A stretch of 48,875 bases of DNA from positions 1 through 48,875 of the forward strand of contig CALZJE010000016.1 in assembly GCA_945787715.1 (NCBI GenBank), in the 5' to 3' direction. The DNA is from an uncultured Ectothiorhodospiraceae bacterium. Lineage in GTDB: Bacteria; Pseudomonadota; Gammaproteobacteria; S012-40. Position numbers and translations under genes: made by a program. Numbering within the stretch: position 1 is the first letter of the stretch; each line of letters starts with the position of its first letter. Below the pieces are notes generated by a model, which worked only from the letters and a program-made list of their open reading frames with translations, made no database searches and was not told where the DNA came from. Shown piece by piece: positions 1 to 48,875 of this stretch.

Positions 1-1011
1 AGCGTCTGTTTTTCTATTTTTTCTGACCTGAAGTTTCTGCTTGAAGTAATCTTTCTTTTTAACAATAATTACTGCTAAAAGAATTAAAAACACACATGCA
101 GCGATTAGGATCTCTTTTTGATCTTGCAATAATGTTAGATTTTCCAGAGAAGTTCCGCTGTTTCTATTACCTATATCTTTCGTTGTTGAGGAAGTTATAA
201 TATTTTTGTCTTGAATTTTATCAGCCGTATCATTGAAGATGCTTTTAGTACTTAACAGAAGCTCTTCTTCTATCGTTTGGATTTTTTCTCTTAATAACTC
301 GTTTTCTGATCCGAGTTCAGATGCAAATTGGCGAACACTTTCAAGTTCTAGTTTTCGACTTTCCATATCTTCCTGTGCGATTAATGCATTATTGGTATTA
401 GCTTGTAATAGAGGAAGGTCTTTATTTTTTAAGGAATGATTGGTTAAAGCCTGCCATTCATTATGGAAATTTTTAGTGATTTCCTCGATACTCAGGATTC
501 GTAAAGCGGAATTCTCGGTTCTTTTAGTGATGAGTGACAAAAGCGCATCAGCTATTCTTATACTGCTATTTTCTTTTAGTGCTTGAGCAATTACTGATTG
601 TTTTTTTGTTTTTGAAATCGCTGCAGGAGTGAGTAATATATTGTATGTTTTGGTCAAGCTGCCTTTAGGCCACGTGACATGAATCAAGAGGGCAATGGAA
701 AGTTCTTTAATGGGTTCTTGGGAGGCAACAAAAACTGCAGGACTCTCATCGTCGTTCTGATAAATGTGAAATTTAAACTTTTGTAATATTTCGGGGCGTT
801 CCATTCCGCGTTTAGCAAACTGCTCTTGCGAGGCAATTTGAATTGTTGTGTTTTTAAGTTCTTCTTTGCGGTAAGAAGGAATAGTGATCTCTGCGCGGAA
901 TGGTTTCGCAAAACCAGAGTAGACTTTGATTTCCCCAAAACCAAGTGCTAATACCGATTGGTTTAATATAAGTAGGCTGAAAAATGAGCAGTATGTGATT
1001 ATTTTTTTCAT
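1..1011 (-). CDS. FimV-like envelope protein, N-terminal 337 residues (cut by window edge)
   Basis: The frame is open from an ATG at 1011 to the window edge, so the C-terminus lies outside. A signal peptide (about residues 1-22) is followed by LGFGEIKVYSGFAKPFRAEI and, at about 97-129, SQEPIKELSIALLIHVTWP. Both match the FimV/TspA N-terminal domain, which binds peptidoglycan-associated partners and supports type IV pili and polar organisation in pseudomonads. A coiled-coil stretch (about 213-253) and one membrane helix (about 299-317, before KKK) follow, the usual FimV order of periplasmic domain, linker, membrane segment and cytoplasmic part. An AGG lies just upstream of the ATG. FimV proteins are normally 600-1000 residues, so much is missing. 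The family call is fairly secure; whether this is the housekeeping FimV or a smaller paralogue cannot be decided here. Confidence 0.75.
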   Translation of the reverse strand, partial: MKKIITYCSFFSLLILNQSVLALGFGEIKVYSGFAKPFRAEITIPSYRKEELKNTTIQIASQEQFAKRGMERPEILQKFKFHIYQNDDESPAVFVASQEPIKELSIALLIHVTWPKGSLTKTYNILLTPAAISKTKKQSVIAQALKENSSIRIADALLSLITKRTENSALRILSIEEITKNFHNEWQALTNHSLKNKDLPLLQANTNNALIAQEDMESRKLELESVRQFASELGSENELLREKIQTIEEELLLSTKSIFNDTADKIQDKNIITSSTTKDIGNRNSGTSLENLTLLQDQKEILIAACVFLILLAVIIVKKKDYFKQKLQVRKNRKTDA

Positions 1012-1246
1012 AACCTAAACTTTATCTCTTATCTTTATTTTCTGTTTCTATTTAGTTTTCCCAAGTGCAATGGTATTTAGCTATTTTTTCGAAAATTATT
1101 AGCGTACTAAAATACAATTAAAAATGTATGCCAATTGCTATACAAAATACGAACTTAATTCGCTTATTGATGAAATATCCGGGTTAACTATAATTTATTG
1201 AATGTGTCTATAGGGTTGAGCGTATTGTGATCAACTCTGGAAAAGC

Positions 1247-2860
1247 TCATATCTTGACACCATACCCCGGTATTTTTTGGATATCTATTTCGTCAATTTG
1301 TTCACTGGATAGGAACTTTTCGGCGTATTTCAGGTAGATTTTTTCGGAGACAAACAGGTCGAAAAGATCTCCATCAATATGAAAATCTAATTTCATGTTT
1401 CCTAAGATAGTTATTGCTGTCGATAAATTCATCGCTTTTTTATAGGGGCGGTCATCAGCAGTAAGCGCCTCAAAAATATCTGCGATGCACATGAGTCTGG
1501 CTTGAATCGATAATTCTCTCCCGTTTATTCCATTAGGGTAGCCTTTGCCGTCCATACGCTCATGATGATTGCCCGCTATTTCAGGAACATTTTTTAGATG
1601 TTTTGGGAACGGTAAGGAGCTAAGCATGCTTTGGCTCATGACAATGTGATGATTGACGATCTTTCTCTCTTCGTCATTCAGTGTACCTTTGGCGATGCAC
1701 AAATTGAGCAATTCATCGTCATTTAGCAATTTACATTTTTTACCCTTTGCATCTTGCCAGCTGTATTCAGCAATTCGTTTCAGATTCTCTCGCGCTTCCT
1801 CACCCATAAATTCACTACCTTTATTCGCCTGAGCAATAAAGGTAAAATCTTGATCGAGCTGATCTAAAAATGACTGATACGTTTGTTCAGCAGATTTAAT
1901 AAATTCGGTGTCAGCTGACTCCAATTTGACTTTGAGTAGACGAATTTCTGCCTCTTTTTTTAATATTTCTATGCGCTCAGCAACTAGAGAAATTCGATCA
2001 TTAATTGTCTCTAGCTTGGTTGCTTTATCAACAACATGAACAGGTGTCGTGATTTTTCCACAATCGTGTAGCAGGGCTGCTATATTGAGTTCGTATAAAT
2101 CTTGTTCGTTGAATTTCACGTTTTTAAAAGCAGGTTGATCGCATTCGTTGATAGCGTTGGCTATTAGGGAAGCGATTTCCGGCACTCGGCGGCAATGACC
2201 GCCCGTGTAAGGCGATTTATCATCAATCGCACTGGCTATCACCTCAATAAATCGCTCTAAGAGTTCTTTCAGATTGCCAATGAGTTGATAGTTGGTAAGT
2301 GTGATCGCCGCCTGTGAAGCTAATGATTCTGCCATTTTTTGATCACGATATGAAAACGGCACAACTTCCGCCGTGCTTTTATTTTTGGCGTTAATTAATT
2401 GCAAGACACCGATAATTTCATCCTCATGATTACGCATAGGTATTGTAAGAAATGATTTTGATCGATAATTATTTTCTTTGTCGTAGATTTTTGTTCCTTG
2501 GAAATTAAATCCTTCAACTGAATATGCATCGGCAATATTGGTTGTTTGCCCTGTCACTGCGGTGTAAGCAGATACGTTTTGTAAGTTGGCTTCACCATCT
2601 TCTTTAATTAAAGGTATTGGCGGTAAATTAATAGCTTGCTTGCTTGTCCCGCCCATGGCCAGACCCATAGAATCTGTTTGTAAAATTTCAAAATGAAGCT
2701 GTTTATCTTTTACTAAATATAAAGTGCCTGCGTCTGCGGAAGTTATATCCTTAGCCCCTTCCAGGATTTTTTCGAGCAGTAACAGTGAATTTCGCTCTTT
2801 AGAAAGAGAGATACCAATTGAAGTGAGCTTTTCAATTTGTTTGATTATTTCTGCTGTCAT
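1247..2860 (-). CDS. GAF / HD-GYP domain c-di-GMP phosphodiesterase
   Basis: A cytoplasmic 537-residue signalling protein. Residues about 15-190 form a GAF domain, and residues about 205-520 an HD-GYP domain that should hydrolyse cyclic di-GMP. The metal and catalytic motifs are visible: GGHCRRV (220-226), LLHDCGKI with H265-D266, HH at 404-405, HHERMDGKGYP (432-442). Between the HD motif and the following helix there is an insertion of roughly 110 residues (about 283-392), mostly charged helix, where ordinary HD-GYP domains have about a dozen residues. There is no receiver domain, so the GAF domain is the likely sensory input. It lies downstream of apaG, separated by a terminator, so it is probably transcribed on its own. 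It counterbalances the WspR cyclase encoded at 13.5 kb in the same window. Confidence 0.88.
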   Translation of the reverse strand: MTAEIIKQIEKLTSIGISLSKERNSLLLLEKILEGAKDITSADAGTLYLVKDKQLHFEILQTDSMGLAMGGTSKQAINLPPIPLIKEDGEANLQNVSAYTAVTGQTTNIADAYSVEGFNFQGTKIYDKENNYRSKSFLTIPMRNHEDEIIGVLQLINAKNKSTAEVVPFSYRDQKMAESLASQAAITLTNYQLIGNLKELLERFIEVIASAIDDKSPYTGGHCRRVPEIASLIANAINECDQPAFKNVKFNEQDLYELNIAALLHDCGKITTPVHVVDKATKLETINDRISLVAERIEILKKEAEIRLLKVKLESADTEFIKSAEQTYQSFLDQLDQDFTFIAQANKGSEFMGEEARENLKRIAEYSWQDAKGKKCKLLNDDELLNLCIAKGTLNDEERKIVNHHIVMSQSMLSSLPFPKHLKNVPEIAGNHHERMDGKGYPNGINGRELSIQARLMCIADIFEALTADDRPYKKAMNLSTAITILGNMKLDFHIDGDLFDLFVSEKIYLKYAEKFLSSEQIDEIDIQKIPGYGVKI

Positions 2861-2896
2861 TGACTTAGGGACCGCTGATGGACTGCTGGATTGTTT

Positions 2897-2952
2897 AACC
2901 TAAAAAAAGCAGTTGGTCGTGGAAATAGAACGTCTAACTGCTTTCCTGGGTT
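2897..2952 (-). terminator. Rho-independent terminator of the tal-pgl-glk-apaG operon
   Basis: On the minus strand a 9-bp stem AAAGCAGTT/AACTGCTTT (2936-2944 with 2906-2914) closes a 21-nt loop. An outer AACC/GGTT pairing (2897-2900 with 2949-2952) flanks it. The stem runs directly into a T-tract on the minus strand (the A-run at 2902-2908 on the plus strand). It sits about 75 nt past the apaG stop and before the HD-GYP start, the expected place for the end of the sugar-phosphate operon. Confidence 0.75.
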
Positions 2953-3025
2953 AAAGATATACGAGGTTATCGGGAGTGAGAGGGTGCAACTTAAGTGTTA
3001 GTGTTCAATGAATAAAAATGAATAC

Positions 3026-3409
3026 TTAATGTAGTGCGTGGGGTTTACTTAACGTGAATGTGGGAATGTGTGCGTCAAATTCGTTCTGATCGTCGGCCAA
3101 CATGGTGTAGCAACCACTCATGCTACCAACAGGGGTATCTAAAATTGTCCCACTGGTGTATTGAAAGCTTTCACCGGGTCTGAGATGGGGTTGTTCACCA
3201 ATAACACCAAGTCCTCTCACCTCATGAACCTTACCGTGTGCATCAGTAATTATCCAGTGTCGACTGATGAGCTTTGCAGGCATGTTGCCATCATTATGAA
3301 TAGTAATTGTGTAAGCGAATACAAACCGATCTTCTGATGGTTCAGATTGCTCTTGAATAAAGCTAGTTTCAACTTTAACGTTTATTTTATAAATTGCGTC
3401 AGGATTCAT
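3026..3409 (-). CDS. apaG: ApaG domain protein
   Basis: This is a 127-residue ApaG protein, a fibronectin-III-like fold historically linked to Co/Mg resistance and often encoded with apaH or ksgA. Recognisable segments are FAYTITIHNDGNMPAKLISR, HWIITDAHGKVHEV, LGVIGEQPHLRPGESFQYTSG and GSMSGCYTM. The start at 3409 is chosen because the family begins with such a short lead, the length equals the usual 125 or so, and its ATG overlaps the glk stop as ATGA, indicating translational coupling. A longer in-frame start at 3454 would lie inside glk and add 15 unrelated residues. It is the last gene of the tal-pgl-glk-apaG unit. The family is clear; its biochemical role remains poorly defined. Confidence 0.93.
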   Translation of the reverse strand: MNPDAIYKINVKVETSFIQEQSEPSEDRFVFAYTITIHNDGNMPAKLISRHWIITDAHGKVHEVRGLGVIGEQPHLRPGESFQYTSGTILDTPVGSMSGCYTMLADDQNEFDAHIPTFTLSKPHALH

Positions 3410-4401
3410 AATAGTTTTCCGCAAGCATAATGTGTGGCACCAATTAACCCACATGCCTGGTTCTTTATAATTTTAACCGGTATATTTTGAGTTAACGTTT
3501 GCATTCTTCCTTTATCATTAAAAGCGTTAATAAATCCATTGTCATTAACTGCGGAGAGATTTTTTGCTGCAATTCCGCCGGCGACATAGACTCCACCATG
3601 TGCTAAACAGGCTAATGCTAAATTGCCTGCTTGTGCACCATATATCTTCATAAATAGTGACATGGCTTGGCATGCCACTGAATTGCTTTGTTCTTCAGCA
3701 GTCATTGAAATTTCAGCAGCGATGTCTTGAGCGCGCAATATTTTTTGGATGTTAATGTCATTTCTTGTTCGATTTTTATCTACCAAGAATTCGAAAATAT
3801 TGATTAAGCCTTGTCCTGATAATACACGTTCATAGGATACATGTGAATACTGTGTTTTTAATTGCTTCAGCAGTGCCATTTCGATTTCGCTGTTAGCAGC
3901 AAAATCAACATGACCTCCTTCAGTGCAAAGAACATCGTAGCGCTGTCCATTATAGACCATAATTGCTTGTCCCAAACCGGTGCCTGCTCCGATTACCGCT
4001 TTTACAGCATTCAGCGAATTTTGCCCTTCTTGGAGCGTGACAAAGTCTTCTGGTAGAAGGTGTTCAATGGCATAACCAATTGCTTCAAAATCATTAATGA
4101 GAGAAACCGTTTTTATCTCTAATTGTGATTCCAAGTTCGAAGAGTTGATAATCCAAGGTAGGTTAGTAATGTTAGCTTCAGAATAATTTTCGCTATGCTT
4201 TACCGGGCCGGCAACTGCGAAGCATGCACTATCAATTGTTACTTTATTTGTCAGAAATGCTTGTAGCACATCGGTAAAAGACGAGTGTTCTTGGCTTGAG
4301 AATATTTCAGTTCTTAGCGTCTTAATCATTCCATCGGATAAGTGAGAAAGTTGAAGTTGGGTTTTTGTTCCCCCAACATCAGCGGATAATATTGTGACCA
4401 T
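3406..4401 (-). CDS. glk: Glucokinase (proteobacterial Glk family)
   Basis: Phosphorylates glucose to glucose-6-phosphate in the cytoplasm. The 331-residue length fits the family (about 320). The N-terminal phosphate loop LSADVGGTKTQLQL, the sugar-binding stretch AVAGPVK...NLPW, VIGAGTGLGQA, the signature TEGGHVDFA and ERVLSGQGL are all present, as is the C-terminal GGVYVAGGIAAKN. It lies 57 nt after pgl and overlaps apaG by four bases. Together with pgl and tal it feeds glucose into the oxidative pentose-phosphate or Entner-Doudoroff route. No zwf or edd gene is in the window. Confidence 0.95.
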   Translation of the reverse strand: MVTILSADVGGTKTQLQLSHLSDGMIKTLRTEIFSSQEHSSFTDVLQAFLTNKVTIDSACFAVAGPVKHSENYSEANITNLPWIINSSNLESQLEIKTVSLINDFEAIGYAIEHLLPEDFVTLQEGQNSLNAVKAVIGAGTGLGQAIMVYNGQRYDVLCTEGGHVDFAANSEIEMALLKQLKTQYSHVSYERVLSGQGLINIFEFLVDKNRTRNDINIQKILRAQDIAAEISMTAEEQSNSVACQAMSLFMKIYGAQAGNLALACLAHGGVYVAGGIAAKNLSAVNDNGFINAFNDKGRMQTLTQNIPVKIIKNQACGLIGATHYACGKLL

Positions 4402-4458
4402 TTTGTATTTTTTATTCTGTTTAGGCAGTGTTAAATGTAAAGCAGATTCATCAACAGA

Positions 4459-5187
4459 TCAAATAAACATTGCAGCGGGACGGTCAACTAACCAACGCAT
4501 TTTGTGTTGAGGATCTACTCGTTGAATTGGATAGTTTGGTTCTGGCTTATCCCATTCGATGAGAGATTTAACAATGTCTGATTTTGTAACATTATCACTA
4601 AGTAGTACGATATGTTTTGCACGGTTAATAATTGGGAGGGTAAGACTTATGCGCCAACTTTCTATCTTGTCAATATAGACTGATGCGCAATCACGGTCTT
4701 GTACTGAAAGTATATCAGTGTCAGGAAATAATGAGGCAGTGTGTCCATCGGTTCCTAAACCTAATAAAATCATATCGAAAACTGAATGGTTTTCTACTTT
4801 CGGTAGGCTGTTTGATAGTGTTTCGGCGTATTGTGTTGCTGCCTCTTCGGCAGATTCAAGTGCTGTATTTACCGGGTGAACGTTTTCCGTTGGGCAGGTG
4901 ATGGAGTCTAGTATAGACGTCTTAGCCATTTTGTAGTTACTTTCATCACTATCATGAGTAACGAATCTTTCATCCCCAAAATAGAAATGGACATTTTGCC
5001 AGTTAACCCTTTTATTGTAGGGTTCTGTTGCCAATAATTGATATAATTTCTTTGGGGTTGAACCACCCGACAGTGCAATGTGAAATGAGCCATGGTCTGA
5101 AACAGCAGCTTCATAACATTCTATGAAATATTCCGCTGCTGCTTCATAAAGAGACTGGTTAGTATCAAAAATTTCAGGTTTAATCAT
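4459..5187 (-). CDS. pgl: 6-phosphogluconolactonase
   Basis: A 242-residue DevB/SOL-type lactonase that hydrolyses 6-phosphoglucono-delta-lactone to 6-phosphogluconate. Diagnostic segments are IALSGGSTPKKLYQLL near residue 40, VHFYFGDERFV, SNYKMAKTSIL, and LLGLGTDGHTASLFPDT, which contains the catalytic histidine region. The length matches the family. The gene sits 54 nt downstream of tal and 57 nt upstream of glk on the same strand, so all three probably share a transcript. Confidence 0.95.
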   Translation of the reverse strand: MIKPEIFDTNQSLYEAAAEYFIECYEAAVSDHGSFHIALSGGSTPKKLYQLLATEPYNKRVNWQNVHFYFGDERFVTHDSDESNYKMAKTSILDSITCPTENVHPVNTALESAEEAATQYAETLSNSLPKVENHSVFDMILLGLGTDGHTASLFPDTDILSVQDRDCASVYIDKIESWRISLTLPIINRAKHIVLLSDNVTKSDIVKSLIEWDKPEPNYPIQRVDPQHKMRWLVDRPAAMFI

Positions 5188-5241
5188 TAAAGTATAATCC
5201 GTAGATGAAGAGATAACCTGGATATTTCTGAACTATCCAAG

Positions 5242-6384
5242 TTAAGCAACGCTTTCATTTGGTGGTGCATTTTTCAAAGATTGCATCTTATCATCAATTG
5301 CTTCGATAAGGTTTAAAAATGATTTTTCAAAAATAGCGACACCCTCCTCTTCAAGTTCATTCATTGCGGATTGAACATTAACTCCAAGAGCGTTAAGTTG
5401 AGAAAAGTCTTTTTCAGCTTCATCTAAACCAGTTGCCAATGTTTTCTCGCACGTTCCATGGTCTTTAAATGCTTGAGCAGTTGCTGGCGGAATAGTGTTA
5501 ACTGTATTTTCACCAATCAAATTGTCAATATAAAGTACGTCGCTATATGCCGCATTTTTTGTGCCGGTGCTAGCCCATAGTAGTCGTTGAGCATTGGCTC
5601 CGGCTTGTTTTAGTTCTTTAAAGGTTTCGTGTCCAAATAACTCTAGTGAGGCTTTGAAAGCAAGTTTTGCGTTAGCTATACCAGTCTTACCTTTTAATTG
5701 TTCGGCTGCTCCATTATTACCGAGATCTTCGAGTCTGCTATCAAATTTTGAATCGACTCGACTGACGAAGAAACTCGCTACTGAATTGACATTATTGATA
5801 GGTAAGCCTCGCTGTTGGCGCGTAGCTATACCGTTAATATATGCTTGTGCAACCTCAAGATAGCGTTCTACAGAAAAAAGCAGAGTTGCATTAATGTTAA
5901 TGCCATCTGCAATTAACTGCTCAACAACAGGAATTCCTGCTTTCGTTGCGGGTATCTTAATCATTGCGTTAGGTCTGTCTAGCTTTAAAAACAGATCCCT
6001 TGCTTCCTTGATGCTTGCTTCAGTATCGTGTGCGAGATCAGGAGAAACTTCCAGACTTACATAACCATCTAGGCCGTTAGTTTTGTCATATACCGGCTTA
6101 AGTAGATCGGCCGCATTTTGCACATCTTCTATGGCTAGTTCGAAAAAAGCAGCACGGCTGTCAATATTGCTATTGTTTGCTAAAAGCGCTCGGATTCCTT
6201 CATCATAAGTGTTGCCACTCGTGATTGCTTTTTCAAAAATAGAGGGATTTGATGTAATACCTCTTAAATCATCTTCTGCAATCATTTTTTTTAGGTCACC
6301 ATTTTTAAGCATCGCACGGTGAATGTTGTCAAACCAAAAGCTTTGCCCGTATTTGGAAAGATGGTTTAATGGGGTTGTGTTCAT
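5242..6384 (-). CDS. tal: Transaldolase
   Basis: Transfers a dihydroxyacetone unit between sugar phosphates in the non-oxidative pentose-phosphate pathway. The 380-residue protein matches the roughly 370-residue subfamily found in actinobacteria and cyanobacteria, not the 317-residue TalB type: NHLSKYGQSFWFDNIHRAML at the start, GITSNPSIFEKAI, and the Schiff-base lysine region MIKIPATKAGIPVVEQLI followed by NINATLLFS. The ATG at 6384 is preferred over one at 6468 because GAGG lies 8-11 bases before it and homologues begin at this point. The longer version would add 28 Arg/Lys/Cys-rich residues read through a repeated operator-like sequence. It is the first gene of tal-pgl-glk-apaG. Confidence 0.94.
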   Translation of the reverse strand: MNTTPLNHLSKYGQSFWFDNIHRAMLKNGDLKKMIAEDDLRGITSNPSIFEKAITSGNTYDEGIRALLANNSNIDSRAAFFELAIEDVQNAADLLKPVYDKTNGLDGYVSLEVSPDLAHDTEASIKEARDLFLKLDRPNAMIKIPATKAGIPVVEQLIADGININATLLFSVERYLEVAQAYINGIATRQQRGLPINNVNSVASFFVSRVDSKFDSRLEDLGNNGAAEQLKGKTGIANAKLAFKASLELFGHETFKELKQAGANAQRLLWASTGTKNAAYSDVLYIDNLIGENTVNTIPPATAQAFKDHGTCEKTLATGLDEAEKDFSQLNALGVNVQSAMNELEEEGVAIFEKSFLNLIEAIDDKMQSLKNAPPNESVA

Positions 6385-6398
6385 AAGGTGCCTCTTCT

Positions 6399-6421
6399 TT
6401 GTATTACAACTTGTGTTACAA
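6399..6421 (-). promoter_or_regulatory. Tandem TTGTRTTACAA operator-like repeats before tal
   Basis: Two 11-bp units, TTGTATTACAA (6399-6409) and TTGTGTTACAA (6411-6421), are spaced by one base just upstream of the tal ribosome-binding site. Each has inverted TTGT/ACAA ends. Placement in the 5' leader of a central-carbon operon suggests a repressor site. HexR of pseudomonads also uses TTGT...ACAA half-sites, but with wider spacing, so that link is only a guess. Confidence 0.4.
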
Positions 6422-6519
6422 CGCTGTTTTTTAGGAGCGCTATTTTGTTGGTGAAGTATATTATGCATTAAGTATGCAAGTTTTTTGTTGGATAAATAGT
6501 ATCGTCGCTTGATTGCTGT

Positions 6520-6533
6520 ACTTTAACTAAAGT
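6520..6533. promoter_or_regulatory. Short palindrome ACTTTA-AC-TAAAGT upstream of tal
   Basis: This 14-nt inverted repeat with 6-bp arms and a 2-nt centre lies 136 bases upstream of the tal ATG, in the space between the lipoprotein gene and tal. It has the size of a dimeric repressor or activator site. No matching regulator is encoded in the window and a chance origin is possible in AT-rich DNA. Confidence 0.25.
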
Positions 6534-6681
6534 GCGTGACAATGTGATTGAAAATTAGCGAAGATATATATCTGAATTTTCCGCAGCAGGTATTCTATTC
6601 TCGGACAGCCTCCTTGGGCAATGCTCAGAGCTGATGGTTACATTAAAAATATTGAGTTATTGAGTTAATGGTAAGTTAGGC

Positions 6682-7038
6682 TTATTGTACTGCTGCAGAC
6701 CAATTAAAGCTATAAACGAGATTATTTTCGCCAAAACGCACTTCCAACATTTTAAACTTTGCATCATTCATGTTAGAAATTTTCCCTTTGCCATAGTAAT
6801 AAATGTAGCGCTTAAGAGAGGTGCCATCACCTTCTACAACCATTCCCTGACTGGTTGGTACACCCAGTTTTTCCTGAACCTGTATAGAGCTAGTTTCCCC
6901 TCGTTTAACCCAATCGTGGAAACCTTTGGGATCAAAATCGTGACCAAATTTTACAGCGCAGCCTTGTAATACTGAAAATAAAAGCAGGGATATTAAAACA
7001 ATGTGAGATTTTATTGTTATTTGATGTTTGGAGTTCAT
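6682..7038 (-). CDS. Small BamE/SmpA-like outer-membrane lipoprotein
   Basis: A 118-residue lipoprotein. The signal peptide ends in the lipobox LQGC (lipidated Cys about residue 27), and the next residues (AVKFG) lack the Asp that would retain it in the inner membrane. The rest resembles the SmpA/BamE-like fold seen in many small lipoproteins: an EKLGVPTSQGMV turn followed by strands YIYYYG and MLEVRFGENNLV. The start at 7038 is chosen because it gives a compact lipoprotein signal, while the ATG at 7056 adds only six residues and has no ribosome-binding site. True BamE usually sits beside fur or recN; that context is absent, so a specific role is not assigned. Confidence 0.65.
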   Translation of the reverse strand: MNSKHQITIKSHIVLISLLLFSVLQGCAVKFGHDFDPKGFHDWVKRGETSSIQVQEKLGVPTSQGMVVEGDGTSLKRYIYYYGKGKISNMNDAKFKMLEVRFGENNLVYSFNWSAAVQ

Positions 7039-7131
7039 TGAATAGCCTGTTTGCATTGTTGTTGATCAATATAATAGATTAATATGTTAGATATCACAAA
7101 GTTATAAATAGTTTCAAAATAGGTGTGTTGA

Positions 7132-8241
7132 ATGAGTAAACGGTTGGTTAAGGGTTTAGTTATAAGTAGTTTTTTAATCTTCTCATATTCTTTTTTTAAT
7201 GGGCCAATAGCGGCTGAACCAGAGCAAGAGAAAGCTTCTCCCGTCGCCATTGGATTTACAGAGTCAGTCATTCCATTAATTTCTGGGGAAAGCAAGCATC
7301 TATCCGTGATATCCGAAAATGATTCATCTGCACAGCAGCAGGATGAAACTAAATATGAGTGCCAATATGCCTGGGGAAATGAAGAAGTTGTACGTATTTT
7401 GCCCGGATGTAACGTTACTGCACAACATATAGGACGTGTAGGATTGCTTGTTCGCCCGCTTAAAGCATTAGCTGAGAGTCAGACCAGTCGTGAACTGGAA
7501 ATTCAAGTAAAACCAAAAATTATTGGGCGTTATGTTCATGGGAGTAGCTTGTCGCTCCAAGTGGAAAGTCATTTACATCAACAATGGTTTTTAATAAACG
7601 GCTTCGAAAGTAGTAAAATCTATCGTGCAGATTTTACGGGTGAGCTAGTGCCTGGAACTCGACTACGCATAATCACTGATAATGGCAGAGCTGGAAACTC
7701 TTGTGGGAATACCGTGCCCGAAACATTATCTCATTTGACGTGTTATTTTGGTGCAAATAGAGATGCAATTTTACTTGCCATTGATCGAAAAGGTAGCATG
7801 CCGTTCAACGTTAGTATGGTATTTCGACCAGTTATTGATTCACTAATTCGTGCAAATTTTAATAATACTGATCCAATCGCTAAAAACTTGACTATCGGGG
7901 AATCGGTTTCAGGCTTTGTTCTCGCGAACGAAATTGGCTCAAATAGTAAACATTACTTTTATTTTCCTGTTGATCAAAAAGAAGAAGACACTCGTATTCA
8001 AGTGAGATTGTTTGATTTTGATGAGGATATTCAGCTCAACGTAATGTGGATTGATGGTTATTGCATTCAAGATATGATTAAAAAAACGCCAGGGCAAGTG
8101 TTGTGTCGCCTACCAGCTAAGTTTATGGGGGACGTTACAATTGTTGTGGACGGAAATAATGGTGGTAGTGGACTATTCAATGGACCAGCTATTAAAAGTG
8201 GAGGTAGTTTTTATCGATTAGTTGCTGAATATGTTCCTTAG
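7132..8241 (+). CDS. Secreted protein of unknown function
   Basis: I do not recognise this 369-residue protein. It has a signal peptide (about residues 1-28, ending GPIAA) and no further membrane segment, so it should be periplasmic or exported. Cysteines are few and could form disulphides (CQYAWGN, PGCNV, SCGN...LTCYFG, YCIQDM, LCRLP). The second half contains two beta-rich stretches, one near 140-220 and one near 255-365 with HYFYFPVDQKEEDTRIQVRL, that faintly resemble pre-peptidase C-terminal (PPC-like) domains. The ATG has AGGTG upstream. It is divergent from the lipoprotein gene by 93 nt and precedes the Wsp-like operon by 228 nt on the same strand, so a link to that operon is possible but not shown. 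Confidence 0.6.
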   Translation: MSKRLVKGLVISSFLIFSYSFFNGPIAAEPEQEKASPVAIGFTESVIPLISGESKHLSVISENDSSAQQQDETKYECQYAWGNEEVVRILPGCNVTAQHIGRVGLLVRPLKALAESQTSRELEIQVKPKIIGRYVHGSSLSLQVESHLHQQWFLINGFESSKIYRADFTGELVPGTRLRIITDNGRAGNSCGNTVPETLSHLTCYFGANRDAILLAIDRKGSMPFNVSMVFRPVIDSLIRANFNNTDPIAKNLTIGESVSGFVLANEIGSNSKHYFYFPVDQKEEDTRIQVRLFDFDEDIQLNVMWIDGYCIQDMIKKTPGQVLCRLPAKFMGDVTIVVDGNNGGSGLFNGPAIKSGGSFYRLVAEYVP

Positions 8242-8395
8242 CATTTTTTGATTAAAAAGATTATTGTTGTTTGAAAATCTCCCGTAAGCATTTAATTTTT
8301 ATCTAGCTCCCTCCATTGATGCAAACAATCTAAGTTCCAACTGTTTTCAAAGCAATAAATAAAGATTTGTAAAAACCGAGCGCTAAAGTAAGGTA

Positions 8396-8423
8396 GATTC
8401 CCCACTAATATTAGCAGGGGATC
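8396..8423 (+). promoter_or_regulatory. Hairpin in the leader of the Wsp-like operon
   Basis: GATTCCCC pairs with GGGGATC around an inner self-complementary CTAATATTAG, giving a hairpin that ends 46 bases before the receptor ATG. There is no T-tract after it, so it is not an obvious terminator. It could be a regulatory leader element or a protein site. It does not match the c-di-GMP riboswitch consensus that I know. Confidence 0.35.
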
Positions 8424-8469
8424 ATGAGGCTATATCTTTCCTTTTCGAATTGGTAAGTAATTGTTACAT

Positions 8470-10431
8470 ATGATCAGTCGTTTATCCTTACTCGGTAAAA
8501 TAAATATCATTGTTGCGCTGGTGTTTCTCGTTGTCACTACGGTTGAAACTATGGTGAGCGTTAATCGTGACCAGGATATGTTGCTTAAAATTGCTAAAGA
8601 GCGGGTAACTGATATGACAACATGGTATTTCGATAGTTTGAACACCATGATGCTAACCGATACGATGAATCAGCGAGATATATTACGCAAAAAATTACTT
8701 GCACGAACCCAAGTGCTCAATGCAAAAGTTATCCGTGGTCAACCTGTTAAAGATCAATTTGGAGAAGGATTTACTAACGAGCAGCCAATGGATGAGTGGG
8801 ATATGACTGCTCTGGAAGGAACATCAATTCTCAATATTACTAAAGGAAGCAATGGCCGAGAACTCACTGTTGTAACACCATTCCGAGCGACTAAAAATAC
8901 CCGTGGTGTAGATTGCTTACAGTGTCATCAAGTTGAAGATGGGGCAGTTAATGGGGCAATTCGCATTAAATATTCATTGAAAACAATGGATGAAGATATC
9001 AGGGTTTCAAAAATTCTTGATATTACAACTAACCTTATCTTATTTACCATAGGTCTCATTGTTGTCAACATAATGTTGATTCGTTGGTTTAAAAAGCCAG
9101 TATCTCAGTTCATGGAAACAATACAACTTCGAGCACAAGGGGACATGGATGCTCGAGTTGATATCCAAAGTGAAGATGAGCTGGGTATGCTAGGTCTGGC
9201 GTTTAATAATATGGCGGATAATATTAATTCAGCAGCATATCGTGAGAAAAAAGCCAGCATCGAACTTCAGAAAAAAGTCGCAAAACTACGCGCGATAATG
9301 AAAAAGGTAACCGAGGGGAACCTCAGTGTTCCTATTGGAGAATATGGTCATGGTGCATTTGGAGAGTTAGCATCTAGTATTCAAACAATGGTGGATTATC
9401 TTAGAAATACTATCGACGAAAAACATCACGCAGTCGAAGAGTTGCGGTATAAAGTAGATCTATTATTGGATATTGCAAATCAGGTTTCTGATGGAGATTT
9501 AACGGCAGATCTGATGATTGAAGGTGACGATACGATTGCTCAGTTGTCAGTTGGTGTTCAAGGAATGATATTAAAATTGAATACATTGGTTGCACAAATT
9601 CAAGTGTCAGGCTCCGAAGTGAAACTGTCGGCAGATGAATTATCGAACTGCATGAAAGATGTTGAAGATACGGCAATTCATCAGGCAAACACAACAAATA
9701 GTACCTCAGTTACTGCGACAGAGATATCAAGCACCACATCAGAATTGCTTAATACTATGAGTGATGTTGCGTTGATGGCAGATAATGCGACAAGATCCGC
9801 AATGCAAAGCCATGAAGGGCTATTAAAAATGCAAGCGGTAATGGAACAAGTGGTTGAGTCATCGATCATCGTATCTGACAAATTAGGCATTTTAGATGAA
9901 CGTTCGAGAAATATTAGTGCTGTTGTGACAACTATTGCAAATGTTGCCGATCAAACTAATCTTCTTTCCTTAAACGCATCAATAGAAGCAGAAAAAGCGG
10001 GAGAGTATGGTCGAGGATTTTCCGCAGTAGCAGCAGAAGTGAGACGCTTAGCAGACCAAGCATCGATTTCCACCCTGGACATTGAGCAGATGATTAGTGA
10101 AATGCAGCAATCCGTTTCAACAGGAGTCGAAGCCATGCATAATTTTACTGATCAAGTACATGATAGTGTTTCTGAAGTTCAGCGAGTGAGTAAAGAACAA
10201 CTGGACATTATATCTCTCGTAGAGACAATGGGGCCGCATTTTGAGGTGTTACATAAGGCCATGCAATTTCAAGCTCAAGGTGCGGAGGAAATTAATGTGG
10301 CAATGATTAATCTGAACAGCGAAGCACAAAACACTGTGCATTCACTATCACTGTCTTCAACGATAATTTTAACGTTAATGAATGCTGCTAACGAATTGCA
10401 AAGCAGTGCATCGAAATTTAAACTTAAGTAA
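8470..10431 (+). CDS. wspA: WspA-like chemoreceptor with periplasmic c-type haem motif
   Basis: A 653-residue transmembrane signal transducer. TM1 is about residues 8-28. A periplasmic domain follows (about 30-185) containing CLQCH at C149-C152-H153, a covalent haem c attachment motif. TM2 is about 186-207, then HAMP-like segments and an MCP signalling domain. The hairpin tip reads VADQTNLLSLNASIEAEKAG with EYGRGFSAVAAEVRRLADQA after it. The SLNASIEAEKAGEYGRGF version is the one I recall for WspA, the surface-sensing receptor of Pseudomonas. The ATG at 8470 is preferred to a TTG three codons earlier. It heads a run of CheW, CheA-REC and REC-GGDEF genes. The Pseudomonas WspA periplasmic domain is not a haem domain to my knowledge, so the input may be redox, oxygen, NO or another haem ligand. 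Confidence 0.85.
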   Translation: MISRLSLLGKINIIVALVFLVVTTVETMVSVNRDQDMLLKIAKERVTDMTTWYFDSLNTMMLTDTMNQRDILRKKLLARTQVLNAKVIRGQPVKDQFGEGFTNEQPMDEWDMTALEGTSILNITKGSNGRELTVVTPFRATKNTRGVDCLQCHQVEDGAVNGAIRIKYSLKTMDEDIRVSKILDITTNLILFTIGLIVVNIMLIRWFKKPVSQFMETIQLRAQGDMDARVDIQSEDELGMLGLAFNNMADNINSAAYREKKASIELQKKVAKLRAIMKKVTEGNLSVPIGEYGHGAFGELASSIQTMVDYLRNTIDEKHHAVEELRYKVDLLLDIANQVSDGDLTADLMIEGDDTIAQLSVGVQGMILKLNTLVAQIQVSGSEVKLSADELSNCMKDVEDTAIHQANTTNSTSVTATEISSTTSELLNTMSDVALMADNATRSAMQSHEGLLKMQAVMEQVVESSIIVSDKLGILDERSRNISAVVTTIANVADQTNLLSLNASIEAEKAGEYGRGFSAVAAEVRRLADQASISTLDIEQMISEMQQSVSTGVEAMHNFTDQVHDSVSEVQRVSKEQLDIISLVETMGPHFEVLHKAMQFQAQGAEEINVAMINLNSEAQNTVHSLSLSSTIILTLMNAANELQSSASKFKLK

Positions 10432-10502
10432 GGCGCGTGATGAATGCAATGGGAAAAAACTTGCTCTTTTCTATGATGAAATTTTAAATATTGTAAATAC
10501 TC

Positions 10503-11186
10503 ATGAATGATAATAAAAAGTTTCAGCTAATCGAAAAATCTTGTTGGCGAAAGAACGGAGTTTGGGGGACAGAGCAACCTCGTTGCGAAAAGTTAAAATA
10601 CGTCAATCATTGTCGTAACTGTGATGTATTTGAAATTGCAGCAGTAAAATCATTTTCTGTTGCGCGTAAGGAAATCGAAGAAAATTCAATACTTGATGTA
10701 GATATTGATCGGCAATCCTACTTGCCATTTCGTTTATCTACCTGCTGCTTCTCTATCCCGACCACTTCAGTAATAACTATCTCAGACCAGATTTCATTGC
10801 ATAGTATTCCCTTTAATAAAAACAGAGTGATTAGAGGGCTTGTTGCTATTAATCATGAAGTTTATCCTTTGCTCAATATGCCAGATTTACTCTCTTTAAA
10901 TTCTGATGAAGATGTCGTTAGGCTAAGAGGGTTGCGTAAACTCTATAAAAGAGTTTTGGTGGTTAATTTAGGAGAGCAATGTGTGGCATTTTACGTGGAT
11001 GATGTCTATCCAATACATCATTTCTCAGAAAATTCGATCGAAGAATCAAAAAGTAGCACTGGGTTTTTCAAAATGACACGAGGATTTTTAAAGAAAATAG
11101 ATGCTTGGTGTGATGACTGTTTTTTATTGAGCTTGTCAGATCTGTCAATTGAGTTGGAGAAAGGCACGAATGACTCAAGATCATGA
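10503..11186 (+). CDS. wspD: CheW-type coupling protein, WspD-like
   Basis: A 227-residue scaffold that should link the receptor to the CheA kinase. Residues about 60-220 form a CheW fold (RVIRGLVAINHEVYPLLNMP is the core segment, then VLVVNLGEQCVAFYVDDVY). The N-terminus carries a four-cysteine arrangement C14-X13-C28-X8-C37-X2-C40, ending in NHCRNCDVF. I recall the same Cys-rich lead, ending HCRNCPV, in Pseudomonas WspD, so this is WspD and not WspB. Its function is not known to me; it could bind metal. The stop lies 17 bases inside the next gene, indicating tight coupling. Confidence 0.83.
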   Translation: MNDNKKFQLIEKSCWRKNGVWGTEQPRCEKLKYVNHCRNCDVFEIAAVKSFSVARKEIEENSILDVDIDRQSYLPFRLSTCCFSIPTTSVITISDQISLHSIPFNKNRVIRGLVAINHEVYPLLNMPDLLSLNSDEDVVRLRGLRKLYKRVLVVNLGEQCVAFYVDDVYPIHHFSENSIEESKSSTGFFKMTRGFLKKIDAWCDDCFLLSLSDLSIELEKGTNDSRS

Positions 11187-13446
11187 AGAGGATTTAAGTG
11201 ATTTTTCCATGCTGGATATCTTTCGCATGGAGTTGGATGGACAAATAGCGACATTAAACGAAAATTTACTCTTGCTGGAGCATGAGAGAACAAGTGCCGA
11301 GATTTTAGAAGCACTTATGAGAGCTGCTCACTCCATTAAGGGTGCTGCTCGCATGGTAGGGGTCAATGGAATTGTAAAGATTTCTCATTTTATGGAAGAC
11401 TGCTTTGTTACATTCCAGGCAAGTGATGGAGAGTTAACACGAAAAGATATCGATCTACTTCTCGAAGGCGTGGATTTAATTCAAAAAATACTGCAGTCTG
11501 ATGATGATGGTATTGTAACCTGGGAGTTGGCAAATGCTGATGCCTTAGCAGATATCGAAAGATCTCTTGCGAGTATCGGTAAAAGTGTAGATGACAGTGA
11601 AATTAACACTTCCAATTTTGATGATGGAAATGAAATTGAAGCCGAACCTGGTGCAGAAAATTTACAAAGTAGAACTGAAAAATATAGTTTAGAGAATGTT
11701 ACCACTATTCGTATAGCTGTTGATCGGCTAGATCAAATACTAAGTCTTGCAAGTAAATCGCTTGTTGAGACACATCAACTAAATGCCTTGATGCCTTCGT
11801 TTTGGCAAGTTAGACATAATCAACAGCTTATCATTTCACAACTTAATAGTTTGCAAGAGCAACTGACACTAAGCGGTGGTAGCGTCAAGATGCGTCAACA
11901 ATTAAAGGAAATTATTACTGCGTCTAACAACATACGATATGATTATTCAGAATGTATCTCAAAGCTTGATGCTATTGACCGGCGTGCATCGGTAATTTCG
12001 GATCATCTTCACCGCGAAGTTATGGCCAGTAGAATGCGACCTATTGCGGATATCGTAAACGTTTTACCAAGGGTGGTACGTGATATTGGCAGAAAGCTAA
12101 ACAAAAATGTTCGTTTGAAAATGAGTGGATTGTCTACATTAGTTGATCGAAATGTTTTGGAAAAAATTGATATTCCTATAAAACATATTATTCAAAATGC
12201 CATCGATCACGGTATTGAGCATCCTCAAGAACGTCTGAAGAACGGTAAGGACGAAGTTGCTACTATATCATTAAATGTCAGTATGAGTGCTGGTATGTTA
12301 TTTATCATCATCGAGGATGATGGTGCGGGGATTGACTATGATATTTTGAAGGAAAGAATAATAAACAAGGGTCTTGCCACTAGTCAAAAGTTAGAAAATC
12401 TAGATAGCATGGGATTGATAGAATTTCTTTTTTACCCTGGATTTAGCACGCGCACAGTAGTTAGTGATATTTCCGGACGTGGTGTTGGGCTGGATTTGGT
12501 GAAGGATGCTGTCACCGCACTTAGTGGTAGTGTGTACGCAGTGAGTGAAACAGGAAAAGGAACCTGTTTTCAGTTGATTTTACCGTTGACGGTTTCAGTC
12601 ACACGCACGCAACTGGCAACGATTAACGGCGAGTCTTATGCTTTCCCCGCTGCTGCTGTCGAACGAATCTACTATGCGAATAATGAAGACTTAACTAAGA
12701 GCCATTTGGGTTATGAAATTAAGATTGAAGGTGAGGTAATAAAATTAGTCAATGCGAGCGCTGTGTTTAATAGCATGTTACCTAGAGCGTTGTCCGAACA
12801 AGTTATAGTTTTGGTTGTAACACATGCGAATAAAAAATACGGAGTGATTGTGGAGAAGGTTGATGGTGAGCATGAGCTTTCCATTCATAAACTCTCAGGA
12901 GAAATTGGAAAAATAGAAGGCATAAGTTCTGCTGCAATTCTTAATAGCGGATCATTAACGCTTATTATCGATATTGAAGAATATTTCCAGTTAATAGAAA
13001 AACTTTTTCATGAAAACCACTTTGTTAAGTTGAGCGAGACGGAAGATATTGGTCTTTGTGATATTTTTCGAGTACTAGTTGTCGATGATTCTTTGACTGT
13101 ACGTGAAACAGAAAAGCAAGTGCTACTTAATTTGCATTATCAAGTCGCTACTGCGTTTAATGGTGAGGAAGCATTAAACATCTTACAAACAGAGAGTTTT
13201 GATCTCATTGTAACTGATATCGATATGCCAGTAATGGATGGTATAAGGTTGGTCAACGAAATACGTTTTCAGCCAAAGATAAAAGATATACCTATTATGA
13301 TTGTTTCCAATCGAGATAAATCATTTGTTGATCAAGGCGTTGTTTTAGATGAGAAAACAGTGTTTTACAGTAAAGACCACTTCGAGCCAGAAAGCTTTGC
13401 AAGTACTGTTCATCAATTGGCGAAAATGGCCGTTAATATAATCTAG
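11170..13446 (+). CDS. wspE: Hybrid CheA histidine kinase with C-terminal receiver, WspE-like
   Basis: A 758-residue cytoplasmic kinase. The N-terminal Hpt domain has MRAAHSIKGAARMVG with phospho-acceptor His54. A dimerisation region is followed by the HATPase domain (HIIQNAIDHGIEHP N-box, EDDGAGIDYD, GRGVGLDLV), a CheW-like domain (LPLTVSVTRTQLATINGES), and a C-terminal receiver (LVVDDSLTVRETE, DLIVTDIDMPVMDG). This order is that of WspE, which phosphorylates WspR. The ATG at 11170 is chosen: GGAGAAAGG precedes it, whereas the upstream TTG at 11149 has no such signal. It overlaps wspD by 17 nt. No local methyltransferase or methylesterase gene accompanies it. Confidence 0.9.
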   Translation: MTQDHEEDLSDFSMLDIFRMELDGQIATLNENLLLLEHERTSAEILEALMRAAHSIKGAARMVGVNGIVKISHFMEDCFVTFQASDGELTRKDIDLLLEGVDLIQKILQSDDDGIVTWELANADALADIERSLASIGKSVDDSEINTSNFDDGNEIEAEPGAENLQSRTEKYSLENVTTIRIAVDRLDQILSLASKSLVETHQLNALMPSFWQVRHNQQLIISQLNSLQEQLTLSGGSVKMRQQLKEIITASNNIRYDYSECISKLDAIDRRASVISDHLHREVMASRMRPIADIVNVLPRVVRDIGRKLNKNVRLKMSGLSTLVDRNVLEKIDIPIKHIIQNAIDHGIEHPQERLKNGKDEVATISLNVSMSAGMLFIIIEDDGAGIDYDILKERIINKGLATSQKLENLDSMGLIEFLFYPGFSTRTVVSDISGRGVGLDLVKDAVTALSGSVYAVSETGKGTCFQLILPLTVSVTRTQLATINGESYAFPAAAVERIYYANNEDLTKSHLGYEIKIEGEVIKLVNASAVFNSMLPRALSEQVIVLVVTHANKKYGVIVEKVDGEHELSIHKLSGEIGKIEGISSAAILNSGSLTLIIDIEEYFQLIEKLFHENHFVKLSETEDIGLCDIFRVLVVDDSLTVRETEKQVLLNLHYQVATAFNGEEALNILQTESFDLIVTDIDMPVMDGIRLVNEIRFQPKIKDIPIMIVSNRDKSFVDQGVVLDEKTVFYSKDHFEPESFASTVHQLAKMAVNII

Positions 13447-13497
13447 TATCCGGTCAATTAGGGGCTGAAATGCACCTAAATATTCATTTATGAATAT

Positions 13498-14589
13498 GTG
13501 TGTCAACAACGTAACTACTTTGGAATTCTTATTGTGACCAGAGCAATAGACCATAATTCACCGAGAAAAAAACATACCGTCTTGGTTGTTGATGACCAAT
13601 TGTTGGTTGTTGAAGCTGTTCGAAGAATGCTTCATACGGAAACAGATATTGAGTTCTACTATTGCACCGATCCAACCAAAGCGATTGATAAAGCAATAGA
13701 GGTTTCACCTACTGTCATTCTGCTTGACTTAGTTATGCCTGAAATTGATGGCATGACGTTGCTTGGCTTTTTTCATGCAAATATGAAAACAGAAGACATA
13801 CCTATCATCGTTGTATCTGCAATTGAAACTCCTGTTGACAAAGGTGCTGCATTTTCTGCCGGTGCCACAGATTATATTGTTAAGCTGCCGGATAAAATTG
13901 AATTAGTTGCCAGAATTCGATCTCATTCTCAAAGTTATCTTAATAAGCTGGAAAGAGACTCAGCTTTTATCGAATTAAATCAACTAAAGGCTGAGTTAGA
14001 AGAGAGTAATGAAGCATTACAGTTGCTCTCATGTATGGATGGTTTAACTGGCGTTGCAAATAGACGGCGATTTGATGATTTTCTTGCAAAAGAGTGGAAA
14101 CGCGCTATGCGTGAGAAAGCCAATCTTGCGTTAATCTTTATCGATATCGATTATTTTAAAAAATATAACGATAATTATGGACATCAAAAAGGTGATGATA
14201 CTCTTAAACTGGTGGTTAGCGCCTTGAACTCTGGCATAAATCGACCTGCAGATTTATTGGCTCGTTACGGTGGTGAGGAATTTGTTGTTGTTTTACCAGA
14301 TACTACTATGCAGGGTGCCTTGTTGTTGGCAAATAATCTGCGTGAACGAGTTCATGCGTTAAAAATTCCTCACGAGCATTCTGATACAGATCAGTATGTC
14401 ACCGTCAGCTTGGGTGTATCCAGTTGCGAAGCGGGGCAAACTTTCAAGTCAAGTACTAAACTAATTAATGATGCTGATAAAGCGTTATATGAAGCCAAAG
14501 ATGCAGGTAGAAACATTGTCAGCGGTTCATGTGAATGTAAAGACGGTAGATGTACGGTGGTAGACGGTATGATTTATAAATCTGTTTGA
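13498..14589 (+). CDS. wspR: WspR-like response regulator diguanylate cyclase
   Basis: Makes c-di-GMP when phosphorylated. The receiver (about 27-145) has VLVVDDQLLVVEAVRR and phospho-acceptor D77 in VILLDLVMPEIDG. A coiled linker (about 150-180) leads to a GGDEF domain with DGLTGVANRRRFDDFL, IDIDYFKKYNDNYGHQ and the active-site GGEEF (258-262). An RPAD sequence five residues before it is a product-inhibition I-site. The whole chain follows Pseudomonas WspR closely, including VKLPDKIELVARIRSHSQSY. The GTG start at 13498 is uncertain; another GTG at 13534 has GGA upstream. An unusual tail of about 20 residues holds CECKDGRC (C345, C347, C352). The gene overlaps the convergent corB-like gene by 16 nt. 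Confidence 0.92.
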   Translation: MCQQRNYFGILIVTRAIDHNSPRKKHTVLVVDDQLLVVEAVRRMLHTETDIEFYYCTDPTKAIDKAIEVSPTVILLDLVMPEIDGMTLLGFFHANMKTEDIPIIVVSAIETPVDKGAAFSAGATDYIVKLPDKIELVARIRSHSQSYLNKLERDSAFIELNQLKAELEESNEALQLLSCMDGLTGVANRRRFDDFLAKEWKRAMREKANLALIFIDIDYFKKYNDNYGHQKGDDTLKLVVSALNSGINRPADLLARYGGEEFVVVLPDTTMQGALLLANNLRERVHALKIPHEHSDTDQYVTVSLGVSSCEAGQTFKSSTKLINDADKALYEAKDAGRNIVSGSCECKDGRCTVVDGMIYKSV

Positions 14590-15845
14590 TTTAGTTGGGG
14601 CCAGATTCGTGCAGTTTTAATCATGTTTCCTTGCATTTGTACAATTTCAACAGGATGTTCTGTAATTTTAACACTAGTGCCTGGTTCAGGTATGCTTTCA
14701 AGATATTCTGTTAATAATCCATTTAATGTTTTTGGGCCATCAGAAGGCAAAGTCCAGTGCAGCATTTTGTTGAGATCTCGAATGCTCGCACTTCCATCGA
14801 TGAGAAAAGATCCGTCAGCTTGTGGATGAATATCTTTTGTCAGCATTGAAGGATCTGTTGTAAATTCACCAACAATTTCTTCCAGAATATCCTCAAGAGT
14901 TACCATGCCTTGAATGTCTCCATACTCATCGACAACTAGACCAATTCTTCTTTCTTGTCGTTGAAAATTGAGTAACTGTGTGTTCAGCGGTGTTGCTTCA
15001 GGAATAAAGTAGGGATCTCTGATCTCCTCCAATAATGCTTCGCGAGTAAATTCATCATGCGCAAGTAGGTGGAGTACATTCCTGATGTGAATTATTCCTT
15101 CAATTTGATTTATGTCTTCTTTGTAGACTGGAAGGCGGGTGTGTAAACTGTGCTTTAAAATATCGATAATTTCATTCCAGTCCGCGTTAAGATCGATTCC
15201 GGAAACTTCATTTCTCGGCACCATAATATCTTCGACCGTCACCTTTTCAAGATCAAGAATACTTAACAGCATTTTCTGGTGCCGTTTCGGGATTAATGCC
15301 CCTGCTTCATTAACCACTGTCCGCAATTCTTCAGTACTCAGGTTTTCATTTTCTCTTTTATCGAGTTTTATACCAAAACATTTAAGGAGAGTGTTAGCAA
15401 AAGCATTAATCACCCAAACGAGTGGATAAAGGATTTTCAGCAGAGGAGTGTAAATGAGAGCAGCTTTAAAAGCGATTTTTTCAGGGTAGAGTGCAGCAAC
15501 AGTTTTAGGGGCAACTTCAGAAAATATTAATATTACAAAGGTCAGCAATCCTGCTGCGATCGCAATAGCCGCCTCTCCCCCCAGTCGTAGAGCAATGATG
15601 GTTGTAATAGATGACGCAAGAACATTAACGAAATTGTTGCCCAATAGAATTAACCCGATGAGCCGGTCGGGGGTTTCCAGTAACTTGGTCGCTCTCATTG
15701 CACCTTTGTGTTTATGCTTAACCAAATGGCGTAAACGGTAACGGTTTAGAGACATCAAGCCTGTTTCGGAGCTCGAAAAGAAACCAGATAGCAACAAAAG
15801 TACAACTAAAAGGGCGAATAAGACGCTTAACGGGATTTCGTCCAA
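14574..15845 (-). CDS. CorB/HlyC-CorC family membrane protein (CNNM-CBS-CorC)
   Basis: A 423-residue inner-membrane protein linked to Mg/Co efflux. The N-terminal CNNM (DUF21) domain has FSSSETGLMSLNRYRLRHL and several membrane helices to about residue 140. A CBS pair (VEDIMVPRNEVSGIDLNADW; RIGLVVDEYGDIQGMVTLED) and a C-terminal CorC_HlyC domain follow. The start is a TTG at 15845, since the first membrane helix begins right there and GGGAG lies upstream. In many gammaproteobacteria corB, ypjD and ffh are neighbours, as here. The gene converges on wspR with a 16-nt overlap and no terminator between them. Confidence 0.88.
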   Translation of the reverse strand: MDEIPLSVLFALLVVLLLLSGFFSSSETGLMSLNRYRLRHLVKHKHKGAMRATKLLETPDRLIGLILLGNNFVNVLASSITTIIALRLGGEAAIAIAAGLLTFVILIFSEVAPKTVAALYPEKIAFKAALIYTPLLKILYPLVWVINAFANTLLKCFGIKLDKRENENLSTEELRTVVNEAGALIPKRHQKMLLSILDLEKVTVEDIMVPRNEVSGIDLNADWNEIIDILKHSLHTRLPVYKEDINQIEGIIHIRNVLHLLAHDEFTREALLEEIRDPYFIPEATPLNTQLLNFQRQERRIGLVVDEYGDIQGMVTLEDILEEIVGEFTTDPSMLTKDIHPQADGSFLIDGSASIRDLNKMLHWTLPSDGPKTLNGLLTEYLESIPEPGTSVKITEHPVEIVQMQGNMIKTARIWPQLNQTDL

Positions 15846-16023
15846 GAGTTATTGGCTCCCAAATGACCGGGCGCAGATGGGAATCGACTGTCCATCGATA
15901 ACACTGCTTATCGAGCAATGTGAATTTACGTTTTTATTGCTATTGAACATGTTCTTGTCGTTTAAAATTGCCTTGTTGCGCAAATTCTAGAAATTTGCAT
16001 AAAGTTTTGATTTTTTATGCCGT

Positions 16024-16827
16024 TTACCGCTCAAGTATGACTTCAAAAACATATTTGCTTCCAAAGTAGGCAAGCATGAGGGTTATAAAGCCAGTCGCTG
16101 TCCAGCGCACGACAGTACGACCGCGCCAGCCATAGTGCCAACGACCAAAAAGAAGTATAGCGAAAACTACCCATGCGCTAATTGAAAGGATCGTTTTGTG
16201 AGCAAGATTTTGAGCAAACATGTTTTCGAGGTAAAAAATACCACTAATTAAGGAGGTTGTTTGCAACGCAAAACCAATGGTAATCATTTGAATTAGCAAT
16301 GTTTCCATGGTTTCCAAGGGTGGCAGAGAGCGTATTAAACCGCCGGGCTGACGATTATGAAGTTGTCTTTCTTGTATTGCTGTGAGTATGGCTTGAACAG
16401 CAGCCAAACCAAGCAAACTATAGGCGAGAATTGACAACAAAATATGAACGCCCAGCCCTTTGTGTTGTGCAGTGCTGACAATATGATCAACCGGCATAAA
16501 AAATTCTGCCATAAGTGTTAATGCTGCAAGAGGTAAGACAAAGATACCTAAGTTTTCGATAGGTTTACGAAGGGATGCGAGTACCAATAGGCACGCTACA
16601 AACCAGGTTGCTAATGATGCAACATGGGTAATGCCTAATTGTAGTCCTTCATCGGTAATAATTTGTCTTGCTAATATGTCAGCATGGAATAGGGCTGCAA
16701 TAATACCCAGTACTAATGGGGTGTATTTATTTTTTTCAGCTGTTTGGATGGATAACTGTTTAAATAATACGATTGCGGCAGCAACATAAAGTGTTGCTCC
16801 AGTCAATGTAATGACGACATCAATCAT
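16024..16827 (-). CDS. ypjD: CcsA/YpjD-like cytochrome c assembly family membrane protein
   Basis: A 267-residue protein with about eight hydrophobic helices. The core LGVHILLSILAYSLLGLAA plus NLAHKTILSISAW are the histidine-bearing segments of the cytochrome c assembly (CcsA/YpjD) family. YpjD is thought to handle haem or to be structurally related to haem exporters; its reaction is not established. AGGAGC lies 7-12 bases before the ATG at 16827. Its position between corB and ffh is the conserved gammaproteobacterial location. Confidence 0.88.
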   Translation of the reverse strand: MIDVVITLTGATLYVAAAIVLFKQLSIQTAEKNKYTPLVLGIIAALFHADILARQIITDEGLQLGITHVASLATWFVACLLVLASLRKPIENLGIFVLPLAALTLMAEFFMPVDHIVSTAQHKGLGVHILLSILAYSLLGLAAVQAILTAIQERQLHNRQPGGLIRSLPPLETMETLLIQMITIGFALQTTSLISGIFYLENMFAQNLAHKTILSISAWVVFAILLFGRWHYGWRGRTVVRWTATGFITLMLAYFGSKYVFEVILER

Positions 16828-17167
16828 AAAATTGCTCCTGAAGGGCTAAACGTGTTGAATATTCTGGATAAGTGAATTTGTAGAGTAGAAGGAATGGATT
16901 GTGTTGTAGCTTTTCCGTTTACTCGCGTGTATTTTGTTTGCCTTTTAGTCATTTTACCGTATCACTAACAGGTATGCGTGTTGCAATTTTTAGCAGATTC
17001 ATGAGTGTGAAACTAACAATCTCGATAATGTACCAAGGTATAATGATGGCATAATGTGTGATGGCATTGAAGAGAAAATTGAAATTTAGTGTGATGAGTG
17101 TTAAAAACCGAAACCGTGCAAGTATGTATAAGTTAAGAATTTACCAAATTTTTGAGGTGTTTGTCGG
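16828..17167. other. Divergent intergenic region, 340 bases
   Basis: Lies between ypjD (minus) and the MBL hydrolase (plus), so promoters for both should be here. A TATAAT at 17039-17044 stands on the plus strand, but no convincing -35 box precedes it. ATAATG-TGGC motifs repeat imperfectly at about 17041-17065. No reading frame or strong hairpin was seen. Confidence 0.4.
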
Positions 17168-17932
17168 GTGAAAATTCGCGTGTTGGGCTGCAGCGGAGGT
17201 ATAGGTCAGGGATTGAGGACAACCTCGTTTTTGATAAACGACTCCGTTTTACTCGATGCTGGAACCGGTGTTGGGGAACTCAGTCTCGAAGAAATGTCGA
17301 ATATTAAGCACATTTTTATTACTCATTCTCATCTTGATCACGTTAGCTTTATTCCCTTGCTTGTTGATAGTGTATTCGAAAATATTTTTGATCCCATTGT
17401 CGTTCATGCACAACCCGCAACATTAAAAGCACTTAAAGACCACATATTTAATTGGACTATTTGGCCTGACTTTACTGAGTTACCCGCACCGGCAAAAGGT
17501 GTTTTGACTTTCGAAGAGATGAGACCTGGCGAGACATTAAAAATCGATGGTTGTGATTTTGAAATGATTCAAGTTAATCATATTGTGCCGGCCGTGGGAT
17601 ATCGAATAGAGCACGACGGTAAAAGTTTCGCATTTAGTGGTGATACTTCAACCAATGATAGTTTCTGGGATGCGTTAAACAAGCACAAGGGGCTGGATGT
17701 TCTTGTTGTGGAAACCGCCTTTCCAGAAAAGCAGCTCGATTTAGCTATTCTCTCCAAACATTATACGCCTTCATTACTTGCCGCCGATATTGAAAAGTTC
17801 AAACACACACCTGATATTTACCTCACACACCTCAAATCCGGTGATGAAGATCAAATTATCAACGATGCTCAACGACTCATGCCAAATTTATCTTTCAAAA
17901 TCTTAGAGCAAGAGACAATTTTCAAGTTATAA
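17168..17932 (+). CDS. MBL-fold metallo-hydrolase, class II cyclic-nucleotide phosphodiesterase-like
   Basis: A 254-residue cytoplasmic metallo-beta-lactamase-fold enzyme. The di-metal motif is THSHLDH (about 58-64), with further ligands in FSGDTS and the C-terminal YLTHL. The stretch after the first motif (FIPLLVDSVFENIFDPIVVH) and the late VVETAFP resemble proteins annotated as 3',5'-cyclic-nucleotide phosphodiesterases of class II, so a cyclic nucleotide is a reasonable substrate guess. The GTG start at 17168 has GAGGTG upstream. It stands alone, followed by palindromic repeats. Confidence 0.78.
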   Translation: MKIRVLGCSGGIGQGLRTTSFLINDSVLLDAGTGVGELSLEEMSNIKHIFITHSHLDHVSFIPLLVDSVFENIFDPIVVHAQPATLKALKDHIFNWTIWPDFTELPAPAKGVLTFEEMRPGETLKIDGCDFEMIQVNHIVPAVGYRIEHDGKSFAFSGDTSTNDSFWDALNKHKGLDVLVVETAFPEKQLDLAILSKHYTPSLLAADIEKFKHTPDIYLTHLKSGDEDQIINDAQRLMPNLSFKILEQETIFKL

Positions 17933-17937
17933 TTTTA

Positions 17938-18111
17938 GCTCCTCGCACATATCCACTTAAGCGAAGCTACCGCGTCCAAGCTATCGCCCCTCGCTCACTT
18001 CCGTGTGAGCGAAGCTACCGCGTCCTCGGTAATTGCTCCTGCATTACTCTACCTCCTGCGTCCATGCAGTTGTGCTATCGCCCCTCGCTCACTTCCATGT
18101 GAGCGAAGCTA
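17938..18111. repeat. Tandem palindromic intergenic repeats (REP/BIME-like)
   Basis: A 38-nt unit occurs at 17980-18017 and 18074-18111 with one mismatch. Its core TCGCTCAC-ttccgt-GTGAGCGA is an 8-bp stem with a 6-nt loop. A decayed third copy (17938-17977) shares AGCGAAGCTACCGCGTCC with the end of the first full copy. The array lies in the gap between the MBL gene and ffh. Such units can act as DNA-protein sites or mRNA-stabilising hairpins. Confidence 0.75.
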
Positions 18112-18198
18112 AGATTTTTTACGCTGCATCGAAACCAATATCTTGCATTATAAATTCGCGCTCAACTGATTTTTCTAGGATAATAGCCGACTAATTTT

Positions 18199-18226
18199 AG
18201 CCTTGCTTAATGTTTAAGCAACGGCT
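18199..18226 (+). promoter_or_regulatory. Stem-loop in the ffh leader
   Basis: AGCC-TTGCTTAA pairs with TTAAGCAA-c-GGCT around a 3-nt TGT loop: 12 base pairs with one bulge. It ends 35 bases before the ffh ATG and is not followed by a T-tract. It could be a leader regulatory element or a protein site; there is no direct evidence for either. Confidence 0.35.
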
Positions 18227-18261
18227 CAATCAGTTTCAGTCCGAATAACAAAGGCTAATTC

Positions 18262-19620
18262 ATGTTTGATAATCTTACAGACCGGCTAACGAAATCCTTG
18301 CAAGCCTTGCGTGGCCAAGGACGTATTAACGAAGACAATGTTAAGGATACACTGCGCGAAGTGCGCATGGCGTTATTGGAAGCAGATGTGGCGCTACCGG
18401 TTGTTAGGGATTTTATAAGCCGCGTAAAAGAAAAAGCGATAGGTAAAGAGGTGTTACAAAGCATCTCGGCTGGGCAAGCTTTTGTCAAAATTGTTAATGA
18501 CGAGCTTATTCACGTCATGGGCGATGCTAATGAAGAGTTAAACCTCAATGCTCAACCTCCTGCCGTTATTCTTATGGCGGGTTTGCAAGGTGCTGGTAAA
18601 ACAACAACTGTTGCTAAACTCGCCAAATACTTAAAAGAAAATAAGAAAAAATCGGTTATGGTCACCAGTGCGGACGTTTATCGTCCTGCTGCAATTGATC
18701 AGCTAGAGACATTAGCAAAAGAAGTTGGTGTTGAATTCTTCCCTAGTGATATTACGCAAAATCCAGTGAAAATCGCAAAAAATGCTGTAAAGGCGGCATC
18801 AAAACAGTTTATTGATGTCATCCTTGTAGATACCGCAGGTCGACTTCATATCGATGAAGATATGATGAAAGAGATCAAAGACGTCCATACAGCGATCTCA
18901 CCTGTTGAAACATTATTTGTCGTTGACAGTATGACAGGTCAGGATGCAGCAAACACTGCAAAAGCATTTAACGAAGCATTACCTTTAACGGGTGTGGTAC
19001 TTACTAAAACAGATGGTGATGCACGTGGTGGGGCGGCGCTTTCTGTTCGTCATATAACCGGTAAACCGATTAAATTTTTGGGCGTTGGTGAAAAAACATC
19101 AGCGCTACAACCTTTCCATCCTGAACGAGTTGCTTCTCGAATTTTAGGGATGGGGGACGTACTCTCTCTAGTCGAGGAAGCGGAACAAAAACTGGACAAA
19201 AAAGAGACGGAGCGTCTTGCCAAGAAATTTAAAAAAGGTAAAGCCTTTGATCTAGAAGATTTTCTAGCGCAAATGCAACAAATGAACAAGATGGGTGGTA
19301 TTAGCGGGTTGATGGATAAACTGCCGGGCATGGGCCAAGTACCCGATGATGTTAAAAATAAAATTAACGGAAAAGAGATTGCACGATTGGAAGCCATTAT
19401 ATTGTCTATGACCCGTGAAGAGCGTCGTAAGCCTGATATCATCAAAGGCTCTCGTAAGCGACGCATCGCAGCGGGTTGTGGGCAACAAGTTCAGGATGTT
19501 AACCGAATGTTAAAGCAGTTTGGCCAGATGCAGAAGATGATGAAAAAAATGCGCAGCAAAGGCGGCATGGCGCAAATGATGAAGCAATTGAAAGGTGGAA
19601 TGCCAAACATGCCTTTTTAA
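18262..19620 (+). CDS. ffh: Signal recognition particle protein Ffh
   Basis: The 452-residue GTPase of the signal recognition particle, which targets nascent membrane proteins with 4.5S RNA and FtsY. The N domain begins MFDNLTDRLTKSLQALRG. The G domain carries LMAGLQGAGKTTTVAKLAK, VTSADVYRPAAIDQL, LVDTAGRLHID and VLTKTDGDARGGAALS. The methionine-rich M domain (about 295-452) contains MTREERRKPDIIKGSRKRRI and ends in a Met/Gly-rich tail. The length is typical. It is followed by a terminator-like hairpin and then rpsP. Confidence 0.98.
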   Translation: MFDNLTDRLTKSLQALRGQGRINEDNVKDTLREVRMALLEADVALPVVRDFISRVKEKAIGKEVLQSISAGQAFVKIVNDELIHVMGDANEELNLNAQPPAVILMAGLQGAGKTTTVAKLAKYLKENKKKSVMVTSADVYRPAAIDQLETLAKEVGVEFFPSDITQNPVKIAKNAVKAASKQFIDVILVDTAGRLHIDEDMMKEIKDVHTAISPVETLFVVDSMTGQDAANTAKAFNEALPLTGVVLTKTDGDARGGAALSVRHITGKPIKFLGVGEKTSALQPFHPERVASRILGMGDVLSLVEEAEQKLDKKETERLAKKFKKGKAFDLEDFLAQMQQMNKMGGISGLMDKLPGMGQVPDDVKNKINGKEIARLEAIILSMTREERRKPDIIKGSRKRRIAAGCGQQVQDVNRMLKQFGQMQKMMKKMRSKGGMAQMMKQLKGGMPNMPF

Positions 19621-19664
19621 TTTAGGTGAGTTAGAAATTGTTTTACTTTTTAGGCTTTTATTCA

Positions 19665-19699
19665 AGCGGCGAATTGTTTATAATCCGCCGCTCTTTTTA
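19665..19699 (+). terminator. Terminator/attenuator between ffh and rpsP with an embedded -10-like box
   Basis: AGCGGCG (19665-19671) pairs with CGCCGCT (19686-19692) and is followed by CTTTTT, a typical intrinsic terminator. The 14-nt loop contains TATAAT at 19679-19684, so a promoter for rpsP might overlap it. No good -35 box is visible. Confidence 0.65.
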
Positions 19700-19741
19700 G
19701 GCTCGTTATTGGGCTAAATGAACATAGTTGAGGAAATACAC

Positions 19742-19987
19742 ATGGTGACAATTCGTTTGGCACGTGGCGGACAAAAGAAACGTCCATTTTATCATATGGT
19801 TGTAACAGATAGCCGTAATCGTCGTGATGGTCGTTATATCGAGCGCGTTGGTTTTTTCAATCCAACTGCAAAAGGCCAAGAACTACGTTTGAATGTAGAT
19901 GCAGATAGAATCAGTCACTGGATTGGCCAAGGTGCTAAACCAACTGATCGCGCAGCAAAATTAATTAAAGACGCCAGCAAAGCTTAA
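19742..19987 (+). CDS. rpsP: 30S ribosomal protein bS16
   Basis: The 81-residue ribosomal protein begins [20 protein letters not shown] and contains [19 protein letters not shown], both diagnostic. The ATG at 19742 is the family start and has GAGG eight bases before it; the ATG at 19718 would add eight residues not seen in bS16. It heads rpsP-rimM-trmD-rplS. Confidence 0.97.
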
Positions 19988-20011
19988 TTTGTTCGTGTTT
20001 TACCAGGTACA

Positions 20012-20533
20012 TTGTCATTGAGTGAAGAATCGTCAACATTAATTACACTAGGTGCGATTAATGGCGTTTACGGTGTAAAGGGATGGGTAAAGGTTTTTTC
20101 TTTTACTGATCCTAAAGAAAATATTCTCAACTTCAAAACCTGGAATATAAAGAAGAATAATCAGTGGTTTACATGCAAGCTTGAAGCGGGCAAAAGTCAC
20201 GGAAAAGGCATTATTGCCAAGCTGGAAGGTTTTGATGACAGAGAGATTGTCGCAAAATTATTGAAATCAGAAGTGATGGTTTCAAAGGATGAGTTACCAG
20301 ATTTGCCCCAGGGTGAATATTACTGGAGCGATCTTGAAGGTTTGGAAGTCGTTAATCTTGAAGAGGTCTCATTGGGTCATATTGATCACATGATGGAAAC
20401 TGGAGCTAACGACGTAATGGTTGTAAAAGGGGATGTAAAGCGCTTGATTCCCTATGTTAAAGGTCTCTACGTTAAAAAAGTAGATCTTGAAAACAAAGTA
20501 CTAGTTGTTGATTGGCCGGAAGACTTTGATTAG
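20012..20533 (+). CDS. rimM: Ribosome maturation factor RimM
   Basis: A 173-residue 16S processing factor that binds S19 in the 30S head. Family segments are [20 protein letters not shown] near the start and the PRC-barrel part with [31 protein letters not shown] and RLIPYV. It starts at TTG (20012; a second TTG follows two codons later) with AGG upstream. It is 24 nt after rpsP and 14 nt before trmD. Confidence 0.95.
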
Positions 20534-20547
20534 TCAGGAAGCGCATT

Positions 20548-21294
20548 TTGCGGATTGATATAGTTTCACTTTTTCCGCGTATGTTTGATGCTTTAACAGA
20601 GCATGGGGGTGTTGTTGGTAGGGCAATTCAGCGTAAACGCTTGACGCTGAACCACTGGAATCCTCGTGACTATGCCAATAACAGACACAACAATGTCGAT
20701 GATCGGCCTTATGGTGGCGGGCCCGGCATGTTAATGCAGTATCAGCCATTAAGTGATGCAATTGATTCTGCGAAAGCGCAAAACAGTCATAGCCCGGTAA
20801 TTTATTTATCACCACAGGGTAAGAAATTGAACCAACAGGCATTGAACAGCTTTTCTCAATTGCCAGGCTTGATTTTGATCAGTGGTCGCTATGAAGGGAT
20901 CGATGAAAGACTAATCGAGACAAAGATAGATGAAGAGTGGTCTATCGGCGATTACGTGTTGAGTGGAGGTGAGCTAGCTTCCATGGTTGTGATCGATGGA
21001 GTCGCTCGATTATTGCCTGAAGTGTTAGGACACGAAGCATCGGCAGAACAAGACTCCTTCGAGAATGGTTTGCTGGACTGCCCACACTATACTCGGCCAG
21101 AAGAGATTGATGGTCTATCCGTGCCGCAAGTGCTGCTCAGTGGTGACCATAAAGCCATAGAAACATGGCGATTACAACAAAGTTTAGGTCGAACGTGGCA
21201 ACGTAGACCAGACTTGTTAGAACAGTTAGATTTGACTGAAGAACAACAACAATCACTGAATGCATACATTCAGGAATTCGAAAAAACAAATTGA
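20548..21294 (+). CDS. trmD: tRNA (guanine37-N1)-methyltransferase
   Basis: A 248-residue SPOUT methyltransferase forming m1G37 in tRNA, which prevents frameshifting. Motifs include [21 protein letters not shown]-like start, [24 protein letters not shown], the knot segment [13 protein letters not shown] and [20 protein letters not shown] at 20548, preceded by AGGAAG, is the start. It is the usual third gene of the operon. Confidence 0.97.
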
Positions 21295-21346
21295 TGCCTT
21301 TGAATTAAAGGCCTCTCGCTAAGATTAAATGTTAATGGAGTAAACC

Positions 21347-21691
21347 ATGAGTAACATAATAGACCAGCTCGAAAAAGAGCAAATGAAAACAGACATTCCT
21401 GAATTTAACCCAGGCGACACCATTGTCGTTCAAGTTAAAGTAAAAGAAGGAACACGCGAGCGTTTACAGGCTTTCGAAGGTGTTTGCATCGCTAAGCGTA
21501 ACCGTGGATTAAATTCTGCTTTCACTGTACGTAAAATCTCTCACGGTGAAGGTGTTGAGCGTGTGTTTCAAACTCACAGTCAATTGATTGATAGCGTTAC
21601 GGTAAAACGTCGCGGTGCAGTAAGACGCGCAAAATTATACTATTTACGTGCACTTAAAGGTCGTTCGGCACGTATTAAAGAAAAACTATAA
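21347..21691 (+). CDS. rplS: 50S ribosomal protein bL19
   Basis: A 114-residue protein located at the 30S-50S interface. [40 protein letters not shown] and SRIKEKL-like [11 protein letters not shown] at the end are typical. GGAG lies before the ATG. It is the last gene of the ribosomal operon and is followed by a strong terminator. Confidence 0.98.
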
Positions 21692-21713
21692 TAGGATTTT
21701 TCTTACGATTATT

Positions 21714-21749
21714 AAAAAAAAGGCGCAGTGTAAACTGCGCCTTTTTTTA
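21714..21749 (+). terminator. Rho-independent terminator after rplS
   Basis: A perfect 9-bp stem AGGCGCAGT/ACTGCGCCT (21721-21729 with 21734-21742) closes a GTAA tetraloop. It is preceded by seven A and followed by seven T, so it could work on either strand. It marks the end of rpsP-rimM-trmD-rplS. Confidence 0.93.
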
Positions 21750-21792
21750 TGATATATAACTCGCAAATTCATAAATTATACGGGTTAATAAT

Positions 21793-22275
21793 ATGAAAAA
21801 TTGTTTTGATCACTGTGATTTGATATTTGATTCGCCCATTGCCACGTTGGGAGTCTGCATCGAAAATGATTTAATTACAGCTATTCATTATTCACCGTCG
21901 GTTGTTCCTGAGCGAATTGAAACCTCAATTGCAGCATTTATTGTTAATGATTTTAAACAATACTTTTCCCATTCATCGCATCAATTTCAATCACAGTTTT
22001 TTCTCAAGGGTACCCTGTTTCGTCAAAAAGTCTGGCAACAGTTATCATTGATTCCTACTGGAGAAACTAAGACTTATGGTGAACTAGCAAAACATTTGCA
22101 TACGAGTGCCAGAGCAATTGGAGGGGCTTGTCGGCATAATCCTGTCCCCATTATTGTTCCGTGCCATCGAGTGGTTGCTCAAAATGGGGATGGCGGATAT
22201 GCCGGAAAAACTTCAGGCTTTTTACTGGAGATAAAACGCTGGCTGTTAAAGCATGACGAGGTCTCTCATGCCTAA
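21793..22275 (+). CDS. ogt: Methylated-DNA--protein-cysteine methyltransferase
   Basis: A 160-residue suicide repair protein that takes O6-alkyl groups from guanine onto its own Cys. The active site is IIVPCHRVVAQNG (C124), with the helix-turn-helix part FRQKVWQQLSLIPTGETKTY before it and GGYAGKTSGFLLEIKRWLL after it. It lacks an Ada N-terminal domain, so it is the Ogt type. Its end overlaps the xerD start. Confidence 0.93.
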   Translation: MKNCFDHCDLIFDSPIATLGVCIENDLITAIHYSPSVVPERIETSIAAFIVNDFKQYFSHSSHQFQSQFFLKGTLFRQKVWQQLSLIPTGETKTYGELAKHLHTSARAIGGACRHNPVPIIVPCHRVVAQNGDGGYAGKTSGFLLEIKRWLLKHDEVSHA

Positions 22276-23173
22276 TTCTACAAATAGCGATACTCAGCTT
22301 GTCGATACTTTTATAAATTCGTTGTGGCTTGAATCTGGCCTAAGTGATAATACTCAGCGTAGCTACAGATCTGATCTTTTCTTGTTTTGTTTATGGCTTG
22401 AAAAAAAAGGTGGAGCACTTGAAAGTGCGCATCGAAGTGATATTCTTGCGTTTCTTGCTGAGCGGGTTGGCGAGGGTGTAAAGCCCAGGACTACCGCTCG
22501 ATTACTTTCCAGCTTAAAGCGCTTTTACCTTTATCTAATTGCTGAAAATATTCGAGCGGATAATCCCTGCGCGTTGGTTGATGCGCCAAAGCTGAGTCGT
22601 AATATTCCACAAACACTGTCTGAGCAGGATGTTGATAATTTATTACAAGCGCCTGATGAAGAAAATAAAATGGGTGAACGTGACTTGGCGATGATGGAGC
22701 TTTTATATGCAACTGGACTACGAGTATCTGAACTTGTTGGGCTGACTATGAGTCAGATTAATCTGAATCAAGGTGTAGTGCGAGTTATAGGTAAGGGCAA
22801 TAAAGAACGATTGGTCCCAATGGGGGAGCAAGCGCAATGGCGATTGCAAAACTATATCAAGTCATCTCGTGGACAAATTTTAGGTGTAAAACAGAGTGAT
22901 GCTGTGTTTGTCACGAATCGTGGCGATGGAATGACACGGCATGCATTTTGGCACTTGATTAAACGTTATGCGAAAAAAGCAGGGATAGATCAGCAACTTT
23001 CTCCTCATACTTTACGTCATGCATTTGCGACACATCTTTTGAATCACGGCGCAGATCTCCGTGTCGTGCAGCTGCTACTTGGCCATAGCAATCTTTCTAC
23101 CACTCAGATTTATACTTACGTAGCACAAGAAAGGCTCAAAGAGCTGTATCAAGCACACCATCCACGGGCGTAA
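22268..23173 (+). CDS. xerD: Site-specific tyrosine recombinase XerD
   Basis: A 301-residue recombinase that, with XerC, resolves chromosome dimers at dif. Residues about 10-95 form the SAM-like core-binding domain. The catalytic domain has LLYATGLRVSELVGL (Arg), the VIGKGNKERLVPMG lysine hairpin, LSPHTLRHAFATHLLNHGAD (His-x-x-Arg), LLGHSNLSTTQIYTYV (His and nucleophile Tyr). The C-terminal HHPRA is characteristic of XerD, not XerC. The ATG at 22268 with AGG upstream is preferred; an ATG at 22253 adds five residues. It overlaps ogt, and a DsbC gene follows, the common xerD-dsbC order. Confidence 0.95.
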   Translation: MPNSTNSDTQLVDTFINSLWLESGLSDNTQRSYRSDLFLFCLWLEKKGGALESAHRSDILAFLAERVGEGVKPRTTARLLSSLKRFYLYLIAENIRADNPCALVDAPKLSRNIPQTLSEQDVDNLLQAPDEENKMGERDLAMMELLYATGLRVSELVGLTMSQINLNQGVVRVIGKGNKERLVPMGEQAQWRLQNYIKSSRGQILGVKQSDAVFVTNRGDGMTRHAFWHLIKRYAKKAGIDQQLSPHTLRHAFATHLLNHGADLRVVQLLLGHSNLSTTQIYTYVAQERLKELYQAHHPRA

Positions 23174-23364
23174 AGACAACATAACGAGCAATAAACAACA
23201 CATTCGAGTAAAGTTTTAGTTTTTTCAGTATCAGGCTTGGATAAATGAACTGAATTTGTTGTCCAATGGATACATTTTCTTGGTTTTGCTATAGTTATGT
23301 GCAATTGCATTGTTGCTTCTGTTTGAGCAGCGAATAACTATTTTTATTTTATGGGAGTTGTACA

Positions 23365-24105
23365 GTGTTAAAGCGAGTATTCTTGGTATTAGTTTCTAGC
23401 GTTTGCTTATTTACTGCAATGCTGGTGTCGGCAGATGAGAAAGCAGATATTGCAAATATCAAGGACCAGTTTGCAAAGGTCTTGCCTGGAGCAATACCCG
23501 ATCGTATATCTCCATCAGTCTTACCTGAAGTATATGAAGTTGTTTACGGTGCTCAAATACTTTATATGTCTTCTAATGGGCAATATGTCATTCAAGGGGA
23601 TTTGATTGACTTGAAAAAAAGGGAAAACATTACAGAAACGACACGTAAGGTGCAAAGAGCAAAGTTGCTCAGTGATATTCAAGATGAGACAACGATTGAA
23701 TTCACGCCTAAAAAAGTTAAGCATACCATTACCGTGTTTACCGACATTGATTGTGGTTACTGTCGGAAGTTACATAAAGAACTCCAAGACTATTTAGATG
23801 CTGGCATTAAAGTCCGTTATCTCGCATATCCTCGTTCAGGCGTGAATACTGATTCCTATTATAAGGCGGTTACCGTTTGGTGTTCTACTGACAAAAATGG
23901 TGCTATGACAGAATCAAAAGCAGGCGTTAAACTTCCCCGTAAGAGCTGTGATAATCCGGTTCAAGAGCACATGAAACTAGCAGATCAATTCAGTGTGTCA
24001 GGTACACCAACAATTATTCTTGAAGATGGTGAAGTCGTACCAGGTTATGTGCCTGCAGCGCGCTTATCTCGCATGCTCGATGATGCAAAACAAGCCGCTT
24101 TATAA
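23365..24105 (+). CDS. dsbC: Thiol:disulfide interchange protein DsbC
   Basis: A periplasmic disulphide isomerase of 246 residues. The signal peptide runs to about residue 23 (MLVSADEK). The N-terminal dimerisation domain contains YMSSNGQYVIQGDLIDL. The thioredoxin-like catalytic domain has VFTDIDCGYCRKLH with C130-C133 and the cis-Pro loop SGTPTIILEDG. The GTG start has GGGAG upstream. A further Cys pair is in VWCSTDKN and KSCDNPV, as in E. coli DsbC. It could fold the cysteine-containing secreted proteins of this region. Confidence 0.95.
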   Translation: MLKRVFLVLVSSVCLFTAMLVSADEKADIANIKDQFAKVLPGAIPDRISPSVLPEVYEVVYGAQILYMSSNGQYVIQGDLIDLKKRENITETTRKVQRAKLLSDIQDETTIEFTPKKVKHTITVFTDIDCGYCRKLHKELQDYLDAGIKVRYLAYPRSGVNTDSYYKAVTVWCSTDKNGAMTESKAGVKLPRKSCDNPVQEHMKLADQFSVSGTPTIILEDGEVVPGYVPAARLSRMLDDAKQAAL

Positions 24106-24135
24106 TTCAGCAAAAACAATTGTTCGGAGTTTATT

Positions 24136-24300
24136 GTGATTAGAATTATAGTGATGATTGTTGTATTGGCTATCGGTATCTACATCGGCATGAACTGGGA
24201 AGATATTTCGGCGCAGTTAAAAAATGAAAGCGCCGATATCGTTGAAGATGTTAAAGATCATGCTGGAGAGACTGTAAAAGATATTCTAAACAGCAAATAG
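24136..24300 (+). CDS. Small membrane protein, 54 residues
   Basis: This short frame begins at GTG 24136 with CGGAG seven bases upstream, 30 nt after dsbC, and ends at TAG 24300. It encodes one N-terminal membrane helix (about residues 2-18, IIVMIVVLAIGIYIGMNW) and an acidic amphipathic tail (SADIVEDVKDHAGETVKDIL). The clean ribosome-binding site, hydrophobic-then-charged pattern and operon spacing support a real gene. The function is unknown. It is too short for routine size cut-offs. Confidence 0.6.
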   Translation: MIRIIVMIVVLAIGIYIGMNWEDISAQLKNESADIVEDVKDHAGETVKDILNSK

Positions 24301-24307
24301 GATGATA

Positions 24308-24334
24308 TGAGGCTATCAATCAAGGGTAGCCTCT
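24308..24334. terminator. Convergent hairpin between the small membrane gene and the thioredoxin-TPR gene
   Basis: GAGGCTA (24309-24315) and TAGCCTC (24327-24333) form a 7-bp stem with an 11-nt loop, 9 bases after the TAG of the 54-residue gene and directly next to the stop of the minus-strand gene. There is only a weak T-tract (TCTTAAT), so termination may be modest. Confidence 0.5.
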
Positions 24335-25212
24335 TAATGAAGTAACCGAGCCATTTTAATACGGTAGGTATTAACTAAAGGACCTGAACTTCCTAAAATC
24401 TCAAAAATAGTGAGCATATTTTTACGTGCTCTATCTTCCTTATACTTCCTATCACGTTTCATTACCTCTAAAAACTCCTCAAGCGCAAGCTCGTAATTTT
24501 CTTCAATAGCGTACAGACAAGCTAATTGATAATGATGTTCGATAGAATCTTCATTTTTGACTTTTTCTTTTAGTGTGGTCGATGTTTCATTTTCCGGGGC
24601 ATCCCGGTAAAAATTATTGAGAGCTAGAATCTCTTTGATTTGAGGATTGTCAATATTGCGCATACCAACGTGATGGAGCAAATCATCCACGTCACTAAAT
24701 TTTTTCTGTTGTAAATAAATCCTGGCAAGCAAAATGATGGCATTAATGTAACTATCATCCTTGGATAGAATTTTATCTAAAGTCTCATTTGCAGATTCAA
24801 GATTGTTTTCTTTGTACTCTTTTTGTGCTTGAAGATATAACATATCTTTTTCGTTAATACGATGTGTTTCAATCAGTGCTTTAATATCACCCTCGGGGAT
24901 TACCCCTGAGAACATATCAACCATTTCACCTTGCTTGAAAATAATGACAGTAGGTAGACTGCGAATCTCTAATCCTGCGGCTAAATTTTTCTCTTTATCA
25001 GTATCAACTTTGATGAGTTGTACTTTACCCTTGTATTCATTGATGACGACTTCCAAAATAGATGTCAATATTTTGCATGGGTTGCACCAGCTAGCCCAAA
25101 AATCGACAAGCACCAGTTTTTCAAAGGACTGCTGAATGACGTCCTGATTAAAATCTTTTTCTGATATATCTTTGCTATGAGGTGAGTTTGAATTGTTGTT
25201 CATAATATACAT
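24334..25212 (-). CDS. Thioredoxin domain protein with TPR repeats (CnoX/YbbN-like)
   Basis: A 292-residue cytoplasmic protein. Residues about 15-120 form a thioredoxin domain with a complete redox motif WASWCNPCK (C43-C46) and the cis-Pro segment IRSLPTVIIFKQGEMV. Residues about 125-290 are TPR-like helices, as in YbbN/CnoX, a chaperone-linked holdase of E. coli. E. coli CnoX has lost one active-site Cys, whereas this version keeps both. The start at 25212 or three codons later (25203) cannot be distinguished; neither has a strong ribosome-binding site. It follows the AddA-like gene by 47 nt on the same strand. Confidence 0.87.
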   Translation of the reverse strand: MYIMNNNSNSPHSKDISEKDFNQDVIQQSFEKLVLVDFWASWCNPCKILTSILEVVINEYKGKVQLIKVDTDKEKNLAAGLEIRSLPTVIIFKQGEMVDMFSGVIPEGDIKALIETHRINEKDMLYLQAQKEYKENNLESANETLDKILSKDDSYINAIILLARIYLQQKKFSDVDDLLHHVGMRNIDNPQIKEILALNNFYRDAPENETSTTLKEKVKNEDSIEHHYQLACLYAIEENYELALEEFLEVMKRDRKYKEDRARKNMLTIFEILGSSGPLVNTYRIKMARLLH

Positions 25213-25259
25213 GCATTGTTTTATCGATTAAATATCCAATAGATTTTATTTCTTTAAGA

Positions 25260-28200
25260 TTATTCAGTAATTTCAAATGTCTTTAAATAATGTGTAAATA
25301 AAATCACAGTTTTTATTTTGTATTTGGGCCAAATTTTCGCAGCAGCATCTCGATATCGCTTCATCTGTTTTTTGTAATTATGAGCCACTGCAGCTAATTC
25401 GGTTGTATCCAGCTGATGGTGAGTTTTGTAGTCTAAAATAGTAATTTGCTCATTATTATCAATAATAAGTCGGTCAATAATTCCTTGAGAGATACTGCTT
25501 TCCCTATGTGTCTGAAAGCGAATTTCATTATAGGCTTGTAAATAGTTTTCAGTTATAAAATAGTTAGCAAACTTGGAATGTTGAATAACTTTGCTAGCTT
25601 CATAGAAAAGCTCAATAAACTCAGAGTCGTCTGGGTTGAGCTTAAATTCGTTGCTCAGTTGAGAAATTACATACTTATATTGTTCAGGATTTTCTGATAA
25701 AAGCTCCAACGCCCGATGGATAATGACGCCCCGTTGCAGTGAGTCTACGTCATCTGTTTCTTGCTCTTTGGGAAGTAGGGCATCACTTTCAAAAAGGGGA
25801 ATGATTTCTCCCCGCACGGGAGATGCTTCTCGTTTTGTTAATTCACTGGTTATTTGAGAATTGGTGGGATTGAATGTGTTGGTGTTTCGAATCTCCGGCC
25901 AAAATTTTTCGAGTAATTCATACCAGCCATTATTGCCGTCAATATTGCTGGTACTGCCAGATATATAAAGTACTTGTCTGGCTCTTGTTAAAGCAACATA
26001 GAGTAGATTTGCGTCTTCAATAGCTGATTTTTTTTCGTCAATACTAAGTATTGACTTTATATAGTCGCATTGATTGGCTTTGGTGGGGCAGAGCACAAAA
26101 TCGGTGGGTATCTCTTCACTTTCCGGCCATTGAACTAGCGCGGAATAACTGGTTTTATTACCTGATTTTTTATCGGCACAATCAGCGAGAAATACAATGG
26201 GAGCTTCCAATCCTTTAGAGGCGTGAATGGTAAGGATTCGTACCGCGCCTTGATCATTGTTGTTTGGTGCTTCATCAGGTGATTCGTCATTTTGCATTAA
26301 GTGGTGAAGTTTTGCGATGAACCTCCCCAGTGAAGGGTAACGTCCACTATCCATTTCCAGAGCAAGTGACAAAAAGTGTTGAAGATTTGCTTTCACTCGC
26401 ATCTGAAAGTGTTGAGGAACTGTCGCTAAATATTGTTCAATAATATTTCCATCATGGAAAATTGTATTGAGCAGGTCATGCATGGGAAGAACACCAATAG
26501 CTTCGCGCCATTTTTCTAGTTTATTAGCGGCATTCTTGAGAGAATCCGTGCAATGTTTTTGAGCACAAATAACAAATAGCTTCTCAAACCAGTTAGTGCC
26601 AAGTGATTCACAAGAAATTAGAATCAAGTCTTCATTAGTGCATTGAAATATGGGCGAACGCAATGCGGTTGCCAAAGCTAGATTGTTATAAGGTGCATAT
26701 AACACATCGAGTAAGGCAACAAGATCTTGTACCTCCTGGCAGTCAAAGAGTGTACCCTTGTTATTGCTTTGATAGGGGATATTCGCTTTTCGTAAAGCAG
26801 ATTCGTAATCATTTACATGTTTACGTGATCGCACCAGAATCATTACGTCGCTATAGTTTGCTTTTCTTATTTCTCCACTTTCGTGGATTACCATTTCTGA
26901 CAGTGTGTTCTCAATAGTTTCTGCGATCAACTCACCCTCGCGGGAATAGGGATTATCAGCATCGATTAACGGTTGTTTAAGCGGGTTGCGGAAATAAATA
27001 GCTACTCTGTCATCTTTCTGTTTTTCAATTAATGGTAAAAGCTCAACTTTACCAGGAACTGTTTCGAGATAGGTCGAGTGTGTATGAAAGCCAGGAAGTT
27101 TTTTTGTGTTGAGGAAAAACGTATTAACCAGATCCATAATAGGTGGCGATGATCGACGCGATTTATCCATGGGATAGACATTAGCGCCAAGACTATCTAC
27201 CAGCCAATCACCGGCAGTTGAGAGTAGTTTAGGATCTGCACGACGAAAACTATAAATCGATTGTTTCTCATCTCCGACGATAAAAACACTGCGTTGCCTA
27301 TCTGACTCCTGAACAAACTCCTGAAGCAAAGGATAAATCAATCGCCATTGTGTAGGGTTAGTGTCCTGAAATTCGTCAATAAGAAAATGGTCGATGTGTT
27401 GATCGAGTTTATATTGGACCCATAAACTATTGTCACTATGGTTAAGTAATTCATAGGTTTTCCATTCCAGATCGGTGAAGTCGAGCAAACGTTGTTCCAG
27501 TTTGATGTTTTGATACGTTTCGATCAACTTGTGACCGGCCGTATACCAAGCAGATGAGAGCTTTAAGTTATGGTGTTTTGCTAGCAATTCATTGAAGGAG
27601 ACAAAATACCTGGATAACGCTGAAAAAAGTAACAGGAACTCCTGTTCTCCATCTTCCCCGAGTTTTTTAACGCGGGTTTTATTTTCTTTCTGCTGTCTGA
27701 CATCACCTTTACTATCAAAAAAGAGTTTATTTAAAGTTGCCAGCGCTTTTTGAACCAGAAATTCATCATCACCTTTTTCGGCAAATACTTTAGATGAAAG
27801 CACGTCAATAATGGTATCTGCTAATTTTAAATTGGTTTTTGTATCATGAGTGGCAATCAGCTTGGCTAAGCGTGTCAATTCTTCTTCACGCTGTGAATTG
27901 AAAAAGCTCTGATGGGGATTGTCCTCAACATCAAGTTCCAACTGGTTTTGTAGCTGTTCGATAGCATAGGGAATTGGTTTTGATTGATGTTTAGTGTATG
28001 CCCACCAATCACTGCGTTGATTAAGAAAACTATCCAGTGCCTGATGCGTGCTGTGCAGGCTGCCGGTTAAATCATAAAGTTGCTCGAGGGCAATGCTGAT
28101 TTCTTCTTCTGGTGCTTTTGTCGCCTGGTCATAAAGCGCTTCCCAGGCACTTAATCGATAAGTTGCTTCATCATCCAGCAACTCAAAACCTGGGGGAACA

Positions 28201-28613
28201 TTTGCTTCAAGTGGAAATTTACGTAGAATCTCCTGGCAAAAAGCGTGGAAGGTTGAGGTCTTTACCTGATATTCGCTTCGCAGCAAATTCTCATATAATC
28301 CCTGTGCTTTATCAATATCAGCACCAGTTGGCTTGATACCAATAGCTTCCAACTCTTTTTTGACCTCAAGATCAGTACCAATAGCGAGTGAATAGAGTCG
28401 ATCAAATAATCGACTTTTCATTTCAGCTGCCGCCTTACGGGTAAATGTTATTGCTAATATGGAATCCGGCCGTACATCTTGCATGAGAAGGCGAAGCAAA
28501 CGTGTCACCAGCAGATAGGTTTTACCGACACCTGCCGAGGCTTTCACAATCGCGTTGTTTGCCGGATCAGCAGCTTGAATAGGGTTTAAATCTGGCAATA
28601 TAGTCTCGCTCAA
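25260..28613 (-). CDS. AddA/RecB-like UvrD-family helicase-nuclease
   Basis: A 1117-residue DNA repair protein. Helicase motif I is VKASAGVGKTYLLVTRLLRL (about 23-42); motif Ia ITFTRKAAAEMK, motif II FLIDEFQDTNPTQWR, motif III VGDEKQSIYSFRRAD, motif V ILTIHASKGLEAPIVFL and motif VI LLYVALTRARQVLY follow. A C-terminal PD-(D/E)XK nuclease is marked by GIIDRLI and ITILDYKTHH. This architecture is AddA of the AddAB double-strand-break resection complex. The AddB-like partner that normally lies just upstream is missing; a long palindrome lies there instead. The start is a TTG at 28613 without a clear ribosome-binding site, itself odd. RecB is the alternative name, but no recC or recD is nearby. 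Confidence 0.9.
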   Translation of the reverse strand: MSETILPDLNPIQAADPANNAIVKASAGVGKTYLLVTRLLRLLMQDVRPDSILAITFTRKAAAEMKSRLFDRLYSLAIGTDLEVKKELEAIGIKPTGADIDKAQGLYENLLRSEYQVKTSTFHAFCQEILRKFPLEANVPPGFELLDDEATYRLSAWEALYDQATKAPEEEISIALEQLYDLTGSLHSTHQALDSFLNQRSDWWAYTKHQSKPIPYAIEQLQNQLELDVEDNPHQSFFNSQREEELTRLAKLIATHDTKTNLKLADTIIDVLSSKVFAEKGDDEFLVQKALATLNKLFFDSKGDVRQQKENKTRVKKLGEDGEQEFLLLFSALSRYFVSFNELLAKHHNLKLSSAWYTAGHKLIETYQNIKLEQRLLDFTDLEWKTYELLNHSDNSLWVQYKLDQHIDHFLIDEFQDTNPTQWRLIYPLLQEFVQESDRQRSVFIVGDEKQSIYSFRRADPKLLSTAGDWLVDSLGANVYPMDKSRRSSPPIMDLVNTFFLNTKKLPGFHTHSTYLETVPGKVELLPLIEKQKDDRVAIYFRNPLKQPLIDADNPYSREGELIAETIENTLSEMVIHESGEIRKANYSDVMILVRSRKHVNDYESALRKANIPYQSNNKGTLFDCQEVQDLVALLDVLYAPYNNLALATALRSPIFQCTNEDLILISCESLGTNWFEKLFVICAQKHCTDSLKNAANKLEKWREAIGVLPMHDLLNTIFHDGNIIEQYLATVPQHFQMRVKANLQHFLSLALEMDSGRYPSLGRFIAKLHHLMQNDESPDEAPNNNDQGAVRILTIHASKGLEAPIVFLADCADKKSGNKTSYSALVQWPESEEIPTDFVLCPTKANQCDYIKSILSIDEKKSAIEDANLLYVALTRARQVLYISGSTSNIDGNNGWYELLEKFWPEIRNTNTFNPTNSQITSELTKREASPVRGEIIPLFESDALLPKEQETDDVDSLQRGVIIHRALELLSENPEQYKYVISQLSNEFKLNPDDSEFIELFYEASKVIQHSKFANYFITENYLQAYNEIRFQTHRESSISQGIIDRLIIDNNEQITILDYKTHHQLDTTELAAVAHNYKKQMKRYRDAAAKIWPKYKIKTVILFTHYLKTFEITE

Positions 28614-28618
28614 TGCTC

Positions 28619-28797
28619 AGGAACGTGCATGAAACAACTTACCCATCTTACATCTCATCTTCAGCCCGTCTTGTCACGTTCTTCAATCACAAAAGCTCGA
28701 AATAGAACGACTATTCCTGCACTTTTGCTCATTCAGAACATGCCAATACAGACTAAATATGAGCGTCAGATGTCCAAGTTATTTCATACACGTTCCT
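28619..28797. repeat. 179-bp imperfect palindrome in the addA-queA gap
   Basis: The two halves are reverse complements of each other over about 85 bases per arm. The outer 22 bases, AGGAACGTGCATGAAACAAC plus TT, recur inverted at the right end with two changes. Similarity continues inward with single-base gaps to a GAAATAG-aacga-CTATTCC apex around 28704. My alignment of the outer 55 bases gives about 76% identity. Most arm differences are C-to-T or A-to-G in the direction that leaves G-U pairs if the minus strand is transcribed, so the RNA would fold as one long hairpin. It ends 5 bases before the addA TTG. Size and form recall ERIC- or MITE-type elements. Short frames such as MSKLFHTRS and MGKLFHARS are produced by the two arms and are not taken as genes. 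Confidence 0.75.
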
Positions 28798-28833
28798 TAT
28801 TCAGTGGTTAAGTGACATGATATAATGCTAGCT

Positions 28834-29856
28834 ATGCAGAAAAAAGAATTTAGTTTTACATTACCCAACGAGTTAATCGCAAAATTTCCCACTGAGCAAC
28901 GAACATCCAGCCGTTTGTTATGTCTCAATAAAGAGAATGGTGAGATAGATGATCGACAATTTCTTGATGTCATCGATTTGCTCAATCAAAATGATTTACT
29001 TGTGTTAAATAACACACGTGTAATCCCTGCTCGTTTATATGGAAAAAAAACGACCGGCGGTGCGGTAGAAGTTCTCATAGAACGAATACTGGATGAACAG
29101 CGGGTGCTCGCTTTTGTACGAGCCAGCAAATCGCCTAAGCCGGGAAGTGTTATCCGTTTTGCTAAGAACATATCGGCAACGGTTGTTGATAAACAAGTTG
29201 GTCTATTTGAACTGGAATTTATCGCCGGGTTGAATTTACTCGATACACTTGAGCAGTTAGGGGAAATGCCATTGCCTCCCTACATGGAGCGGGAAGTTCG
29301 AGATAGTGACAAGGCTCGATATCAAACCGTGTTCGCCGAACATCCGGGTGCAGTAGCGGCACCGACTGCTGGTTTGCATTTTGATGAAAATAGTTTGCAA
29401 ATCCTAAAACAAAAAGGGATTGATATTGCATACGTTACTCTTCATGTTGGCGCGGGGACATTTCAACCTATGCGTGTGGATAATATTTTTGAACACAAAA
29501 TGCACAATGAAAGAATTGATGTTCCACAGCAGACGATTGATAAAATATTGGCTGCCAAAGAACGTGGTGGGCGAATCGTAGCGGTAGGGACAACTGTTGT
29601 GCGTAGTCTTGAATCTGTGATTCGTGAAACGGGATCGCTTAAACCTTTTTCTGGTGAGACAGATATCTTCATCTACCCTGGTTATGAGTTTAAAGTGGTG
29701 GATGCATTAATAACGAATTTTCATTTACCCGAGTCTACGTTAATCATGTTGGTGTCAGCGTTTGCAGGAAAAGAGAATGTGTTTAAAGCTTATCAACATG
29801 CGATTGAAAACAAGTATCGGTTCTATAGTTACGGGGATGCAATGTTTATCAGTTAG
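28834..29856 (+). CDS. queA: S-adenosylmethionine:tRNA ribosyltransferase-isomerase
   Basis: QueA makes epoxyqueuosine in tRNA from preQ1 by adding the ribosyl part of SAM. The 340-residue protein has [81 protein letters not shown] and [20 protein letters not shown], all family signatures. An ATG three codons upstream (28825) is an equal alternative. The usual downstream tgt-yajC-secDF genes are absent; a metalloprotease gene follows instead, suggesting rearrangement. Confidence 0.96.
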
Positions 29857-29886
29857 CTTGAGCAAGCAAGAAATAAGGTAGGAAGT

Positions 29887-32800
29887 ATGAGATTAAAATT
29901 GGCTTTAGTTTTGTTGTTTCTAACCACACTATTTCCAGGTTTAGCGTTTGCATCACAAGCCGTTCATGGAAAAAAAATAAAGCCAATATCCCCCGTTCCT
30001 GTTAGCCATCAAAAAATTGCTTCAGATATTTCCCAATATTTACAGCAACAAAGCCAATCTACAACGCGAAAAAAAGTTTCCGCTTCTCGAACGCAAGGGC
30101 AGAGCAGTACTCGAATCACTAAAAAAGCGCTACATGAAAAAAATGGAACTGTTTCATTAATTCGTGGCAAATTATCGTCAGGTCCAATTGGTGGTAGTTT
30201 GAGAGATGTGGTAGAACAAGGTTGGAATCAACTACGACAGATTAAGCCGCTTGCTATCGACAATGAAGACGGTAATTTTCTTTTTCAAAAATTAAAAGAA
30301 GATCGTTTGCGAAAAACACACGCCTGGTATCAGCAAGCACGCGATGGCATTCCGCTGTGGGGCAAGCAAGTAGTTTTTCATATGAACGAAAAAAACCAAG
30401 TCTATCAGCTGCAAGGCGATTATCTCACTAAAACGTCTGTCAATTCTGTAGAACCGGGAATCTCGCTTGAGCAAGCGTTGGAATATGCGCGAGTTGCCGT
30501 CGATGAGAAAAATGCAAAATTAAATTCAGCAGAACTCAACTATTTTGACGATGATGGTGAAGAGCTTAGGCTTGCCTATAAATTTGAATTAATACATGGC
30601 TTAGATAAGCGTTGGATCGTTTTTATTGATGCGTGGAATGGCTCTGTTTTACACAAAATTTACAATATTCACAGTGCAGGAAACGTAGTTGCTGCCTCGG
30701 GGGAAAATCTTTCCGGTGAAACAGTTAACTTTAATAGCTGGTTTGAAAACGGTACGTATTATCTCATAGATCCAACAACGCCTGCAGATGAAGGGAGTTA
30801 CGCGCCTTTATCCCGCGGTCCTAATCCATCAGGTGACACATTTATCTATGATGCAAAAGAGAGTGATGGCAGTATTGTTGATTTTGTCAGTAACAGCAGT
30901 GTAAATAATGGATGGGATCGTATTGCGGTTAGCGCATTACAAAACACACATCGAGTCTATAATTATTTTCTGGATACATTTTCTCGTAGAAGTATAGATG
31001 GAAATGATAAAAACCTGTTTGCAGCGGTTCATTTTGAGAAATCCTATAATAACGCCTTCTGGAATGGTTCGTTTATGGTTTATGGGAATGGCGATGGTCG
31101 GATATTTACGCCTTTAGCGAATTGTCTGGACGTTGCCGCTCATGAAATGACGCATGGTGTAATTGAAAACACTGCAAACCTTATCTATCAAAACCAAAGT
31201 GGTGCGTTGAATGAATCATTTGCTGATGTATTTGCAATTTTTATGGACCGTGATGATTGGACTATAGGCGAAGATTGCACTGTGATTGCGCCAGGGTTTT
31301 TGAGAAGTTTTTCAAATCCTGAATCGGGATTAGATAAACAACCTCGAAAAATGAGTAACTATGTTAACTTGCCTAATACTATCGACGGTGATAATGGTGG
31401 TGTGCACATTAATAGTGGCATTCCCAATCATGCTGCCTATCTATTTATAAATCGGTTGATTGATTTAGGTTTTTCAAAAAATGAAGCTTATACACGAGCC
31501 GAGCAAATCTATTACCGTGCACTTGATGTATATCTTCATGCATCATCACGATTTGTGGATGCGCGCCGAGCGCTTATTTCAGCAGCTGAGGATCTGTATG
31601 GTGATGCTGAAATCAATGCGCTAAACGACGCATGGGATGAAATTGAAGTTTTCGATTTTGGTGAGGAGCCAGCTGCACAAACCCCGAGTAGTGTTAAAGA
31701 GGTTGCGGGCAACGATATTATGGTTTACCTCACGCCTGTTGGTGGTTCATTGGATTTGTATGTTCACGTTTATGAAGATGTGACAGCGACCACAGTGGAT
31801 AATAATAATTATTTTGGCCCAATAAACTCACAGGGGTTTGGCTTCCCAGTCTCTGTCGCAGAAACCAGGCCAGCAGCTATAACAGATGAGATAGGGACGC
31901 TCTATTTTTTTGTAAGTCAGCAACTGAATCTCTATTCCTCCGAATTTAATGGTGTACAGTTTGTTGCGCGACAATTAACAGACGATAATAATATATGGAG
32001 CATCGCAGTTTCACCTGATGGCCGATATTTCGCCTATACCACCGCATTTCAAGAAGCTGTGATTAATATTATTGATCTGGAAAATGGAACAGAAGAAAGT
32101 TATTCCATAGAGCCAACGAGTTATCAAGAGAGTGGCTCAAGCACCACCAATACATTGCTTTACGCGGATTCGCTAAATTTTGATTTTTCCAGTAATAAGA
32201 TTGTATTTGATGCATTGAACTGTATCTCAACACCAGGGGACTCTTGTTCAACTGGCGGCGGATATCAATATTGGTCAATAGGCATACTAGATGTTGCGTC
32301 CAGACGTGTTACCAATCCAATGCCAGATCAAAGCCCAATTATAGATTTGGGTTATCCCACATTTGCGACAAATAATAACTATGTTATTGCAATGGATCAC
32401 TCAGTGTATGATGAAACAACTTCCTCATTTCATTCAAAGGTGGTGAGTTTTAACTATGAAACTCAAGAGATGCATACATTAGTTGATTTAGGTGTGGCAA
32501 GTTCCCAGTTTTTTGGCGTACCTTCATTCTGGGGGAATGATCATTTCATGACAGCCCTGACTAACTCTAGTGGTAATGTGCTTGCTCAAAAAATAGAGAT
32601 GACCGGCAACTGGGAACGCAAAGGATCAAGTGCAGTGAGCTTAAGTAGCCAGCCGATCAGCTATCCTATTATGCATAGAGCTGCCTATCGCAAACTAACC
32701 AGCCTATTGACACTAAGTACTGACGTTTTAAATTTTGGTAATTTGGATGTCGGCGTTAGAAAAACATTAGAGCTCAAGCTTTCAAACAAGGGTGATTTTG

Positions 32801-33138
32801 ATGTTGAATTAATCAATATCTCCATTGAAGATGCAGAGTTCACCCATGATGGAGCCGCTAGTCGAATCCCGGTGGATGGCTCGAAGACAATAAAAATTAA
32901 TTTTATAGGAAATAATATTGCTGATTACAATAGTGTCATCCGCATTCAAACCGATGGAAGAGGAAATGCTTATAGCATTCCGCTTTTCGCAAAAGTTGGC
33001 GGTGTTGGTAGTGCTGTCAGTGCTGGCAGTGCTAGTGGCTGTAGTGCGGGTAGCGGTGGAACGGTTGATTGGACGCTTGTTTTGTTATTGATGTTAGCAG
33101 TGACTGGATTGATACGTGGTAAGTTGAATAAGCAATAA
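29887..33138 (+). CDS. Secreted M4 (thermolysin-family) metalloprotease with propeller, Ig-like and C-terminal sorting domains
   Basis: A 1083-residue exported protease. After a signal peptide (1-23) come an FTP/PepSY-type propeptide (about 80-260) and a thermolysin domain (about 280-590) with zinc site H419-E-M-T-H423, third ligand E443 in NESFADVFAI, and the C-terminal GVHINSGIPNHAAYLF catalytic histidine region. A beta-propeller-like region (about 610-950, with VSPDGRYFAYTTAF) and an ASPM/HYDIN-like Ig domain (LNFGNLDVGVRKTLELKLSN) follow. The last 35 residues are Gly/Ser/Cys-rich (SGCSAGSGG), a hydrophobic helix and a basic end (RGKLNKQ): a tripartite CTERM-type surface sorting signal. 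Such proteases digest extracellular protein. It stands alone, 30 nt after queA. Confidence 0.9.
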   Translation: MRLKLALVLLFLTTLFPGLAFASQAVHGKKIKPISPVPVSHQKIASDISQYLQQQSQSTTRKKVSASRTQGQSSTRITKKALHEKNGTVSLIRGKLSSGPIGGSLRDVVEQGWNQLRQIKPLAIDNEDGNFLFQKLKEDRLRKTHAWYQQARDGIPLWGKQVVFHMNEKNQVYQLQGDYLTKTSVNSVEPGISLEQALEYARVAVDEKNAKLNSAELNYFDDDGEELRLAYKFELIHGLDKRWIVFIDAWNGSVLHKIYNIHSAGNVVAASGENLSGETVNFNSWFENGTYYLIDPTTPADEGSYAPLSRGPNPSGDTFIYDAKESDGSIVDFVSNSSVNNGWDRIAVSALQNTHRVYNYFLDTFSRRSIDGNDKNLFAAVHFEKSYNNAFWNGSFMVYGNGDGRIFTPLANCLDVAAHEMTHGVIENTANLIYQNQSGALNESFADVFAIFMDRDDWTIGEDCTVIAPGFLRSFSNPESGLDKQPRKMSNYVNLPNTIDGDNGGVHINSGIPNHAAYLFINRLIDLGFSKNEAYTRAEQIYYRALDVYLHASSRFVDARRALISAAEDLYGDAEINALNDAWDEIEVFDFGEEPAAQTPSSVKEVAGNDIMVYLTPVGGSLDLYVHVYEDVTATTVDNNNYFGPINSQGFGFPVSVAETRPAAITDEIGTLYFFVSQQLNLYSSEFNGVQFVARQLTDDNNIWSIAVSPDGRYFAYTTAFQEAVINIIDLENGTEESYSIEPTSYQESGSSTTNTLLYADSLNFDFSSNKIVFDALNCISTPGDSCSTGGGYQYWSIGILDVASRRVTNPMPDQSPIIDLGYPTFATNNNYVIAMDHSVYDETTSSFHSKVVSFNYETQEMHTLVDLGVASSQFFGVPSFWGNDHFMTALTNSSGNVLAQKIEMTGNWERKGSSAVSLSSQPISYPIMHRAAYRKLTSLLTLSTDVLNFGNLDVGVRKTLELKLSNKGDFDVELINISIEDAEFTHDGAASRIPVDGSKTIKINFIGNNIADYNSVIRIQTDGRGNAYSIPLFAKVGGVGSAVSAGSASGCSAGSGGTVDWTLVLLLMLAVTGLIRGKLNKQ

Positions 33139-33203
33139 ATAGCTGACTCGCGTATATTGAGAGCAGTAAGTTTTAGCGCATATTTTGAGTACAAACGTAT
33201 ATT

Positions 33204-35219
33204 TCAATCCAAAGTAACCACCATTTCAGGTTTCGTCGCTTCTACAGTTTCAAACAACGGCATAGACCTCGGCATGGCCAGGCGAGAACATACTGCTTGA
33301 ACTTCTTCATAAATTTGCTGTGGTTTGTCGGTGTAGCGTTGTGAAAAGTGGAATGGCACAAGTCGGCCAACTTCGGCGGCCATCGCGATTTCGCCACAGG
33401 CGCGCGTGGTTAAATGACCAGTGCGCATCGCTTGCTCGGCATCGGCCTCAACGAAACGGGCTTCGCAGAAAAAGGTGTGCGCGTAGTGAGCCAGGGTCTG
33501 CAGATGTTGGCGATTGTCTGGAGTGTCCGCGAGGTCGGTGGCATACACCAGCTTCTTGGTTGGTGCGATCAGCACAAGATCGTCCGCTAATGTTGCAATA
33601 TCTGTTTCACTACCGTCTGGCAACCGCACCCGTGCCTTCCAATTTTCAGCTAGCAGGTGTTGCTTTAATTCACTCAGCCACGGTCCTGGTTGCAAGCCGC
33701 GCATTCGCAGGCGGTCTTTGCGAATGTTGATCTCCTTTGCGGGTTCAAAGGTATAGACTAGTACCGGTGTGTGGTGATCTAGTAGTTGTGCCCTCACGCG
33801 GAAGCCAGCTTCTTGCAGTACTATTCCCTCGTCTAGCTCGACTTCCTTTAGAAACTCTCGACCTGCATGCCCAGCTTGTAAGCGAAACCAGTGCAGATGG
33901 TTAGTATGTAACTTAGTATGCAACTCTGCGACTTCGAAGCAGGGGCCACGTTCTGCCACACGATCCCAAAGAAAGCCTTGCAGAAAACCTTCGATGTGTC
34001 GGGCCAGCCCCGGCGGACCATAGAGCCTGCAGGCTGGGAACTCACCGATACGCGAGCGCAGTAACCATGGGAAACCGCTGATATGGTCCATGTGCGCATG
34101 GCTAATGAAGATGTCGGTCACCTGATGGGTAATGCGAGCCGGCAGGCGAGAACCATCACCCAAATCAAAGAGTAGGCTGCGGCGCTGATGGCGCAAGCGT
34201 AGGTGCAGAAGGGGATCACCGAAGACACCATTAACCAGGCTAACATCGGCCGACCCGACCCGACCAACGACACGTGGTCCGCCACTTTCCTGCATCGGTA
34301 TAGTCATGTCAGGGGGCGGCAGGTATTCGAGTCGCTCCGTTACAAATGGTATTGCGGTTTCCAACAGACCATCTATTGAGCGTTGTGCGTCACGCACCAA
34401 TAGGGTGTCGATCGCCAACGGCACAGCAGATGATCTGATGGTTAATTGCTGGGCTTGAAGTCTCACCACCTCAGCCATAGCTACAGGCTGATTGCATTGC
34501 AATAGCGCGACCTGCCTACCCACCCAGGCATTTTTTTCGCCAAGCGGTGGTGGTGTGCCAATAATGTTCAGCCTATCCAGATCGAGAGAGTGCTCTGTAG
34601 CTTCACTGACATAGGCATCCCAGCGTTCAGTACGCTGGCGGGCACGGGCACGCTTGCCCGGTCGTCTTGCTTCTGCTGAAGCGTGGACAACAAACACCTC
34701 GCTTGCTAAAGCACGCAGTTCATCAAGTAGCGGTGGTGGACGTTCTGCAGCGGTGAGGGCTAACACACCATCCGCATCAGTCGCCTCTAACAAACCTTGC
34801 AACAGCTCGCGACCTGCAACACCACGCACTACACCAGGGCCATCGATCAAGAGCACGCCATCGTTTATTAGTTGTGCCAGGCGTCGTACTGCCGTCACCA
34901 AAGGCAAACGGAAACGGCCTGCATCAAGACTGCACAAGGCCTCAAAATCCGAAACCTGCCAACTATCCGCCTGCCATCTGCCGAGAGAGACGGCACCTGG
35001 AAGACCAAACGCAGGAGAGCCAGGATCGGCGCAGATGCAGAAACACTTTCGACCTGTCGCAAAAAGGAAACGCGCCAGCTGCGCAGCCAGCGTCGATTTA
35101 CCTACACCCGGTGGACCATATAGCAACAGCCGACGATCATGTTTTATCACGGCATTGGTGATAGCTTCGGCGTTACAGGCTAAAATAGGCATTTCGTAGT
35201 TAGCTATATTTTTCACCAT
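33204..35219 (-). CDS. Fusion of Clp1/Grc3-like polynucleotide 5'-kinase and RNase Z-type MBL nuclease
   Basis: A 671-residue two-domain protein. The N-terminal P-loop domain has LLYGPPGVGKSTLAAQLARF (Walker A about 35-43) and, soon after, ADPGSPAFGLPGAVSLG (64-80), which mirrors the DxGQ-x-FTPPG-x-VSL signature of the Clp1/NOL9/Grc3 RNA 5'-kinases. Walker B is VLLIDGPGVV (122-131). From about 305 the chain is RNase Z-like: VNGVFGDPLLHLRLR, ISHAHMDHISGFPWLLRSR (ligands H374, H376, D378, H379), GPPGLARHIEGFL, LDHHTPVLVY, LVYATDLADT, TGHLTT and the FHFSQRY end. RNase Z makes tRNA 3' ends. It starts at ATG 35219 with AGGAGG about 14 bases upstream, 18 nt after the DUF6763-like gene, probably co-transcribed. 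High GC contrasts with the protease gene that converges on it. Kinase activity is inferred from motifs only. Confidence 0.82.
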   Translation of the reverse strand: MVKNIANYEMPILACNAEAITNAVIKHDRRLLLYGPPGVGKSTLAAQLARFLFATGRKCFCICADPGSPAFGLPGAVSLGRWQADSWQVSDFEALCSLDAGRFRLPLVTAVRRLAQLINDGVLLIDGPGVVRGVAGRELLQGLLEATDADGVLALTAAERPPPLLDELRALASEVFVVHASAEARRPGKRARARQRTERWDAYVSEATEHSLDLDRLNIIGTPPPLGEKNAWVGRQVALLQCNQPVAMAEVVRLQAQQLTIRSSAVPLAIDTLLVRDAQRSIDGLLETAIPFVTERLEYLPPPDMTIPMQESGGPRVVGRVGSADVSLVNGVFGDPLLHLRLRHQRRSLLFDLGDGSRLPARITHQVTDIFISHAHMDHISGFPWLLRSRIGEFPACRLYGPPGLARHIEGFLQGFLWDRVAERGPCFEVAELHTKLHTNHLHWFRLQAGHAGREFLKEVELDEGIVLQEAGFRVRAQLLDHHTPVLVYTFEPAKEINIRKDRLRMRGLQPGPWLSELKQHLLAENWKARVRLPDGSETDIATLADDLVLIAPTKKLVYATDLADTPDNRQHLQTLAHYAHTFFCEARFVEADAEQAMRTGHLTTRACGEIAMAAEVGRLVPFHFSQRYTDKPQQIYEEVQAVCSRLAMPRSMPLFETVEATKPEMVVTLD

Positions 35220-35237
35220 TGCATTGATGACAGCCTC

Positions 35238-35546
35238 CTACTCTCGATCAGGTTTCCTGTATTGTTTTAGTGGATCGCTCCAATCCCGGCGCGGAGTGTC
35301 TGTTATCTCAGTACCAAAATCGTCGACTTCACCGATGTCCATGGCACCAGACCAGTTCTCAGGTGCTTCACCAACTTTGATGTTCATATCGTACCAATTA
35401 CTTAGACTGACTTCTTCCAACTCTCCATCAAAATGCTGAATTTCAACAACACCTTCATCTTCATCGATAGCAACTACATAGAATCTTTGGCCCTTATCCA
35501 GATGGTAATACCAATTATTAATGATAGGATCCGCTTCGGTTGGCAT
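35238..35546 (-). CDS. DUF6763-like small acidic protein
   Basis: A 102-residue cytoplasmic acidic protein: IINNWYYHLDKGQRFYVVAI, DEDEGVVEIQHFDGELEEV, YDMNIKVGEAPENWSG and FGTEITDTPRRDW. I recall this pattern as DUF6763, a family of gammaproteobacteria without known function; the fold looks like an SH3-type beta barrel by its strand spacing. It lies 18 nt before the kinase/RNase Z fusion on the same strand, so a shared transcript and possibly a shared function are likely. Confidence 0.75.
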   Translation of the reverse strand: MPTEADPIINNWYYHLDKGQRFYVVAIDEDEGVVEIQHFDGELEEVSLSNWYDMNIKVGEAPENWSGAMDIGEVDDFGTEITDTPRRDWSDPLKQYRKPDRE

Positions 35547-35623
35547 GGTTTGTATCCTCCATGGTTAAAATGATATGGGATATATATAATTATGGACCAA
35601 GAATCATAAAAGGAAATAATATT

Positions 35624-35921
35624 TTATCCTAAGATTAAAAATCCATTGGGCGCAAGACTTGTTGCCAGCATCACTTCGTTGATGTCACGGTGCGTTTTCC
35701 AGGTGCTGGCGCGTTGATGATTGGGATCACGCCAGAATGATTCGATCTCATTGCGCATGGGCGCAAACTGCTGTGGCGATGGTTTCGGAAATGCGGCCAC
35801 CAAAAAGCACGCTGGCGAGAAACCACTTGAAATACTCCCGGTCATCATTGCTTGCTAGCGCAATGCTCAGCTCCTCTGAGTAGAGAGGACTCTTTTTGAG
35901 TTCTGTAAGGCTAGTCTCCAT
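35624..35921 (-). pseudogene. Frameshifted small gene remnant (HhH-GPD-like N-terminus possible)
   Basis: From ATG 35921 the minus strand encodes METSLTELKKSPLYSEELSI and continues with ASNDDREYFKWFLASVLFGG then RISETIA, which resembles the N-terminus of a family of small DNA-glycosylase-like proteins, then soon meets a stop. The next frame (shifted by one base) stays open from 35848 down to the stop at 35624 and ends RDPNHQRASTWKTHRDINEV then MLATSLAPNGFLILG. The two halves look like parts of one gene joined through a deletion and frameshift. The family identification is tentative. Confidence 0.5.
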
Positions 35922-36006
35922 TAACTAATCATAGTGAAAGTTTGCAATAATGTAACGTAACGACTAAACCAAAGGCATCAATAACAGCTAAACAGGAGAA
36001 GCAGCC

Positions 36007-36705
36007 ATGCCCAACATCTTGATCACTGGCAGCAATCGCGGCCTAGGATTGGAGTGGACGCGCCAATATGCGCGATTAGGTTGGCAGGTCTACGCAACTT
36101 GTCGTTTTCCCGATGAGGCTGAAGAGCTGCAGCAACTCAAACACGACTACCAGAATATCGACATTCATTGCCTCGATGTGACGAGTCACGACGAGATTGG
36201 CGTAGTGGCAGAGACGCTGCAAGATCAGCCCATTGACATTCTGCTAAACAATGCTGGTGTTTACCTGGAAAAATTTAAACACAACACTTTGGGGTATATC
36301 GACTACGTTGCGTGGGAGGAAACATTTACTGTTAATTCCCTGGGGGCGGTACGGGTCACCGAGGCATTCTCCAGCCATGTATCGCGCAGCGAAAAACGCC
36401 TGGTGGTGGTCATCACCAGCCACATGGGAAGCATCGCCGAAATCGATCATCCAGGCAGTTATGCCTATCGTTCCAGCAAGGCAGCCTTAAACGCGGCAAT
36501 GAAAGGGATCTCGTTGGAGCTTCAACCGCGTAGTGTAGGCATTTTACTGCTACACCCCGGCTGGGTAAAAACCCGTATGGGCGGACCAGATGCACTACTT
36601 AGCACAACAGAAAGTGTAAATGGTATGCGCGCTGTCATCGAGAGTTTTGATCTCCATAAATCGGGGAATTTCTATCGCTTTGATGGAGGTGTGATCCCGT
36701 GGTAA
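36007..36705 (+). CDS. SDR-family oxidoreductase
   Basis: A 232-residue Rossmann enzyme of the short-chain dehydrogenase family. NILITGSNRGLGLEWTRQYA is the TGxxxGxG cofactor loop, CLDVTSHDEI gives the acidic position, DILLNNAGVYLE the NNAG motif, VITSHMGSIAEI the catalytic Ser area and YAYRSSKAALNAAMKGISLE the Tyr-x-x-x-Lys pair. R33 in YATCRFPDEA suggests NADP(H). The substrate cannot be told. It is divergent from the pseudogene at 35.9 kb and precedes a THUMP relic. GC is higher than in the core genes. Confidence 0.9.
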   Translation: MPNILITGSNRGLGLEWTRQYARLGWQVYATCRFPDEAEELQQLKHDYQNIDIHCLDVTSHDEIGVVAETLQDQPIDILLNNAGVYLEKFKHNTLGYIDYVAWEETFTVNSLGAVRVTEAFSSHVSRSEKRLVVVITSHMGSIAEIDHPGSYAYRSSKAALNAAMKGISLELQPRSVGILLLHPGWVKTRMGGPDALLSTTESVNGMRAVIESFDLHKSGNFYRFDGGVIPW

Positions 36706-36778
36706 TACGATAATTGACACTGCTTACTGAGTAAGTTAAAGGTTAAGTAATCCTCTCAACGAATAAGAAGAATGGTCT

Positions 36779-36907
36779 ATGGGAAACTGGAACATCATTG
36801 TCACGGCACATGAACACCACTTTGCCCAGGCTTGTAAATTTCTCGAGGCCTTTGGTCAAGTTGCCAAAACGGACTTTTTTAATGTGCTGGATGATACAGG
36901 CAAATGA
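36779..36907 (+). pseudogene. Truncated THUMP-protein paralogue (N-terminal 42 residues)
   Basis: From ATG 36779 the frame reads MGNWNIIVTAHEHHFAQACK then FLEAFGQVAKTDFFNVLDDT and stops at 36907. It aligns with the first 40 residues of the intact THUMP gene at 43596 (MKEWNVVVTVHEHAHCYAQA then CRFLKTFGELARTDFFNVLT). The shared segment breaks right after FFNVL, so the rest has been deleted. Nucleotide divergence shows an old paralogue, not a recent copy. It lies 99 nt before the FtsH gene. Confidence 0.8.
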
Positions 36908-37006
36908 TATTAGGCAATATTTGTGATTTTTAGGTTAAACTAAAAGACAATGAATAAAAACATCACCTTTATAATTGGGAATTGAGCGAAACTTGGTCTT
37001 GATGCT

Positions 37007-38857
37007 ATGAACACCGAAAATCAACCCCCCAAACAACCTTTATCATGGATAACATTAGCCGTGATGCTAGGTTTTATCGTCTCCTATATGCTGTTCCGGG
37101 CTGTACCTACTGAGCCTGTCTATGATGTTCCTTATAGTGAGTTTAAAACTATGATTAGGGAACGGAGAATACAAGAGGTGATATTGCGTGGTGAGAATGT
37201 TGAAGGGCGGTTGTTTGTACCGGAGGTTATCGGGCCGCAAGGCGAGCAGGCAACACGATTTCAGAGTCGTATTCCAGCTTTTGGTGATTCAGCACTGTTG
37301 CTCGAGATGGAGGAGGCTGAAATTGCGGTGATAGTCGCCCCAGAGCGTGAAGAAAGTCTGTTTCAACAGTTACTTATAGCGACTCTGCCTTGGTTACTTT
37401 TTTTCGGTTTTTTTATTTGGATTATGGCGCGCACAGCTCGCAACATGGGGCGTTTTGGCGGACCTAATGAACTCGGTGGTTTTCTCAACCCCCCAGTTAA
37501 AGAGGCCGAGGTGCCCGAGGTGACTTTTGCTGATGTCGCCGGCCAGGAAAATGCCAAGCGAGAGATTACTGAGCTTGTTGAATACCTAAGAAATCCGGAG
37601 AAATTTCTTAAGCTCGGTGCAGAAATACCACGTGGTGTGCTGTTAATGGGAGCGCCGGGTACGGGAAAAACATTGCTGGCTAAGGCACTGGCCGGCGAAG
37701 CTGGCGTGCCGTTTTTTTCCATTTCTGGCTCAGAGTTTATCGAAGTTTTTGTTGGTGTTGGTGCTTCTCGTGTACGTCATTTATTCGAGGCAGCTAAAAA
37801 GAACTCCCCCAGTATCATCTTTATCGATGAGCTGGATAGTATCGGCCGTACCCGCGGTACTGGGCTGGGTGGTGGTCATGATGAACGCGAGCAAACCCTT
37901 AATCAAATCCTGGCTGAGATGGATGGTTTTAGCGGACGTGAAGCGGTGCTGTTGTTAGCTGCGACGAATCGTCCCGATGTGCTCGACCCAGCTCTGTTAC
38001 GACCTGGCCGCTTTGACCGTCATGTGATGTTGGACTTACCTGACCTGAAAGATCGTATCGCAATCTTAAGAGTGCATTCGCGCAAGACACCGCTAGCTCC
38101 AGAGGTCGATATGGACAAAATTGCCCGCGGTACACCAGGTTTTTCTGGCGCGGACCTCAAGAATCTGATCAATGAAGCTGCTATCTTGGCGGCTCGTGAG
38201 GATGAGCAACAGATCACCATGGCTGACTTTGATGAAGCACGCGATAAAGTACTCATGGGTACAGCGCGCACCCTGACAATCGAACCCGATGAACGCCATC
38301 GCTTAGCTGTACATGAGGCTGGCCATACCCTGGTGGCTTATTTTGCTCCTAATGCGGATACGCTCTACAAGGTAACCATTGTCCCACGTGGCCACGCACT
38401 GGGGGGTACCCAGCAACTGCCAGAACATGAACGCCACACCATGCCCGAAGAGTATCTGCAGGACCGCCTTGCCGTGATCTTTGGCGGCCGCGCTGCTGAA
38501 AAAGAGCTGCTCGGCACCTTAAGTTCCGGCGCTGATGATGATATTCACCAGGCCACTACTATGGCCCGCGCCATGGTCTCCCGTTGGGGTATGTCTGAAG
38601 AGGTGGGACCAGTTGATTTGCGCGAGAGTGAGAACCATCCTTTTCTAGGCCGCGAGATCGCCCAACCCCGTCATTACAGTGAGCACTCGGCCGAGACGGT
38701 GGATGACGCGGTAAGAGATTTGTTGATTAAGGCCGAGCAACGTGCCAGCAACATCATCACACAACATCGAGAAAAGCTGGATATATTAATCGCGCTGCTC
38801 GAAAAAGAAGAAACCCTCTACCGTGAGCAGATCGAAGAGTGTTTGGGAGCCGGGTAG
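37007..38857 (+). CDS. ftsH: FtsH-type ATP-dependent zinc metalloprotease (accessory copy)
   Basis: A 616-residue membrane AAA+ protease. Two N-terminal membrane helices (about 16-33 and 125-141) flank a small periplasmic domain. The AAA module has [19 protein letters not shown], Walker A GAPGTGKT (215-222), Walker [14 protein letters not shown] and the second region of homology [20 protein letters not shown]. The M41 protease site is [12 protein letters not shown] (H436, E437, H440). Housekeeping ftsH normally follows rlmE; here it stands among RNA-repair and envelope genes with higher GC, so a second copy is likely. Its substrate in this setting is unknown. TATAAT at 36970-36975 is a candidate -10 box upstream. 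Confidence 0.93.
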
Positions 38858-39353
38858 AATTAAGATGAATTGGCTGGCTAATGTAAAAAATACTGCCTCC
38901 TCAATGAATGCACCGCTTAGCTGGTAACAACCAAAAGTTGATAAATATACTAAGGTAAATAGATAAATAAAATTGTTCAATAAGAATGATTTTGATGAAT
39001 CGTGCCTCATAAATTTTCTCGCAATTAATCATTTTTAAAGAGCGTAGCGTATCGATTATGTATCAATATTATTCCCTATGAATTTTGTCATGATTGGCTC
39101 AATATAATTATATGTTAATTTGAATTATTTAAATCTCATACTGAACTACAGAGAATTCGCGACAATTACAAAAAAATATCTTTATTGAGAATAAAAAAAG
39201 CATCTATTGCGGAATCACCTCCAATATTACTTTTCAAACAGCAAGCGTTATGTTTTTGGCAAATAATAAAAACTCTTTTTCTAAACCTGGATTCTTTGTC
39301 TTAATCAAGCTATCTTTTAGATATATCGTGAATCAAATCATTTATATAGCACA
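38858..39353. other. AT-rich gap between ftsH and the envelope cassette
   Basis: About 500 bases, markedly richer in A/T than ftsH. No gene, repeat or intrinsic terminator was recognised. A frame of 20 codons from ATG 38868 ends at 38930 and is not convincing. The start codon of the next gene has no obvious ribosome-binding site. The switch in composition begins here, so this may be an insertion boundary. Confidence 0.45.
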
Positions 39354-40115
39354 ATGAAAATAGACAAAGGATTGTGGATATTAAAGCTTGCTATTATCAC
39401 GCTCATTCTATCGAGCATGTGCTTGCCAGCTGTATTTGCCAATGATTTAAAATATAAAAATCGCGGTGATCGTTACGAGGGGATTCGCTCCTTACCTGTT
39501 GGAGGGACGGACATTGAACTGATTTCTGCACTTGTTGATTATCGTGAAAAATCTGCACATTTATTAGGCCAGCTCAAGGTTCAATTTTACCTACCCCATT
39601 CGACGTCTGTTTTTTTAACGGTACGGGAATTAGACTATCGGCATTATTATTGGCTGGACAAAGTACAGCCTCCAAAGCCTTGGCAAAGCGGTTTTAATAA
39701 TCGTTTTAGCTGGCCAACAAAAGATGTTTTACAACAGCTGGATGATATTAAGATATCTGATTTGGGCGTAATAGCACGCTTGCAACATTCGGTTGGCAGA
39801 AAACAAGAAGAAGTGGCTCCTGTTATTTTATATCATTCTATATTACCAAAGCAGGTAAACGGCTATGTATTTACATTTCGGCTTGGCAATGATGCACGTT
39901 TAATCTGCCAGATTTATGAAAAAAATGCGGATTCACCAATCGTGGAAAAATTTTTTCCTCGAGTGCGTGCTGGCAGGCCGTTTCCATTTTCCTGGGATAG
40001 TACTAATGCCGCAGACGGAATTTATAAATTAGTTATAAATGGATATTTTCGGGGAACGATGGACGAGTTTAGCCAGATTGTCCATTTTTATCATCGAAAA
40101 TCGGTGGAGCCATAA
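39354..40115 (+). CDS. Exported protein of unknown function, first gene of envelope cassette
   Basis: I do not recognise this 253-residue protein. It has a signal peptide (about 1-29, cleavage after VFAN likely) and a periplasmic or surface body. The first part (HSTSVFLTVRELDYRHYYWL, LDKVQPPKPWQSGFNNRFSW) is rich in aromatic residues. The last 60 residues (RAGRPFPFSWDSTNAADGIY then KLVINGYF) resemble a FlgD-type Ig-like repeat. Its stop codon directly abuts the next ATG at 40116, which indicates one transcript with the two following genes. The start at 39354 has poor ribosome-binding sequence. Confidence 0.6.
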   Translation: MKIDKGLWILKLAIITLILSSMCLPAVFANDLKYKNRGDRYEGIRSLPVGGTDIELISALVDYREKSAHLLGQLKVQFYLPHSTSVFLTVRELDYRHYYWLDKVQPPKPWQSGFNNRFSWPTKDVLQQLDDIKISDLGVIARLQHSVGRKQEEVAPVILYHSILPKQVNGYVFTFRLGNDARLICQIYEKNADSPIVEKFFPRVRAGRPFPFSWDSTNAADGIYKLVINGYFRGTMDEFSQIVHFYHRKSVEP

Positions 40116-41237
40116 ATGCAAGCACACAACAGGAAGCTTTATGCACCCCTGTTATTTTTCGTCGCTATCACAACTGTGACTGCAATAGTCACTATTACAT
40201 CAATGTACTGGTATGTTCCTACGCGAATGCAATTGGATCTTCTGGTGGATCGTTTTGTTTTTACGTTTGATAAGCCCAATTCCACAGCCATTTTAAACAG
40301 AGTGCCTTTTGAATCCATTAGCATTGAAAAAATTTCGCAAGTCGAAATGTCACCTGAGACAATGGAATTGGCCGATCCTGCTCAATATGATTTGAAGGAA
40401 GATCGCTATCCCGAAGCGAGCTGGGTGCCACTTTCATTAAAAGAAAGCGTGTCCATCATTGAAAAACAACACTTACCCTCCTCGGTAATCACTTTTGATA
40501 CAGACATCGTTGGGCAGAGTTTTACTGCAATGATAAATCAATTATACGCTGTGCAAGGTGCAGAAGTGACTCTTGATCTTCGTGCTGATGCAGTAAACCA
40601 TCTCACACTTAGTATTTATCGGCAAAAGTCACTGGCTGAATTATCTTTCCTGGCACCGTTTTATGTAACTACAGAGTATTCGCAACTTAGAGGTATTGAA
40701 CATATCCCATTCGAAGCGGATTCATTAACCTACCGGGTTCATCTTTCTGAGCAAAATCGATTTGTAAATATTGAAAGTCAAGCTAATGCATTTGTCATGG
40801 TGATGACTATACCGACTGAAAAACTAACTGATAGTTTTACTGACGGAAATTTGCTAATTTCCGAAATCGATTTTTCTCGTCTGGACTATCAAGGACAACG
40901 TAGGTCAAGTTTGATAGGTAATGGAGAGATTCGCTATCCGGATTATCCACATATAGATAATCGATCATTTGATGGCTTTGTTCTTCTCGACCAATTGCAA
41001 AAATTCAACATCAAGCAGATTTCATTGAGTCAAGTACCTAAAGGCATACATCTACAACTTGATGGCATAGTGGGTAAAGCTTATACAGGTTCAGCAGAGT
41101 TTCCGGAAAACCAACTTCTCAGTGTTTTTGACAGAATTTGGGAGCATTCAAAATTAATTGCACTCTTTGTAATTATTGGATTTGTAATTCAAACAGTGAT
41201 TAAAACCTATCGCTTATACAAGGAACTTCATCAATGA
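40116..41237 (+). CDS. Bitopic membrane protein of unknown function, second gene of cassette
   Basis: A 373-residue protein with a membrane helix near each end: about residues 11-31 (PLLFFVAITTVTAIVTITSM) and about 347-363 (LIALFVIIGFVIQTVIKTYR). The large part between them, about 310 residues and mostly beta by its pattern, should lie in the periplasm. No family was recognised and there are no enzyme motifs or cysteines to suggest catalysis. The gene follows the first one without a gap and overlaps the third by four bases (ATGA), so it probably forms part of an envelope complex with them. Confidence 0.6.
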   Translation: MQAHNRKLYAPLLFFVAITTVTAIVTITSMYWYVPTRMQLDLLVDRFVFTFDKPNSTAILNRVPFESISIEKISQVEMSPETMELADPAQYDLKEDRYPEASWVPLSLKESVSIIEKQHLPSSVITFDTDIVGQSFTAMINQLYAVQGAEVTLDLRADAVNHLTLSIYRQKSLAELSFLAPFYVTTEYSQLRGIEHIPFEADSLTYRVHLSEQNRFVNIESQANAFVMVMTIPTEKLTDSFTDGNLLISEIDFSRLDYQGQRRSSLIGNGEIRYPDYPHIDNRSFDGFVLLDQLQKFNIKQISLSQVPKGIHLQLDGIVGKAYTGSAEFPENQLLSVFDRIWEHSKLIALFVIIGFVIQTVIKTYRLYKELHQ

Positions 41238-42748
41238 AGTGTTTTAAATGGCTTATAATGATTCTAGTACTGATGACAATTATGACTTACACAATCGCTT
41301 TATCTGCACAGCCAGTAGATTATTTAAAAAAGGGCGTAGTAAAAGTAAGAGATACCAAAAGAGATATTACTGGGACAGGATTTATTGTTAAGCTCACTGA
41401 AGATTCAGCATATATCGTTACATCCACTCATGTTGTATGGGATGGATTTACGGTCAGCCCGGTAGAAATAGAGTTCTCATCAAAACGTGGCAAGTTGGTT
41501 GACGCGACACTTTATCGTTTTGAAGAAAACAAGGATGGATTAGCTGTTTTTGTCGTGGATAAAAATGATGTGCCCAAAGATATTAACCCGCTTATATTAA
41601 GCACTATGATGGATCAGCTTAAAGAAGGTGAAGAGCTGACGCTCATTGGCTTTCCACGAGGTGCACCCCCATGGGCAATTGTCGAGGGTAAGTACGTGGG
41701 CAGGGAAGGGAAATTTTTGACATTTACCGGGCCTGTGGAAAGTGGCAATTCAGGTGGCCCCTTGCTTAAGCATGGTCTGATTTATGGCATGATCACTGAA
41801 ACCGCTGAGACATTTAGTCATGCACTATCCGCGGTGATCGTACGCGATATTCTGGAGGGATGGGAAATTGATGTTGAAGATGTCGTTGCTTTGAATAACT
41901 TGGCAGAGCAAGCATATCGTGAAGATAGAGTTACTGAAGCGCTTAGACTATGGAAAAATATCTTATCTAAAATACCTGGGAATGCGCAAGCAAATAATGG
42001 CTTGGCACTGATTGCACAGCGATATATCGATAAAGCTAACAAATACCTACAAATTCAAGAATGCAGAAATGCAGAAAAAAATTTGCGACTCGCTACAGAG
42101 GCCAAACCAGATTATCCCGAAATTGTAGCTCTGCTTAATCGTTTCGAATTAACGTGTAAACAGACTAGGAATTATTCCGTGGAATTGGGTGTCCATTATA
42201 TAATGGTAGAGGATAAAGAACCGAATGATCTGCAAGAAAGCTCTGATGGGAATTTCTTGCCTAGTCTTTTATTCAGTATGGACACTCGTAAATGGTATTT
42301 AGAGGCTGGTATAATACGCGGCACAATTAGTTTTGCCGAGTTTGGAGGCGAGAACAATGATGATGAATGGTACGATAGAACACAAATAGATTTATTGGCA
42401 GGATATTATGTTCGATCGAACATTGCGATATTTCTGGGTTATGAATATCTATCTTTGGATGGATCGTTGAAATCCGACAGTAACTCGGGTCCGTTAATGG
42501 GGGTATTAGGCTACCACACAATCAGTAAAACTGGATTGAAATTTCATTGGAAATTATCGACCATGGGGCCCTTTGATACATCAGAAGACGGTACTATTGG
42601 TCTTCATGCTTCTGCAAGCGTAAAAGGTTTATTGCGAGCAATGCCTATTGGTTATTCAGTTGGAGCATTTTATCAAAAATATGATTCCACCAGAGGTGAT
42701 GTTGATGTCTTAGTGGGATTAGCATTTGGACTTTATTATTCCTATTAA
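41234..42748 (+). CDS. Trypsin-like serine protease with TPR and outer-membrane barrel-like C-terminus
   Basis: A 504-residue exported chimera. A signal peptide (about 1-25) precedes a trypsin-fold domain (about 30-210) with the triad H66 (STHVVW), D101 (KDGLAVFVV) and S173 in SGNSGGPLL. Residues about 215-305 contain TPR-like helices (LAEQAYREDRVTEALRLWKN; NAEKNLRLATEAKPDYPEIV). From about 310 to the end, alternating strands (ELGVHYIMVED, WYLEAGIIRGTISF, IDLLAGYYVRSNIAIFLGYEY, VDVLVGLAFGLYYSY) resemble an eight-strand outer-membrane barrel ending in an aromatic residue. A protease tethered to the outer membrane would be exposed in the periplasm. It is the third gene of the cassette. Confidence 0.75.
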   Translation: MKCFKWLIMILVLMTIMTYTIALSAQPVDYLKKGVVKVRDTKRDITGTGFIVKLTEDSAYIVTSTHVVWDGFTVSPVEIEFSSKRGKLVDATLYRFEENKDGLAVFVVDKNDVPKDINPLILSTMMDQLKEGEELTLIGFPRGAPPWAIVEGKYVGREGKFLTFTGPVESGNSGGPLLKHGLIYGMITETAETFSHALSAVIVRDILEGWEIDVEDVVALNNLAEQAYREDRVTEALRLWKNILSKIPGNAQANNGLALIAQRYIDKANKYLQIQECRNAEKNLRLATEAKPDYPEIVALLNRFELTCKQTRNYSVELGVHYIMVEDKEPNDLQESSDGNFLPSLLFSMDTRKWYLEAGIIRGTISFAEFGGENNDDEWYDRTQIDLLAGYYVRSNIAIFLGYEYLSLDGSLKSDSNSGPLMGVLGYHTISKTGLKFHWKLSTMGPFDTSEDGTIGLHASASVKGLLRAMPIGYSVGAFYQKYDSTRGDVDVLVGLAFGLYYSY

Positions 42749-42810
42749 AAAAATCTCAAACTTGTTCGTTGCGCTGAAGAGTGGATTTTAAGGGCCTCGA
42801 TTTCAAGTAG

Positions 42811-42915
42811 AACAGCAATCTCATTAAAAATCACAGCGATGTCGGTATTGTGGATGGGCATGGTTTAATCTATATCTATGTACGGCACGATAATCAAGTG
42901 AATCAGTCACTATAA
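42811..42915 (+). other. Possible C-terminal gene remnant
   Basis: Between the cassette and the DUF2845-like gene one frame is open for 35 codons and ends with SDVGIVDGHGLIYIYVRHDN then QVNQSL and a stop. It has no start codon at its head and reads like a protein tail. I do not recognise the family. A chance frame is quite possible. TATACT at 42920-42925 just after it may be a -10 box for the next gene. Confidence 0.2.
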
Positions 42916-42963
42916 GAGCTATACTTATCTTTAATAATAGCTTGAACTGGGAGCAAAGTATTT

Positions 42964-43557
42964 ATGTTTCATCGTCGATGGCTGTTTATGATGTTCACCT
43001 TTTGTGCTGGCTTGCTGATTACGCCGAGTAGCTACGCATTCCGTTGTGATGGCGACTTGGTGACCAAGGGGGATTCAAAAATCTCGGTGCTCAAAAAATG
43101 TGGCAAACCTACCTGGGTTGATCGTTGGGTTGAGGAAATTATTGACCTACCTGACACCGATTTCGAACACCGCATCACCCGTATTAATGAACGTTGGATC
43201 TACAACCTTGGTCCTCAACAATTCCTGCGTTTTATCACGTTTAAGGACAGTGAAGTCATTAGTATCGAAACTGGTGGTCGTGGTTTTACGGTGGTACCTG
43301 GTATGCATCGCTGCGATTTCGAGACTTTCACACTAGGAACAACCTCGGTCGAGATAGCCGCCGAATGCGGCGAGCCTGACTGGAAGGAGCAGCGCTACGA
43401 AACTATGACACAGAAAATCGCCGGTGGCCGCCAGCAGATATCCGTCACCATTGATGAATGGACTTTCAATTTTGGCCCAACCAGCTTTATGCGTATTCTG
43501 ACTTTTCGTAATGGCAATTTGATTAATATTAGAACCGGAGAGAAGGGTTTTCGTTAA
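42964..43557 (+). CDS. Exported protein with two DUF2845-like repeats
   Basis: A 197-residue periplasmic protein. The signal peptide ends at about residue 25 (PSSYAF). The body has two similar halves of about 75 residues: FRCDGDLVTKGDSKISVLKK then CGKPTW, and HRCDFETFTLGTTSVEIAAE then CGEPDW. Each ends with ERWIYNLGPQQFLRFITF or EWTFNFGPTSFMRILTF. This is the DUF2845 pattern, with two Cys per unit that could pair and be oxidised in the periplasm. Function is unknown. GC is higher than in the cassette before it. It is 38 nt ahead of the THUMP gene and may share its transcript. Confidence 0.75.
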   Translation: MFHRRWLFMMFTFCAGLLITPSSYAFRCDGDLVTKGDSKISVLKKCGKPTWVDRWVEEIIDLPDTDFEHRITRINERWIYNLGPQQFLRFITFKDSEVISIETGGRGFTVVPGMHRCDFETFTLGTTSVEIAAECGEPDWKEQRYETMTQKIAGGRQQISVTIDEWTFNFGPTSFMRILTFRNGNLINIRTGEKGFR

Positions 43558-43595
43558 ACCTAGAAAAAACTTGTCGCATATTTGAGGAATTTACA

Positions 43596-44141
43596 ATGAA
43601 AGAATGGAACGTCGTTGTGACAGTACATGAACACGCACATTGTTACGCACAGGCCTGCCGCTTTCTCAAGACCTTTGGCGAGCTCGCCAGGACAGATTTT
43701 TTTAATGTACTAACGCTAAAGGTAGCAGATGCCGAACAGTTCCTGCAACAACTGCATCAACAGTTCGATGAGGAACCTCAGTTGTTTGAATGTATTGCTC
43801 GGATATTGCCCGTTAGCCACACGTTTATCTATAAAACACCTGAAGAATTTGAAGTAAAGGCTGAGGCACTAATTTCGCCATGGGAAGTTAAGCTTGCTGG
43901 TACACGTTTTCACGTCCGTATGCACCGCCGTGGTTTTAAGGGTCGCCTGACCAGCCAGCAAGAAGAAAAAAATATCGCTGACATTCTGATGTGTTTGTTA
44001 GCGGAGCGTGGCGAGACGGCTAGCGTTGATTTCGATGATCCCGATTTTGTTGTCGTCGTTGAGACTATTGGTCAGCAGGCTGGTGTGTCTATATGGTCGC
44101 GCGAAGAGTTACTGCGTTACCCCTTGGTCAAGTTAGACTGA
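43596..44141 (+). CDS. THUMP-domain RNA-binding protein
   Basis: A 181-residue cytoplasmic protein that lacks any catalytic domain. From about residue 60 it matches the THUMP domain: FHVRMHRRGFKGRLTSQQEE, IADILMCLLAERGETASVDF, DDPDFVVVVETIGQQAGVSI. THUMP domains bind the 3' end of tRNA, as in ThiI and TRM11-type enzymes. A stand-alone THUMP protein acts as an adaptor, as TAN1 does for an acetyltransferase. It is followed 20 nt later by rtcA, so it may guide the Rtc enzymes to tRNA-like substrates; that is inference. A truncated paralogue lies at 36779. Confidence 0.83.
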   Translation: MKEWNVVVTVHEHAHCYAQACRFLKTFGELARTDFFNVLTLKVADAEQFLQQLHQQFDEEPQLFECIARILPVSHTFIYKTPEEFEVKAEALISPWEVKLAGTRFHVRMHRRGFKGRLTSQQEEKNIADILMCLLAERGETASVDFDDPDFVVVVETIGQQAGVSIWSREELLRYPLVKLD

Positions 44142-44161
44142 GCTTACATAAGACACCGGAT

Positions 44162-45187
44162 ATGAAGCCACAAGATATGTTAATTATCGACGGCTCCATG
44201 GGTGAGGGCGGCGGTCAGATCCTGCGTTCAGCACTGGCTCTTTCATTGTGCCTGGGGCAGTCATTCCGTATTTTTAATATTCGTGCAGCCAGAAAAAAAC
44301 CAGGGCTGAGGGCGCAACATCTGGTCGCAGTCAATGCCGCCGCCGCTATTGGTGAAGCTGATGTACACGGTGCAATACAAGGCTCACAGCAATTGGAATT
44401 TGTTCCTCACGGCATCAAACCAGGAGAGTATTGTTTTGATATTGGTACTGCTGGTAGCACTACTCTGGTTCTACAGACGATATTACTAGCGCTGCTGACA
44501 GCTGATGCACCTTCACATATCACCTTGCAAGGTGGTACTCATAATCCTCTCGCACCTCCCTTTGATTTTTTTGAACAAGCCTTCGTGCCACTGATTAATT
44601 GTATGGGGCCAACGTTAAAAACGCGACTGAAACGCCCTGGTTTTTTTCCCGTCGGTGGTGGCCTTGTCGAAGTGACAATTGAACCTGTGTCCGCTTTATT
44701 GCCATTGTATTTGCTGGAGCGTGGCGTGTTACTATCCCAATGTGCCTGGGCGATGGTTTCCCATTTGCCGGAACATATCGCAGAGCGTGAGCTGAATGTG
44801 ATCGGTCAGCAACTTGGCCTGCCGACGAGTGCCCTGGAAGTACGGCAGGCCAATGCTAAGGGGCCAGGTAATGCTGTCACGATTTTGATTGAAAGCGAAC
44901 ACGTGACTGAAGTGTTTGTTGGCATTGGTGAACGCGGTATCAGAGCAGAGGCAGTGGCCGAAGGCGTGGTCACAGCAGTGCGTCGTTATCTTGCTGCCGG
45001 GGTGCCTGTCGGAGAATATCTAGCGGATCAGTTACTATTACCGCTGGCTCTGGCCGGTGGCGACGGTTTTATCACCCTGCGCCCGACTCAGCACACCACA
45101 ACGAACATAGACGTATTGGAAAAATTCATGGGCAAACGGCTGGTTTGTGAAGAGTTGGGGCATGATCGCTGGAGGATCAGTTGCTGA
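44162..45187 (+). CDS. rtcA: RNA 3'-terminal phosphate cyclase
   Basis: RtcA adenylates an RNA 3'-phosphate and converts it into a 2',3'-cyclic phosphate. The 341-residue protein starts MKPQDMLIIDGSMGEGGGQI, with LRSALALSL next, and has IRAARKKPGLRAQHLVAVNA, FDIGTAGSTTLVLQTILLAL, LQGGTHNPLAPPFDFFEQAF, LKRPGFFPVGGG, and the nucleophile His in RPTQHTTTNID (H311; E. coli H309). The ATG at 44162 is chosen because the family starts here; an in-frame start at 44093 would overlap the THUMP gene. High GC. It precedes archease and rtcB by 420 nt. Confidence 0.95.
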   Translation: MKPQDMLIIDGSMGEGGGQILRSALALSLCLGQSFRIFNIRAARKKPGLRAQHLVAVNAAAAIGEADVHGAIQGSQQLEFVPHGIKPGEYCFDIGTAGSTTLVLQTILLALLTADAPSHITLQGGTHNPLAPPFDFFEQAFVPLINCMGPTLKTRLKRPGFFPVGGGLVEVTIEPVSALLPLYLLERGVLLSQCAWAMVSHLPEHIAERELNVIGQQLGLPTSALEVRQANAKGPGNAVTILIESEHVTEVFVGIGERGIRAEAVAEGVVTAVRRYLAAGVPVGEYLADQLLLPLALAGGDGFITLRPTQHTTTNIDVLEKFMGKRLVCEELGHDRWRISC

Positions 45188-45607
45188 AGTGCCGTAGCCT
45201 AGTGTTAATGTAAATAGTATAGGGAATCCTTTTTATCAATATTTTCGGATTGCCACAGGCTGTAATACAAGTAAACTTGTAGTAGCCTCGATAACGTACT
45301 ATATTTTTTTTGGAACCGATTTACCTTTTTACGAACGACATCATGGAAAAATCGGTCTACCTGAGTTAGGGTATATTTCTACAAGTTGTGATGGCATCAG
45401 TGTGAGGTGCTGGTCTTGCGATGGAATACCAAGTCACTTAAGCCACAGTATATTCCTATCGCACGCCGAGATAGGTTGTACGTATTTCTACGAGTTCCTT
45501 TTCCCGAATAATTGTGAATTAATAACTTATAGATTGGTCGGAATATTTATAATATGGAATTCTAATACACAGATATATTGCTTAGATCATGCCAAGGGAA
45601 TACCTGA
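45188..45607 (+). promoter_or_regulatory. Regulatory gap before archease-rtcB with two inverted repeats
   Basis: This 420-base AT-rich gap holds TACAAGT-AA-ACTTGTA (45266-45281), flanked by GGCT/AGCC, and ACCGATTT/AAATCGGT (45315-45322 with 45349-45356, 26-nt loop). A TATAAT is at 45548-45553, without a good -35 box. No sigma54 -24/-12 pair and no RtcR-like regulator gene were found, unlike in E. coli rtcBA. The first repeat has the look of a dimeric operator. A frame at 45402-45611 is not accepted as a gene. Confidence 0.4.
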
Positions 45608-46024
45608 ATGACTCATTGGGAACATTATCCACATGACGCTGATATGGGTGTTAGAGGATATGGTGAAACAAAAGCGCAAGCATTTGAACAGGCATTGCTC
45701 GCACTGTCAGCGATCATTATTAATCCTGATAAGTTGCACGCAGAAAAAAAGATTAGCATACATTGCTCAGCAGAAGATGATGAACTGCTGTTCGCTGATT
45801 GGCTGAACAGTATTATCTATCACATGGCAACAGATGACTTATTTTTCTGCCGCGCTAAAGTCAACATAGATAACGGACAATTAAATGCTGAGTTATGGGG
45901 TGAGCCCATTGATGTTAAACGTCATCAACCGACAGTTGAAGTGAAAGGAGCAACTTATACAACCTTGAAAGTTGTTGAGTATAAACCGGGAGAATGGCTG
46001 GCACAAACTGTTGTGGATGTTTAA
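45608..46024 (+). CDS. Archease, RtcB cofactor
   Basis: A 138-residue protein of the archease family, which stimulates guanylylation and turnover of the RNA ligase RtcB. HYPHDADMGVRGYGETKAQA is the N-terminal signature with metal-binding Asp; LFADWLNSIIYHM, ELWGEPID and the end TLKVVEYKPGEWLAQTVVDV (with the terminal Asp) complete it. It starts with ATG 45608 and is separated from rtcB by 201 nt containing a hairpin. Archease and rtcB next to each other are common in bacteria and archaea with archease-dependent RtcB. Confidence 0.92.
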   Translation: MTHWEHYPHDADMGVRGYGETKAQAFEQALLALSAIIINPDKLHAEKKISIHCSAEDDELLFADWLNSIIYHMATDDLFFCRAKVNIDNGQLNAELWGEPIDVKRHQPTVEVKGATYTTLKVVEYKPGEWLAQTVVDV

Positions 46025-46105
46025 TTGTCTTAGCCCGGATATTTCATGAATTTACGAGTTTATTGCGTAGCAATTAGATTTTACAAATGATTTTATGATT
46101 GAGGG

Positions 46106-46123
46106 CCGGACTGGTGCGTCCGG
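46106..46123 (+). promoter_or_regulatory. GC-rich hairpin between archease and rtcB
   Basis: CCGGAC pairs with GTCCGG around a 6-nt TGGTGC loop; a G-T and neighbouring pairs can extend it. It stands out in otherwise AT-rich spacer, 102 bases before rtcB. There is no immediate T-tract, so an attenuator, processing site or repeat remnant are all possible. Confidence 0.35.
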
Positions 46124-46225
46124 TCGATTGAAGAAAATTATTTTTAGAATTTAAAGTGCAAGAGAGAAAGCGTAAGATTTGTGAATTATTCGGGTTAGTC
46201 TTTAACTCACAGGAATTTAACATAA

Positions 46226-47656
46226 ATGGACATTAATTTATTAACGCAGGATTCGGAAACCAGTTGGCGCATTAAAGCTACCGGAAAAATGCGTGTGCCT
46301 GCTATTATCTATGCCGATCGTGGTCTGATCGAAGAAATGGATGACAAGGTGCGCGAACAGATCACCAATGTGGCCACTTTACCGGGTATTGTTAAAGCCG
46401 CCTATGCTATGCCGGATGCGCATTGGGGTTATGGTTTCCCCATCGGTGGTGTTGCGGCATTTGATGCAGAAGAGGGCGGTGTGGTTTCTGCTGGCGGTGT
46501 GGGTTTTGATATTTCCTGTGGTGTACGTGCATTAAAAACCGGATTGAAAAAATCCGATGTGGAAGCTGTAAAAAAACAGCTGGCTGATATTTTATTTCTT
46601 GAAATTCCAGCCGGTGTGGGTAGCACAGGTACGATTAATTTAACAACCCAGCAAATGGATAGAATGTTACTAGGTGGTGCTCAGTGGGCAGTGAAACAAG
46701 GGTTTGGTGAAACACAGGATTTGCAACGCATCGAAGAACAAGGTTGTATGTCGGGTGCTGCTCCATCAGAGGTTTCGGAGCGTGCCAAGAAACGGCAAAA
46801 GCGTGAAATGGGTACGCTGGGTTCCGGTAATCATTATCTGGAAGTGCAATATGTGGCTGAAGTTTACAATGAGAAAATAGCCAGCGCTTATGGCTTGAGA
46901 GAAGGAGATGTCATTGTTAGCATTCATTGTGGTTCACGCGGGCTTGGTCATCAAATCGGTACTGAATTTTTAAAATCCATGGTCATGGCGGCAGCCCAAT
47001 ATGACATACAATTACCTGATCGTGAACTGGCCTGTGCGCCGATCAAATCCTCATTGGGGCAATCCTATCTCGGCGCCATGCGTGCTGCTATCAATTGCGC
47101 ACTGGCAAACCGGCAAATACTGACACATCTGACAAGAAAATCATTTTCCCGTGTATTACCGGAAGCCTATTTATCATTGTTATATGATGTATCGCATAAT
47201 ACCTGTAAAGTCGAAGAGCATATTGTCGATGGGGAAAAAAGGCATTTATATGTTCACCGTAAAGGTGCGACCCGCGCATTTTCCAGTGGTAATACCGCTA
47301 TACCTGAAGATCTACGAGCATATGGTCAACCGGTTTTAATCGGTGGTTCTATGGGAACCTGTTCTTATGTGCTGGCAGGTGCGAATGAAAACGAAACACG
47401 AGCTTATTCATCCGCTTGTCATGGTGCCGGTCGCGCCATGAGTCGGCATCAGGCAAAACGTCAATGGCGTGGTAAAAACCTGATTGAAGAGTTGGCCGGC
47501 AGAGGTATCGAAATTCGCAGCCCAAGTTTGCGGGGTGTTGCAGAAGAAGCGCCAGGTGCTTATAAAAATGTCAGTGCGGTAGTTAATGCTGGTGAAGTTG
47601 CCGGACTCGCAAATAAAGTCGCAAAGCTAGTGCCGATGATTTGTGTCAAGGGTTAA
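46226..47656 (+). CDS. rtcB: RNA-splicing ligase RtcB (archease-dependent type)
   Basis: RtcB joins 3'-phosphate or 2',3'-cyclic phosphate RNA ends to 5'-OH ends using GTP and Mn. At 476 residues it fits the archaeal/eukaryotic-like length, not the 408-residue E. coli form. Motifs are AMPDAHWGYGFPIGGVAAFD, GGVGFDISCGVRAL (metal Cys), LGSGNHYLEVQYV, SIHCGSRGLGHQIG, LYDVSHNTCKVEEH and SACHGAGRAMSR, where H399 should take GMP. AGGA lies upstream of the ATG. It ends the RNA-repair run with archease and rtcA. A tRNA ligase or repair role is established for the family. Confidence 0.96.
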   Translation: MDINLLTQDSETSWRIKATGKMRVPAIIYADRGLIEEMDDKVREQITNVATLPGIVKAAYAMPDAHWGYGFPIGGVAAFDAEEGGVVSAGGVGFDISCGVRALKTGLKKSDVEAVKKQLADILFLEIPAGVGSTGTINLTTQQMDRMLLGGAQWAVKQGFGETQDLQRIEEQGCMSGAAPSEVSERAKKRQKREMGTLGSGNHYLEVQYVAEVYNEKIASAYGLREGDVIVSIHCGSRGLGHQIGTEFLKSMVMAAAQYDIQLPDRELACAPIKSSLGQSYLGAMRAAINCALANRQILTHLTRKSFSRVLPEAYLSLLYDVSHNTCKVEEHIVDGEKRHLYVHRKGATRAFSSGNTAIPEDLRAYGQPVLIGGSMGTCSYVLAGANENETRAYSSACHGAGRAMSRHQAKRQWRGKNLIEELAGRGIEIRSPSLRGVAEEAPGAYKNVSAVVNAGEVAGLANKVAKLVPMICVKG

Positions 47657-47773
47657 CCATCTGGAAAAATATTCCCGGTGGTATTTTGCCGAAAAATATC
47701 GAGTTAGGGAGGAATGCACTAAACAAGACCTGACACAGGTGGTTTTGCTCATCGATGGCAATTTTAACCGGCA

Positions 47774-48127
47774 TTAAAACAACCCCAATTCATATTTTGC
47801 CACTTCAGACATGCGATCCTGATTCCAGGGTGGATCCCATACAAGATCAACGATAACATCCTCAACTCCCGCCACCATACGTACGTGGTCAGCCACAATT
47901 TCAGGAAAACTTTGAGCTACTGGACAACCCGGTGCGGTCAAGGTCATTCGAATAGTGACACGGCTATTTTGGTCAATATCAATACCATAAATCAAGCCCA
48001 AATCGTATATATTCACCGGGATTTCTGGATCATAGACTTGTTTTAGCGCATTGATTATTTCAGTGACTAGTTCATTTTGCTGTAGAGCTTCATCTGAATT
48101 TTTGTTACTAAATATTTTATCTAACAC
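47774..48127 (-). CDS. sufT: SUF system Fe-S assembly protein SufT (MIP18/DUF59 family)
   Basis: A 117-residue cytoplasmic protein. INALKQVYDPEIPVNIYDLG, VTIRMTLTAPGCPVAQSFPE and VDLVWDPPWNQDRMS are the MIP18-family signature seen in SufT, an auxiliary factor in iron-sulphur cluster maturation. It starts at GTG 48127 with AAGGAG upstream. It is 10 nt after sufU and forms the end of the sufS-sufU-sufT run. It converges on rtcB with a 117-nt gap. Confidence 0.92.
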   Translation of the reverse strand: MLDKIFSNKNSDEALQQNELVTEIINALKQVYDPEIPVNIYDLGLIYGIDIDQNSRVTIRMTLTAPGCPVAQSFPEIVADHVRMVAGVEDVIVDLVWDPPWNQDRMSEVAKYELGLF

Positions 48128-48137
48128 AGGTAGCTCC

Positions 48138-48593
48138 TTACTCAGTTGTAACGATAATATCAGTCTGTTGCAGGGCGGCCTTTAAGGTATGCCAGGCCAG
48201 TGTGGCACATTTTACTCGCATGGGAAAAGCGCGCACCCCCTGCAAGATTTTGAGTTTGCCTACGTTTAGATCATTAGTTGAAGATTGCTCTGTCGTTAAC
48301 AGTTTGTGTATTTGTTCAAACAATTTCCCTGCCTCTTCAACAGATTTTCCTTTAAGCGCTTCGGTCATTAACGATGCAGACGCAGTAGATATGGCGCAGC
48401 CATGACCGTCAAAACCAATGTCCTCAATCACGCCATGCTTAACGGCCAAGTAGAGAGCCAACTCATCCCCACATATCGGGTTATAACCGTGAGCTTCACG
48501 ATTGGTATCAGTAGGTTTATGTTTATAATTATGAGGATTACGATTGTGATCAAGAATTGTCTCTTCATAAAGGTCGCGAAGCATATCGTTCAT
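48138..48593 (-). CDS. sufU: SufU-type Fe-S cluster scaffold / sulfur-transfer protein
   Basis: A 151-residue NifU N-terminal/SufU protein that accepts sulphur from SufS. The three conserved cysteines are visible: HGYNPICGDELALY (C41), FDGHGCAISTASASL (C66) and RVKCATLAWHTL (C129). The segment around 85-115 matches the extra loop of SufU-like proteins. Its ATG overlaps the sufS stop as ATGA, so both are translated together. Confidence 0.93.
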   Translation of the reverse strand: MNDMLRDLYEETILDHNRNPHNYKHKPTDTNREAHGYNPICGDELALYLAVKHGVIEDIGFDGHGCAISTASASLMTEALKGKSVEEAGKLFEQIHKLLTTEQSSTNDLNVGKLKILQGVRAFPMRVKCATLAWHTLKAALQQTDIIVTTE

Positions 48594-48875
48594 GTCAATA
48601 AATCCTTCGCTTTCTCTATGCCTCTCACCAGTCGATCAATCTCCTCAGTGGTGTTGTACAAGGCGAACGAAGCTCGAGTTGTCGCCATAACTCCCATGGA
48701 TTTGATGAGGGGCATGGCACAATGATGGCCAGCACGTACTGCTATGCCTTGTTGATCTAACACCGTGGCAATATCATGCGGGTGAATATCCTCCATAACA
48801 AATGAAATGATACTGGCCTTAGCATTCGCTTGGCCAGTAATGTGCAATCCCTTGATTTCTCCTAGTGCTTCACTC
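48590..48875 (-). CDS. sufS: Cysteine desulfurase SufS, C-terminal part (cut by window edge)
   Basis: The frame is open from the window end to the stop at 48590 and encodes the last 95 residues of a PLP cysteine desulphurase. IAVRAGHHCAMPLIKSMGV contains the catalytic Cys loop of SufS/CsdA, followed by TTRASFALYNTTEEIDRLV. The start and the PLP lysine lie outside the window. It overlaps sufU by four bases. Confidence 0.93.
   Translation of the reverse strand, partial: SEALGEIKGLHITGQANAKASIISFVMEDIHPHDIATVLDQQGIAVRAGHHCAMPLIKSMGVMATTRASFALYNTTEEIDRLVRGIEKAKDLLT

Follow-up and report, generated by a model that had tools for sequence, protein, structure and literature searches.

A reduced Wsp-type locus with a predicted heme receptor that has probably lost receptor methylation

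Methylation-based adaptation is regarded as a central component of chemosensory pathways. A locus in an uncultured Ectothiorhodospiraceae bacterium (genome G000) raises the question of how a chemoreceptor pathway would signal without the enzymes of methylation. Four intact, consecutive ORFs lie at positions 8470–14589 of the + strand in the window, i.e., the whole 48,875-nt stretch of DNA that was analyzed. The initial annotation described them as a minimal Wsp-like pathway to c-di-GMP, with a receptor, a WspD-type CheW, a WspE-type CheA-REC, and WspR in tight succession, and with WspB, WspC, and WspF missing locally. This description stands. All four genes are real, the expected Pfam domains score well over their cut-offs, and the spacing is tight: 71 nt between receptor and CheW genes, a 17-nt overlap of the CheW and CheA genes, and 51 nt between the CheA and WspR genes. 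No CheR, CheB, or WspB-like gene was found in or adjoining the cluster. The features of the locus are as follows.

8470–10431, + strand: WspA-type chemoreceptor (MCP; Pfam MCPsignal 3.3e-30, HAMP 1.4e-23)
8914–8928, + strand: CLQCH (CxxCH) heme c attachment motif, receptor residues 149–153, in the extracytoplasmic domain
9616–9789, + strand: eroded first methylation helix (MH1), receptor residues 383–440
10216–10425, + strand: eroded second methylation helix (MH2), receptor residues 583–652
10503–11186, + strand: WspD-type CheW, the sole coupling protein of the locus (Pfam CheW 2.5e-11)
10542–10622, + strand: Cys-rich N-terminal WspD motif (C14, C28, C37, C40; SCWRKNGVWG..C..HCRNC)
11170–13446, + strand: WspE-type CheA-REC hybrid kinase (Pfam Hpt, HATPase_c, CheW, Response_reg)
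13072–13323, + strand: CheA receiver domain (Pfam Response_reg 5e-19), phosphorylation residues (DD, D, S, K) intact
13498–14589, + strand: WspR-type REC-GGDEF diguanylate cyclase (Pfam GGDEF 2.3e-50, Response_reg 2.7e-18)
14242–14253, + strand: RxxD product-inhibition (I-) site of WspR (RPAD), from sequence and alignment
14269–14283, + strand: GGEEF active-site motif of WspR, from sequence and alignment
14574–15845, − strand: convergent CNNM/CorC neighbor, a marker of the orthologous locus outside the pathway

The receptor start at 8470, as initially annotated, is a better start codon than the TTG at 8461 where the mechanical ORF opens; the true WspR start may lie downstream of the GTG at 13498. 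A promoter scan returned fewer sites than scans of shuffled sequence.

Several lines of evidence identify these genes as a Wsp core. The CheW protein scores higher with the WspD model than with the WspB model, and its Cys motif is common to the WspD-position proteins of complete wsp clusters from Mesorhizobium, Cupriavidus, and Novosphingobium. The CheA-REC kinase aligns over 764 aa with the protein at the WspE position of the Mesorhizobium cluster, at 37% identity. The receptor and WspR are 60% and 64% identical, respectively, to their counterparts in the relative G003. Wsp membership has been judged by a conserved wspA–wspF gene set (PMC8552884), from which wspB, wspC, and wspF are absent here, and a published Wsp survey, selected for synteny, reported no operon without WspB or WspD. 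The orthologous core (WspA-class receptor, WspD, WspE, and WspR) is present, with matches in the annotated cluster of Mesorhizobium and in relatives of that cluster. Two weak CheW matches, on contigs 26 and 51, were rejected as pathway components: in both, a CheW domain is joined to a long tail that includes a membrane segment. By sequence, WspR has all that is expected of the output protein: the REC phospho-site, GGEEF, and RxxD.

How did such a short system arise? The locus adjoins a CorC/CNNM-ffh block. In many Gammaproteobacteria, complete seven-gene wspABCDEFR operons lie beside this same block, and the CNNM/CorC gene also lies next to wspR in relatives G003, G008, and G011 and in many complete loci. 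With this shared site, the locus is a Wsp system reduced in place rather than a separate four-gene invention. Four-gene versions in relatives, which the initial annotation had proposed looking for, do exist: the order A-D-E-R occurs in five genomes, all draft assemblies (G000, G003, G005, G007, and G010). The gap between wspE and wspR is 45–176 bp in four-gene loci versus about 1,050–1,140 bp in complete loci, and a search of this gap for a WspF remnant found none. Other relatives have A-C-D-E-F-R (G011; the locus of G012 is truncated), A-D-E-F-R (G008), or only E-R (G009); a search of G002, which is 95% complete, gave no match. In G006, the CheB receiver has lost its phospho-Asp. Trees, including that of WspE, set the family apart, with the A-C-D-E-F-R genomes adjoining complete systems. 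Thus, the lineage lost its adaptation enzymes step by step, and intermediates are kept in relatives. G008 has wspF and lacks wspC; in this lineage, then, the methylesterase outlived its partner methyltransferase. Loci L133, L146, and L242 lost wspF and kept wspC; therefore, loss of the methyltransferase first is not universal.

The receptor carries a matching signature. It lacks the methylation consensus, although some E/Q residues persist in both methylation helices. Conserved E/Q columns are retained at 7 of 11 positions in MH1 and 6 of 13 in MH2; complete systems average 10.3 and 12.0, respectively. By contrast, retention at the remaining conserved MH2 positions is 0.86. Across four-gene receptors, E/Q retention is 0.55–0.82 in MH1 and 0.46–0.77 in MH2 (complete-system means, 0.91 and 0.92), as compared with 0.80–1.00 for columns of the receptor tip (0.95 in complete systems); in this comparison, sequences were counted without correction for kinship. 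Non-E/Q positions of MH1 are also partly relaxed (0.65–0.80), and part of the erosion is therefore general. The changes consist of lost amides and gained basic or hydrophobic residues. We considered substitutions that mimic the methylated (neutralized) state and dropped this idea, since acidic counts do not differ (5–8 in four-gene receptors and 5–9 in complete systems). The methylation sites are thus eroded while the tip, the kinase core, the WspR phosphosite, and GGEEF are kept. Together with the gene losses, this pattern makes it quite probable that receptor methylation has been lost from what is now a reduced Wsp system with a heme receptor.

The initial annotation reasoned that loss of WspF locks WspR on, such that the pathway must adapt in another way. 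In Pseudomonas, lock-on after WspF loss requires the constitutive methyltransferase WspC (PMC4748119, PMC6324874). Because WspC is gone here too, and G008 shows that it went first, the worry does not follow. Of the two ways out that had been offered, the simple switch is the better one; the WspE receiver does not serve as a replacement across the clade.

Methylation could still be supplied in trans, by chemotaxis CheR/CheB or by an orphan CheR that modifies the receptor, but we consider this unlikely. The genome, estimated to be 100% complete, does hold four CheR and three CheB proteins. Three of the four CheR and all three CheB sit in other, family-wide chemotaxis clusters, branch within chemotaxis clades and apart from WspC and WspF, and have orthologues in relatives lacking the Wsp-like pathway. 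The fourth CheR is an orphan CheR-fold methyltransferase on contig 52. A family WspC has its best match in the genome here (37%), and the orphan is found only in G000 and G003, the closest relative with the system. A tree that groups it with WspC is not rejected (p-AU 0.44), and both helices retain some E/Q residues. Against this, BLAST matches the orphan best to chemotaxis CheRs, it has no TPR, CheB partner, or chemosensory neighbors, no protein of its type is among the CheR matches of G007 and G010, and the receptor has lost the methylation consensus. The idea that it is a relocated WspC was tested and was neither supported nor rejected; a search of viral contigs for a relative found none. 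No WspC or WspF orthologue was identified in the genome. The initial annotation had named wspC and wspF homologues elsewhere as the evidence that would count against it; none clearly belongs to this pathway, with the p-AU of 0.44 for the orphan CheR left on the other side.

Could the WspE receiver act as a phosphate sink and be the main off-switch here? This role, which is compatible with a non-adapting switch, is possible if somewhat doubtful. Both G000 and G003 retain the receiver residues (DD, D, S, K), and receiver mutations in Pseudomonas WspE alter output (PMC6324874), but that study reads the receiver as feeding WspF. Moreover, the G005 receiver has lost its acidic pair and phospho-Asp, and that of G008 has a shifted phospho-Asp and no Lys; damage in other reduced genomes means that the receiver is not a required substitute for methylation. 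It is very improbable that the locus is merely a decaying remnant, en route to full loss and with little or no signaling function. The E-R remnant of G009, the missing match in G002, and a coupling protein only about 40–43% identical to its G003 counterpart fit decay. Against it, all four frames are intact, the sensor motif CxxCH is invariant, and four-gene genomes retain the Hpt histidine and the WspR GGEEF, RxxD, and phospho-Asp wherever the parts are present. Third codon positions differ between G000 and G003 far more than first and second positions (receptor, 0.62 versus 0.32 and 0.18; WspR, 0.61 versus 0.34 and 0.20), an excess of the kind that purifying selection predicts. The excitatory path is conserved.

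What would the receptor sense? Its layout comprises TM1, a predicted periplasmic c-heme Cache-like sensor, TM2, two HAMP units, and a signaling hairpin. The CxxCH motif and the predicted heme sensor were overlooked in the initial annotation; CxxCH is invariant across 52 aligned relatives. A sequence-only PDB search with the sensor gave only chance cytochrome matches, and a profile search matched only HAMP/receptor parts, so a structure model was needed. The AlphaFold model of residues 1–200 (pLDDT 90.7) has GSU0935 (3b42) as its best Foldseek match in the PDB (E 2.4e-5). Its alignment with Tll0287 (5b82) has Z 10.0 and an rmsd of 3.5 across 120 residues, but the scores of WalK and other Cache domains are similar to that of 5b82 or higher. 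The periplasmic domain is therefore predicted, from the model, to be a c-heme Cache fold. It resembles sCache_heme/Tll0287-like domains (PF11845, including the sensor domain of Geobacter GSU0935): in both, an extracytoplasmic Cache fold that carries CxxCH is followed by HAMP and an MCP signaling domain. Unlike these, it is too distant in sequence for a Pfam match: PF11845 does not match this receptor and matches 5 of 13 members weakly (best E 0.012), and in the same comparison PF21563 (Mcp40H-20_sensor) matches two members. It also differs in its proposed drive of c-di-GMP via WspE/WspR. NO-sensor properties of the c-heme Cache family were shown very recently. The modeled fold and the motif suggest NO or redox sensing, and we infer both heme attachment and the ligand from them. 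CcmE is present in the genome. The denitrification marker cytochrome d1 (PF02239) has no match over cut-off; therefore, local NO production via NirS is not supported.

Judged from these sequences, the pathway is probably a non-adapting heme-to-c-di-GMP switch, a variant of the known Wsp kind. The Cache domain would change state on NO binding or redox change, and the signal would pass through HAMP to the receptor tip, where the single WspD-type CheW would couple the receptor to the kinase. The kinase Hpt would phosphorylate the WspR receiver, and WspR would then make c-di-GMP. With no WspC, methylation would not build up, leaving nothing for WspF to remove, and output would track receptor occupancy directly, with no memory. 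Feedback from c-di-GMP at the WspR I-site and phosphate loss would limit the output, and the WspE receiver might limit it further by serving as a sink. We infer the direction of the response and the absence of adaptation. For the family, we lean slightly toward a broader account in which a Gammaproteobacteria lineage naturally converted a chemoreceptor-array pathway into a c-di-GMP switch that is driven by heme (NO or redox) and does not adapt, losing WspB, the methyltransferase, and then the methylesterase (at least twice), with the methylation sites decaying to match, and the kinase receiver too in some members.

The locus shares with the Wsp systems of Pseudomonas, Burkholderia, and Lysobacter the receptor tip class, the WspD-type CheW with its Cys motif, the CheA-REC kinase, a REC-GGDEF output with GGEEF and RxxD, and the gene order A-D-E-R. 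It differs from them in lacking WspB, WspC, and WspF, in its eroded methylation sites, and in its predicted c-heme Cache-type sensor, where WspA has a surface-sensing periplasmic domain. An E. coli strain whose chemotaxis evolved without CheR (PMC12270135) likewise has a chemoreceptor pathway that functions with no methylation enzyme; that strain is laboratory-evolved and controls motility, whereas the loss described here is natural, is common to several genera, and concerns a c-di-GMP pathway. The natural series runs from seven genes down to four through its intermediates. It lets one ask what adaptation contributes when the output is slow, as in biofilm formation, and makes approachable the question of how receptors are retuned once adaptation goes. 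The predicted c-heme Cache sensor would be tied to Wsp signaling across many Gammaproteobacteria, and the locus would offer a natural example of a chemoreceptor pathway cut down to a plain sensor-to-second-messenger switch, with a probable heme-based sensor.

Four consecutive intact genes occupy positions 8470–14589 of the window, which is contig 16 of a draft genome (G000; 4.40 Mb, 227 contigs) estimated to be 100% complete:

8470–14589, first gene: chemoreceptor, 653 residues
8470–14589, second gene: CheW, 227 residues
8470–14589, third gene: CheA with a C-terminal receiver, 758 residues
8470–14589, fourth gene: REC-GGDEF protein (WspR)

The genes are spaced by 71, −17, and 51 nt, in order, bearing out the close succession described in the initial annotation. 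The catalytic motif of the CheA Hpt domain (AAHSIKGAAR) is intact, as are the DD/D/S/K residues of the CheA receiver and the phospho-Asp, GGEEF, and RxxD of WspR. Codon differences from a relative, G003, are 0.61–0.65 at third positions and 0.17–0.36 at second positions, a pattern consistent with proteins under selection; CheW is the least conserved of the four. Upstream of the receptor, 7132–8241 encodes a protein with no Pfam match; G003 and L204 (another of the loci read) have homologues likewise placed ahead of their receptor genes, so it could serve as an accessory component among the closest relatives. Elsewhere in the window, 33204–35219 (minus strand) encodes a 671-residue protein with a CLP1-type P-loop kinase domain and a metallo-beta-lactamase domain.

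As first noted, WspB, WspC, and WspF are all missing from the locus. No WspF remnant was found between the CheA and WspR genes, a gap of 45–176 bp in four-gene loci versus about 1,050–1,140 bp in complete loci. Lacking these defining genes, the locus falls outside the canonical Wsp group and represents a reduced descendant of the heme-receptor Wsp system. Of 369 genomes surveyed across the class, 61 encode a WspE-type kinase, and we read the loci around these kinases and around 80 named receptor loci. Nearly all loci uncut by contig ends are full wspABCDEFR, and many of them share this heme receptor. The search for four-gene versions in relatives was successful: among the loci read, they are confined to the window's own family (G000, G003, G005, G007, and G010). 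Other relatives have wspACDEFR (G011 and, truncated, G012), wspADEFR (G008), wspDEFR at a contig end (G006), or, in G009 (L057 2011–5329), wspER alone, with no receptor or CheW and a very divergent kinase. A block comprising CNNM/CorC, a 267-residue inner-membrane protein, a metallo-beta-lactamase, and ffh adjoins many complete loci, the window's locus, and those of G003, G008, and G011; therefore, reduction took place in situ. In a WspE tree, a branch (96/96) sets the family apart, G011/G012 are placed between the complete systems and the other family members, and G006, which has wspF, is sister to G010, which lacks it. The simplest history suggested by these sequences is loss of WspB, next WspC, and then WspF at least twice. 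Complete heme-receptor operons are widespread in many gammaproteobacterial families (L090–L148, L204–L283), often at one conserved site with CNNM/CorC-ffh adjoining; an earlier survey named Pseudomonas as the sole gammaproteobacterial genus with Wsp (PMC8552884).

The whole genome encodes four CheR and three CheB proteins. They lie at the G000 loci below, listed with the G003 counterpart of the orphan CheR:

G000 contig 5: flagellar-type cluster
G000 contigs 6 and 18: clusters that include CheA, CheD, and receptor genes of their own
G000 contig 104: MotA/MotB-ParA cluster
L291 4883–5689 (G000 contig 52) and L288 5797–6627 (G003): orphan CheR-fold methyltransferase

In trees, three of the four CheR and all three CheB group with family-wide orthologues, including those of relatives without Wsp-like genes, and fully supported branches divide them from WspC and WspF. 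The proposed genome-wide check thus sets these six apart from WspC and WspF, but not the fourth CheR, an orphan adjoining glycine-betaine synthesis methyltransferases. One tree places it outside WspC, but in an AU test a grouping with WspC (p 0.44), or with the WspC of the family itself (p 0.17), is not rejected. Its only counterpart (51% identical) is in G003; it is thus common to the two closest four-gene genomes, apart from chemosensory genes. G006 contig 10 (L290 4902–12151) carries an additional chemosensory cluster: alongside a receptor gene, CheA, CheB, and a pair of CheW-like genes, it has a long CheR that branches beside WspC. G000 contigs 26 (L018 1474–3309) and 51 (L019 1–1851, minus strand) each encode a CheW-like domain joined to a long, acidic stretch of low complexity, with one probable membrane segment.

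A CxxCH motif (residues 149–153), absent from the initial annotation, lies between the two membrane helices of the receptor. For an AlphaFold model of residues 1–200 (pLDDT 90.7), the best structural match is the heme sensor domain of Geobacter GSU0935 (3b42, E 2.4e-5). The model matches Tll0287 with Z 10.0, but WalK and other Cache domains score equally or higher, so the fold alone identifies Cache and no further. Two observations carry the putative heme assignment, namely the invariant CxxCH and the match to GSU0935; for Pfam PF11845, weak matches were obtained in some relatives only. The axial heme ligands of GSU0935 are His144 and Met60 (PMC8396549), and invariant Met61 and Met66 of the window's receptor are candidate ligands by analogy. 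CcmE is present in the genome, making c-type heme maturation plausible; a search of the genome for cytochrome d1 found none. sCache_heme domains of the signalling type have NO-sensor properties (PMC12889525).

Receptor methylation sites are eroded. We compared 24 columns across the two methylation helices that are ≥80% E or Q in complete systems, counting sequences as they stand, with kinship uncorrected. On that basis, four-gene receptors keep 0.55–0.82 of E/Q columns in the first helix and 0.46–0.77 in the second, versus 0.91 and 0.92, respectively, on average in complete systems; signalling tip columns are kept at 0.80–1.00 versus 0.95. Retention at the remaining conserved positions of the second helix is 0.83–0.94, so E/Q positions are preferentially lost there; in the first, the entire segment is relaxed, not E/Q columns alone. 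The G011 receptor keeps 0.91 and 0.85 (first and second helix), and that of G008 0.73 and 0.31. This erosion appears to be an independent trace of lost methylation. A strict methylation consensus has no match in the window's receptor or in several complete systems; those complete systems match a lenient form only, which is likewise unmatched in the methylation helices of the window's receptor. Receivers have also decayed in some relatives: the G006 CheB receiver has lost its phospho-Asp, and the WspE receivers of G005 and G008 have lost key residues.

In Pseudomonas, WspA is constitutively methylated by WspC and demethylated by WspF, and WspF loss locks the pathway on because WspC continues working (PMC4748119, PMC6324874; Lysobacter PMC9758175). 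It had therefore been argued that loss of WspF should lock WspR on unless another form of adaptation exists. This does not hold here: without WspC, nothing would be left for WspF to reset, and G008, which keeps wspF without wspC, shows that WspF outlasted WspC in this lineage, so the paradox vanishes. L133, L146, and L242, loci elsewhere, keep wspC without wspF, and so this order of loss is no general rule; such a gene content would be predicted to leave the pathway locked on. Of the two alternatives originally offered, a simple switch or adaptation through the WspE receiver, the former is the likely behavior: a switch without memory, in which receptor state would set kinase activity, and c-di-GMP feedback at the WspR I-site, together with phosphate loss, would limit output. 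A role as a phosphate sink is possible for the WspE receiver in the window's system, which retains the receiver residues, but does not extend to the whole clade, given the damaged receivers of G005 and G008.

Follow-up and report, generated by a model that had tools for sequence, protein, structure and literature searches.

The window analysed here is a stretch of 48,875 nucleotides from an uncultured Ectothiorhodospiraceae bacterium. It carries one unbroken frame of 671 codons (Table 1), over which the opposite, plus strand is full of stops, and which joins a Clp1/Grc3-like kinase to a metallo-beta-lactamase (MBL) domain of the RNase Z type. This arrangement had been proposed in an earlier note made from the letters of the DNA, and profile matches, structure searches and invariant active sites now bear it out. 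The fusion gene is convergent with the gene for a thermolysin-family (M4) peptidase, which carries a C-terminal JDVT-CTERM sorting signal (27.7 bits, cut-off 27), and a gene for an FtsH-family protease lies near it, with relatives in two other fusion loci (L020 and L027). The window also encodes an unfused MBL protein of 254 residues that is related to RNase Z and to cyclic-nucleotide phosphodiesterases. Neither a tRNA nor a conserved RNA element of Rfam was found in the window.

Table 1. The fusion gene, its domains and other genes of the window
Feature	Position	Strand	Basis or remarks
Clp1-kinase/RNase Z-like fusion gene, 671 aa (P0001)	33204..35219	minus	Pfam, NCBIfam, AlphaFold2
CLP1_P kinase core, residues 35-204	34608..35117	minus	P-loop G35-T43, catalytic-Asp motif D65-P-G, clasp-like D126-x-P-G, lid R192/R196
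Beta-rich domain behind the kinase, residues ~208-310, with disordered linker 304-310 at its end	34290..34599	minus	inferred
RNase Z-like MBL domain, PRK02126 type, residues 326-649	33273..34244	minus	full metal-ligand set
DUF6763 gene, 102 aa	35238..35546	minus	co-directional, 18 bp upstream of fusion
THUMP-domain protein, 181 aa	43596..44141	plus	relatives abut fusion in L018, L053
RtcA, RNA 3'-terminal phosphate cyclase	44093..45187	plus	relatives abut fusion in L022, L023; within ~650 bp in L018, L019
Archease	45608..46024	plus	with RtcB upstream of fusion in L035, L039
RtcB RNA ligase	46226..47656	plus
Unfused MBL protein, 254 aa	17168..17932
M4 peptidase	29887..33138
FtsH-family protease	37007..38857

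The kinase core is recognised by the Pfam profile CLP1_P (PF16575), which matches the N-terminal part of the protein with an E-value of 1.2e-14 over profile positions 1-186 of 188, and the score of 55.1 bits exceeds the curated cut-off of 26.6 bits twofold. Its element ADPGSPAFGLPGAVSLG aligns with DADVGQKDIGPPACITLG of ordinary stand-alone bacterial Clp1 kinases, so that, relative to their DxGQ motif, the catalytic Asp is retained and the Gln is replaced. The earlier note had named an ordinary AAA or MinD-like ATPase, or a lack of similarity to CLP1_P, as what would speak against its proposal. Such an ATPase is rejected because CLP1_P spans the whole domain and the fold search returns Clp1; other P-loop families match weakly and in the Walker A region only. 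When solved structures were searched by sequence with the kinase profile, RecA and Midasin came first only because many weak P-loop matches were added up. The same note had considered a Clp1-type domain unexpected on a bacterial tRNA 3' nuclease. Clp1-type kinases as such are not new to bacteria, RNA kinase activity having been demonstrated for Thermus scotoductus Clp1 (Ts-Clp1; Saito et al. 2019, PMC6777427). The fusion kinase resembles Ts-Clp1 in its P-loop, its DxG catalytic-Asp motif, its lid arginine and its nearly full-length match to CLP1_P, but no fusion has been reported for Ts-Clp1, and the fusion kinases have DPGSP instead of DxGQ. As a branch they are divergent, with 22-28% identity to three stand-alone kinases from the same class.

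The C-terminal half matches Lactamase_B_2 of Pfam and, with an E-value of 7.8e-86, the NCBIfam model NF002558 ('ribonuclease Z', PRK02126). PRK02126 is the closest family, with 33-40% identity to its stand-alone members and all metal motifs in common; the fusions nevertheless fall just under its cut-off of 315 bits (288 bits for the window protein, 292 and 272 bits for two others), and judged by sequence, the MBL half is a sister branch of the PRK02126 subfamily. The metal motifs that the earlier note had described are all present (H374-x-H376-x-D378-H379, H482, D562, H602 and H624) and are invariant among relatives. With RNase Z/ELAC1 (TIGR02651; 2fk6, 4gcw, 2cbn), this half shares the fold, the metal ligands and, in the substrate-arm region, a G-P-W-L...L-K element of the RNase Z motif, but it differs in being fused to a kinase and in scoring 105.4 bits, far under the 292.95-bit cut-off of the RNase Z equivalog.

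An AlphaFold2 model of the fusion, computed with 45 aligned fusion proteins, reached a pLDDT of 91.2 and a pTM of 0.86, and pLDDT fell below 50 only in residues 1-4 and 304-310, the latter being the linker that precedes the MBL half. When this model was compared with the PDB by Foldseek, two families of structures were returned, RNase Z and Clp1/Grc3, one for each half. The RNase Z structures 2fk6, 4gcw (both with tRNA), 2cbn and 1y44 matched with TM-scores of 0.68-0.74 over the target, and the two RNase Z-tRNA complexes were the best-matching solved structures (E ~1e-18, TM 0.71 over the target). The Clp1/Grc3 family was represented by human CLP1 in the TSEN complex (8hmy_E, E = 3.7e-15) and C. 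elegans Clp1 (4oi1, E = 5.7e-14), each aligned over 290-312 columns, and further by 4ohy (C. elegans Clp1), yeast Clp1, and yeast and Chaetomium Grc3 (7y18 and 8puw are Grc3 structures), with E-values from 1e-15 to 1e-10 for 8hmy_E, 4oi1 and 7y18. Since the Clp1 alignments extend over 290-340 columns or more and the kinase core over only ~170 residues, the beta-rich region behind the core is, in the model, a probable counterpart of the Clp1 C-terminal domain. The kinase half (about residues 1-300) lacks the N-terminal domain of eukaryotic Clp1.

One scan of a species-representative genome collection gave 140 relatives, 80 of which were taken for locus analysis, with the reading frames in their loci picked by codon scoring. 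The fusion is kept as one open frame in 80/80 loci, a few of which end at contig edges, thus excluding an assembly or frame artefact, and both CLP1_P (E <= 1e-5) and Lactamase_B_2 are matched by all 45 sampled fusions. The carriers belong to the Gamma-, Beta-, Zeta- and 'Delta'-proteobacteria and include Chromatiales and other uncultured Gammaproteobacteria, Nitrosomonas, Methylobacter, Halomonas, Billgrantia, Marinobacter, Nitrococcus, Thiodiazotropha, Zetaproteobacteria, Desulfobulbus, Desulfobacteraceae and MAGs named 'Deltaproteobacteria'. A phage or plasmid origin was considered and set aside: phages gave no match, plasmids have matches to the MBL half only, without the fusion, and the three regions inspected had no RNA-repair neighbour. 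One MAG holds a fusion 100% identical to the window protein (L012) and, on a second contig, another that is 71% identical (L013, positions 1389-3386); as only one copy exists in the genome of the window, the second copy may be due to strain mixing.

Across the 80 fusions, G35, G40, K41, D65, G67, P69, P74, D126, P128, G129, R132, R192, R196 and W200 of the kinase half and H374, H376, D378, H379, H482, D562, H602 and H624 of the MBL half are invariant or nearly so; K41, D65, D126/P128/G129, R192 and R196, which align with the stand-alone Clp1 kinases, are found in 79-80 of the 80. Such invariance of active-site residues indicates that selection maintains both halves as enzymes that are probably active.

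When a tree was built from the MBL half, a fully supported branch separated 43 fusions from 11 stand-alone PRK02126 proteins; the fusions are one clade in this tree, apart from the stand-alone members. By our reading, the fusion is present in eight and a stand-alone CLP1_P kinase in three of 274 sampled class genomes, and all three with the stand-alone kinase also have a stand-alone PRK02126 gene. At one locus (L126), a gene for a Clp1 kinase of 312 residues is followed, 127 bp downstream, by a stand-alone PRK02126 gene for 335 residues. Identity between this kinase and that of the fusion is only 28%, and the MBL partner falls in the stand-alone PRK02126 clade, suggesting a second, independent pairing of a kinase with PRK02126, seen in one genome. 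A conserved operon is not supported, as the pair was not seen in 30 other genomes of its order, which lack the kinase.

A survey of gene neighbours, which the earlier note had recommended, found RtcA, THUMP or archease-RtcB genes directly beside the fusion in several lineages. Such a gene lies in the locus stretch of 8/80 fusions, with several abutting; in the majority of loci no RNA-repair gene occurs within 8 kb, and in most the neighbours are unrelated to RNA. On the same strand as the fusion are found RtcA-THUMP-fusion (L018, gaps of 54 and 45 bp), RtcA-fusion (L023, gap of 40 bp; the same order in L019), fusion-RtcA (L022, gap of 59 bp), THUMP-fusion (L053, gap of 33 bp) and archease-RtcB-PolX-fusion (L039); archease-RtcB is close to the fusion in L035, and a THUMP gene is nearby in L042. 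The window has a THUMP-RtcA-archease-RtcB cluster (43596-47656) at 8-12 kb from the fusion, and several Nitrosomonas carry the fusion and RtcA on the same contig, separated by 13-20 kb. In the Halomonas group the fusion neighbourhood is conserved, and no RNA-repair gene was found there. The THUMP and RtcA frames of the window (43596-45187) share 49 bases as listed, which suggests either tight coupling or a later RtcA start. The PolX gene of L039 (6268-7992) encodes a full PHP-domain DNA polymerase X and shares a few bases with the fusion gene, which it overlaps. A DUF6763 gene directly precedes the fusion both in the window and in L024 (2193-2498), and in L133 (6107-6583) such a gene stands immediately upstream of a PRK02126 gene that is not fused, so that the DUF6763 protein may be part of the same process.

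Gene content also supports a link with RNA repair. RtcB is present in 30/40 carrier genomes and 94/274 class genomes, and RtcA in 19/40 and 22/274, respectively. In the class sample, RtcB is found in 19/22 of the genomes that have any PRK02126 domain and in 75/252 of those that have none (Fisher p ~2e-7, uncorrected for kinship), and RtcA in 10/22 compared with 12/252 (Fisher p ~4e-7, likewise uncorrected). The whole PRK02126 'ribonuclease Z' family, beyond the fusions, thus strongly co-occurs with RtcB and RtcA, which suggests a role in RNA repair for the entire family. The earlier note had envisaged that the kinase competes with RtcB for 5'-OH ends. A link to RtcB is upheld by neighbourhood and co-occurrence, but competition is not the whole story: RtcB is absent from 10/40 carriers, namely all Halomonas-group and Marinobacter genomes tested and those of L029 and L038, and competition with RtcB therefore cannot be the sole role of the fusion.

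Our preferred reading, to which we assign a probability of roughly 45%, is that the fusion is a two-headed RNA-end-processing enzyme that acts on broken RNA and takes damaged RNA out of sealing by RtcA, RtcB and archease. The N-terminal half is predicted to be a polynucleotide 5'-OH kinase of the Clp1/Grc3 family, and the C-terminal half a metal nuclease that resembles RNase Z and falls with the PRK02126 group. Through the tRNA-binding surface of RNase Z the enzyme would bind RNA that is broken or aberrant, probably tRNA or its halves; the kinase half would phosphorylate the 5'-OH end of the bound RNA, and the nuclease half would cut it at or near its 3' end. Because RtcB cannot join a 5'-phosphate end, the damaged RNA would then leave the sealing route for decay or re-maturation. 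The two catalytic activities, tRNA as the substrate, the sequence of steps and the consequence for sealing are inferred from the profile and structure matches, the invariant sites, the clusters with RtcA, THUMP and RtcB, the co-occurrence and the L126 gene pair. The carriers without RtcB and the lack of a nearby RNA-repair gene in most loci argue against this reading. RNase Z leaves 3'-OH and 5'-phosphate ends, and its own products would therefore need no kinase, which also counts against it.

The MBL half could instead be the only RNase Z of its hosts, serving housekeeping maturation of tRNA 3' ends, with the kinase half in an accessory role, binding the 5' end of the tRNA or conditioning it. 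RNase Z-tRNA complexes are its closest solved structures, and neither the window's genome nor 40 other carriers have a canonical RNase Z above the TIGR02651 cut-off. This absence is the norm, however, with only 2/274 class genomes exceeding the cut-off, and it is therefore no proof of replacement by the fusion. Moreover, RNase P leaves a 5'-phosphate, and normal maturation thus presents no 5'-OH to a kinase. ARAGORN predicted 14 tRNAs in carrier loci and five in 800 kb of the window's own genome, 18/19 of which have an encoded CCA (the remaining one overlaps with the fusion gene and is likely a false prediction), and CCA is a strong inhibitor of B. subtilis RNase Z, though not of all RNase Zs (PMC7479834). 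As the sampled carrier tRNA genes encode CCA, ordinary maturation of CCA-less precursors is unlikely to be the main role, and the housekeeping explanation as a whole appears improbable. The term bacterial tRNA 3' nuclease, used in the earlier note, is not supported for a PRK02126-like domain in hosts with such tRNA genes.

We similarly doubt that the fusion heals RNA for a classical ligase of 5'-phosphate and 3'-OH ends, the kinase healing the 5' end and the MBL half trimming the 3' end of nicked tRNA in parallel to sealing by RtcB. The RNA-repair neighbours and the carriers without RtcB would fit, and, as PMC6777427 discusses, Clp1-type kinases can act in the 5'-phosphate pathway of tRNA splicing, but no ATP-dependent RNA ligase was noticed within the window. 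In addition, an RNase Z domain is not known to be an end-healing 3' phosphatase.

It is less probable again that the protein acts outside RNA repair, with the P-loop half as a nucleotide-dependent regulator and the MBL half hydrolysing another phosphodiester, such as AMP on modified proteins. RNase Z itself was reported in 2025 to act as a deAMPylase (PMC12663964), P-loop proteins of the same class were annotated as GTPases before the Ts-Clp1 assay (PMC6777427), and the neighbours in most loci would agree with such a role. The invariance in the fusions of the lid arginine and catalytic Asp of Clp1 kinases, and the association with RtcA and RtcB, speak against it. A bacterial analogue of the Las1-Grc3/NOL9 rRNA-processing complex, in which the nuclease half cuts RNA and leaves a new 5'-OH that the kinase half phosphorylates for a 5'-phosphate-dependent exonuclease, is very improbable: the metal-dependent chemistry of RNase Z gives the downstream product a 5'-phosphate, not a 5'-OH, and so would not make the substrate of the kinase. 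A nuclease is coupled with a Clp1/Grc3-family kinase in both, and Grc3 of that complex is among the structural matches, but Las1 is a HEPN nuclease on a separate polypeptide of a eukaryotic complex with other cleavage chemistry.

Bacterial Clp1 kinases and RNase Z are each already known. An incomplete literature search found no published description of a Clp1-RNase Z fusion, and the words 'RNase Z' and 'lactamase' do not occur in the text of a survey of Clp1-family proteins that included 149 bacterial ones (Saito et al. 2019, PMC6777427). The genes of RtcA-RtcB-archease RNA-repair operons are recurrent neighbours of the fusion and co-occur with it, but neither a Clp1 kinase nor an RNase Z was found described as a component of such operons in the literature searched. 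Since the fusion is conserved across many proteobacteria and sometimes stands beside RNA-repair genes, it may decide between the mending and the discarding of broken RNA. More tentatively than the end-processing role itself, it may be a hitherto undescribed, conserved proteobacterial RNA-fate enzyme that brings a Clp1-type 5'-OH kinase and an RNase Z-type nuclease to one broken RNA, opposing or complementing RtcB sealing, a pairing that would have arisen twice, as a fusion and as a gene pair. The fusion and its statistical and positional link to RtcA and RtcB offer a testable hypothesis for bacterial Clp1 kinases and for PRK02126, namely the control of RNA ends in the repair or decay of broken tRNA. 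The cultivable carriers Nitrosomonas, Methylobacter, Halomonas and Marinobacter include some with and some without RtcB, and the idea of competition is therefore directly testable in them.
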